Shown piece after piece: positions 1 to 38,582 of a DNA stretch of 38,582 bases. Location of the stretch: contig JAMOVG010000230.1 of the NCBI GenBank assembly GCA_027061725.1, positions 1 through 38,582 on the forward strand, written 5' to 3'. The number at the start of each line of letters is the position of its first letter. The stretch's first letter is position 1. This stretch comes from Desulfobacteraceae bacterium (GTDB taxonomy: Bacteria; Desulfobacterota; Desulfobacteria; Desulfobacterales; JALSRD01). The notes under the pieces were generated by a model. The model worked only from the letters and a program-made list of their open reading frames with translations. It did not search any database and was not told the origin of the DNA. The translations under genes were made by a program, and so were the position numbers.

Positions 1-35
1 TGCCAAACGGGAGAATACGCTGTTTTTTTTAAACG

Positions 36-1220
36 CTATCCTGCGGCGGCCTTGGCCGCCTGGTTTTCCTTCCAGAAAGGCGACAGGTTGCGCAGGCGCT
101 CGATGATGGGCGGCAGCTTCTCGACGATGTAGTCGATCTCTTCCTCGGTGTTGTAAATGCTCAGGCTGAAGCGCACCGACCCGTGGGCCGAGGTGAAGGG
201 AACGCCCATGGCGCGCAGCACGTGGGAAGGCTCCAGCGATCCCGAGGTGCAGGCCGATCCCGACGAGGCGCAGATGCCGTGCTGGTCCATGAGCAGCAGG
301 ATGGCCTCGCCCTCCACCGACTCGAAGCCGATGTTGCAGGTGTTGGGCAGACGGTTGTCGATGTCGCCGTTTACGGCCGAGGCCGGGATAGCGGCCAGCA
401 GTCCCGCCTCCAGCCTGTCGCGCAGCTTTTTCACCCGCGTGTTTTCTGCGTCCATGTGTTGGCGGGCCAGTTCGCAGGCCTTGCCCAGGGCCACGATGGA
501 GGCCACGTTCTCGGTGCCGCCCCGCCGGCCGTGCTCCTGGTGGCCGCCGATGAGGAAGGGCGAGAACTTGGTGCCCTTGCGGATGTAGAGCACGCCGACG
601 CCCTTGGGGGCGTGCAGCTTGTGGCCGGATAGCGAAAGCATGTCCACCGGTGCGTGGCGCAGGTCGATGGGGATTTTGCCCACGGCCTGCACGGCGTCGG
701 TGTGAAACATGATGCCGCGTTCACGCACCTCGTTGCCGATTTCCTCGATGGGGAAGATGACGCCGGTTTCATTGTTGGCCCACATGACGCTGACAATGGC
801 GGTGTCCGGTGTCAAGCTGCGGTACAGATAATCGGTGTCCAGGCGGCCCTTGCCGTCCACCGGCACGAACGTTACCCGCCAGCCCTTGCGCGCCAGGTGC
901 TCGCAGAGGTTCTTGACGGCCGGGTGCTCGACCCGCGTGGTGACGATGTGGTGCTTGTCCGGGTTGGCGTTGACGGCCGCCCAGATGGCGGTGCTGTCAC
1001 TTTCCGAGCCGCAGCTGGTGAACACGATTTCCTCCGTGTCGGCGCCCAGCAGGTCCGCCACGCGGGCGCGGGCCTCCTTGAGTTTTTCGGCCACCTCTCC
1101 GGCGAAGCTGTACATGCTGGAGGGGTTGGCGTAAAGGTCTTTTAGGTACGGCAGCATTTCATCGAGCACTTCCGGCGCCACGCGGGTGGTGGCGTTGTTG
1201 TCCACGTATACCCTGTCCAT
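36..1220 (-). CDS. nifS: NifS-type cysteine desulfurase
   Basis: A 394-residue PLP enzyme that takes sulfur from cysteine as a persulfide for Fe-S cluster assembly in the cytoplasm. The start DNNATT is typical of NifS/IscS; the internal-aldimine lysine is K201 in SGHKLHAPKG, H98 lies in the EHPAV motif, and the persulfide cysteine is C324 in SSGSACTSG. Length and motifs match intact NifS proteins. The ATG lies 2 bp after the nifU stop, so the two genes are co-transcribed and probably translationally coupled. There are no nitrogenase genes in view; in sulfate reducers and epsilonproteobacteria a NIF-type pair commonly serves general Fe-S assembly, which is the likely role here (inference). A GGCGGCC-tt-GGCCGCC inverted repeat sits in the last codons but has no T-tract and is not called a terminator. 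Confidence 0.95.
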   Translation of the reverse strand: MDRVYVDNNATTRVAPEVLDEMLPYLKDLYANPSSMYSFAGEVAEKLKEARARVADLLGADTEEIVFTSCGSESDSTAIWAAVNANPDKHHIVTTRVEHPAVKNLCEHLARKGWRVTFVPVDGKGRLDTDYLYRSLTPDTAIVSVMWANNETGVIFPIEEIGNEVRERGIMFHTDAVQAVGKIPIDLRHAPVDMLSLSGHKLHAPKGVGVLYIRKGTKFSPFLIGGHQEHGRRGGTENVASIVALGKACELARQHMDAENTRVKKLRDRLEAGLLAAIPASAVNGDIDNRLPNTCNIGFESVEGEAILLLMDQHGICASSGSACTSGSLEPSHVLRAMGVPFTSAHGSVRFSLSIYNTEEEIDYIVEKLPPIIERLRNLSPFWKENQAAKAAAG

Positions 1221-1222
1221 GA

Positions 1223-2047
1223 TTAAGCCTCCTCGACGACCAGTTCGGGCGTGACCAGTTCACGCAGCTTCTTTTCCACGTAGTCCTTGAGCGTCACTTG
1301 GGATATCTGGCAGGTGGCGCAGGCGCCGCACAGCCGTACCAGCACGGTGTTGCCGTCCACGTCCACCAGTTCGATGTCGCCGCCGTCCTGCTTGAGCGAC
1401 GGCTTGATCTCGCGATCGAGGGTCTCCTCGATGAGCTTGATCTTCTGGATGTTGGTCAGCTTTTTTTCCTTCTTGGGCGCCGGCGCTTCCCTGCCGTAGA
1501 CGCCGTCGATGATCTGCTGAATCTGTTCGTGGCACTTCTGGCAGCCGCCGCCGGCCTTGATGTAGTCGGTGACGTCCTCGATGGTGGAAAGCTTGTTTTC
1601 CCGCACCGTGCGCTCGATCTGGATGTCGGTTACACCGAAGCACTCGCACACGATGTTGCCCTCGATTTGTTTCTCGGCCTCACCACGGTAGGCGGCAATC
1701 GCCTTTTCCAGGGCCTCGCGCCCCATGACCGAGCAGTGCATTTTTTCCTTGGGCAGTCCACCAAGATACCCGGCGATGTCGTCGTTGGTGATTTTTTCGG
1801 CCTCCTCCAGGGTCATGCCCTTGATCATTTCGGTCAGGGCCGAGGAAGAGGCGATGGCGCTGGCGCAGCCGAAGGTTTGGAACTTGGCGTCGGTAATGCG
1901 GCCGTCGTCGCCTACCTTTATATAGAGGGTCAGCGCATCCCCGCAGGACAGGGAGCCGACTTCACCCACGCCGTCGGCATCCTCGATAACGCCCACGTTG
2001 CGCGGATTGAGAAAATGCTCTTTGACCTTGTCCGTGTATTCCCACAT
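1223..2047 (-). CDS. nifU: NifU, three-domain Fe-S cluster scaffold
   Basis: A 274-residue scaffold on which NifS-derived sulfur and iron are assembled into clusters. All three classical modules are visible: an IscU-like domain (about 1-125) with cysteines C35, C61 and C105; a central Bfd-like [2Fe-2S] domain with C134, C136, C169 and C172; and a C-terminal NifU domain (about 200-270) with the CxxC at C243/C246. The ATG follows a clear GGGAGG Shine-Dalgarno sequence. It is the first gene of a nifU-nifS operon. No IscR-like regulator gene is adjacent, and I could not identify an IscR-type site upstream. The full three-domain form identifies NifU rather than the short IscU. Confidence 0.95.
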   Translation of the reverse strand: MWEYTDKVKEHFLNPRNVGVIEDADGVGEVGSLSCGDALTLYIKVGDDGRITDAKFQTFGCASAIASSSALTEMIKGMTLEEAEKITNDDIAGYLGGLPKEKMHCSVMGREALEKAIAAYRGEAEKQIEGNIVCECFGVTDIQIERTVRENKLSTIEDVTDYIKAGGGCQKCHEQIQQIIDGVYGREAPAPKKEKKLTNIQKIKLIEETLDREIKPSLKQDGGDIELVDVDGNTVLVRLCGACATCQISQVTLKDYVEKKLRELVTPELVVEEA

Positions 2048-2416
2048 GTGTTCCTCCCGGGTTGTTCGTTGTCCGTCTTCCGTCGTTGTCGGGCAATAGG
2101 CCGTACCCGCGCAAGCGGACGGATTCGTGTTTTCCCGTATAGAGTAATCATTATTCGTGGGATGAAAAGGCTTGTCGCCAAAAATGGACGTGGCGGTTGT
2201 GCCGGAGCGGAAAGGCCTTGTCCGCGCTGCGAGGACAGGGATATCCCGGCCGCCGGCGCTGAAAGGCGAGGACCGAGCCGCCGGCCACTTGCGATTGTTT
2301 TGCCGGTTGACAGACCGTCCGGCAGAGGCTTATTTTTTTAGAAAAGCTGTCAGGTGTCGGTGGAAAGGGCGGAACGCCTCCCCCCGGCTGCGGCCGGCAC
2401 CGAAAGGAGAGTCAAG
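2048..2416. other. Divergent intergenic region, nifU / Memo
   Basis: A 369-bp gap between two divergently transcribed genes. Open frames crossing it lack ribosome sites and family signatures and are taken as non-coding. A promoter candidate for the rightward gene is listed separately. No convincing promoter for nifU and no structured RNA were recognised. Confidence 0.6.
2307..2336 (+). promoter_or_regulatory. Candidate sigma70-type promoter for the Memo gene
   Basis: TTGACA at 2307-2312, an 18-bp spacer and TATTTT at 2331-2336 in a locally AT-rich stretch. Predicted transcription start is near 2343, giving a leader of about 75 nt to the ATG at 2417. The -35 is a perfect consensus match and the -10 matches four of six. 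Confidence 0.4.
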
Positions 2417-3274
2417 ATGGGTATCCGGAGAGCAATATTTGCAGGCAGCTGGTACCCGGCCGACGCCGGGTCCTGCGAACGGCAGATCCAGGATTTTTTA
2501 AAAGAAGCCCGTGAACGGGAGGTCCCCCTGGAAAGCCCAATGGGCGGCATCGTGCCCCACGCGGGGTGGTATTTCAGCGGCAGTATCGCCTGCGATGTTA
2601 TCCACCGCCTGGCGGCCGGCGATCCGGCGGACGTGGTGCTTTTGTTCGGCATGCACCTGCGGCCATCGGACCCCCGCTTCATCATGGCCCGGGGCCGCTG
2701 GGAAACACCCTTCGGGCCGCTGGCGGTGGACGAAGAACTGGCCGCGGAACTGGTCGACCGCTTCGAATTCCGGGTGGAGACGCCCGACAATTTTGTCCAG
2801 GACAACACCATCGAATTGCAACTGCCTTTCGTAAAATATTTCCACCCCGAGGCCCGCATCGTGCCCATTGGGGTGCCGCCGGTGCCGGAATCGCTGGAGA
2901 TCGGAAAAACCGCGGCGCGCCTGGCCGCGCGGGACGGCAAGCGCCTGCGCATCATCGGTTCAACCGACCTGACCCACTACGGCAGCAATTACGGTTTTGC
3001 GCCCGTGGGCGCGGGGCCGGAAGCCCTGCGTTGGGTGCGCGACGAAAATGACCGGCGGGTGATCGACGCCATGCTGGCCATGGCGCCGGAGCGGGTCATC
3101 GAGGAAGGTGTGCAACGGCACAACGCCTGCTGCTCCGGCGCGGCCGCCACGGCCATTGCCGCGTCCCGCGAGGCGGGCGCCACCCGGGCCCACGAGGTGG
3201 CCTACGCCACCAGCTACGACAAGAGCCCGGGCGAAAGTTTCGTGGGGTACGTGGGGGTGGTTTTCGGAAACTAG
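2417..3274 (+). CDS. Memo-family protein (AmmeMemoRadiSam system protein B)
   Basis: A 285-residue member of the MEMO1/AMMECR B family, metal-binding proteins resembling extradiol dioxygenases. Residues aligning with the metal ligands of human MEMO1 (H49, H81, C244) are H48 in VPHAGWYFSG, H80 in GMHLRP and C238/C239 in NACCSG; GSTDLTHYG (181-189) is another family block. The ATG is chosen because GAAAGGAG lies just upstream. In many bacteria this protein is encoded with an AMMECR1 domain protein and a radical SAM enzyme; neither is adjacent here. The bacterial function is not established. The TAG stop overlaps the stop of the convergent omptin-like gene by 4 bp (CTAG shared). Confidence 0.85.
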   Translation: MGIRRAIFAGSWYPADAGSCERQIQDFLKEAREREVPLESPMGGIVPHAGWYFSGSIACDVIHRLAAGDPADVVLLFGMHLRPSDPRFIMARGRWETPFGPLAVDEELAAELVDRFEFRVETPDNFVQDNTIELQLPFVKYFHPEARIVPIGVPPVPESLEIGKTAARLAARDGKRLRIIGSTDLTHYGSNYGFAPVGAGPEALRWVRDENDRRVIDAMLAMAPERVIEEGVQRHNACCSGAAATAIAASREAGATRAHEVAYATSYDKSPGESFVGYVGVVFGN

Positions 3275-4224
3275 AACCGGAACCCGGCCTGCAGCATGAT
3301 ACTGGTCTGCTCGGTGTCGATGTCCTGGTTCGTGGTGGCGGTATATCCACCGCCCAGGATCTGGGTCTGGGTGCCGTCGGCATCGACCTTGAGGTATTCC
3401 ACACCGGCGTTGAGGAACCAGTTGGGGGTGATGTTGTAACGGGCGTTGAACGACAGATTGTAGGCCGGCCCGTCGCTGTCGCCGCTGAAGATTAGCGGCG
3501 GCTGCCGGCTGAACCAGTTGCCGTTGTCCTCGGCCTTGGCGTACCAGGAGTAGCCGAAGCGGGCTTCCATGCCGAAGCGGGACTTGTCGCCGCCGTAAGT
3601 GATGCCGGCGGTGATGAGGGGAATCTTGTATTTCACCTCGTAGTTGGCGATGGGCCCCTGGAGGGAAAACGCCGGGATGCCCGGCAGGGAGGGGTAGCTC
3701 TGGACGATGTTGGACATGTCGTAGCGGAACTTCTGGTAAGTGTACTTGAACCCGACCAGGAACGTCCAGTCGGCCCTCCTGTAAAATCCCCACTCCGCGT
3801 AGGCATCCAGAAGGTCCGCATCCAGCGAGGCCTCGGTTTCCGAGTAGATGTCCAGCGAGTAGGCTGAAACCGTGGGCAACGAGACTCCTGCGCGGCGGAA
3901 GACGCCGTAGTCCGAGTCGGTGGTCGAACCCGGGTCGTTGGTGATGTTGCCGCGGTAGCGGATGCCGAAATTGAAGCGCTCCATCACGCTCAACCGGCCA
4001 CCCACGGACCACAGCCACACGTCCAGGGGAAAGTGCAGGGCGCTGATGGGCTGACCGCCGCCGATGCTGTAGTCGCTGTGGCCGGTCAGGTAATCGCCGC
4101 CGGCGGTCAGTTCCAGGTGCACGACGCGGCTCTGTTGCGGGTCCTGGGACCAGGCCGGCGTGCACAGTGAAATGGCCAGGACGACGGCGGCAATCGCCGT
4201 TGCGTACAAGCGATGTCTCCTCAT
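3271..4224 (-). CDS. Omptin-like outer-membrane beta-barrel, probably not a classical protease
   Basis: A 317-residue protein with a cleavable signal peptide (about 1-26, ending TPAWSQ), alternating-hydrophobicity strands and a C-terminal phenylalanine typical of outer-membrane barrels. The order of segments resembles OmpT: a region with DSD (compare catalytic D83/D85), a GFKYTYQKF strand, a FGYSWYAKAEDNGNWF strand that lines up with OmpT's FKYSGWVESSDNDEHY, and a closing aromatic strand. In that alignment OmpT D210 and H212 become Gly and Trp, so the Asp-His half of the active site is missing. The alignment was made by eye, so family membership is probable rather than certain; another porin-like barrel is possible. 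The ATG has AGGGAGA upstream. Confidence 0.55.
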   Translation of the reverse strand: MRRHRLYATAIAAVVLAISLCTPAWSQDPQQSRVVHLELTAGGDYLTGHSDYSIGGGQPISALHFPLDVWLWSVGGRLSVMERFNFGIRYRGNITNDPGSTTDSDYGVFRRAGVSLPTVSAYSLDIYSETEASLDADLLDAYAEWGFYRRADWTFLVGFKYTYQKFRYDMSNIVQSYPSLPGIPAFSLQGPIANYEVKYKIPLITAGITYGGDKSRFGMEARFGYSWYAKAEDNGNWFSRQPPLIFSGDSDGPAYNLSFNARYNITPNWFLNAGVEYLKVDADGTQTQILGGGYTATTNQDIDTEQTSIMLQAGFRF

Positions 4225-4264
4225 GGCGTCTCCCTTCGGTGTGAAATCGGTGAAAAGCGGCTGA

Positions 4265-4293
4265 AAATTACCCTGCCCTGGCGTCATTGTCAA
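4265..4293 (-). promoter_or_regulatory. Candidate promoter for the omptin-like gene
   Basis: On the minus strand TTGACA (4293-4288), a 17-bp spacer and TAATTT (4270-4265). The -35 is perfect and the -10 matches three of six, so this is tentative. It leaves a leader of about 35 nt before the ATG at 4224. Confidence 0.35.
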
Positions 4294-4339
4294 TATGAAA
4301 CGCGGGGTTATGGCTATTTTCGGCCGTTGCAAGTAGTTC

Positions 4340-4369
4340 TTGACTGCCCGAGAAGATATTTATTATGAT
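4340..4369 (+). promoter_or_regulatory. Sigma70-type promoter of the TRAP transporter operon
   Basis: TTGACT (4340-4345), an 18-bp spacer and TATGAT (4364-4369). Both hexamers match the consensus in five of six positions. The surrounding AT-rich DNA stands out in this GC-rich window. Transcription would begin around 4376, inside the palindrome listed next. Confidence 0.6.
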
Positions 4370-4381
4370 TAGTATACTAAT
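4368..4381. promoter_or_regulatory. Perfect 14-bp palindromic operator candidate
   Basis: ATTAGTATACTAAT is a perfect inverted repeat covering the end of the -10 element and the predicted start site of the dctPQM promoter, an ideal place for a repressor. Its GTATAC core resembles operators of the FadR branch of GntR regulators (for example UxuR/ExuR sites of the form ATTGGTATACCAAT). The regulator is not encoded in this window, so the family assignment is inference. Confidence 0.55.
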
Positions 4382-4427
4382 AGTAGTTTCTGCTTGTACC
4401 ACACTACACGAAAGAAGAGGAGGCCCC

Positions 4428-5405
4428 ATGAAAAAGTTTGCTGCACTGGCCATTGCACTGGCGATGCTCGTTACCACCGGATCCGCCCTGGCGGCTGTCA
4501 AGATCAAGCTGGGCGTGGTGACCAAGCCGGGTTCGGCCCAGAACATCGTGGCGGAAAAGTTCAAGGAACTGCTGGAGCAGCGCTCCGGCGGAAAGTACGA
4601 GGTGCAGATATTCCACTCCAAGTCCATCGGCAACGAAACCGAGATCCTGCAGCAGATCCAGATGAACACCGTGCAGCTCGGCATCATCACCGGCGGCCCC
4701 TTCGACACCTTCGACCCCATCGTGCGCGTGATCAACTATCCTTTCATTTTCAAAGATTACGCCCAGGTGGACAGGGTGCTGGACGGCCCGCTGGGCAAGG
4801 CCATCCTGAAGGACCTGGAAACCGCCGGCTTCAAGGGGCTCTGTTTTTCCGAAAACGGCTTCCGCAACCTGACCAACAACAAGCGGCCGGTCAAGACCGC
4901 CGCCGACGTCAAGGGCCTGAAGATCCGGGTCATGGCCTCGGCCCTGCACAAGGCCATCTGGCAGGCGCTGGGCGCCAACCCCACGCCCATGCCCTGGCCC
5001 ATTTACACCGAGCTGGAGCAGGGTGTCATCGACGGCCAGGAAAACCCGCTGTGGGTCATGAAGGTCTACAAGTTCTACGAAATCCAGAAGTACATGACGC
5101 TCACCCGCCACGTCTATTCGCCGCACATCGACGTCGCCTCGCTCACCTGGTGGAAAACCCTGGACCCCAAGGATCAGGACATGATCCAGAAGGCCATGTA
5201 CGAAGCGGCCGTGTACCAGCGCAAGGACAACCGTGACAAGAACGCCGCCCGCCTGGCGTTTCTCAAGGAGAAGGGCATGATCGTTGAGGAGCACCCGGAC
5301 ATCGCCTCCTTCCGCGCCAAGGTGGCCGGGCTCAAAGACATGGATCTCTTTAAGGTTCCCAAGGTCCAGAACCTGCTGCTGCAGGTCATGGAAGCCACGA
5401 AATAG
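4428..5405 (+). CDS. dctP: TRAP transporter periplasmic solute-binding protein, DctP family
   Basis: A 325-residue binding protein of a tripartite ATP-independent periplasmic transporter. A Sec signal peptide occupies about 1-23 (MKKFAALAIALAML...ALA), followed by the DctP fold. The segment GLKIRVMAS followed by GANPTPMPWPIYTELEQG holds the family's conserved arginine, which usually salt-bridges the substrate carboxylate, and VIDGQENP is another hallmark. The ATG follows AGAGGAGG. The ligand is probably an organic acid, but its identity cannot be read from the sequence. It is first in dctP-dctQ-dctM and is separated from dctQ by a strong stem-loop, a common arrangement giving more binding protein than membrane subunits. 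Confidence 0.9.
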   Translation: MKKFAALAIALAMLVTTGSALAAVKIKLGVVTKPGSAQNIVAEKFKELLEQRSGGKYEVQIFHSKSIGNETEILQQIQMNTVQLGIITGGPFDTFDPIVRVINYPFIFKDYAQVDRVLDGPLGKAILKDLETAGFKGLCFSENGFRNLTNNKRPVKTAADVKGLKIRVMASALHKAIWQALGANPTPMPWPIYTELEQGVIDGQENPLWVMKVYKFYEIQKYMTLTRHVYSPHIDVASLTWWKTLDPKDQDMIQKAMYEAAVYQRKDNRDKNAARLAFLKEKGMIVEEHPDIASFRAKVAGLKDMDLFKVPKVQNLLLQVMEATK

Positions 5406-5418
5406 CCGACACCCGCTT

Positions 5419-5447
5419 CATCGTCCGGCGGTTGCCGCCGGACGATG
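5419..5447 (+). other. Perfect 13-bp stem-loop between dctP and dctQ
   Basis: CATCGTCCGGCGG, loop TTG, then its exact reverse complement, starting 13 nt after the dctP stop. There is no T-tract, so it is unlikely to be an efficient intrinsic terminator. It more probably protects the dctP 3' end from exonucleases or acts as a partial attenuator. Confidence 0.6.
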
Positions 5448-5580
5448 GCTGTGGTATAGCCTCCCGTCAAGTGGCGTTTGAACAGACCCTGATCGGGCAC
5501 CGGCCCGGTCGGGGTTCTCCTTTGTGGCCGCACCGCGGGCGCGGCGTCCCGCTTCACGTTGTCCCTAGGAAAGTCGATTG

Positions 5581-6063
5581 GTGATAAACCTGCATTTTCT
5601 AAGCCGACTCCTGAACCGCTGGATCGAGTATCTCCTCTTCGGGCTGGGATTCTCCATGGCGGTCATCGTGGCGGTACAGGTCTTTTTTCGCTATGTTCTC
5701 AACCAGTCCCTTTTCTGGTCCGAGGAGCTGGCGCGTTTCATGCTGGTGTGGCTCACTTTCCTGGGCGCTTCGGTGGCCTACCACCGGGGTGTGCACCCCG
5801 GCATCGACATGCTCTACACCCGCCTGCCGGCGGCCTGGCAGCGCCTGACCGCTATTTTCGTGCACCTCGTCTCCATCGCCTTTTTCGTTGTGATGATCGT
5901 ATACGGGGTCCAGTTTTCCTACTTCGTGCGCCTGCAGATCTCCCCCGCGCTGTACCTTCCCAAGTGGATCATTTTCGCCATCATTCCCGTGAGCGGCGCC
6001 ATTCTGCTGGTGCACGCGCTGGCCTTCCTGCTACAGGAAATCAGAGGGAGAGGGACGCCATGA
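5581..6063 (+). CDS. dctQ: TRAP transporter small permease subunit, DctQ
   Basis: About 160 residues with four predicted membrane helices, the normal size for the small TRAP membrane subunit that bridges binding protein and DctM. The motif FWSEELARFMLVWLTFLGASVAYHRG, with its SEELARF core, is diagnostic of DctQ. No ATG is available near the beginning: the frame opens with TTG at 5578 or GTG at 5581, both downstream of AGGAAAG (5567-5573); GTG is preferred for codon type and spacing. The stop overlaps the dctM ATG by 4 bp (ATGA), so the two membrane subunits are translationally coupled. Confidence 0.88.
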   Translation: MINLHFLSRLLNRWIEYLLFGLGFSMAVIVAVQVFFRYVLNQSLFWSEELARFMLVWLTFLGASVAYHRGVHPGIDMLYTRLPAAWQRLTAIFVHLVSIAFFVVMIVYGVQFSYFVRLQISPALYLPKWIIFAIIPVSGAILLVHALAFLLQEIRGRGTP

Positions 6064-7340
6064 CCACCGAAGTTCTGCTCATCGCCCTTCTGGCACTCTT
6101 CGCCCTCAACGCTCCCATCGCCATCGCCATCGGCGTGGCGTCCGTGCTGGGCATCCTGGTGCAGGGCGATTTCCCCATGATGATGATGGTACAGCGTATG
6201 TTCGGGGGCACGGACTCCTTCCACCTCATGGCCGTGCCGTTGTTCATGTTCGCCGGGGTGCTCATGGAGTGGGGCGGCATCAGCCGCCGCATCATCGATT
6301 TCGCCAACGCCCTGGTGGGCTGGCTGCCCGGCGGGCTGGCCGCGGTGACCATCGTCTCGGCCATGTTTTTCGCCGGCATTTCGGGGTCGGCCGCCGCCGA
6401 TGCCGCCGCCGTGGGCGCCATCCTGATCCCGGCCATGAAAAAGTCGGGCTATGCCTCGGATTTTGCCGCCGCGGTGCAGGCCTCCGGGGGCTCCATCGGG
6501 GTGATCATCCCCCCCTCCATCCCCATGATCATCTTCGGTTTCCTGACGGGCGCCTCCATCGGCCAGCTGTTTGCCGCCGGGATCCTTCCGGGCATCCTGA
6601 TCGGCCTTTCACTGATCGCCGTGTCGACCTTCATCTCCGTCCGACAGGGCTACGCCGCCACCACGCCTTTTTCCCTGGCCGAGGTGTGGCGCACCTTCAA
6701 GCGGGCGCTGCTGGCCCTGGGGGCGCCCCTGATCATCCTGGGCGGTATTCTTTTCGGGGTCTTTACGGCCACCGAGTCGGCGGCCGTGGCCGTGGTCTAT
6801 GCCCTGGTGGTGGGCATGCTCATTTACCGCAAGATCGGTCCCAAAGACCTGTTCCCCATTTTCCGGGACGGGGCCGTGACCTCGGCCATCGTCATGTTCA
6901 TCATCGCCACGGCTTCCATTTTCAGCTGGATCGCGGCCATTGAAAACATCCCCGCTCAGCTGGCCGGCGCCATGCTGGGCATGAGCAAAAACCCCGTGGT
7001 CCTGCTGCTGCTCATCAATTTGGTGCTGCTCATCGCCGGCACCTTCGTGGAAACCACGGCCTCGCTGATCCTGCTGGTGCCCATGATCACGGCCATGCTG
7101 CCGTCGCTGGGCATCAGCATGGTGCACCTGGGCGCCATCGTGGTGACCAACCTGGCCATCGGCATGCTGACGCCGCCCATGGGCATCTGCCTGATCGTCT
7201 CCTGCTCGATTTCGGGGGACAGCCTGGGAGCCATCAGCCGCCGTATCCTGCCGTTCCTGGCCGTGCTGCTGGTGGACCTGCTGATCATCACCTTCTACTC
7301 GCCCCTGACCATGTGGCTGGCGAAGCTGGTAGCGAAGTGA
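6060..7340 (+). CDS. dctM: TRAP transporter large permease subunit, DctM
   Basis: A 426-residue polytopic inner-membrane protein, roughly twelve hydrophobic helices, of the DctM family; it carries the Na+- or H+-driven solute path. Family signatures include PLFMFAGVLME, GWLPGGLAAVTI, FFAGISGSAAADAAAVG and SIGVIIPPSIPMIIFG in the first half and GTFVETTASLILLVP and GMLTPPMGICL in the second. The ATG overlaps the dctQ stop. It ends the transporter block; the next gene, panE, begins 192 bp later on the same strand after its own Shine-Dalgarno sequence. Confidence 0.93.
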   Translation: MTTEVLLIALLALFALNAPIAIAIGVASVLGILVQGDFPMMMMVQRMFGGTDSFHLMAVPLFMFAGVLMEWGGISRRIIDFANALVGWLPGGLAAVTIVSAMFFAGISGSAAADAAAVGAILIPAMKKSGYASDFAAAVQASGGSIGVIIPPSIPMIIFGFLTGASIGQLFAAGILPGILIGLSLIAVSTFISVRQGYAATTPFSLAEVWRTFKRALLALGAPLIILGGILFGVFTATESAAVAVVYALVVGMLIYRKIGPKDLFPIFRDGAVTSAIVMFIIATASIFSWIAAIENIPAQLAGAMLGMSKNPVVLLLLINLVLLIAGTFVETTASLILLVPMITAMLPSLGISMVHLGAIVVTNLAIGMLTPPMGICLIVSCSISGDSLGAISRRILPFLAVLLVDLLIITFYSPLTMWLAKLVAK

Positions 7341-7532
7341 AAAATAACGCATCCGGTTTCTGGTTGCGGGGACAGGAAGCCAGGTGCTGTTGGCCGGGGG
7401 TTTTGCAGGGGCAGCCGCCGGTGTATTGCGAGACGGTCAATCTGGTGTTTGAAATGGGATTTGCTTTGACACCCACAAGCAGATGCCTGAGGGCTGACGC
7501 CTGACGGCTTTTTCAAAACAAGGAGTTTGCGT

Positions 7533-8444
7533 ATGAAAACAGTGATCATCGGTGCGGGCGCCATGGGGTGTCTCTTCGGCGGCCTGCTGACAGAATCCGG
7601 TGCCGAGGTCTGGCTGGTGGACGTGTGGCAGGAGCACGTCGACGCGCTTAACCGCAAGGGGCTTTCCTACGAGTGGCAGGGGGAAACACGGACCATCCCG
7701 GTCAGGGCGACGACCGACCCGGCCAGTGTCGGAACGGCCGACCTGGCCATCATTTTCGTCAAATCAATGCACACGCCGTCGGCCGCCGAAACCGCAGTCC
7801 GGCTACTGGGAGACAGGGGATTCGCCCTGACCATGCAAAACGGCATGGGCAATGCGGACATCCTGGCAGAAGCCGTGGGTGCCCACCGGGTGATCGCCGG
7901 CACCACCGCCCACGGCGCCACCCTGCTCGGTCCGGGGCGCGTGCGCCATGCCGGCCGCTCCACCACCATCATCGGCATGTGGGATAGCGACGACGCGGAG
8001 CCGGCCGAAAAGACGGCGGCTTTTTTCACCGGCGCCGGCATCGAGACCGACGTGAGCACTGACATCCGCGCCGTGGTGTGGAACAAGTTGCTGGTCAATA
8101 TCGGCATTAACGCCATCACGGCCCTGACCGGCATTCGCAACGGCGAACTGCTGGATCTGCCCCAGACCCGCGACCTGGCGGCCACCGCCGTGGAGGAGGC
8201 CGTCGCCGTGGCCCGGGCCCTGGAGGTCGCGGTGGCCGACGACGCGGTGGAGCGTATGCTGGGTGTGGCCCGTGACACGGCCGCCAACCGCTCTTCCATG
8301 GGCCAGGACGTGGACCACCGGCGGCAGACCGAGATCAGCGCCATTAACGGTTTCGTGGTGCGGGAGGCCGAACGCCTGGGAATCCAGGTGCCGGTCAATC
8401 GTACACTAACCACCCTTGTGGAGACCATGCAGGCACACTATTGA
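7533..8444 (+). CDS. panE: 2-dehydropantoate 2-reductase (PanE/ApbA family)
   Basis: A 303-residue NADPH-dependent reductase that converts ketopantoate to pantoate in pantothenate and CoA synthesis. The N-terminal Rossmann motif is IIGAGAMGCLFGG (about 5-17). TMQNGMGN, the segment VWNKLLVNIGINAITALTG with the catalytic lysine, and the C-terminal helical domain with SSMGQDV are all present. The ATG at 7533 is chosen over an upstream TTG because AAGGAG sits 8-9 nt before it. Next to panB (52-nt gap), the pantoate role is well supported, although PanE paralogues can reduce other 2-oxoacids. Confidence 0.88.
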   Translation: MKTVIIGAGAMGCLFGGLLTESGAEVWLVDVWQEHVDALNRKGLSYEWQGETRTIPVRATTDPASVGTADLAIIFVKSMHTPSAAETAVRLLGDRGFALTMQNGMGNADILAEAVGAHRVIAGTTAHGATLLGPGRVRHAGRSTTIIGMWDSDDAEPAEKTAAFFTGAGIETDVSTDIRAVVWNKLLVNIGINAITALTGIRNGELLDLPQTRDLAATAVEEAVAVARALEVAVADDAVERMLGVARDTAANRSSMGQDVDHRRQTEISAINGFVVREAERLGIQVPVNRTLTTLVETMQAHY

Positions 8445-8496
8445 AAAATTCAGGCCCGCCCGCCACGGGGCCTGTCAGCAGAAAGGAGCGATCAAG

Positions 8497-9348
8497 ATGA
8501 GTGGGAAAAAGGTAACGGTTCTGGATATTCGCGACGCCAAGAAAGAAGGGCGCCCGCTGGTGATGGTCACCGCCTACGATTACCCCTTCGGCCTGATGGC
8601 CGACGAGGCCGGCGTGGATATTGTTCTGGTGGGCGATTCGCTGGGCATGGTGGTGATGGGGCTGGACGGCACCGTGGAAGTCACCATGGAGAACATGATT
8701 CACCACATCCGCGCCGTCATGCGCGGCTGCAAGGGCCCGCTGGTGGTGGGCGACATGCCCTTCATGAGTTACAACACCTCGGTTCGGGACGCCATCATCA
8801 ACGCCGGTCGCCTGATGAAGGAGGGCGGCTGCGACGTGGTCAAGCTCGAGGGCGGGGTGGATTTTGCCCCCACCGTGGCCGCCATCGTCAAGGCCGGCAT
8901 CCCGGTCCAGGGGCACATCGGCCTGACACCCCAGACGGCCAGTGCCCTGGGAGGCTTCAAGATGCAGGGCAAGGACGTGGCCGCTGCCCGGGCGATCATC
9001 GACGACGCCCGCGCGCTGGAGGATGCCGGCGTTTTCTCCATAATCCTGGAAGCCGTACCCGCCCCGCTGGGCAAACTGGTGGCCGAGGCGGTGGAGGTGC
9101 CGGTCATCGGCATCGGCGCCGGGCCGGATGTGGACGGCCAGGTGCTGGTGACCCACGACATGGTGGGCCTGTTCGACAAGTTCGTGCCCAAGTTCGTCAA
9201 GCAGTACACTCAGATCCGTCCCATCATCCTGGAGGCGCTGGCGGAGTACAAAAAGGAAGTCCGCGAGCGGGCGTTTCCGGCACCCGAACACTCCTTCAAG
9301 ATGCCCGACGAGACCCTGGCGGAACTGAAAAAGGCCATCGATTCCTGA
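8497..9348 (+). CDS. panB: 3-methyl-2-oxobutanoate hydroxymethyltransferase
   Basis: A 283-residue cytoplasmic enzyme that adds a hydroxymethyl group from methylene-tetrahydrofolate to 2-oxoisovalerate, giving ketopantoate, the substrate of the neighbouring PanE. Family blocks are MVTAYDYPFGLMADEAG, the metal- and substrate-binding VGDSLGMVVMG, VVGDMPFMSY, VKLEGG, PVQGHIGLTPQ and PVIGIGAGPDVDGQVLV. Length matches the family, and GAAAGGAG precedes the ATG. panE-panB is a compact operon ending at a hairpin followed by a short T-run. Confidence 0.95.
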   Translation: MSGKKVTVLDIRDAKKEGRPLVMVTAYDYPFGLMADEAGVDIVLVGDSLGMVVMGLDGTVEVTMENMIHHIRAVMRGCKGPLVVGDMPFMSYNTSVRDAIINAGRLMKEGGCDVVKLEGGVDFAPTVAAIVKAGIPVQGHIGLTPQTASALGGFKMQGKDVAAARAIIDDARALEDAGVFSIILEAVPAPLGKLVAEAVEVPVIGIGAGPDVDGQVLVTHDMVGLFDKFVPKFVKQYTQIRPIILEALAEYKKEVRERAFPAPEHSFKMPDETLAELKKAIDS

Positions 9349-9365
9349 TGACCTTGTGAAAAGCC

Positions 9366-9413
9366 GGAGGCTGCCCCGCCTGGTCGCCGGGCGCCTCCGC
9401 CGCTGGGTTTTCT
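9366..9413. terminator. Candidate terminator between panB and the convergent LPS operon
   Basis: GGAGGC-t-GCCC (9366-9376) pairs with GGGC-GCCTCC (9389-9398), a 10-bp stem with one bulge. A TTTT tract follows a few bases later on the plus strand (9409-9412). It lies 18 nt after the panB stop and just before the stop of the convergent ligase gene, and could stop transcription from panB; function from the other side is less clear. Confidence 0.45.
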
Positions 9414-9427
9414 CAGCGCTTTTGCCC

Positions 9428-10654
9428 CTACACTTGTCTCTGCGAACCCGCCGTCACCCAGCGCAGCATCCCCACCACGCAGGCCAGGAAAAAGAGCATT
9501 CCGGCATCCAGGATCTGGGCGTTGAACAGGCCGCTGAACAGAATCACCAGGGTGGCCGACAGCACGAAGAACCCCACATCCGTGTCACGGCGCGGCCAGG
9601 CCGCACGAAGCAGCGTCCCGAAGAACCACGCGAAAACAAGCAGCCCTGGAATGCCGTAGCTGACGGCCATGTAGAGGATGTCGTTGTGGGGATGAACCAT
9701 CAGGGGCGTTCCGGGGGGGCTGGTTTTCTGGACCATGCTGCGAAACCCGCCGGTGCCCACACCGATGAGCGGGTGTTGGCAGAATAGGCTGGCGGCCTTG
9801 TGCCACATGAAAAACCGGTCCTGGTGAGAGGAGTACTTTCGTCCCCAGGCCTCATCGGGGCCGGCCGAGAGGTGATACTTGAGGGTCTGCACCGTGAGGG
9901 CGGCACGCTTCCGGACCACCGGAGACAGGAACATGGCCCCCACCAGCAGTATGCATACCACGGCGATCATCCATATTCTGGCGCGGTGAAAGAAGTTGCG
10001 CACCATCAGGGGCGACAGCACGATGAAGGTCAGGTAGCCCGTGCGGCCGAACAGGATCACCAGGTGAAAGAAGTAAACGGCCATCAGCAGCAGCAGGCCG
10101 CCTTTGGCTTTCCAACTTTCCGTCTTCCTGATGAAAAAGGAGGCGATCAGCATGCCCGTGACCAGGTAGGCCGAGAGTGTGCTGTAGCCGCGCCCCAGTC
10201 CGCTGGCCACGTTGCCTTTGAGCGGATACAGCCCGGCGAACTGCAGGGCGCCGAAGACGGCGTTGAAGGCCAGGCCGGCGAGAAAAGCCGTGATCAGGTG
10301 CCGGGCCCTGAACTTTTCCGGCGGGATTGAGGCCAGGGCCAGCGCGTACAGCCAGTAGTAGGTTTTCCGGGCGTATTCGAGGCCCAGGCCGCTCTTGTCC
10401 GGGGAGTAGATCAGGCCGATCCAGGGCAGCACCATCATGGCCAATACCGGCCACAGCCAGCGTTGCCGGACCAGGAAGGGGGCCTGACGAAGAGCCGTGA
10501 GCGAGAAGAGCCACACGGCCAGGGCCAGCAGGCCGAACAGTGTGGGCGGAAAGGTTCCCGCGGGCATGCCCGCCAAGGCGGCTGCAAAGATCCAAAAGAG
10601 CAGCGCGGCCGCGGAGACCTGTCGCCTGGCGTGGGGGGCAGCCGTTTTATCCAT
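9428..10654 (-). CDS. O-antigen ligase / Wzy_C family membrane protein
   Basis: A 408-residue inner-membrane protein with ten or more hydrophobic segments and a periplasmic loop ending in [16 protein letters not shown]. That histidine-containing motif is typical of WaaL ligases and Wzy polymerases, which transfer or polymerise undecaprenyl-linked glycans. Last in the kdnA-kdnB-kdsB operon and overlapping kdsB by 8 bp, it most likely attaches O-antigen or another glycan to the amino-Kdo-containing lipid A core, i.e. acts as a WaaL-type ligase. Sequence alone does not separate ligase from polymerase, so no gene symbol is given. Confidence 0.8.
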
Positions 10655-11387
10655 GGTTCGTCAGGATTTTTTCGGCACGTGCGATGTCTTCCGGCCGTTC
10701 CACGCACACACTGACACAGTCGATGATCTCGACGAAAATGGGGATGTCGTTTTCCAGCAGGCGCAGCATCTCCAGTCCCTCGGTTTCCTCCAGGGGGCTG
10801 GGGCCCAGATCCACGTAGCGCTGCAGTATGGCCAGCCGGTAGGCATACAGCCCCACGTGTTCGTAGTACTGCACCTTGCGGTTGTGGGGGTAGGGTATGC
10901 CGGCCCGGGAGAAATACAGGCCCTTGCCATTCTGCGCCAGCGCAACGGTAACGCGGTCGGGGTCTGCGGCCTCTTCTGCCGGCATGGGCCGCGCCAGGGT
11001 GGCCACGTCGACACCCGGCCGGCGGAAGGGGCGCAGCACCTGCCGGAACATGACCGGCTCGACGGTGGGCTCGTCGCCCTGGATGTTGATGACGATGGCC
11101 TCGTCGGGGATGTCCAGCAACCGGGCGGCCTCCAGCACGCGGTCCGACCCGCTGGGGTGGTTTTCGGCGGTCATCACCACGGGCACCTCCAGGCGCCGTG
11201 CGGCTTCGGCGATGCGCTCGTCGTCGGTGGCCAGTACCACCTTCTTCAGGTCCGGGCAGCGGCGCGAGCGCTCGTACACGTGCCAGAACATGGGTTTTCC
11301 CAGGATTTCGGCCAGCGGTTTTCCGGGGAAGCGGCTGGACTGGTAGCGTGCCGGGATGATGCCGTAGCAGTCGGGCAGGTCCTGCAT
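10647..11387 (-). CDS. kdsB: CMP-Kdo / CMP-8-amino-Kdo synthetase
   Basis: A 246-residue nucleotidyltransferase that activates a 3-deoxy-octulosonate with CTP for transfer to lipid A. Motifs are [19 protein letters not shown] (N-terminal CTP-binding region), [22 protein letters not shown] and [11 protein letters not shown] (metal binding). The ATG follows AGGAAGGA. Placed 38 nt after the 8-amino-Kdo gene kdnB and upstream of an O-antigen ligase, the natural substrate is probably the 8-amino sugar, as in the Shewanella kdn pathway. Specificity for the amino form cannot be proven from sequence; ordinary Kdo is the alternative. Confidence 0.9.
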
Positions 11388-11425
11388 GGTCTTGTTCCTT
11401 CCTGAAAAAAAGCCGGGCGGCCGGG

Positions 11426-12517
<1,092 letters not shown>

Positions 12518-12555
12518 TTAGATTCCGGCCAGAGACCCGCACGGACAACCCTTTT

Positions 12556-13746
12556 TCATGCCTGCCGGATGATGGCCGCCATTTTCTCCCCCCGTTGTGC
12601 GACTTCATCGTCCGTCCAGGAGAGCTTGATCAGCATGGAGATGGTGCGGCCCATGACGGCGTCCGAGCGGGGAAGCGCCAGCCGGCTGTAGTCAGGAACC
12701 TCGTCGAGCAGGGTCAACGGCAGCCGGGCGGCGGATTTCAGTTTTTTCAGGTGGTCCCAGCGGCGCAGGTAGTGCCAGTTGTTGTCGTACCAGTAGAAGC
12801 ACCCGTCCACACCGCCGGCGGCCAGCGCCGCGGCCGTTTTCCGTGCCTTGTCCTCGTCGGGCAGAAAGAAGGACAGGAAAGTGGCCGAATCACCCCGCGG
12901 GTCGGGCACTTCGCGGAAGGCCAGTCCCTCGATGCCGTACAGTGCTTCCCTTAGAGCGCCCTTGTGGCGCCGCTGGGTCTCGAGGATGTGCGGCATCTTG
13001 CGCACCTGGGCCAGCCCCACGGCGGCGTTGAGTTCGCTGATGCGGCAGTTGGTCCCCAGGATGGGGTGCCCCTCCAGGCCGCGGTCGTCGCCCACGTGGT
13101 CGTGGCCGTGGTCGGCCCACGCGTCGGCCAGGGCGTACAGCTGCGCGTCGTCGGTGATCACGGCCCCGCCCTCGCCGCAGGTGATGGTCTTGACGGCATC
13201 GAAGGAAAAGCATCCCATGCGCCCAAAGGTCCCCAGGGCCCTGCCCTGGAAGGTGGCGCCGAAGGCCTGGCAGGCATCCTCGATGAGGATCAGTCCGTGC
13301 TCTTCACAAACCTTTTGAAGGGCGTCGATGCGGGCCATGGCGCCGCACATGTGCACCGGCAGCACCGCCCGTGTGCGGGGGGTGACGGCCCGTGTCACGG
13401 CGGCCGGATCGAGACACAGCGTTTCGTCGATGTCGGCGAACACGGGCACCGCCCCGGCATTGAGCACCGCCTCGACGGTAGCGATGAAGGTGAAGGGCGG
13501 TACGATGACCTCGTCTCCGGCGCCCACACCGCAGGCCGCCAGGGCCACGGACAGGGCCGCGGTTCCGCTGGCGCACACGTGGCAATGGGCCGCGCCGGTC
13601 AGGGCGGTGATCTCCTTTTCCAGTTCCCGGGCCTTCCAGTGCCCCTTGCGGGCCGCGTCGAACCCGTAGCGGAACAGGACCCCGGTATCCAGTACGTCCT
13701 GAACCTCTCTGCGTTCCTCGTCACCGAAAATTTCAAAGCCGGGCAT
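12556..13746 (-). CDS. kdnA: 8-amino-3,8-dideoxy-manno-octulosonate aminotransferase KdnA
   Basis: A 396-residue DegT/DnrJ/EryC1-family PLP aminotransferase. Visible features are CASGTAALSVALAA (cofactor phosphate region, about 58-71), VPPFTFIAT, IEDACQAFGA and the PLP lysine K186 in SFDAVKTITCGEGGA. Such enzymes aminate sugar aldehydes or ketones. As the first gene before a KdnB-like oxidase and KdsB, it is predicted to transaminate the C8 aldehyde of Kdo with glutamate. AAAGGAG precedes the ATG; longer in-frame extensions upstream run through the promoter and are rejected. The family is certain; exact specificity is inferred from operon context. Confidence 0.87.
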   Translation of the reverse strand: MPGFEIFGDEERREVQDVLDTGVLFRYGFDAARKGHWKARELEKEITALTGAAHCHVCASGTAALSVALAACGVGAGDEVIVPPFTFIATVEAVLNAGAVPVFADIDETLCLDPAAVTRAVTPRTRAVLPVHMCGAMARIDALQKVCEEHGLILIEDACQAFGATFQGRALGTFGRMGCFSFDAVKTITCGEGGAVITDDAQLYALADAWADHGHDHVGDDRGLEGHPILGTNCRISELNAAVGLAQVRKMPHILETQRRHKGALREALYGIEGLAFREVPDPRGDSATFLSFFLPDEDKARKTAAALAAGGVDGCFYWYDNNWHYLRRWDHLKKLKSAARLPLTLLDEVPDYSRLALPRSDAVMGRTISMLIKLSWTDDEVAQRGEKMAAIIRQA

Positions 13747-13835
13747 GGGGATCTCCTTTTTTGTGCAGGGTGCCGGGAGAGCGGCGGCCCCTGTCATTTC
13801 TCGTTTCAGCGCTGGGCGCAATGCGCAGTCGGACC

Positions 13836-13855
13836 CTGCCTGTAGCGACAGGCAG
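13836..13855 (-). other. Stem-loop at the predicted 5' end of the kdn mRNA
   Basis: CTGCCTGT-agcg-ACAGGCAG, a perfect 8-bp stem with a 4-nt loop. It begins within a few nucleotides of the start site predicted for the kdn promoter. A stem at the extreme 5' end usually stabilises mRNA; the leader of about 110 nt could also have a regulatory role. Confidence 0.5.
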
Positions 13856-13864
13856 AGTGCTGAA

Positions 13865-13893
13865 ACCATAGAGAAAGCACTCCCCGGTGTCAA
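13865..13893 (-). promoter_or_regulatory. Sigma70-type promoter of the kdnA-kdnB-kdsB-ligase operon
   Basis: On the minus strand TTGACA (13893-13888), a 17-bp spacer and TATGGT (13870-13865): a perfect -35, optimal spacing and four of six -10 positions. Predicted start is near 13858. The rest of the 353-bp gap (13747-14099) between kdnA and the divergent MaoC gene holds only the hairpin listed and no credible gene. Confidence 0.65.
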
Positions 13894-14099
13894 GGCAAAC
13901 CCGTGCCGCGCACAGGACAATCGCAAGCAAGCCGCACCGCACCCCGAACCCGGGTGTGCGCATACCCTGAAAGGACTTAGGGGAAACCGTGCCAATCGCT
14001 GTTTGCGGTTGCCTTGTTGCCGGAGTGCTGCGGGGTTGAAATCGGCGGCACTTTGACTTAGCCTGAAAAGAAACCCCAGCGGAAAGGAGCGGGAACGCA

Positions 14100-14522
14100 A
14101 TGATCGGGAAAACCATTGATGAGATCAAGGTGGGAGACGCGGCCGAGTTTTCCAAGACCATTTCGGAATCGGACGTGTACCTCTTTGCCGGTGTGACCGG
14201 TGACTTTAACCCGGCCCATATCGACGAAAGCTACGCCGCCAAGACCTTTTTCAAGGGGCGCATCGCCCACGGGATGCTGCTGGGCGGGTTCATCTCGGCC
14301 GTCATCGGCACGCGCCTGCCGGGTCCGGGCGCCATCTACATCCGCCAGGAACTCAATTTTCTGGCCCCGGTGCGTATGGGTGACACCATCACGGCACGTG
14401 TGGAAGTGGCTGACGTGCTGCGGGAAAAGAAACGGGTGGTGCTCAGGACTACCTGCGCCAACCAGGAAGGCACCCTGGTGCTGGACGGGCAGGCGCTTAT
14501 CAGCCCGCCCAAGCCGAAATAG
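14100..14522 (+). CDS. MaoC-like (R)-specific enoyl-CoA hydratase, PhaJ type
   Basis: A 140-residue single hot-dog domain. The hydratase-2 motif is VTGDFNPAHID, giving catalytic D35 and H40 equivalent to D31/H36 of Aeromonas PhaJ, followed by RIAHGMLLGG and LNFLAPVRMGDTI. It hydrates crotonyl-CoA-like trans-2-enoyl-CoA to the (R)-3-hydroxy form, or the reverse. The ATG follows AAAGGAG. It stands alone between a divergent LPS operon and a convergent hemerythrin gene, so no pathway partner is visible; a phosphate butyryl/acetyltransferase or PHA gene would have helped but is absent. Confidence 0.85.
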   Translation: MIGKTIDEIKVGDAAEFSKTISESDVYLFAGVTGDFNPAHIDESYAAKTFFKGRIAHGMLLGGFISAVIGTRLPGPGAIYIRQELNFLAPVRMGDTITARVEVADVLREKKRVVLRTTCANQEGTLVLDGQALISPPKPK

Positions 14523-14531
14523 GGAGGCCGC

Positions 14532-14936
14532 TCAGCGCGCCTTTTCGGACAGGAAAGGGCCGTAGGCCTTGTCGGTGCCCATGATGTGCCGGGCCAGCCA
14601 GTCGTTGAGGAAATTGGTGATCTCGATGGGGCTGTCTATTTCACCTTGCTCAAACCTGTTCTTGAGCATGCGCACATGGGCGGTTATTTGCTCGTGCTTG
14701 CGCTTGTGTTCGGCGTATCCCGGATACCCGCAGCGGCGCATCATCTCCTCCTCGTCGGCGAAGTGGGTCCGCGTGTAGACCATCAGGCCGTTGAGCACGT
14801 GGGCCAGGGCCCTGCGGCCGCGACCGGCCAGCAGCGCTTCGTAGAGTTCGTTGATGTAGCCCACCAGCAGCCGGTGCTGGCGGTCGAATTTCTCGATCCC
14901 CACACTGTACTCGGATTTCCACTCGAAAAGCGCCAC
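14532..14936 (-). CDS. Bacteriohemerythrin
   Basis: A 134-residue four-helix protein binding O2 reversibly at a non-heme di-iron site. All the usual ligands are in place: H21 (DRQH), H58 and E62 (THFADEE), H77 and H81 (EHKRKH), H117 and D122 (RHIMGTD). Single-domain hemerythrins in microaerobes and anaerobes store, deliver or scavenge oxygen, consistent with an oxygen-sensitive host. The start is GTG at 14936 after AGGAGG; no ATG is suitably placed. CCTCC-tta-GGAGG overlaps the Shine-Dalgarno sequence and could fold to hide it, a weak regulatory hint. The stop is 9 bp from the convergent MaoC stop. Confidence 0.93.
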   Translation of the reverse strand: MALFEWKSEYSVGIEKFDRQHRLLVGYINELYEALLAGRGRRALAHVLNGLMVYTRTHFADEEEMMRRCGYPGYAEHKRKHEQITAHVRMLKNRFEQGEIDSPIEITNFLNDWLARHIMGTDKAYGPFLSEKAR

Positions 14937-15065
14937 GATGGCCTCCTTAGGAGGGAGCGTTTTGTTTAAAAGAATTTTTCTCCGATCGTTCTCCCTTATC
15001 GGCAGATACGGCCATCGCTTGAGACCCGAGGCCTTCCTGCGGGGTATGCGGGATGAAGGCCCGTG

Positions 15066-15962
15066 TCAGGATTCGTCGTCGTCGTTGGCACAATAGCGCA
15101 GGGCGGTGTGGGCCTTGACCCGCTCCGGATCCAGCCGCGCCCTGCGTTCGTTTCCGCCGTCGCCCCCCATGATCCGTCGCTTGGGCAGGCTGTATTTCAT
15201 CCCCGGTGCCAGAAAACTGATGTGGATACGGTCCATCCCCACTAGGTCGTCGGTAGAGGCCTGGTAATAGCTGGAGTAGTGCAGGGTGTAACTGGACATG
15301 ACCGTTACCATGCTGTTGCCCACCACCTCGCAGGTGCGGTCGGGATGCACGGCCACGGCCGTGTCTTCGTCCAGGCCGATGGCCTGGCGGCTCCTGCCGC
15401 TGGACAGGATCTGCGCCAGCCGCGGAATGCGCCCCCGGGCCAGGAAGTGGGTGTCCACCACCAGGCGTTTGAGAAAGCCGAAACCGTTGCTGATGCGGAT
15501 GGCCCCCTTCTTGAACCCACCCGTGTCATTGCCGTTGGTCACCATGGGGTCGCCCAGGGCCGATGCGCCGGCGCTGGTGCCGGCCACGGTCGCGCCGTGA
15601 TTGTAGCGGTAGCGCACCCGCTTGATGATGCGGCTTCCCTGCAGAATCTCCACCAGCCGTTCCTGGTCGCCGCCGGTAAAGAAAATCAGGTCGGCCTCGT
15701 TTATCATCTTCAGATACCGCGGCCGGTCGGCCTCGTCGCGGTAACGGATGTCCACGCAAAACACCTCCTCGGCACCCAGATCCCGGAAAGCCCTCCGGTA
15801 GGTCTCGTAGACCTCGCCGGGGTAGCTGCTGGCGGTCGGAAAAACCGCCACTTTGGAGGGGTTGTTGATGCGGATGATGTGGTTCAGGATTTTTTTCTCG
15901 TATTTACGGTCTTCAGCACCACCGATCAGAACCAGCGTGCCTTTCCTGCTGTATTTCAACAT
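15066..15962 (-). CDS. cphB: Cyanophycinase-like S51 peptidase
   Basis: A 298-residue serine exopeptidase of family S51, the family that releases beta-Asp-Arg from cyanophycin. The nucleophile is S130 in AGTSAGASALG, the histidine is H172 in VDTHFLARGR (S132/H174 in Synechocystis CphB), and FFTGGDQ (94-100) forms the oxyanion region. No cyanophycin synthetase (cphA) gene is within the window, so the substrate could come from elsewhere in the genome or from other beta-aspartyl peptides. The ATG at 15962 is the first of the conserved frame; its ribosome site is weak. Just beyond the stop, GGCCTTC (15030-15036) can pair with GAAGGCC (15055-15061), but no T-run follows. Confidence 0.85.
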   Translation of the reverse strand: MLKYSRKGTLVLIGGAEDRKYEKKILNHIIRINNPSKVAVFPTASSYPGEVYETYRRAFRDLGAEEVFCVDIRYRDEADRPRYLKMINEADLIFFTGGDQERLVEILQGSRIIKRVRYRYNHGATVAGTSAGASALGDPMVTNGNDTGGFKKGAIRISNGFGFLKRLVVDTHFLARGRIPRLAQILSSGRSRQAIGLDEDTAVAVHPDRTCEVVGNSMVTVMSSYTLHYSSYYQASTDDLVGMDRIHISFLAPGMKYSLPKRRIMGGDGGNERRARLDPERVKAHTALRYCANDDDES

Positions 15963-16136
15963 AGGGTTCCGTGTCAGCTCCTGTCGGTCATTTCGAAAAC
16001 CGGGCCGCGGGTGAATGCCCAGGCGACGCACCGGCTGAATCGTCGAACAGATCGTGTGGCAGGTTCCGCCCCATAGCATGAAAACACACCGGGAAAAAGC
16101 ACCAACTGCATTGGACTGGATTCTTGAGGCCCTTTT

Positions 16137-16874
16137 TCACAACTGGGATTTGATGGGCAGCAGCGACATGAGGCGGATCCCCATTCGGCGCCACACGCTG
16201 GTGTATGGGTCAACTGTGAAAATACGTGGCTGTCCATTCTCCAGTCCGTGCCAGACGATTTTTTCCTGCCCGTTGGCACCCTTTTGCAGCTCGAGCCGGA
16301 AGGCGACTTTCCCAATGTTGTGGTCGAACCAGTCCGCCATGCCAACGGCAATTTCCCTGGAATCCAGGACCATGCCGATTTCGGTGTTGTGCACCACGGC
16401 GCGCGGGTCGAGGTTCAGGGAACCGACGAAAACTTCCCGGCGGTCGAAGATGAACGACTTGGTGTGCAGGCTGGCCTTGCCGGAGCCGGAATACCCGCCC
16501 TTTTTGGCGTTCCGCTGCCGGTGGCTCCGTTGCTTGTTCATTTCGTAGAGCTCCACCCCGGCGCGCAGCAGCTTTTTTCGGTACTTGACATAGCCGGCGT
16601 GCACGAGGCCCACGTCGGTGGAGGCCAGGGAGTTGGTCAGGATGCGCACCCGTACCCCGCGTTCGGCGGCCTTGATCAGCTGGTAGATCAGCAGACGTCC
16701 GGTGAGGTCATCGTGAAACAGGTAATACTGAGCGTCGATGCTGCGTTCGGCTATGTGGCTCAGCGCGGCGCGGGCCACGAAGGCGTCCAGACCGCTGCCC
16801 AGCATCCGAAACCCGGACTGTCCCGCGTGGGCCGCCAGCTTGCCGTGCAGTTCCCTGTTGATGTCGGCATCCAT
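16137..16874 (-). CDS. Phospholipase D-family protein with internal deletion
   Basis: A 245-residue reading frame made of two non-adjacent parts of a ClsC/YmdC-like protein that normally has about 500 residues and two HKD domains. Residues 16-78 (GQSGFRML to HDDLTGRLLIYQL and RGVRVRIL) match the start of the first domain; residues 80-175 (TNSLASTDVGLVHAGY, then H137-x-K139...D144, FVGSLNLDPR) match the second. The join falls at RGVRVR, a sequence that normally occurs in both domains, as expected from recombination between repeats. Only one HKD remains. A single-HKD protein can work as a dimer (Nuc), so activity is not excluded, but the decayed neighbour favours a remnant. The frame upstream of the ATG stays open to the stop of the AsmA fragment. 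Confidence 0.7.
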   Translation of the reverse strand: MDADINRELHGKLAAHAGQSGFRMLGSGLDAFVARAALSHIAERSIDAQYYLFHDDLTGRLLIYQLIKAAERGVRVRILTNSLASTDVGLVHAGYVKYRKKLLRAGVELYEMNKQRSHRQRNAKKGGYSGSGKASLHTKSFIFDRREVFVGSLNLDPRAVVHNTEIGMVLDSREIAVGMADWFDHNIGKVAFRLELQKGANGQEKIVWHGLENGQPRIFTVDPYTSVWRRMGIRLMSLLPIKSQL

Positions 16875-16925
16875 CTGGCGCAGCCCTTCGGGAGACAGGA
16901 GATTGCGCCGCTTGTCCGGGGAGGG

Positions 16926-17709
16926 TTACCGGGCCGCCCCTTTTTCGGTTTTCTGCTGTGACGGAAGGGCCTGGGCGGCAGACGGCTTCTTCCGAGGTCC
17001 CATCTTTTTGAGGGTGGTGAAATCGTCGATCTGGATCCGCTCCGAGACGAGTTTGACGTCCAGGTGCGGCTGCGGCCGGGAAGTGTCCAGCGCCATGCTG
17101 CCGGCCAAACGGCTTCGCCCCACCGTGATCCTGAGGGTGGAGAGATCGTAGCCCTTGGGGGTTATTTTCAGGTGCGTGTCCAGCAGGATGGGGCCAATGG
17201 GCGGCAGGTCCAGGCGCAGCAGGTCGTTCAGGTCATCCATCCGTTTTCCCAGACATTTTCAGGGCCATTTCCAGGTTCCTGCCGGAGATGGGCAGTCTGA
17301 CTCGGCTGGAGAAATGCAGCTGCGTGCCGGCCAGCAGGGCCTGAATCTTCAGGGGAATGTCGTTCGGGTCGGTGATATAGCGGACCAGCGGTGCCCCGGT
17401 GATGCGCAGCTCGACCGGCGTCTGCCCGATGCGGCCCTGGAGGTCCATGAAGACCGCCTTTTCCTTTTCCACCCGGATGGCGCCGGACAGGCCGGTGATG
17501 TCGATGCGTGCCCTGGTGTTGGGGATGTCCACCCGCCAGCGGGCATCGCGGACCGAGAAAAGCATGGTCGACTGCTGCAGAATCTGCTTGAGGCTGCTGC
17601 CGTTTATGGAAACCGTGAAGCCGGCGTCACCCACCGAGGCCTGCATGCCCTCGACGATGCCCAGGGCCGCCAGGTTGGCAACGCTTACATCACTGACCTG
17701 GATAGCCGG
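16926..17709 (-). pseudogene. AsmA-like protein fragment, 5'-truncated and frameshifted
   Basis: Two consecutive frames together resemble the C-terminal part of AsmA-family inner-membrane proteins (repetitive beta structure, envelope lipid transport or biogenesis). The upstream piece (17709-17233, from PAIQVSDVSVANLAALG to LEMALKMSGKTDG) should continue directly into MDDLNDLLRLDLPPIGP of the second piece (17240-16926). They are joined if one A is removed from the AAAA run (TTTT on plus at 17244-17247). An in-frame TGA at 17710-17712 and the lack of a start codon show the 5' part is missing. The gene is therefore broken at least twice; one frameshift could be a sequencing error, but the truncation is not explained that way. 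Confidence 0.65.
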
Positions 17710-17828
17710 TCAGGAGGTTGCGGGTTCCGCCGACCCCGGAAGACAATGTCCGGCACACCCCTGATCTAGATACACGAATACCCGGTGCTGCTCAACGGGC
17801 TTTGCCGCGACCGCCCGGAGGCGCGAAA

Positions 17829-17857
17829 TTGCATCTGGACGGCGGGGCCGCTATGGA
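17829..17857 (+). promoter_or_regulatory. Candidate promoter for the glycan block
   Basis: TTGCAT (17829-17834), a 17-bp spacer and TATGGA (17852-17857) just before the MurJ-like gene. The match is moderate. If used, transcription starts near 17864. Confidence 0.35.
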
Positions 17858-17868
17858 TTATGTAGCAT

Positions 17869-19296
17869 ATGCCGCAACCGCCCCTTATTCCGGGAAGAAG
17901 GAGCGTCATCGAGCCAGTGCGGATGCAGGCAGGATCCGCACCCAGAGGGTGTTCCATCATCAAAGACAAGCTGCTCAAAATAGTGCGCCGACCATATGTC
18001 TCCTCGCTGCTGGCCATCACCGTCATCACGATGGGCGTGAAGGTGGTGGTGGCGGCCAAGGAAATCGCCGTCTCCTACCGCTACGGCGTCAGCGACCAGT
18101 TGGACGCTTACCTGATCGCCTTTCTGTACGCGTCCTTCATGGTCAACATCCTGGGGAACTCCTTCAACCTGGCCATCGTGCCCACCTACGTGCGCGTTCG
18201 CCGGGAGGCGGGGTTCCGGTCAGCCCGGCACCTTTTCGGCAACATCACCGGATGGAGCCTGGTGTTTCTGCTGGCGGTGTGCCTGGTGCTGGCGCTCTTG
18301 TCCGGCAGCGTCCTCCCGCTCATGGGATCGGCCTTCAGCCCCCAGAAGATGGCCCTCACCCGCAACCTGGTGTGGGTCATGCTGCCGGTCACCCTGATTT
18401 TCAGCCTCAGCGCCGTGTGGGGGTCGGTGCTCAACGCCCACCGGTGCTTTCGCCTGGTGGCGCTGGCACCGGTGTGCGTTCCCCTGGCCATTGCCGCGCT
18501 GGTCCTGTGGCGGGGACTGCAATGGGGGGCCTACGCCCTGGCTGCCGGCACGCTGGCCGGCTACGGCGCAGAACTGGCGCTGCTGGGCTGGCGGCTGCGC
18601 CGTCTGGACCTGTCTCCCCGGCCGCGGCTGACAAGACCCGATACGGACCTGCGCCATATCGGGCGGCAGATGCTGCCCCTGATGGTGGGGTCTCTCATGA
18701 CCACCGGCATGGTACTGGTGGACAACGCCATGGCCGCCATGCTGGCGCCGGGCTCCGTGGCGGCTCTCAACTACGGCTACCGGCTGGCCGGCATGATCTT
18801 TACCCTCTGCGCCTCGCTGTGGATCGTGGCGCTGCCCGAATTTTCCAGCCTGGTGGCGGCCCGTCGGCTGCCGGAGGTGGTCCGGTCCCTCAGGAACCAC
18901 TTCCTGGGCATTTTCGCAACCGGCGTGCCCCTGGCGCTGGCGTTGTACCTGCTTTCCGAGCCGGTGGTGCGCCTTTTTTTCCAGCGGGGGGCTTTCACCG
19001 CCGCCGATACCCGCGTCGTCGCCCAGGTGCAGGCTTTCTATGTGATCCAGATTCCATTTTACGTGCTCAACATGATCATGGTACGATTGCTGTCGGCCAT
19101 GCACCGCAACCACATCCTGATGATCAGCGGCAGTTTGAACCTGTGCCTGAATGTCGCGTTCAACCTGCTGTTCATCCGCATCTGGGGCGTGGCGGGCATC
19201 GCACTGTCCAGTTCGGCCGTCACGGTTTTGAGTTTCGTGCTGCTGCTGCTCATTGTCTCAAGGAGCCTGCAAACGGCCCGGGCGCAGTTGCCGTAA
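17869..19296 (+). CDS. MurJ/MviN-like lipid flippase
   Basis: Up to 475 residues with about 14 hydrophobic segments, of the MurJ branch of the MOP flippase superfamily. Recognisable parts are ITMGVKVVVAAKEIAVSYRYG near the N-terminus (compare the RDxxxAxxFG region), NSFNLAIVPTYVRVRR, LAPGSVAALNYGYRLAGM and VRLFFQRGAFTAADT. MurJ flips lipid II; paralogues inside polysaccharide clusters flip other undecaprenyl-linked glycans, more likely here given the following transferases. The start is uncertain: ATG 17869 has no Shine-Dalgarno and lies almost on the predicted transcription start, while AAGGAG at 17898-17903 points to GTG 17917 or ATG 17923. The longest form is listed. Confidence 0.85.
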   Translation: MPQPPLIPGRRSVIEPVRMQAGSAPRGCSIIKDKLLKIVRRPYVSSLLAITVITMGVKVVVAAKEIAVSYRYGVSDQLDAYLIAFLYASFMVNILGNSFNLAIVPTYVRVRREAGFRSARHLFGNITGWSLVFLLAVCLVLALLSGSVLPLMGSAFSPQKMALTRNLVWVMLPVTLIFSLSAVWGSVLNAHRCFRLVALAPVCVPLAIAALVLWRGLQWGAYALAAGTLAGYGAELALLGWRLRRLDLSPRPRLTRPDTDLRHIGRQMLPLMVGSLMTTGMVLVDNAMAAMLAPGSVAALNYGYRLAGMIFTLCASLWIVALPEFSSLVAARRLPEVVRSLRNHFLGIFATGVPLALALYLLSEPVVRLFFQRGAFTAADTRVVAQVQAFYVIQIPFYVLNMIMVRLLSAMHRNHILMISGSLNLCLNVAFNLLFIRIWGVAGIALSSSAVTVLSFVLLLLIVSRSLQTARAQLP

Positions 19297-19347
19297 AGGC
19301 TGGCAAGGGGCCGTCGCCGGGCGAAGCCCCCGGAAACGATTTGGAAA

Positions 19348-20049
19348 ATGTCTGAAAATTCGCAGGACCCCATCTGGTCTCATTTCCAGAATGAAAACAG
19401 TGCCGTTTTCGCCGGTGCGCGGGCGCGCCACGATATCCTGCTGCGCACGGTCGCCCGACTGGCGGGTGGGGAGAAACCCCGGGTCCTCAACATCGGCTGC
19501 GGAGACGGCTATTTTGAAAGACGGGCCGCGGCGCGCGGTTGGCGCATTTTTGCCCTGGATCCCGATGCCCGGGCGGTCTCCCGGCTGAAGCAGGCCGGCA
19601 TCGACGCCTGCGCGGGGTACATGCAGGCGCTGCCCTTCGGTGCCGGGCGGCTGGACGTGGTGGTGGCCAGCGAAGTGCTGGAGCACCTCGACGCGCGGCA
19701 GGGCCGCCGGGCGCTGGAAGAGGTGCGGCGCGTGCTGCGGCCGGGCGGTATTTTTGCAGGCACCGTGCCCTACCGGGAGGACATGGCCCTCAACATGGTG
19801 TACTGCCCCCACTGCCGCCGTTCCTTTCACCGCTGGGGACACCAACGGGCCTTTTCCCGCCGGGAAATGCGACGGGAACTGGCGCCCTTTTTCACGGTGC
19901 TCCGCGTGCAGCGCCGTGCGATGGTGTCCTTTACCGGCGGGGGGCTGCCGCGGCTGGCAAAGAGCGCCGTGCGGTCGGTGCTGGGTCGCCTGGGCGCGCC
20001 CATCGCCGCGGCCAACATTCTGTTTGCGGCCCGCAGGGAAGCCGATTGA
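19348..20049 (+). CDS. SAM-dependent class I methyltransferase
   Basis: A 233-residue Rossmann methyltransferase. Motif I is VLNIGCGDGYFE (47-58), followed by an acidic end of strand 2 (ALDPDA), VVVASEVLEHLD and VRRVLRPGGIF, the usual Methyltransf_11 layout. A YCPHCRRSFHRWGH insertion has a CxxC-H-H pattern that may bind metal. Encoded between a flippase and a glycosyltransferase, it may methylate a sugar or lipid-linked intermediate; the substrate is not determinable. It starts 51 nt after the MurJ-like gene with only a weak GGAAA ribosome site and ends 11 nt before the next start, so it is part of an operon. Confidence 0.8.
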   Translation: MSENSQDPIWSHFQNENSAVFAGARARHDILLRTVARLAGGEKPRVLNIGCGDGYFERRAAARGWRIFALDPDARAVSRLKQAGIDACAGYMQALPFGAGRLDVVVASEVLEHLDARQGRRALEEVRRVLRPGGIFAGTVPYREDMALNMVYCPHCRRSFHRWGHQRAFSRREMRRELAPFFTVLRVQRRAMVSFTGGGLPRLAKSAVRSVLGRLGAPIAAANILFAARREAD

Positions 20050-20060
20050 CCTTGAACGCC

Positions 20061-21236
20061 ATGAACCCACCGCTGTCCGTTTTGTATCTCATCGGCTCGC
20101 TGGATGTGGGCGGAGCCGAGATGCAGGTGCTGCACCTGGTGCGGGGACTGCACGGCCGCGGCTTTCGCTGCCGGCTGTTCGTACTGCAGGATGGGGGGGC
20201 GCTGTCCGGAGAATACCGCCGTCTCGGTGTGGTGGTGGATTCGGGGGGGCTGCGGCCGGGGGAATTGCGCGCCCGGCCGTGGAAGCTGATGCCGGCCGCC
20301 CTGCGGCTGCAGCGTTGTGTGCGCCGGGTGCGTCCGGATATCGTGCATGCTTTCCTGCCCCTGGTGACCCTGCTGGGGGCCGCGGCCGGCCGCCTGTGTG
20401 GCGTGGGCGGTGTTGTCACCAGCAAACGCGCTTTGGGGACACACCAGGACCGTTTTCCGTTTATGCGGCCCGTGGACAGGCTGGCCGACTCTCTGAGCCA
20501 CGTCATCACCGTCAATTCGCGGGCCGTGCTGGCCGACACCCTGCGCCGGGAGCGTGTCCCGCCCGCCCGCCTGCACCTGATCTACAACGGCGTGGCGCCT
20601 TTCGAAGGCAGGACCGCCGCCGAACGGCGGCGCATCCGGCGGTGCCTGGGGGTCGATGATGACGAGGCCGTCGTGCTGACGGTGGCCAACCTGATTGCCT
20701 ACAAGGGGCACGCCGACCTGATACGCGCCGCCCGCCGCGTCGTGGCCCGGGGCAGGCGCGCCTGTTTCCTGCTGGCGGGCGAGGATCGCGGCATACAGGA
20801 GGCGCTGGCGCGCCTGGCCCGTTCGCTGGGCGTGTCGTCGGCGATTCGCTTCCTGGGGCGGCGCGAAGACGTCGACAAGCTTTACGCTGCCAGCGACCTG
20901 GCGGTGCTGCCCTCCCACGAGGAGGGCTTCTCCAACGTGATCCTGGAGGCCATGGCCGCCGGCCTGCCGGTGGTGGCCACTGCGGTCGGCGGCACGCCGG
21001 AAGCTGTGATGCACGGGGCAACCGGCTGGCTGGTGCCGCCGCGGCGGCCCGAGGCTCTGGCCGAAAAAATGCTGGACCTGTTGTCGCATCCCCGGCGGGC
21101 CGCACTCTGGGGCCGGCGGGGCCGCCTGCGGGCGCTGTCGCTTTTTTCGCTGGAGAAAATGATCCGGGAACACCGCCGCCTCTACGGCCGCCTGGCGGCC
21201 GGCCGACAGCGGGGAAACCGGACGGGGAGGAGCTGA
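20061..21236 (+). CDS. GT4-family glycosyltransferase
   Basis: A 391-residue GT-B enzyme. The N-terminal domain opens with VLYLIGSLDVGGAEMQVLHL, the typical acceptor-side GGAE motif. The C-terminal half contains TVANLIAYKGHADLI, the nucleotide-sugar site, and the E-x7-E motif in EEGFSNVILEAMAAGLPVVAT. Members transfer a sugar from a nucleotide donor to lipid-linked or polymeric acceptors at the inner face of the membrane. The donor is unknown. ATG 20061 is preferred; a TTG at 20052 in frame is possible, and neither has a strong Shine-Dalgarno. It sits 8 nt before asnB. Confidence 0.88.
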   Translation: MNPPLSVLYLIGSLDVGGAEMQVLHLVRGLHGRGFRCRLFVLQDGGALSGEYRRLGVVVDSGGLRPGELRARPWKLMPAALRLQRCVRRVRPDIVHAFLPLVTLLGAAAGRLCGVGGVVTSKRALGTHQDRFPFMRPVDRLADSLSHVITVNSRAVLADTLRRERVPPARLHLIYNGVAPFEGRTAAERRRIRRCLGVDDDEAVVLTVANLIAYKGHADLIRAARRVVARGRRACFLLAGEDRGIQEALARLARSLGVSSAIRFLGRREDVDKLYAASDLAVLPSHEEGFSNVILEAMAAGLPVVATAVGGTPEAVMHGATGWLVPPRRPEALAEKMLDLLSHPRRAALWGRRGRLRALSLFSLEKMIREHRRLYGRLAAGRQRGNRTGRS

Positions 21237-21244
21237 AAAACGAT

Positions 21245-23191
21245 ATGTGCGGCATCGTGGGATTCAAAGTGGACAGGCGGTTTGCCGATTTCCGCGACGA
21301 CCTGCGGCCGGCCGTGGACGCGCTGGCCCACCGCGGCCCCGACGACGCCGGCACTTTTCTGGAAGAGGGCGATGGCCTGGGGTTGGGGCACCGGCGCCTG
21401 TCCATCATCGACCTCTCCGACGCCGGCCGCCAGCCCATGCAGAGTGCTTCGGCCGAGGCCGTCATCGTCTACAACGGCGAGCTGTACAACTTTCGGCCGC
21501 TGCGTCGTGAGCTGGAAAGATGCGGCCGGCGCTTTACCAGCCGCACCGACACCGAGGTCATTGTCAACGCCTACCTGCAGTGGGGCACGGCGTGCCTGGA
21601 AAAGTTCGTCGGCATGTTCGCCTTTGCCATCTGGGACCGCCGCAGGAAACGCCTCTTTGCCGCCCGGGACCGGCTGGGCATCAAGCCGTTCTACTACCAC
21701 TACGCCGGGCGAACGTTTCTCTTCGCCTCGGAACTGAAGGCGCTGGCGGCTTTCCGCCATTTTCCCCGCAGGCTGGACGAGGATGCGCTGCCGCTATTCC
21801 TGCACTACCAGTACGTACCGTCGCCGCGCAGTATTTTCCGGGACACCCGCAAGCTGCCACCGGGGCATTTCCTGCTGCTCGACGGCGATACCCTCGAGGT
21901 GTCGTGCTACTGGCAGCCGCCTATGCAGGCGGGCGGGTCCGGAGCCGGTTCCACGCAGGAGGAAAACGAGGAAGCGCTGCTGGATCGGCTCGACGACCTG
22001 CTGACCCGGGCCGTGTCGGACCGCCTGGTCAGCGACGTGCCCCTGGGGGCGCTGCTGAGCGGCGGCATCGACTCCTCGCTGGTGGTGGCCCTTATGCAGA
22101 AAACCAGCGCCTCGCCGGTGAAAACGTTTAGCATCGGCTTTTCCGAGTCCGGCTACAACGAGGCCCCCTGGGCGGCCAAAGTAGCCGATTCTTTGGGGAC
22201 CCGGCACACCGAACTTTACGTCGATGCCCGGCAGGCGCTGGAAGTCATCCCCCGCCTGCCGGAGGTCTATGACGAGCCCTTTGCGGACTCCTCGGCCGTG
22301 CCCACTTTCCTGGTCAGCCGCCTGACCCGCGGCCACGTCACCGTGGCCCTTTCCGGGGACGGCGGCGACGAGCAGTTCGCCGGTTACGTGCGCTACTGGA
22401 TGACCCGCTCCATGGAGAAGTGGTTTGCGGGCATCCCCCCGGGTATTCGCAGGCCCCTGGCGGCGCTGCTGGGGCGCCTGCCGCCCGGGTGGGTCGAGGC
22501 GTGCTACCTGCCGCTGCGGGAATGGCTGCCCCAGCGGCTGCGGGTGGCCAACGTGCGCGAGAAGTGGGGCAAACTGGTCGCCCAGATCGGAGAGACCCGG
22601 CTTCAGGAACTTTACCGCATGACCGTCTGCCTGTGGCCGCAGGCGCAGATGCGGGAACTGACGGGCCGTGGCCTGCCCCGCAGCACCTTCGAGGCGGTTT
22701 TCGGGCGCAGCGATGCACTGCCGGTGCTCAAACGGCTCATGTGCGTGGACCAGCACACCTACCTGCCGGACTGCATGCTCACCAAGGTGGATCGCGCCAG
22801 TATGGCCAATGGCCTGGAGATCCGGGTGCCGCTGCTGGACCACCGCGCGGTGGAATTTACCTCCGGCCTGCCAGAGAACCTGCTCTACCGCGACGGCAGC
22901 GGCAAGTACCTGCTCAAGCGCCTGCTGTCGCGCTACCTGCCCGTCCGGCTGTTTGAGCGCCCCAAGGCCGGTTTCGGGGTGCCCATCGAGCGGTGGCTGC
23001 GGGGCGAACTGAAAGAACTGATGCTGGACTGCCTCTCGCCGGAGCGCATCCGCGCAGAGGGCCTTTTCGACCCCCGACTGGTGCAGCGCACCGTCCAGGA
23101 GCACCTGAGCGGCACCTGCAGTCACCACTACCGCCTGTGGACCCTGATGATGTGGGAAATGTGGCGCGAGCGCTGGTCCCCGTCGCTGTAA
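21245..23191 (+). CDS. asnB: AsnB-type glutamine amidotransferase (asparagine synthetase family)
   Basis: A 648-residue two-domain enzyme. The class II glutaminase domain starts at C2 (MCGIVGF, nucleophile exposed after Met removal) with RGPDDAG and YNGELYN. The synthetase domain has the PP-loop LLSGGIDSSLVVAL near residue 272, SGDGGDEQFAGY and LTKVDRASMANGLEIRVPLLD. Chemically it uses glutamine and ATP to amidate a carboxylate. Long AsnB paralogues in exopolysaccharide clusters are thought to amidate sugar acids instead of aspartate, and that is favoured here by the flippase, methyltransferase and glycosyltransferase neighbours. GGGAGGAG precedes the ATG with longer than usual spacing. Confidence 0.9.
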   Translation: MCGIVGFKVDRRFADFRDDLRPAVDALAHRGPDDAGTFLEEGDGLGLGHRRLSIIDLSDAGRQPMQSASAEAVIVYNGELYNFRPLRRELERCGRRFTSRTDTEVIVNAYLQWGTACLEKFVGMFAFAIWDRRRKRLFAARDRLGIKPFYYHYAGRTFLFASELKALAAFRHFPRRLDEDALPLFLHYQYVPSPRSIFRDTRKLPPGHFLLLDGDTLEVSCYWQPPMQAGGSGAGSTQEENEEALLDRLDDLLTRAVSDRLVSDVPLGALLSGGIDSSLVVALMQKTSASPVKTFSIGFSESGYNEAPWAAKVADSLGTRHTELYVDARQALEVIPRLPEVYDEPFADSSAVPTFLVSRLTRGHVTVALSGDGGDEQFAGYVRYWMTRSMEKWFAGIPPGIRRPLAALLGRLPPGWVEACYLPLREWLPQRLRVANVREKWGKLVAQIGETRLQELYRMTVCLWPQAQMRELTGRGLPRSTFEAVFGRSDALPVLKRLMCVDQHTYLPDCMLTKVDRASMANGLEIRVPLLDHRAVEFTSGLPENLLYRDGSGKYLLKRLLSRYLPVRLFERPKAGFGVPIERWLRGELKELMLDCLSPERIRAEGLFDPRLVQRTVQEHLSGTCSHHYRLWTLMMWEMWRERWSPSL

Positions 23192-23211
23192 CGGCCCTGC
23201 GCATTGGCCCC

Positions 23212-23239
23212 TTGACAGGCCCGCCGTGGTTGTTGTACC
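23212..23239 (+). promoter_or_regulatory. Candidate promoter driving the cobalamin riboswitch
   Basis: TTGACA (23212-23217), a 16-bp spacer and TGTACC (23234-23239). The -35 is perfect, the -10 poor. Its predicted start, about 23246, coincides with the first base-paired strand of the aptamer, which supports it. Confidence 0.4.
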
Positions 23240-23240
23240 C

Positions 23241-23430
23241 AAAGCAGCAGACCGAGATACGGTTTTCAGCATCCCGGAACACGGTGAAAATCCGTGGCGG
23301 ACCCGCCGCTGTGATCGGGGATGGTAACCTGCTTCAGGCGTAACGCCGGCCACTTCCGGAGCCGACTCCGGGGGGAAGGCTGCAGGTTGCCAGTTGATCC
23401 GAGAGCCAGAAGACCTGCTGATAACCGTAA
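23241..23430 (+). promoter_or_regulatory. Cobalamin (B12) riboswitch aptamer
   Basis: The conserved core can be read in order: GGAACACGGTGAAAATCC, GCGGACCCGCCGCTGTGA, GGGGA, the B12-box-like GGCCACTTCC, GGGGGAAGG, and GAGAGCCAGAAGACCTGCTG. CAGCAG (23245-23250) pairs with CTGCTG (23415-23420) as the closing P1 helix. The box reads GCCACTTCC rather than the common GCCACTG, a small deviation. An intrinsic terminator follows, so binding of a cobamide should stop transcription of the TrpD-like gene. Confidence 0.92.
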
Positions 23431-23451
23431 AGGGGTGTAGGATGGCAAACG

Positions 23452-23494
23452 AAGCCCGGTTCGGCTCCATGGGGAGCCGATGCGGGCTTTTTTT
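23452..23494 (+). terminator. Intrinsic terminator, riboswitch expression platform
   Basis: AAGCCCG (23452-23458) pairs with CGGGCTT (23483-23489), enclosing TCGGCTCC (23461-23468) paired with GGAGCCGA (23473-23480) around an ATGG loop. Seven T residues follow (23488-23494). It sits between the aptamer and the gene start at 23538, so it is the OFF element rather than a gene-end terminator. Confidence 0.9.
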
Positions 23495-23537
23495 ATTGGC
23501 AGGCCCCATGAACGCGAAACCATCAAGGGAGGCGGCG

Positions 23538-24650
23538 ATGCTCACGGATGAAGACCGAAAATTTGGCGGCTACATAGCGCGGGTGATTCAGAAGGCAGAT
23601 CTGACGCGGGAGGAGGCCCGGGAGGCCTTTACCGCGGTCATTGCAGAACAGACCACCGAGATGCAGCAAGGCGCCCTGCTGGCGGCCCTGACCGCCAAGG
23701 GGGAAACAGCGCATGAGGTGGCCGGCGCCTGGGAGGCCATCTATGACCTGGACACCCGCCGGATATCGATCGACGATCCAGACGATCTGGTGGAAAACAG
23801 CGGGACGGGTATGGACACCTTCAAGACCTTCAATATCAGCACCGCCGCTTCGGTGTTGGCCGCCGCCGGCGGCATCCGGATGGCCCGGCACGGGGCGAGG
23901 GCCATCACCTCGGTTTGCGGGACAGTGGACATGGCCGAGGCCCTGGGCGTGGACGTGGAGTGTCCGGTGGAGACCGTGGCGGCCAGCATCCGCAAGTCCC
24001 GCATCGGACTGTTCAACGGCATGAGCGCCCAGGTGCACCCCCGCGCGTTGGGACGTATTCTTTCCCGCATCGCCTTCGGTTCGACCCTCAACATCGCGGC
24101 CTCGCTGGCCAACCCGGTAATGCCCCCCCTGGCGGTGAGGGGCGTGTATGACAGGGAGCAGATTCTGCCGGTGGCCCAGGTGATGAAAGCCGTGGGATAT
24201 CGGCGGGCGGTCGTTCTTCACGGCACCATCGACCATTCTACCTGCGGTATGGATGAGGCCTCGGTGTGCGGCACCACCTATTGCGCGGAACTCGAACCGC
24301 ACGGCGGCATTCGTGAATATTCCTTCAGGCCTGAAGATTTCGGCCTTTCCGTCTGGGCCCCTGACCCGCTTTCACCGTCCGGTGATGTCGCCTGTGAGGC
24401 AGGCAGACTGATTGACCTGCTTCGGGGGAATCTCGAAGGGGCCCGGCTGCACGCCGTTTTGTTGAACGCCGGGCTCGTGTTCTACGTGGCAAACCGTGCC
24501 GCGAACATTACCGAGGGCATTGCGCAGGCCGCGGCAAGCATCTCCAGCGGGGCGGCCTGGAAAACGCTGGAAGAGTGGGTCGCATCGCAGAATCGAAACC
24601 CCCGGCAAGGCCTCGAACGGCTGCGCTCGGCAGCGGCTTCCCGTCAATGA
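23538..24650 (+). CDS. TrpD-like phosphoribosyltransferase, B12-riboswitch controlled
   Basis: A 370-residue paralogue of anthranilate phosphoribosyltransferase. The N-terminal helical domain (about 10-75) precedes the PRPP-binding loop GTGMDTFKTFNIST (89-102; TrpD has GTGGD), RHGARAITSVCGTVD (117-131; TrpD KHGNRxxSSxxGSAD), VHPRALGRILSR (167-178), SLANP and the Mg-binding GMDEAS (237-242). PRPP and metal sites are thus mostly kept, while the aromatic-acceptor region (GLFNGMSAQVHPRA, GSTLNIAASLANP) differs from TrpD. No other trp genes are near, so anthranilate is unlikely; the acceptor is unknown. ATG 23538 is chosen: it lies after the riboswitch terminator and follows GGGAGG. The stop overlaps the next ATG (ATGA). 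Confidence 0.8.
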   Translation: MLTDEDRKFGGYIARVIQKADLTREEAREAFTAVIAEQTTEMQQGALLAALTAKGETAHEVAGAWEAIYDLDTRRISIDDPDDLVENSGTGMDTFKTFNISTAASVLAAAGGIRMARHGARAITSVCGTVDMAEALGVDVECPVETVAASIRKSRIGLFNGMSAQVHPRALGRILSRIAFGSTLNIAASLANPVMPPLAVRGVYDREQILPVAQVMKAVGYRRAVVLHGTIDHSTCGMDEASVCGTTYCAELEPHGGIREYSFRPEDFGLSVWAPDPLSPSGDVACEAGRLIDLLRGNLEGARLHAVLLNAGLVFYVANRAANITEGIAQAAASISSGAAWKTLEEWVASQNRNPRQGLERLRSAAASRQ

Positions 24651-24886
24651 AGGCCAAGGAGGACGGCATCGTGGAGTTGCTGGTGTTAAAGTGCGGCGGG
24701 GATTACTTCCGCGAAAAAGACGGTGGGTTTATCCGGTGTAGCCTGGACAAGGCCAGCGTGTACCGCCCGGCGCAGGCGCAAGAGGCCAGGAAACACGTGG
24801 CTGTCCTAAAGGCGCAGGGGTTTGCCGATGCGTGCATCCGGTTGCTGAGATTGACCGAGGAACCCTATCCCGGGGACGTCGCGTAA
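24647..24886 (+). CDS. Small 79-residue protein of unknown function
   Basis: No family recognised. Its ATG overlaps the stop of the TrpD-like gene by 4 bp, the classical sign of translational coupling, and it ends 30 nt before the alcohol dehydrogenase ATG, so it is very likely a real gene. The protein opens with a beta-rich stretch (GIVELLVLKCGGDYFREKDGGFIRCSLDKASVY) and ends with a helical segment (AQEARKHVAVLKAQGF, then IRLLRLTEEPYPGD). There is no signal peptide or membrane helix. Two cysteines (C16, C31) and no metal motif are seen. It may be an accessory subunit for the phosphoribosyltransferase or dehydrogenase; this is inference from position only. Confidence 0.65.
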   Translation: MKAKEDGIVELLVLKCGGDYFREKDGGFIRCSLDKASVYRPAQAQEARKHVAVLKAQGFADACIRLLRLTEEPYPGDVA

Positions 24887-24916
24887 AACACGACAGCGCG
24901 AGAGGAGATAGATGCA

Positions 24917-25930
24917 ATGCGATTGGTGCTCACCGGCCTGCAGCGCCTGCGCGTCATGGATGACGATCCGCCGGCGGAGCGGCCGGGCTTTGTGCGGCTG
25001 CGGGTGCTTTACTGCGGCATATGCCGAACCGACGCCAAAATGTGGAAGGAGGGGCACCGGGACCTGGTATTGCCCCGTGTACCGGGGCACGAGTTTGTGG
25101 GTGCCGATGAACACCGCAATCGTTTTGTGGTCTGGCCGGGGGATGTATGCGGACGATGCCGTTTCTGCCGGGGTGGACGGGAAAACCTGTGCGAGAACAT
25201 GCGCATCATCGGGTTTCACCGGGACGGCGGGTTCGCCCGGTACGCCCTGGTGCCGAAAGGCAGCCTGGTGCCTCTGCCACAGGGGGTTGCCCTTCCGCTG
25301 GCGTGCCTGGCGGAGCCCGCCGGCTGCGCCTGGCACGCGCTGCATCGGCTGCATGCCCGCAAAGGAATGCGGATGCTGATCTATGGCGGCGGAACCCTTG
25401 GTGTGCTGGCCGCCCTGGTGGGCCGCTGCTGGGGGGTGGTGCCGCTGGTAGTTGAGACAAGCACCGGTAAAATCCGGAAAATCCGCCCCATTCTCACGGC
25501 CGCGGGCATCCGGTGCGTGCAGCGGCCCCGCGAAGGCGGATTCGACCTGGCGCTGAATGCATGTGCGGACGCCGAAGCCTGGCGGCAGTGCGTGGAACGA
25601 CTGGCAAGCGGCGGAAGGCTGTGCTATTTCAGCGGGCTGGATAAAAGCGCACAGGTGCCGGCCGGGGTGTTGAACATTTTGCACTACCGCGAGATAGATC
25701 TTCTGGGATCGTATGGACTGCAGCGCGGGGACATGTCGGCCGCCCTGGACCTGATTGCCGGGCAGGCGAGCCTTTTTGAGAAACTGATCGAAGGCGTCAT
25801 CTCGCCCGAGGAGGCGCCCGGGCGCCTGGCCGATGTCCTCAGAGGGCATTCGCTGCGCTATCTGCTCGATTTTGCAAATTGGAAGCGCCCCGTTCCGGAT
25901 CCCGACACGGAAAATGCGGCTGCCGTCTGA
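24917..25930 (+). CDS. Zinc-dependent medium-chain alcohol/polyol dehydrogenase
   Basis: A 337-residue MDR-family enzyme. Catalytic zinc residues are expected at C36 (CGICRTD), H58-E59 (GHEF) and E133. The structural zinc lobe is complete with C78, C81, C84 and C92. The NAD(P) fold carries YGGGTLGVLAALV (about 155-167). These features place it with sorbitol, threonine and inosose-type dehydrogenases, which oxidise secondary alcohols. AGAGGAG precedes the ATG. As third gene of the riboswitch operon it should be expressed when B12 is scarce, and may act on the product or precursor of the TrpD-like enzyme. Its TGA directly abuts the stop of the convergent SDR gene, leaving no intergenic base. 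Confidence 0.85.
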   Translation: MRLVLTGLQRLRVMDDDPPAERPGFVRLRVLYCGICRTDAKMWKEGHRDLVLPRVPGHEFVGADEHRNRFVVWPGDVCGRCRFCRGGRENLCENMRIIGFHRDGGFARYALVPKGSLVPLPQGVALPLACLAEPAGCAWHALHRLHARKGMRMLIYGGGTLGVLAALVGRCWGVVPLVVETSTGKIRKIRPILTAAGIRCVQRPREGGFDLALNACADAEAWRQCVERLASGGRLCYFSGLDKSAQVPAGVLNILHYREIDLLGSYGLQRGDMSAALDLIAGQASLFEKLIEGVISPEEAPGRLADVLRGHSLRYLLDFANWKRPVPDPDTENAAAV

Positions 25931-26707
25931 TCAGATGGCCGCCAGGTAGCCGCCGTCGATGGTAATCATCTGGCCGGTGATGTATGCCGCCGCCGGGCTG
26001 CACAGAAAGACGGTGGCGCCGATGAGGTCCTGGACATGCCCGAAGCGGCCCAGGGGAATCTTGGCGTTCATGTCCTCGGCCCATTGTCGGTCCTGGAAGA
26101 AGACATCGGTCATGCGGGTGCGGAAATAGCCCGGTGCGATGGCGTTGACCCGGATTCCGAAGCGCGCCCACTCGGCGGCCAGGGCGCGGGTCATGCCCAG
26201 CAGGCCGCTTTTGCTGCTGGTGTAGGGGACGGCCGTGGGCACACCTACGCTGGAAGTCAGCGAGCAGACGTTGACCATGGCGCCGCCGGTGTCCGTCATG
26301 TGACGCGCCGCGGCCTGGGCGCAGAAAAAGGCGCCCCGCAGGTTGGTGTCCAGGATAGCGTCCCAGCGCTCCGGTGAAACCTCCAGGGAATCGCACACGC
26401 TTTCGAAGCCGGCGTTGTTGACCAGGATGTCCAGGCCCCCCATCCGCTCGGCGCAGGCCGCGAGCCCTGCCCGGATGTTTTCGACATCGGTGACGTCCAG
26501 GGCCTGGATGACGGCCGAGCCGCCGATGTCTTTTATTTCCTCGGCCGTGTCGGCCAGCGTGTCGGCATGTCGGCCGGTGACCGCCACCACGGCACCGGCA
26601 TGGGCCAGACCCAGGGCCAGGGCGCGTCCGATGCCGCGGGAGGCGCCGGTGACCAGGGCTTTGCGGCCCCTGAGGTGAAACTCGGGAAACGCAATCGGCG
26701 GTTTCAT
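25931..26707 (-). CDS. Short-chain dehydrogenase/reductase (gluconate 5-dehydrogenase-like)
   Basis: A 258-residue classical SDR. TGASRGIG (20-27) binds the cofactor, NNAG (97-100) is the structural motif, and S149, Y162 and K166 (PYTSSKSG) form the active site; PGYFRT and the C-terminal ITGQMITIDGGY are typical. An arginine after the glycine motif (GRHAD) suggests NADP preference. The nearest named relatives by motif are gluconate and 3-oxoacyl reductases, but the substrate is open. It is the last gene of the operon that starts with the HisD-like gene, 69 nt after the tandem HisB-like gene; GAGGAAAA serves as ribosome site. Confidence 0.88.
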   Translation of the reverse strand: MKPPIAFPEFHLRGRKALVTGASRGIGRALALGLAHAGAVVAVTGRHADTLADTAEEIKDIGGSAVIQALDVTDVENIRAGLAACAERMGGLDILVNNAGFESVCDSLEVSPERWDAILDTNLRGAFFCAQAAARHMTDTGGAMVNVCSLTSSVGVPTAVPYTSSKSGLLGMTRALAAEWARFGIRVNAIAPGYFRTRMTDVFFQDRQWAEDMNAKIPLGRFGHVQDLIGATVFLCSPAAAYITGQMITIDGGYLAAI

Positions 26708-26776
26708 GGTTTTCCTCCGCTTGTAGTGAGCCGTTACGGCCCGGCGAGGTTTGGAAGATTCCGGGTCGTTGGCGTT

Positions 26777-28033
26777 TCAGGACAGGTTGGCCTTGACCCC
26801 CGGCGGCAGGCCTCGGCGATAGGGGTTGACCTCGAAAACCGCTCGCAGGGCCTCTCCCAGGCGCTCGAAAATCATGGTCCAGGCCTGCTCGGGGGGCGGC
26901 AGCCGCCTGATATGCACCACGAGGCTGCAGCCCAGGCCCCAGGACAGACCGTCCAGAAAATCGTCCAGGTCCTCGGAGTAAAGCCCGCCGAATACCGTGT
27001 GGCCGATGACCAGCCGCCGTTTCAGGGTTTCGGAATCCGAATCCAGGGGAACGAAACGCCAGAATTTGCGTCCCTCCACGCTGACGCCTACCCGGATGTC
27101 CTGCGTTTCCAGGTCCTCCGGCCGCTGCAGGCTGCTTCCGGCGCCATTGACGCCAACGGCCCTCATGCGTTGAACCAGCACTTCGTGAAGGGCCCGGCCC
27201 ACGACCATGCCCGTGTCTTCCAGCAGCACGTGGCTGGATACCAGGCGTCGGCACCGAAAGACCGCCTGCAGCGAAAAGCCCCCCCTGTCGGCCAGCAACC
27301 GCAGCAGATCCTGCAGGCCCGCCAATGCGCCGGACGGCACGCTGTGTTTGCCGGGCGGCTCCTCCAGCCGGAACGAAAAGGGGCGGTCATCCCGGAAATC
27401 GATCGTCGCCGAAAGTTCGCTTTCAGCCGTCCGGCGGGTAATTTCACACCGATGGGCCGAGTGGGCGACGATGGTGACGGCGTCGCCGGGAGTTCCGCTT
27501 TCAACGGCAGATGGGATTTCCGCCGGTCGGACCGGCGGTGTGAACAGCCGTGAAAGGGCCGTGCCGACCCCCCGGAAGATCCCCTCCCAGGTGTGGTGGG
27601 GATCTTCGAAAGTGCACACCAGAATGCGGATTTCGGCGCCCATCCCCTCGGATAATCCCTGCAGCAGCTCCACCAGGGGCTGCCCGGAGGGCAGTTGCTC
27701 GCAGCGTGATGCCAGAAACCATTGCCGGTCGACGGGGGCGGCGGAGCGAAGTTCCAGCCGCGGTCCGGCGTCCAGCCGGACGAGCACCTCGGCACTGCCG
27801 TCGTCGATCATGCCCAGGGCCGCAGCAGCGGTCTTGCGGGCCGTAAAAGACCGGATACGGGTCCCCAGGGCGCGCCCCAGCAGAGACCAGTTTTTGTCCG
27901 CCCACCGCAGATCGATGGCGCACCCCATGCGCCAGGCGATGTGCTCCACCATGTGGCTGACGAAGTCGTTGGGTGTCTGCAACCGCTTGGCCTGCACGTC
28001 ACCGAAGGCCATTTGGAGTCGGGGAGCGCTCAT
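26777..28033 (-). CDS. Tandem, degenerate HisB-like (imidazoleglycerol-phosphate dehydratase fold) protein
   Basis: A 418-residue protein that reads as two complete IGPD folds in series; bacterial IGPD domains are about 190 residues. Copy 1 (about 1-170) has FVSHMVEHIA (24-33, like FFDHMLExIA), lacks the first HHxxE (WADKNWSLLGRAL instead), but keeps the second, DPHHTWEG (144-151). Copy 2 (about 195-418) lacks the HML motif (AGLQDLLRLLA), keeps a partial first metal motif SSHVLLEDTG (266-275), lacks the second (EQAWTMIFE, 382-390), and ends with NPYRRGLPPGVKANL like the IGPD C-terminus. Losses in the two copies are largely complementary. The start overlaps the upstream permease stop by 4 bp, tying it to the importer. 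The function is not known; ordinary histidine synthesis is unlikely. Confidence 0.65.
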   Translation of the reverse strand: MSAPRLQMAFGDVQAKRLQTPNDFVSHMVEHIAWRMGCAIDLRWADKNWSLLGRALGTRIRSFTARKTAAAALGMIDDGSAEVLVRLDAGPRLELRSAAPVDRQWFLASRCEQLPSGQPLVELLQGLSEGMGAEIRILVCTFEDPHHTWEGIFRGVGTALSRLFTPPVRPAEIPSAVESGTPGDAVTIVAHSAHRCEITRRTAESELSATIDFRDDRPFSFRLEEPPGKHSVPSGALAGLQDLLRLLADRGGFSLQAVFRCRRLVSSHVLLEDTGMVVGRALHEVLVQRMRAVGVNGAGSSLQRPEDLETQDIRVGVSVEGRKFWRFVPLDSDSETLKRRLVIGHTVFGGLYSEDLDDFLDGLSWGLGCSLVVHIRRLPPPEQAWTMIFERLGEALRAVFEVNPYRRGLPPGVKANLS

Positions 28034-28830
28034 TTCGATCGCAAAAACAGTTCCAGGCCCACCAGCCGGTCCAGCAGCCACACGGCCACGAAGGCGATTA
28101 CGATGTAGACCACCGATACGGCCGCCAGGTCGGGCGTGATGACGCTGCGGATGGAATTGTAGATGGACACCGGCAGGGTGACGATGCGCGCGTCGGTCAG
28201 GAACAGGCTCACCAGGAACTCGTTAAAGGCCAGGATGAACATCAGCAGTGCGCCGGTGATGACCCCGGGCATGACGGCCGGCAGGGTCACGGTCAGAAAG
28301 GCCTGCAACGGCGGCGCGCCGCAGTTGGCGGCGGCGTTTTCCAGGTCCGGGTCCAGGGCGTTGACCGTCGCGCTGACCGCCCAGATCATGAAAGGCAGGT
28401 TGATGACGCACAGGGCCACACCCACGGGCCACAGTTGCCCCAGGATACGGATCTCGCCGAAGATGATCATCATGCCCAGTCCCGACACCACCAGCGGGAT
28501 GGTGAAGGGCAGCAGCAGGTAGACCTGCAGCGCGGTGCGGAAGCGTATGCGGTAACGCGCCAGGGCAATGGCCGCCAGGGTTCCGGACGGTATGCTGATC
28601 AGGGTGCAGATGACGGAGACGTAGACCGTGCGCAGGAAAGCGGCCTTGAAGTCTTCCAGCAGCCACAGTTTGCCGTACCATTTCAGGGAAAAGCCGTCCG
28701 GGGGGAACTGGACGATGTTGCCCGAAGTGAAAGAGGCGCCCAGGATGATGATGGTCGGAAGGCTCAGGGTGATCAGGTTGAACCAAACCACAGACCACAG
28801 CACGGCTGTTTTGCTTCGTGAACCCGTCAT
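28030..28830 (-). CDS. ABC transporter permease, PotC type
   Basis: A 266-residue inner-membrane permease with six predicted helices. The EAA loop is DLENAAANCGAPPLQAFLTVTLPAV, where the ATPase docks, followed by GALLMFILAFNEFLVSLFL, typical of spermidine/putrescine-type (CUT1/POPT) systems. It overlaps both the PotB-type permease upstream and the HisB-like gene downstream by 4 bp (ATGA), so all three are translationally coupled. The substrate is decided by the binding protein and is not known. Confidence 0.9.
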   Translation of the reverse strand: MTGSRSKTAVLWSVVWFNLITLSLPTIIILGASFTSGNIVQFPPDGFSLKWYGKLWLLEDFKAAFLRTVYVSVICTLISIPSGTLAAIALARYRIRFRTALQVYLLLPFTIPLVVSGLGMMIIFGEIRILGQLWPVGVALCVINLPFMIWAVSATVNALDPDLENAAANCGAPPLQAFLTVTLPAVMPGVITGALLMFILAFNEFLVSLFLTDARIVTLPVSIYNSIRSVITPDLAAVSVVYIVIAFVAVWLLDRLVGLELFLRSK

Positions 28831-29774
28831 CGGACGTTCTCCCTGGACACCAGTGTGCCGGTGCCGGCCAGGCTGAAAAGCACGGTGACGAAGACGCTTC
28901 CAAGCGTCACCAGAATCATGGAGAGCGCCGATCCCAGGCCGGGGTTGGATAGCTGGAAAAAACCGTCATAGATGGAATTGGCAATGAAGTCGGTGGTGCC
29001 GCCCCCCAGGATTTCCGGCATGGCGAAATCGGTCAGGGTCAGGGTGAAGACCACCACCGCCGATCCCACCAGTCCCGGTTTGGCCAGCGGAATGACCACG
29101 TGGCGAAAGGTTTTCACCCAGTTGGCGCCCAGGCTTTCCGAGGCCAGTTCGATTTCCTCGCCGATAGCCGTGATGGCCGGGGCGATGAGCAGCACGGCGA
29201 AGGGCAGCATGTACTGGACCAGTCCCAGCACCACCGCCGGGTAGTTGTAGATCAGCTTGATCGGCGGCAGGCCCAGGGAAGCCAGCAGGGTGTTGAGCAG
29301 GCCCTCCTTGCCCAGGATAATCAGCCACCCGTAGGCCCGCACCACCTGTCCGATGAAGAAAGGCAGAAAAAGGCTGATGAGCAGAAACTTGCGGGTGCCC
29401 GACGACCGCGCGCGCACCATAACGTAGGCGTATGGGAAAGCCAGCACCGTGGTGATGGCGGTGACGATAAACGAGGCCCCCAGACTGCGCAGCACCACGG
29501 TGCGATACGTCGCGCTTTTCAGGGCGACATGATAGTTGACCAGGCTGAACGCATCCTTGAGCCGGTAAGTGGCCAGATCCAGTTCGTGCAGGCTGTAGTC
29601 GAAGATGTAGACCAGCCCGATGACCAGCACGAACACCAGCAGCAGCGCCGGTAACAGCAGCAGGTATCCGGTGAGCGGGGACCAGCGCCGCGGCCACAGC
29701 GCCGCCACGTTCTCGGCGTGGTCCAGGATGCGCCAGGAAAGCGGATATTTGAATGCCGGTTTATCGGAAGACAT
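28827..29774 (-). CDS. ABC transporter permease, PotB type
   Basis: A 315-residue permease, partner of the PotC-type subunit. A cytoplasmic N-terminus of about 45 residues precedes a first helix (YLLLLPALLLVFVLVIGLVYIF). The EAA motif is ELASESLGANWVKTFRHVVIPLAKPG, and six or so helices follow the POPT pattern. The ATG at 29774 (MSSDKPAFKYP) is chosen because earlier in-frame codons run into the binding-protein gene. It begins 53 nt after the binding-protein stop. Together with its neighbours it forms a complete ABC importer. Confidence 0.9.
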   Translation of the reverse strand: MSSDKPAFKYPLSWRILDHAENVAALWPRRWSPLTGYLLLLPALLLVFVLVIGLVYIFDYSLHELDLATYRLKDAFSLVNYHVALKSATYRTVVLRSLGASFIVTAITTVLAFPYAYVMVRARSSGTRKFLLISLFLPFFIGQVVRAYGWLIILGKEGLLNTLLASLGLPPIKLIYNYPAVVLGLVQYMLPFAVLLIAPAITAIGEEIELASESLGANWVKTFRHVVIPLAKPGLVGSAVVVFTLTLTDFAMPEILGGGTTDFIANSIYDGFFQLSNPGLGSALSMILVTLGSVFVTVLFSLAGTGTLVSRENVR

Positions 29775-29827
29775 GGCGATCGGACGCGGGCACCCGGCAG
29801 GATCCGCCCGCCGGGTGCCCGGCGCGG

Positions 29828-30934
29828 TTATCCCTGGAAGATCTCGTTGAACTTGGCGAACCACTTGGGCTGATTTTCCACCAGCACCTTGGACGGAATG
29901 CGCAACAGGTTCTTGAAATCCTCGGGTCGGGTCGGGTAAGCCACGTCGCCCACCAGGTCCGGCGGCGGCTTGATGCCCGGATAGACCGGCGGCAGGCCCA
30001 GCATGGAGCACCATTTCTGCTGGGCTTCCTTGGTCAGGGCGTGGTTGACGAACTGCTTGGCCCAGTATTCCTCATTGGGCGGCAGGCCCTTGGGCACCCA
30101 CAGGCCGTCGGTATCGACCTTGCAGCCCTCCTTGGGAACGGTCCAGGATACCTTGATGCCTTTTTGCTTGGCGGCGCGGGCGTTGACGCTGATGGTGCAG
30201 GCCACGTCGATTTCGCCGTTCTGGAACCAGTTGGTAAAGTCGGCGTCCTCACCCAGCAACGGCTTGTTCTTCTTCAACTTGCGGTAGAACTGCCAGGCCG
30301 GCTCCATGTTGTTCGGGATGTCCTTGCGCGTGCCGCCGCCCACGAGCACCGCCACCGGGGTGAAGCCGATGCCGTCGTCGTAGAGCGCGATGCGGCCCTT
30401 GAATTTGGGGTCGATGAGCACGTTCCAGGATTTGGGCGGACCATCGGGGAAAGCCTCGGGGCGGTAGGCGCAGACGTAGACATAGGCGTAGGTGTTGACC
30501 AGCGGGTAGCCCTTGAGGCCGATGGGTTTGGCCAGCGGGAGCAGCCCCTTGAGATTGGAGAGGTCACTGAGGTCGACCGTCACGCCGCGCAGGGCGGAAA
30601 TGGTGGCGTTGGTGGTCGTGTCCCAGTTGACGTGGATAGGCGGAACGCGCCCCTGGTCCACGGCCGCCCAGATCTTGGGCTTGATCTCGTTGTCTTCGGT
30701 GAAATCCAGGCGCACCTTGATGCCGGTGGCGGCGGTAAATCCGTCGGCCACGCCGGCTTTCAGGGCTTCTCCCCAGGCGCCGCCCCAGGCCCGTACAATG
30801 ATTTCCTTGGGCTTTTTGGGGGTGGAGGCAAAGACCAGTCCGGGAGCGATGAGGGCGCCGCCCACCATCGCCGCCGAACCGGTCAGGAATTGGCGCCGAC
30901 TGAGTTTCTGGCCGGAATTTTGCTTTCTGGTCAT
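29828..30934 (-). CDS. ABC transporter substrate-binding protein, PotD type, Tat-exported
   Basis: A 368-residue periplasmic binding protein. It has a twin-arginine signal (SRRQFLTG, residues 12-19, then a hydrophobic stretch to about 37), so it is probably exported folded by Tat. The mature part has the extracellular-binding family 1/8 layout: EIIVRAWGGAWGEALKAG, NWDTTTNATISALRG, YPLVNTYAYVY, SWNVLIDPKFKGRIALYDDG, DFTNWFQNGEIDVA. It is related to PotD, but substrate specificity cannot be inferred, and the polyamine label should be read as family only. The ATG 30934 follows GGAAAGGAG; an earlier start at 30958 has no such site. Confidence 0.9.
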   Translation of the reverse strand: MTRKQNSGQKLSRRQFLTGSAAMVGGALIAPGLVFASTPKKPKEIIVRAWGGAWGEALKAGVADGFTAATGIKVRLDFTEDNEIKPKIWAAVDQGRVPPIHVNWDTTTNATISALRGVTVDLSDLSNLKGLLPLAKPIGLKGYPLVNTYAYVYVCAYRPEAFPDGPPKSWNVLIDPKFKGRIALYDDGIGFTPVAVLVGGGTRKDIPNNMEPAWQFYRKLKKNKPLLGEDADFTNWFQNGEIDVACTISVNARAAKQKGIKVSWTVPKEGCKVDTDGLWVPKGLPPNEEYWAKQFVNHALTKEAQQKWCSMLGLPPVYPGIKPPPDLVGDVAYPTRPEDFKNLLRIPSKVLVENQPKWFAKFNEIFQG

Positions 30935-30963
30935 GAATTTCTCCTTTCCGTTGGACAAGGGGT

Positions 30964-32082
<1,119 letters not shown>

Positions 32083-32115
32083 TGTTTCGTTATTTCCCGG
32101 ATCGGTTGAAGAGGT

Positions 32116-33438
32116 TCAGGACATCAGCTTTTTGCGCAAAGCAGAAACGGCCAGGGCGTGGCCGTCGAACCCCTCGTAAACGGCCAGCCGGTGCGCGTTC
32201 TCGGCCAGTTGATCGTAGGCGCCGGCGGTAACATACCCGATGCCCGTGGTTTTGAGGAAGTCGTGCACACACAACGGCGAGTGCGTGCGTGCGGCGCCCG
32301 AAGTCGGCAGCACGGCATTGGGCCCCAGCAGATAGTTGCCCAGCGTCAGCGGCGTGTGCCGGCCCAGCAGGATTTCGCCGGCGTGCTGGACGGCGCCAAG
32401 ATGCTGGAAAGGCTCATCACTGTGGATCATGAGGTGTTCGGGGGCGTAATCGTTGATGAACGCGATCGCCTCCTGCGTGTCCGCCGCCAGCACGATGCCG
32501 CCCCGGGGGCCGCACAGCACGGTCTGCGAAAAGGTGCGCCGGGTCTCCCCAAGGGATTCCCAGTAGGACGGAATGGCTTCCCGCGCCTGCTCCGCAATGC
32601 GCCTGCTGGGGGTTACCAGAAAAGCCGAGGAGTCCGGCCCGTGTTCGGATTCGATGATCAGGTCCAGGGCGGCCAGGCGGCCGTCGGCCGAGTCGTCGGC
32701 GAAAATGATGGACTCGCTGGGGCCGGCCGGAGTGCCGGGATCGATCTTGTCGGCCAGCAGCCGCTTGGCGGCCACCACCCAGGGACTGCCGGGTCCTACG
32801 ATCTTATCGGCCCTGGGGATCGTCTCTGTGCCGTATGCCGCGGCCGCCACCGCCTGGGCGCCGCCGCACTTGTAGACCTCCTCGACACCGGCATGGCGGG
32901 CTGCCACCAGGGTGGCGTCATCCACGCGGCCGTCGGGCCCCGGCGGGGTGAGCACGTACACCCGCGGTACGCCGGCCACCACCGCCGGGATGGTGGTCAT
33001 CAGCACCACGCTGGGAAAGGCGCCCTTGCCGCGCGGCACGTAGCAGGCCACCGACGGGATGGGGGTCACCTTTTCGCCGCAGAACACGCCCGGGCGGGTT
33101 TCGTTGAGCCGCATGGGTTCGGGCATCTGGCCGCGGTGGAACCGGCGGATGCTTTCGGCCGCAAAAGCGATGGCCTCCAGCAGTTCGGGCGCCAGGGCCG
33201 CTGAAGCTGCTTCGAAATCTGCGGGGTGTGCGCGGATGCTGTCGGCCGTAATGGCCGCCTTGTCCAGATCACGGGCGAAGCGTACCAGTGCCCGGTCTCC
33301 CTCATCTCTGACCGCTTTTACGATGGAAGTGACCGGCTCCAGGTAGCGATCCAGGTCGCTCTCGGTCCGCCGCAGCAGTTCGGTTTTTTCGTCTTGCGAA
33401 AGTCGGGTCAAATCGTGGAGTCGAACCTCAAAAGTCAT
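32116..33438 (-). CDS. Histidinol dehydrogenase-family protein, HpsN-like candidate
   Basis: A 440-residue NAD-dependent dehydrogenase of the HisD family. The catalytic pair E334-H335 (YAPEHL, E. coli E326/H327) and the zinc ligand H427 (compare H419) are kept. Two other zinc-ligand positions differ: Gln259 is E263 (ESEHG) and Asp360 is N368 (TLGNYLLGPNAVLPT). Such divergent HisD homologues include HpsN, which oxidises 2,3-dihydroxypropanesulfonate to sulfolactate, and others acting on unknown diols or amino alcohols. As first gene of an operon with an importer, a catabolic role is more likely than histidine synthesis, since no his genes are near. The substrate is open. AGGGGCGAAG precedes the ATG. 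Confidence 0.8.
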   Translation of the reverse strand: MTFEVRLHDLTRLSQDEKTELLRRTESDLDRYLEPVTSIVKAVRDEGDRALVRFARDLDKAAITADSIRAHPADFEAASAALAPELLEAIAFAAESIRRFHRGQMPEPMRLNETRPGVFCGEKVTPIPSVACYVPRGKGAFPSVVLMTTIPAVVAGVPRVYVLTPPGPDGRVDDATLVAARHAGVEEVYKCGGAQAVAAAAYGTETIPRADKIVGPGSPWVVAAKRLLADKIDPGTPAGPSESIIFADDSADGRLAALDLIIESEHGPDSSAFLVTPSRRIAEQAREAIPSYWESLGETRRTFSQTVLCGPRGGIVLAADTQEAIAFINDYAPEHLMIHSDEPFQHLGAVQHAGEILLGRHTPLTLGNYLLGPNAVLPTSGAARTHSPLCVHDFLKTTGIGYVTAGAYDQLAENAHRLAVYEGFDGHALAVSALRKKLMS

Positions 33439-33494
33439 CTTCGCCCCTGCAAGTTTTTGTGTGGATCCATGCGTCCGTGTTTTCGGGTTGTCCT

Positions 33495-33523
33495 TTAGTA
33501 AGGGGATTTCGTGTTCACGTCAA
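33495..33523 (-). promoter_or_regulatory. Candidate promoter of the HisD-like/ABC/HisB-like/SDR operon
   Basis: On the minus strand TTGACG (33523-33518), a 17-bp spacer and TACTAA (33500-33495), within the 97-bp gap between the permease stop and the HisD-like start. The -35 matches five of six, the -10 three of six. Predicted leader is about 50 nt. Confidence 0.4.
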
Positions 33524-33535
33524 GGCGCGATTCAT

Positions 33536-35743
33536 TCAAATCTTCCGGACCACTTTCCGAAAGCGGCTGATGGTCTTGACCAGCAACACCGAGCACTCGG
33601 CCCTGCGCGAAACGCGGAAGGGCAGCGAGGACTCCAGATCCCTCATGCGGTCCAGGCCCATGACCAGCACATCGAAGTCCGCCGACATCCGCACGATGTC
33701 CTCCTCGTGATTTTCGCTGACCTCCAGCCGCACCTCGTAGAGCGCGGTTGTTTTCAAGTTGAATAGACTCGACACGATGAGGCGATCGATTCTGGCCTTC
33801 TGTCTTTCGGAATAGCCGGGCGGCAGAAAACCGAATATGACGATTCGGGCCCCCCGCCTCTCGGCAATCGCCGTGGCACACATCAGCATCAGGTTCAGGT
33901 GCCGGAAATGGGGCAGGTAGAGGCCGATCTTTTCAATTGCCAGATGTGCCTGTTCCGGCGCGATCTTCAGGTTGAGGACCACGACGTCCGTCAGGGAGGA
34001 TTTTAGCGTTTTTTCCAGGATTTCCGATTTGCCGTTATCCCGGCTCTGGGGAAAGCCCATCACGATCAGGTCGCATTTTTCCTCTTCGGCCACGTGGATG
34101 ATGCCCTGGCTGACGTTGCGGGAGGCCCTGAGGATCGGCTTTATGTGGATGTCTTCCGCTGCGGCCAGCTCGATGCTTCTTTCGATGATCGCCAGGGTTT
34201 CCCCTGCGTTGGAGAGGGCCTCGTAAAAGTCGGTTCCCTCCGGGACGTTTTTAACGGCCACCACCACAATTTCGCCGCCCATTTTGGCCAGCAGGATTCG
34301 GGAAAACGCGAGCAGCGCCTTCTGGGTCTGCGGGTTGGCCATGGGGACCAGGATCTTGTTTCGCGAAAAAATGGAAAAGCGTCGCTTTCCCTCTTCCAGC
34401 ACGATGGTCAGCCCCTCCCTGCCGGTCTTTTCCCGCTTGCGTGAGTAGAAAATGTAGACGGCTGCTCCGGCGACGGCCAGCTGCTGTCCGAATGCCAACG
34501 AGACCACACCGAGGGTCATCAGCAGGCAGAAGTTGATCAGGAGCGTTATCTCGGGAAGGTACAGTTTCCAGAGCGCATTGGGCTTGCTGGCCGGATGCTC
34601 CTTGTAGATCTTGCGCAGGGCCAGGGAAACCGGCAGCATCGAAGCCAGCAGGCTGAAGTTGGCCGCTTTGGCGATAAACTCCAGGTCGAAGAACAGCAGG
34701 ATGAGGCTGACCAGCCCGCTGCCCACCAGCAGAGCCACTGTGGGCTGCCGGGTTTTTTCATCCAGTTTTCCCAGGTAGTCCGGAAAGAAGTGATCCCTTC
34801 CCATGGCATAGGTCTGGCGGCTCTGGGAGACCAGGGTGCTGCTGAGCGCGCCCAGCGAAGCCAGGATGCCGCCCAGTGAAATGATGAGCCAGCCCTTGCC
34901 GCCGAAGCTCTTGTTGGCCACCAGTACAAGCGGCGCATTGCTTTTGGCCAGCTCTTGCCAGGGGACCGACATAACGGCCGCCACCGCCACCAGCACGTAG
35001 ATGGCCAAACTGATGGCCAGCGAGAGCATCATGGCTCTGGGAATGGTTTTCTCGGGGTCGATGATTTCTTCGGCGTTGTTGGCGATCAGCTGATAACCGA
35101 AAAAGGAGATGTAGATCAGGGAAATGGCGGCCACGGTTCCGCTGAGGCCGTGCGGGAAGACCGGTCTGGCGAGTTCCGGCCTCAGGTCGAAAAACGAGAC
35201 GATGATCAGCAGCAACAGGATGCCGACGTTTCCCCAGACGATCCATCCCTGCAGGTTGAAACGGTGTCGCCCGGAAAACCTTGCGCTCAGCAGGGCGATG
35301 AGCATGGTGACGACGATGGCCACGGCCCGCGGCACATAGGCCGGATAATGGGATCCGCTCAGGGAAAGGGTGTATTCGGCAAAACCGATGGCGTACAGTC
35401 CGCTGGCGAAAAGACTGCCCAGTGCCAGGAACCATCCGGTGGCGAAGCCGCCGACGCTGCCGAGTACGTCGTAGGCGTACCGGTAGCCGCCGCCCGATCG
35501 GGGGATGATACGGCTCAGCTCGGCATACATCAAGGTGGTGGCGAAGGCCAGCACGCCGCAGAGCAGGTACGAGTAGATGACCGACGGTCCGGCCACCCTG
35601 GCCGCCGCGCCGATCAGAACGTAGATGCCCGCGCCCATCAGTGCGCCGACGCCGATGGTGGTGGCGCCGAAAAGGCCGATGGTGCGCTTGAACGCGACTC
35701 GCCTGATTTTCCTCTCGAGGAGAGCCTGAATTTCGTTTCTCAT
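33536..35743 (-). CDS. APC-superfamily amino-acid permease with C-terminal UspA domains
   Basis: A 735-residue fusion. About residues 15-450 form a roughly twelve-helix APC transporter: TIGLFGATTIGVGALMGAGIYVLIG is the signature first helix, followed by PRSGGGYRYAYDVLG and NNAEEIIDPEKTIPRAMM. Two universal-stress-type alpha/beta domains follow, about 480-600 (NKILVPMANPQ..., VMGFPQSRDNGKSEILEKTL) and 620-735. This permease-Usp architecture is known in bacteria and archaea, where the soluble part is thought to regulate transport. The substrate is probably an amino acid or amine. ATG 35743 (MRNEIQALLERK) is preferred over longer forms, though its ribosome site is weak. It may share a transcript with the upstream hydroxyacid dehydrogenase. 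Confidence 0.87.
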   Translation of the reverse strand: MRNEIQALLERKIRRVAFKRTIGLFGATTIGVGALMGAGIYVLIGAAARVAGPSVIYSYLLCGVLAFATTLMYAELSRIIPRSGGGYRYAYDVLGSVGGFATGWFLALGSLFASGLYAIGFAEYTLSLSGSHYPAYVPRAVAIVVTMLIALLSARFSGRHRFNLQGWIVWGNVGILLLLIIVSFFDLRPELARPVFPHGLSGTVAAISLIYISFFGYQLIANNAEEIIDPEKTIPRAMMLSLAISLAIYVLVAVAAVMSVPWQELAKSNAPLVLVANKSFGGKGWLIISLGGILASLGALSSTLVSQSRQTYAMGRDHFFPDYLGKLDEKTRQPTVALLVGSGLVSLILLFFDLEFIAKAANFSLLASMLPVSLALRKIYKEHPASKPNALWKLYLPEITLLINFCLLMTLGVVSLAFGQQLAVAGAAVYIFYSRKREKTGREGLTIVLEEGKRRFSIFSRNKILVPMANPQTQKALLAFSRILLAKMGGEIVVVAVKNVPEGTDFYEALSNAGETLAIIERSIELAAAEDIHIKPILRASRNVSQGIIHVAEEEKCDLIVMGFPQSRDNGKSEILEKTLKSSLTDVVVLNLKIAPEQAHLAIEKIGLYLPHFRHLNLMLMCATAIAERRGARIVIFGFLPPGYSERQKARIDRLIVSSLFNLKTTALYEVRLEVSENHEEDIVRMSADFDVLVMGLDRMRDLESSLPFRVSRRAECSVLLVKTISRFRKVVRKI

Positions 35744-35852
35744 GTAGCGATTCCCATTGCGCGGCGGCATCGCCGTGAGCGATGTTCGCCGTTTATCGGC
35801 GAGGTGGCATGCAACGCCCTGCCCGTACCTCAATCCCCTGAAACGCGTCCGC

Positions 35853-36797
35853 TTATTTTCGGTACAGCGGTTCGATGCGTTGTCCCACCCGCCGGATGTT
35901 TTCGGCGACCACTTTCACGATGCCGTCCATGGAGACGTCGGTGGAGCCGGCGATGTGCGGCGTGGCCATCACGTTGTAGCGGAAGATGGGATCCTGGGGA
36001 TCGGGTGGTTCTTCCCAGAATACGTCCAGTCCGGCACCCGCGATCGAGCCGGAGGCCAGGGCTTCTTGCAGGGCGTCACGGTCAACCAGGCCGCCCCGCG
36101 AGAGGTTGACCAAATACGCATCGCGGCGCATGATGGAAAATGCGTGCCGGTCGATAATATGACGGCTTTCTTCCGTTACGGGCAGGCACAGCACGACAAA
36201 ATCGGACCGAGAAAGAAGCGCATCGAGATCACCCGGGCCGCCGGACCAGTCCAGCCCCAGTTCTTTGCGGGCGTCCTGCGGGCGGTGGCGCTTGATTCCC
36301 ATGAGGCGCACCCCGAAAGGCTTCAGCCGCTTTGCCAATGCTCGGCCGATGCCGCCCAGGCCGATAAGACCCACCGTACGCCCGTACAACGCCCGGCCCT
36401 GGGGCTGCCCCATGCGCTGCGCGGCCAGGCTGCGCGCCATTTCCCGCACGTTGCGGGAAAGGCCGATGATCATATAGACACCCAACTCGGCCACCGAGTC
36501 GGCGTTGCCGGAAATGTCGGTGGGCACATTGGCGACGGCGATGCCGCGCTGGCGCGCCGCTGCCACGTCCACCATCTCAAGCCCCGAGCCGCACTGCTGG
36601 ATGAGACGCAGCCGGTCTGCGCTTTCCAGCAGTTCTCGGGTCACCGGGCTCATGGTGGGAATCAGCACGTCGAATCCCTGCAGCGATTCAATGGCAAAGC
36701 CGCCGGTGGCCTCGAAACGGTGCTCGGGAAGCCGGTCACGGACGATGCCCAAAAACCCGCCCCACGCCTTTTCCGGGGCGGCAAACAGAATTTTCAT
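35853..36797 (-). CDS. D-isomer-specific 2-hydroxyacid dehydrogenase
   Basis: A 314-residue NAD(P)-dependent enzyme interconverting 2-hydroxyacids and 2-oxoacids. The cofactor fold has GLIGLGGIGRALAKRL; the catalytic arginine lies in NLSRGGLVD, the glutamate in DVFWEEPPDP and the histidine in TPHIAGST, a complete active site. Family members include glyoxylate/hydroxypyruvate, phosphoglycerate and formate dehydrogenases; the substrate here is unknown. ATG 36797 follows GAGGTG. It lies 109 nt upstream of the APC permease on the same strand, so both may belong with the dehydrogenase/importer operon downstream. Confidence 0.88.
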   Translation of the reverse strand: MKILFAAPEKAWGGFLGIVRDRLPEHRFEATGGFAIESLQGFDVLIPTMSPVTRELLESADRLRLIQQCGSGLEMVDVAAARQRGIAVANVPTDISGNADSVAELGVYMIIGLSRNVREMARSLAAQRMGQPQGRALYGRTVGLIGLGGIGRALAKRLKPFGVRLMGIKRHRPQDARKELGLDWSGGPGDLDALLSRSDFVVLCLPVTEESRHIIDRHAFSIMRRDAYLVNLSRGGLVDRDALQEALASGSIAGAGLDVFWEEPPDPQDPIFRYNVMATPHIAGSTDVSMDGIVKVVAENIRRVGQRIEPLYRK

Positions 36798-37369
36798 GAA
36801 AGCACCTCGAATTTTTCTGAAGAAAGGCGTGCCGACAGCTGCCGGCGGCTCTTTCCGCACAGGTTGACTGCCCCTTTCATTTGGCAGTTCGGGCGCCGGA
36901 ATTCAACCGTTTTGTGCCTTTTCCAGAAAGGACCGGAAAGGCGAAATCGATCGGGACGGGGATCGAAGAAACGGGAGGGTATCGCGGTTCGGCGACGCGC
37001 AAGAGGCATCAGGGCTCATGCCGGGGAGCCCGCTGTCGTCTGCAGTGCCGATTTTGCCGCCTCCATGGCACCGCCCTCCGGAAGTGCTCACCGCTTGCGG
37101 TGTGTTCTTTTGGCCATTTTCAGGAGCGCATCCACCATTTCCTTGAGCGAGGTGGTCTCGGTCCACGCTGAAAGCGCCGTTTTTTTATTCAGTATCGCGT
37201 GTTGACAGGCGTACCTTAACTACCATTGTCCGGGGACGACCAGCGCAGGGGAGCGGTTCTTGTAAGGCCGCACAGTGGGTTGATCCTTTGGGTCGGGCGT
37301 GTTAGCTTTTTCGGGAAAGCGGCTTCCGAAACGGAAGAACGACTGCCTTCCATCGGGGGAGACGAACGC
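36798..37369. other. Intergenic region of about 570 bp
   Basis: No convincing gene. A GGTTGA...TCAACC long-range inverted repeat enclosing CTGCC/GGCAG lies at about 36861-36906, upstream of the hydroxyacid dehydrogenase. A perfect TTGACA occurs at 37202-37207 on the plus strand, but the matching -10 is poor. A 43-codon open frame on the minus strand (37219-37087) has protein-like composition but no usable start codon. Confidence 0.5.
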
Positions 37370-38116
37370 ATGGCGGGTCGACAACGAGCGCTGCGGGAAC
37401 TGGCCAACATGCTGGCCTATGTGCTGGGAAGGCGCCCGGACGAGTTCGGGCTGGTGCCGGACCCGGAGGGGTACGTGCGCATCAAGGATTTGCTCAAGGC
37501 GCTCTGGGAGGAGCCGGGCTGGAAGCACATACGCCGGGCCGCCATCGATGAACTGGTTCTCAGTCTGCCGGATGCCCCCGTGGAGATCATCGAAAACCGT
37601 ATCCGGGCGGTGGACCGTGGGCACTTGCGGACGCCCGAGGCGGTCAGGAACCTGCCCAAACTGCTCTACATCTGCGTGCGCCGGAGAGCCCACCCGGTGG
37701 TCGTCAGCAAGGGGATGAGAACCACCGAAGGAGGCTGGCTGGTGCTGTCCGACGACCGTGAGATGGCGCAGCGCCTGGGCAAACGCAGCGACGCTTCACC
37801 GGTGCTGCTGACCGTGCACACGGGCAGCCGTGCGGCCCGCAGCGTGATTTTCTTCCAAGCCGGCGAAAACCTTTACCTGGCCAAATCCCTGCCGCCGGAG
37901 TGCCTCAGCGGTCCGCCCCTTCCCAAAGAAAAAAAGACCGAACCCAAAGGTCCGGCCAAACCCCTGGCACCCAAAGAACCGGGCAGCTTTTACCTGGATC
38001 CGACACGCTCCCGCCGGGGCGGCCGCCCGCAGCCAGACCCCGATGGCGGGTCGCGCGGCAAGGGCCGCAGGAAGGGCCGCAAGCCGCGGCGCGAGCGTCC
38101 GCCCTGGCGCTCCTGA
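37370..38116 (+). CDS. Divergent KptA/Tpt1-like RNA 2'-phosphotransferase-fold protein
   Basis: A 248-residue protein. Residues 8-175 follow the Tpt1 order: a winged-helix lobe with LAYVLGRRPDEFGLVPDPEGYV (compare LSYVLRHxPexxGLxlDexGWV), NRIRAVDRGH (compare RIRAxQGHS), SDDREMAQRLGKRS and PVLLTV. Tpt1 uses an Arg-His-Arg-Arg tetrad; here the first pair is G20-R21, and the LYHGT substrate segment reads LYICVR, so the normal NAD-dependent 2'-phosphate transfer is doubtful. A basic, proline-rich tail (about 180-248, ending RRKGRKPRRERPPWRS) may bind nucleic acid. ATG 37370 follows GGGGGA; the longer frame upstream has no family match. Followed by a strong terminator, so monocistronic on that side. 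Confidence 0.7.
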   Translation: MAGRQRALRELANMLAYVLGRRPDEFGLVPDPEGYVRIKDLLKALWEEPGWKHIRRAAIDELVLSLPDAPVEIIENRIRAVDRGHLRTPEAVRNLPKLLYICVRRRAHPVVVSKGMRTTEGGWLVLSDDREMAQRLGKRSDASPVLLTVHTGSRAARSVIFFQAGENLYLAKSLPPECLSGPPLPKEKKTEPKGPAKPLAPKEPGSFYLDPTRSRRGGRPQPDPDGGSRGKGRRKGRKPRRERPPWRS

Positions 38117-38140
38117 AAACCCCGCGCCGGAGAATGGAGG

Positions 38141-38164
38141 CTGCAAAGATTGTTTGCAGTTTTT
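38141..38164 (+). terminator. Intrinsic terminator after the KptA-like gene
   Basis: CTGCAAA (38141-38147), loop GATTG, TTTGCAG (38153-38159), then TTTTT (38160-38164). A 7-bp perfect stem with T-run, 24 nt after the stop codon. Confidence 0.75.
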
Positions 38165-38451
38165 CTTGGCGACCGCATAGCTTCTTGACGCCTGGGCGCT
38201 GTTCCGACCTTTTTCCTTTCTTGCCGGATTTTTTTGCCGTCTTTCAGTAGGACGCCAGGCGCTGTCAGCCGCAGGTTGGCCCAGTGGTGCGGTGGAAACC
38301 GAGCCGCTGAGACAAAAGGAAGGAAAACCGGAATGCATTTTGCAAAAAGGCCGGTGTGGGAGGGCCGCCGCCGGCCGCTTGCCGTCAAAGGCGGCGCCTT
38401 CCCACCGGTCTTAGAATTGCTGACAGCACTTGAGGAGAAAGGAGCAGCGAG
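38165..38451 (+). other. Leader region with large stem-loop upstream of the edge gene
   Basis: Between the terminator and the last gene lie about 290 bp with no credible coding frame. CCGG-t-GTGGGA (38351-38361) and GCCGCC (38364-38369) can pair with GGCGGC (38390-38395) and TCCCAC-CGG (38400-38408), a long imperfect hairpin without a T-run. The stretch 38285-38335 (GAAACCGAGCCGCTGAGACA and following) looks structured, but no known riboswitch family was matched. Confidence 0.35.
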
Positions 38452-38582
38452 ATGGCGGAAGAGACGTATATCGTACTGCAGCGGGTCAATCCGGTGGTGC
38501 CTGAAGCCGGTGCTTTGGGAACACGCATGGGCACGTTCGGTCCAGACACCGAGTCCTTCACCCTCCACGAGGCGGCCCTCAC
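38452..38582 (+). CDS. Unidentified protein, N-terminal 43 residues only
   Basis: The ATG follows AAAGGAG with seven-base spacing, a strong ribosome site, and the frame is open to the window edge. The visible part begins MAEETYIVLQRVNP and continues through GALGTRMGTFGPDTESFTLHEAAL. There is no signal peptide. Too little is present to assign a family. Confidence 0.7.
   Translation, partial: MAEETYIVLQRVNPVVPEAGALGTRMGTFGPDTESFTLHEAAL

Follow-up and report, generated by a model that had tools for sequence, protein, structure and literature searches.

Whether an organism can use a particular cobamide depends on the lower ligand, and few routes are known by which this ligand is made or activated (BluB, Bza, ArsAB, and purine salvage). 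Genes under B12 riboswitch control include B12-independent isozymes such as metE and nrdDG. TrpD and the nicotinate phosphoribosyltransferases both take PRPP and an aromatic acceptor, and nicotinate mononucleotide (NaMN) is normally available from NAD synthesis. In the BluB-CobT2 fusion of Propionibacterium freudenreichii, an upstream enzyme is fused to CobT for the supply of the lower ligand (PMC4657239). The locus described here lies in a 38,582-nucleotide stretch of Desulfobacteraceae DNA (the window), in which a cobalamin riboswitch and a terminator precede genes for a TrpD paralog, a 79-residue protein, and a zinc dehydrogenase, hereafter the module. A search of openly licensed papers yielded neither one on a TrpD homolog in cobamide synthesis nor a description of this module; a single paper inspected because it mentioned both subjects proved unrelated.

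The operon of the window

The original prediction, made from the sequence of the window, proposed a full cobalamin aptamer and a terminator in front of a TrpD-like gene, and both were recovered (Table 1). The cmscan match spans the full RF00174 model (1-189) with a score far above the gathering score of 31.5 bits. The terminator hairpin (23451-23490) consists of two 8-bp stems with a folding energy of −31.3 kcal/mol (z = −4.4), and none of 200 shuffled sequences was as stable; a simple consensus scan did not list it.

Table 1. Features of the operon behind the riboswitch in the window
Feature	Position	Strand	Evidence or remark
Cobalamin riboswitch aptamer (RF00174)	23250..23436	+	cmscan 75.6 bits, E = 4.8e-17
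Intrinsic terminator, likely expression platform	23451..23496	+	hairpin followed by U-run
TrpD-like phosphoribosyltransferase, 370 aa	23538 (ATG)..24650 (stop)	+	Glycos_transf_3 and 3N domains
Small conserved protein, 79 aa	24647..24886	+	ATG overlaps the trpD stop (ATGA)
Zinc-dependent medium-chain dehydrogenase, 337 aa	24917..25930	+	ADH_N

The TrpD-like gene has an RBS-like sequence (AAGGGAGG) just 5′ of its ATG. Its product matches Glycos_transf_3 with 160.8 bits, in addition to the 3N domain, and scores 244.9 against the TIGR01245 trpD model (cut-off 199), so that automatic annotation would name it TrpD. It shares 64% sequence identity with the copy from a genome of the same genus and 47% to 65% with most orthologs, compared with 31% to 37% for TrpDs from the same order.

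The second gene of the operon, as originally proposed, encodes the 79-residue protein, which gave no match in Pfam or NCBIfam. AlphaFold2 predicts a β-β-β-α-β fold for it (pLDDT = 92), with no convincing structural match (best Foldseek E = 0.63, best Z = 3.8). Relatives are encoded at the corresponding place in L062 and L066, in Bacillota, and in most loci from Desulfobacterota. A small protein of 66 to 90 residues with a conserved KASV(F/Y) core is found directly 3′ of the TrpD-like gene in Desulfobacterota, Fermentibacterota, Bacteroidota, and Bacillota. The third gene was correctly read as a zinc dehydrogenase, with the catalytic zinc residues Cys36, His58, Glu59, and Glu133, the structural residues Cys78, Cys81, Cys84, and Cys92, and the GxGxxG NAD motif all conserved. 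The dehydrogenase of the window lacks a CobT domain; at the point where its relatives run on into CobT, it has only a short C-terminal tail.

Recurrence of the module and its TrpD-like clade

A genome scan identified 80 loci with close relatives of the TrpD-like gene, which is present in 13 of 58 genomes of the order, including that of the window itself; the genome-level survey covered these 58 and selected carriers. The dehydrogenase accompanies it in nearly all loci, archaea included, and the pair is found in Desulfobacterota, Bacillota, Kiritimatiellota, Fermentibacterota, Bacteroidota, and Methanomassiliicoccales. Cultured carriers include Desulfospira joergensenii, Desulforhopalus singaporensis, Acetobacterium fimetarium, and Eubacterium callanderi. 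Other conserved neighbors (sensor kinases, glutamate dehydrogenase, and EamA-type transporters, as read from translations) look like lineage synteny and were set aside.

The suggestion that a TrpD-family enzyme belongs to a B12 riboswitch regulon is supported by an Rfam search, in which 34 of 45 loci have a cobalamin riboswitch upstream, lying 5′ of either the TrpD-like gene or, where it heads the same unit, the dehydrogenase. This count is made up of the window, 16 of 20 loci, all nine loci from Bacillota and Kiritimatiellota, and two separate batches contributing four each; riboswitches are present in most Desulfobacterota loci and in one from Fermentibacterota. The 11 loci without a riboswitch comprise three with incomplete upstream sequence, four from Methanomassiliicoccales, and L042, L060, L066, and L090. 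A simple B12-box search agrees with the Rfam result, with strong boxes at 58 of 90. A sister TrpD/dehydrogenase pair also exists without a riboswitch. In Methanomassiliicoccales the same pair occurs, and no riboswitch was detected there.

In the TrpD-family tree, the 44 module proteins group in a single clade (SH-aLRT = 100) that excludes the 26 canonical and other TrpDs. An alignment of 86 clade sequences with canonical TrpDs of the same order identified a set of residues that are specific to the clade and invariant within it: Gln43, Asp71-Thr72, Asn86, Met91, Lys95, Thr128, Phe158-Asn159-Gly160, Ser162, Pro167, Leu170, Leu174, Gly180, Leu183, Ser188, Ala190, Arg200, and Trp346. The GTGMD sequence pointed out earlier in place of GTGGD is real and invariant across the clade. 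The retention of the PRPP and Mg motifs holds equally, with GTGxD, NIST, and the DE metal pair at 94% to 100%; HGxR is likewise retained. The altered acceptor region is seen throughout the clade as the loss of both canonical arginines: one, present in 10 of 11 canonical TrpDs, is replaced by Leu174, and the second by Gly180, each in 100% of the sequences. In TrpD structures, an arginine of this region binds the carboxylate of anthranilate; the acceptor of the module clade is therefore probably not anthranilate.

A conventional TrpD that serves tryptophan synthesis and lies behind a riboswitch by chance is, in our view, a reading with next to no likelihood, despite the score of the protein above the TIGR01245 cut-off. 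Of the three TrpD-family genes in the genome of the window (G000), one belongs to a trp operon on contig C202 (L109; trpE, trpG, trpD, and trpA read from translations), which has its own TrpD, and another lies on C76 without trp context. This separate trp operon runs counter to a role of the module gene in tryptophan synthesis, as do the separate clade, the acceptor-region changes in 86 of 86 aligned sequences, and the recurrence of the riboswitch association in four phyla. The clade of proteins that score as TrpD is probably misnamed.

CobT as partner in relatives, and the genome of the window

Relatives of the third gene carry a CobT domain, which the original prediction missed and which holds the key to what the module does. 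A dehydrogenase::CobT fusion is present in about 40 loci, including most of those from Desulfobacterota; the fused CobT is full-length, keeps the LGEG and GEMGIGNT motifs, and matches structurally solved CobTs at E = 1e-70. Five further loci (L010, L011, L014, L015, and L094) have the three genes separately in the order ADH-TrpD-CobT, and L066 has two CobTs in tandem. In genome G013 (L184), cobU-cobS-cobD-cbiB-cbiR is followed by a riboswitch and ADH-TrpD-CobT, with a second cobalamin riboswitch after the module unit, and in two Kiritimatiellia loci (L093 and L100) CobU, CobT, and CobS adjoin the riboswitch-ADH-TrpD unit. Among the relatives, CobT is the recurrent partner of the module, either as part of the dehydrogenase, as a neighboring gene, or within one cob cluster. 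In the order, 12 of 13 module genomes have both CobT and CobS; co-occurrence of the module with either across the 58 genomes is not significant (p = 0.16 and 0.43, respectively), as most of these genomes have both anyway. At positions 80, 88, and 175, the CobTs have Tyr or Phe, Met, and Met, mostly as in the engineered ArsA-like SeCobT variant (4kqj). These residues are not decisive for base specificity, since Phe/Met/Met is also found in CobTs adjacent to Bza genes.

The genome of the window (4.07 Mb, 410 contigs, 97.6% complete) differs from this pattern. No CobT or CobS match was found among its contigs, nor any match to PF01964 (ThiC/BzaF family). Judging from translations, neither of its only two tetrapyrrole-methylase genes is a corrin methylase: one is a 509-residue CobA/HemD-like frame beside a MoaA-like gene, and the other is likely a 16S rRNA methylase. 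Genes reading as a CbiK-type chelatase, BtuF/C/D, and BtuB surround another cobalamin riboswitch. The same-genus genome G001 carries a fused CobT and has CobS in a cluster reading as cbi/cob genes; it has no ThiC-family gene. The module of the window may therefore be a remnant or CobT-independent, in a species that imports its corrinoids; otherwise, the assembled genome misses the cob cluster.

Proposed role, alternatives, and relation to known systems

The fusion or adjacency to CobT, together with the clustering with cobU, cobS, cobD, cbiB, and cbiR, is the main evidence on function and sustains the earlier idea of a role around a B12 precursor, placing the module probably in nucleotide-loop assembly. 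As a best explanation, and with slightly more confidence than doubt, we consider the module to be a B12-repressed accessory set of this assembly. When corrinoid is plentiful, the aptamer would let the terminator form and the genes would be off. When it is scarce, the TrpD-like enzyme would move phosphoribose from PRPP to an aromatic acceptor other than anthranilate, the NAD-dependent zinc dehydrogenase would carry out a redox step on what this transfer yields or on a precursor of it, and the small protein would be a subunit. CobT would then receive either a lower-ligand base or a ribotide from which one arises, much as DMB is handed over in BluB-CobT2, and would supply the final α linkage. The caution raised earlier, that TrpD chemistry gives a β linkage and so does not obviously replace CobT, fits the presence of CobT, usually fused, in most carriers. 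That the module makes a base or ribotide for CobT is the chemistry we favor, as a tentative proposal. Evidence against the explanation as a whole comes from the lack of significant co-occurrence with CobT or CobS, the coexistence with bza genes, the genome of the window, and the sister pair that has no riboswitch. With similar reserve, the TrpD-derived PRPP transferase, the dehydrogenase, and the small subunit could form an undescribed anaerobic lower-ligand route from PRPP to CobT, under B12 riboswitch control and spread over at least four bacterial phyla.

For the organism of the window, a somewhat unlikely reading is that the operon is a remnant: a corrinoid importer no longer capable of de novo synthesis would have dropped the CobT domain and retained the other parts behind the old riboswitch. 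The absence of CobT, CobS, and corrin methylases from a genome of this completeness points in that direction, as do the BtuF/C/D and BtuB genes around another riboswitch, the short dehydrogenase tail, and the fusion and CobS in the same-genus genome. However, no residue invariant in the clade has been lost, the reading frames seem undamaged, and the branch length of the TrpD-like copy equals that of the intact same-genus copy (0.38 each). Some genomes with CobT likewise have a dehydrogenase that is not fused, and since CobS is clustered with other cob genes in G001, the loss of a single contig from the assembly could account for many of the missing genes. The remnant reading for this organism is compatible with the main explanation for the family. 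The absence of CobT has also been weighed for a different proposal, which we consider improbable, namely that the TrpD-like enzyme and the dehydrogenase replace CobT by making a β-ribotide from PRPP and epimerizing C1′ via a 2′-keto intermediate to an α-ribotide for CobS. Methanomassiliicoccales with the pair do have CobS and no PF02277 CobT, in line with this proposal, but some control archaea with CobS also give no PF02277 match, the genome of the window has no CobS either, and most carriers have CobT joined to the dehydrogenase or next to it. The proposal is further weakened because a divergent enzyme of the MjCobT type can be present in archaea (PMC9561151).

With CobT retained, a chemically attractive but rather unlikely possibility is donor supply, in which CobT would use a β-mononucleotide that the TrpD-like enzyme forms from PRPP and nicotinate or a related pyridine; two inversions would lead from α-PRPP to the α-ribotide, and the released pyridine would be recycled. 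This would solve the stereochemical problem, suits the recurrent partnership with a CobT of canonical motifs as well as the shared substrate types of TrpD and nicotinate phosphoribosyltransferases, and is compatible with Bza-containing genomes. Against it, the arginines missing from the acceptor region do not favor a carboxylated acceptor such as nicotinate, the dehydrogenase is left without a clear role, and NaMN is normally available from NAD synthesis. The bypass of a B12-requiring step, which the original prediction offered as an alternative, would make the genes B12-independent isozymes used under B12 shortage. Riboswitch control of metE and nrdDG provides a precedent, yet PRPP transfer fits no B12-dependent counterpart reaction, and the genomic partners are cobamide-assembly genes instead of B12-dependent isozymes; we therefore judge the bypass very improbable. 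A simple replacement of Bza is ruled out by independent occurrence and by E. callanderi, in which the module coexists with bzaAB. It coexists with BzaF-like genes in several Desulfobacterota as well, with no sign of exclusion. Among CobT-bearing relatives, BzaF-like genes occur in 4 of 12 genomes with the module and 13 of 32 without (p = 0.74), where the label reflects the score class, backed in some cases by a neighboring CobT gene, no NCBIfam BzaF model having been seen, and where the first count may be 3 of 12 because the copy in G016 (L205) looks more like ThiC.

Taken as a B12-repressed accessory set of nucleotide-loop assembly, the module probably represents an undescribed step in the building of B12-type cofactors by anaerobes. 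The conservation of these genes, their probable repression by B12, and the fusion to CobT suggest that a step is still missing from the picture in many sulfate reducers and acetogens, and possibly in some methanogens. Its first enzyme belongs to the same family as TrpD (TIGR01245, PF00591/PF02885) and has the GTGxD, NIST, HGxR, and DE metal-pair motifs in common with it, but differs in its separate clade, the GTGMD sequence, the replacement of acceptor-region arginines by leucine and glycine, and a gene position outside the trp operon, behind a B12 riboswitch. Like the Bza pathway (BzaAB or BzaF and BzaCDE, with CobT), the module appears to be anaerobic and to link lower-ligand supply to CobT; it contains no ThiC-family or methyltransferase gene, however, and neither G000 nor G001 has any ThiC-family gene, so that, given the coexistence in some genomes, it is no plain Bza substitute. 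The phenol/p-cresol phosphoribosyltransferase ArsAB resembles it in the specialized activation of a base by CobT homologs, although phenolic specificity does not follow from Phe/Met/Met, as this combination also occurs in Bza-adjacent CobTs, and we know of no TrpD or dehydrogenase partner of ArsAB. The nearest precedent in design is BluB-CobT2 (PMC4657239), whose logic the dehydrogenase::CobT fusion shares; whereas BluB is a flavin-cleaving, oxygen-using enzyme, the module joins CobT to a zinc dehydrogenase that goes together with a PRPP transferase, mostly in anaerobes.

The dehydrogenase/TrpD-like pair and the neighbouring run

The sister pairs of zinc dehydrogenase and TrpD-like enzyme lie in two related genomes (G011 and G050), and neither a cobalamin riboswitch nor CobT was found near them. 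This suggests that the two enzymes work as a unit in their own right, apart from the riboswitch module. In the window, the run beside the module encodes an enzyme of the histidinol-dehydrogenase family (453 bits on PF00815) as well as an IGPD-like protein (PF00475) with apparently two such domains, and is perhaps a catabolic operon not tied to histidine synthesis.

Features and their coordinates
Feature	Location	Remarks
SDR, IGPD-like protein, PotA/B/C-type ABC transporter genes, histidinol-dehydrogenase family enzyme	window 25931-33438	minus strand
Sister zinc dehydrogenase/TrpD-like pair	L180:6348-8453	GTGSD
Sister zinc dehydrogenase/TrpD-like pair	L181:6796-8861	GTGSD
Third cobalamin riboswitch of the window genome	L108:3421-3625	contig C363
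Additional TrpD paralogue of the window genome	L110:1243-2322	contig C76
Dehydrogenase::CobT, then second CobT	L066:8001-12353	Salinivirgaceae
TrpD-like gene flanked by two cupin-like genes and a run reading as BtuF/BtuC/BtuD	L090:7153-11476	

Corrinoid genes of the window genome

A search across the window genome found no CobT, CobS, ThiC family protein or corrin methylase. On contig C57 (locus L107) are genes that look like those for a CbiK-type chelatase, BtuF/C/D and, downstream of a riboswitch, BtuB. The organism is apparently a corrinoid importer, or else the cob cluster is absent from the assembly.

The third riboswitch precedes a gene whose product looks like a porin of the outer membrane; this is no known B12 gene. 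The additional TrpD paralogue is outside any trp context and has close relatives in two other genomes (G009 and G017).

Unusual module loci in relatives

At L090 the dehydrogenase is absent and no riboswitch was detected. In genome G094, the TrpD-like gene and the small protein (locus L080) have no dehydrogenase on their contig, and a fusion-sized CobT frame is located on a different contig; the link may persist even where the genes are not neighbours. The Salinivirgaceae genome carrying L066 has a third CobT, adjoining CobS, and the L066 tandem itself resembles the arrangement of ArsAB, the phenol/p-cresol phosphoribosyltransferase.
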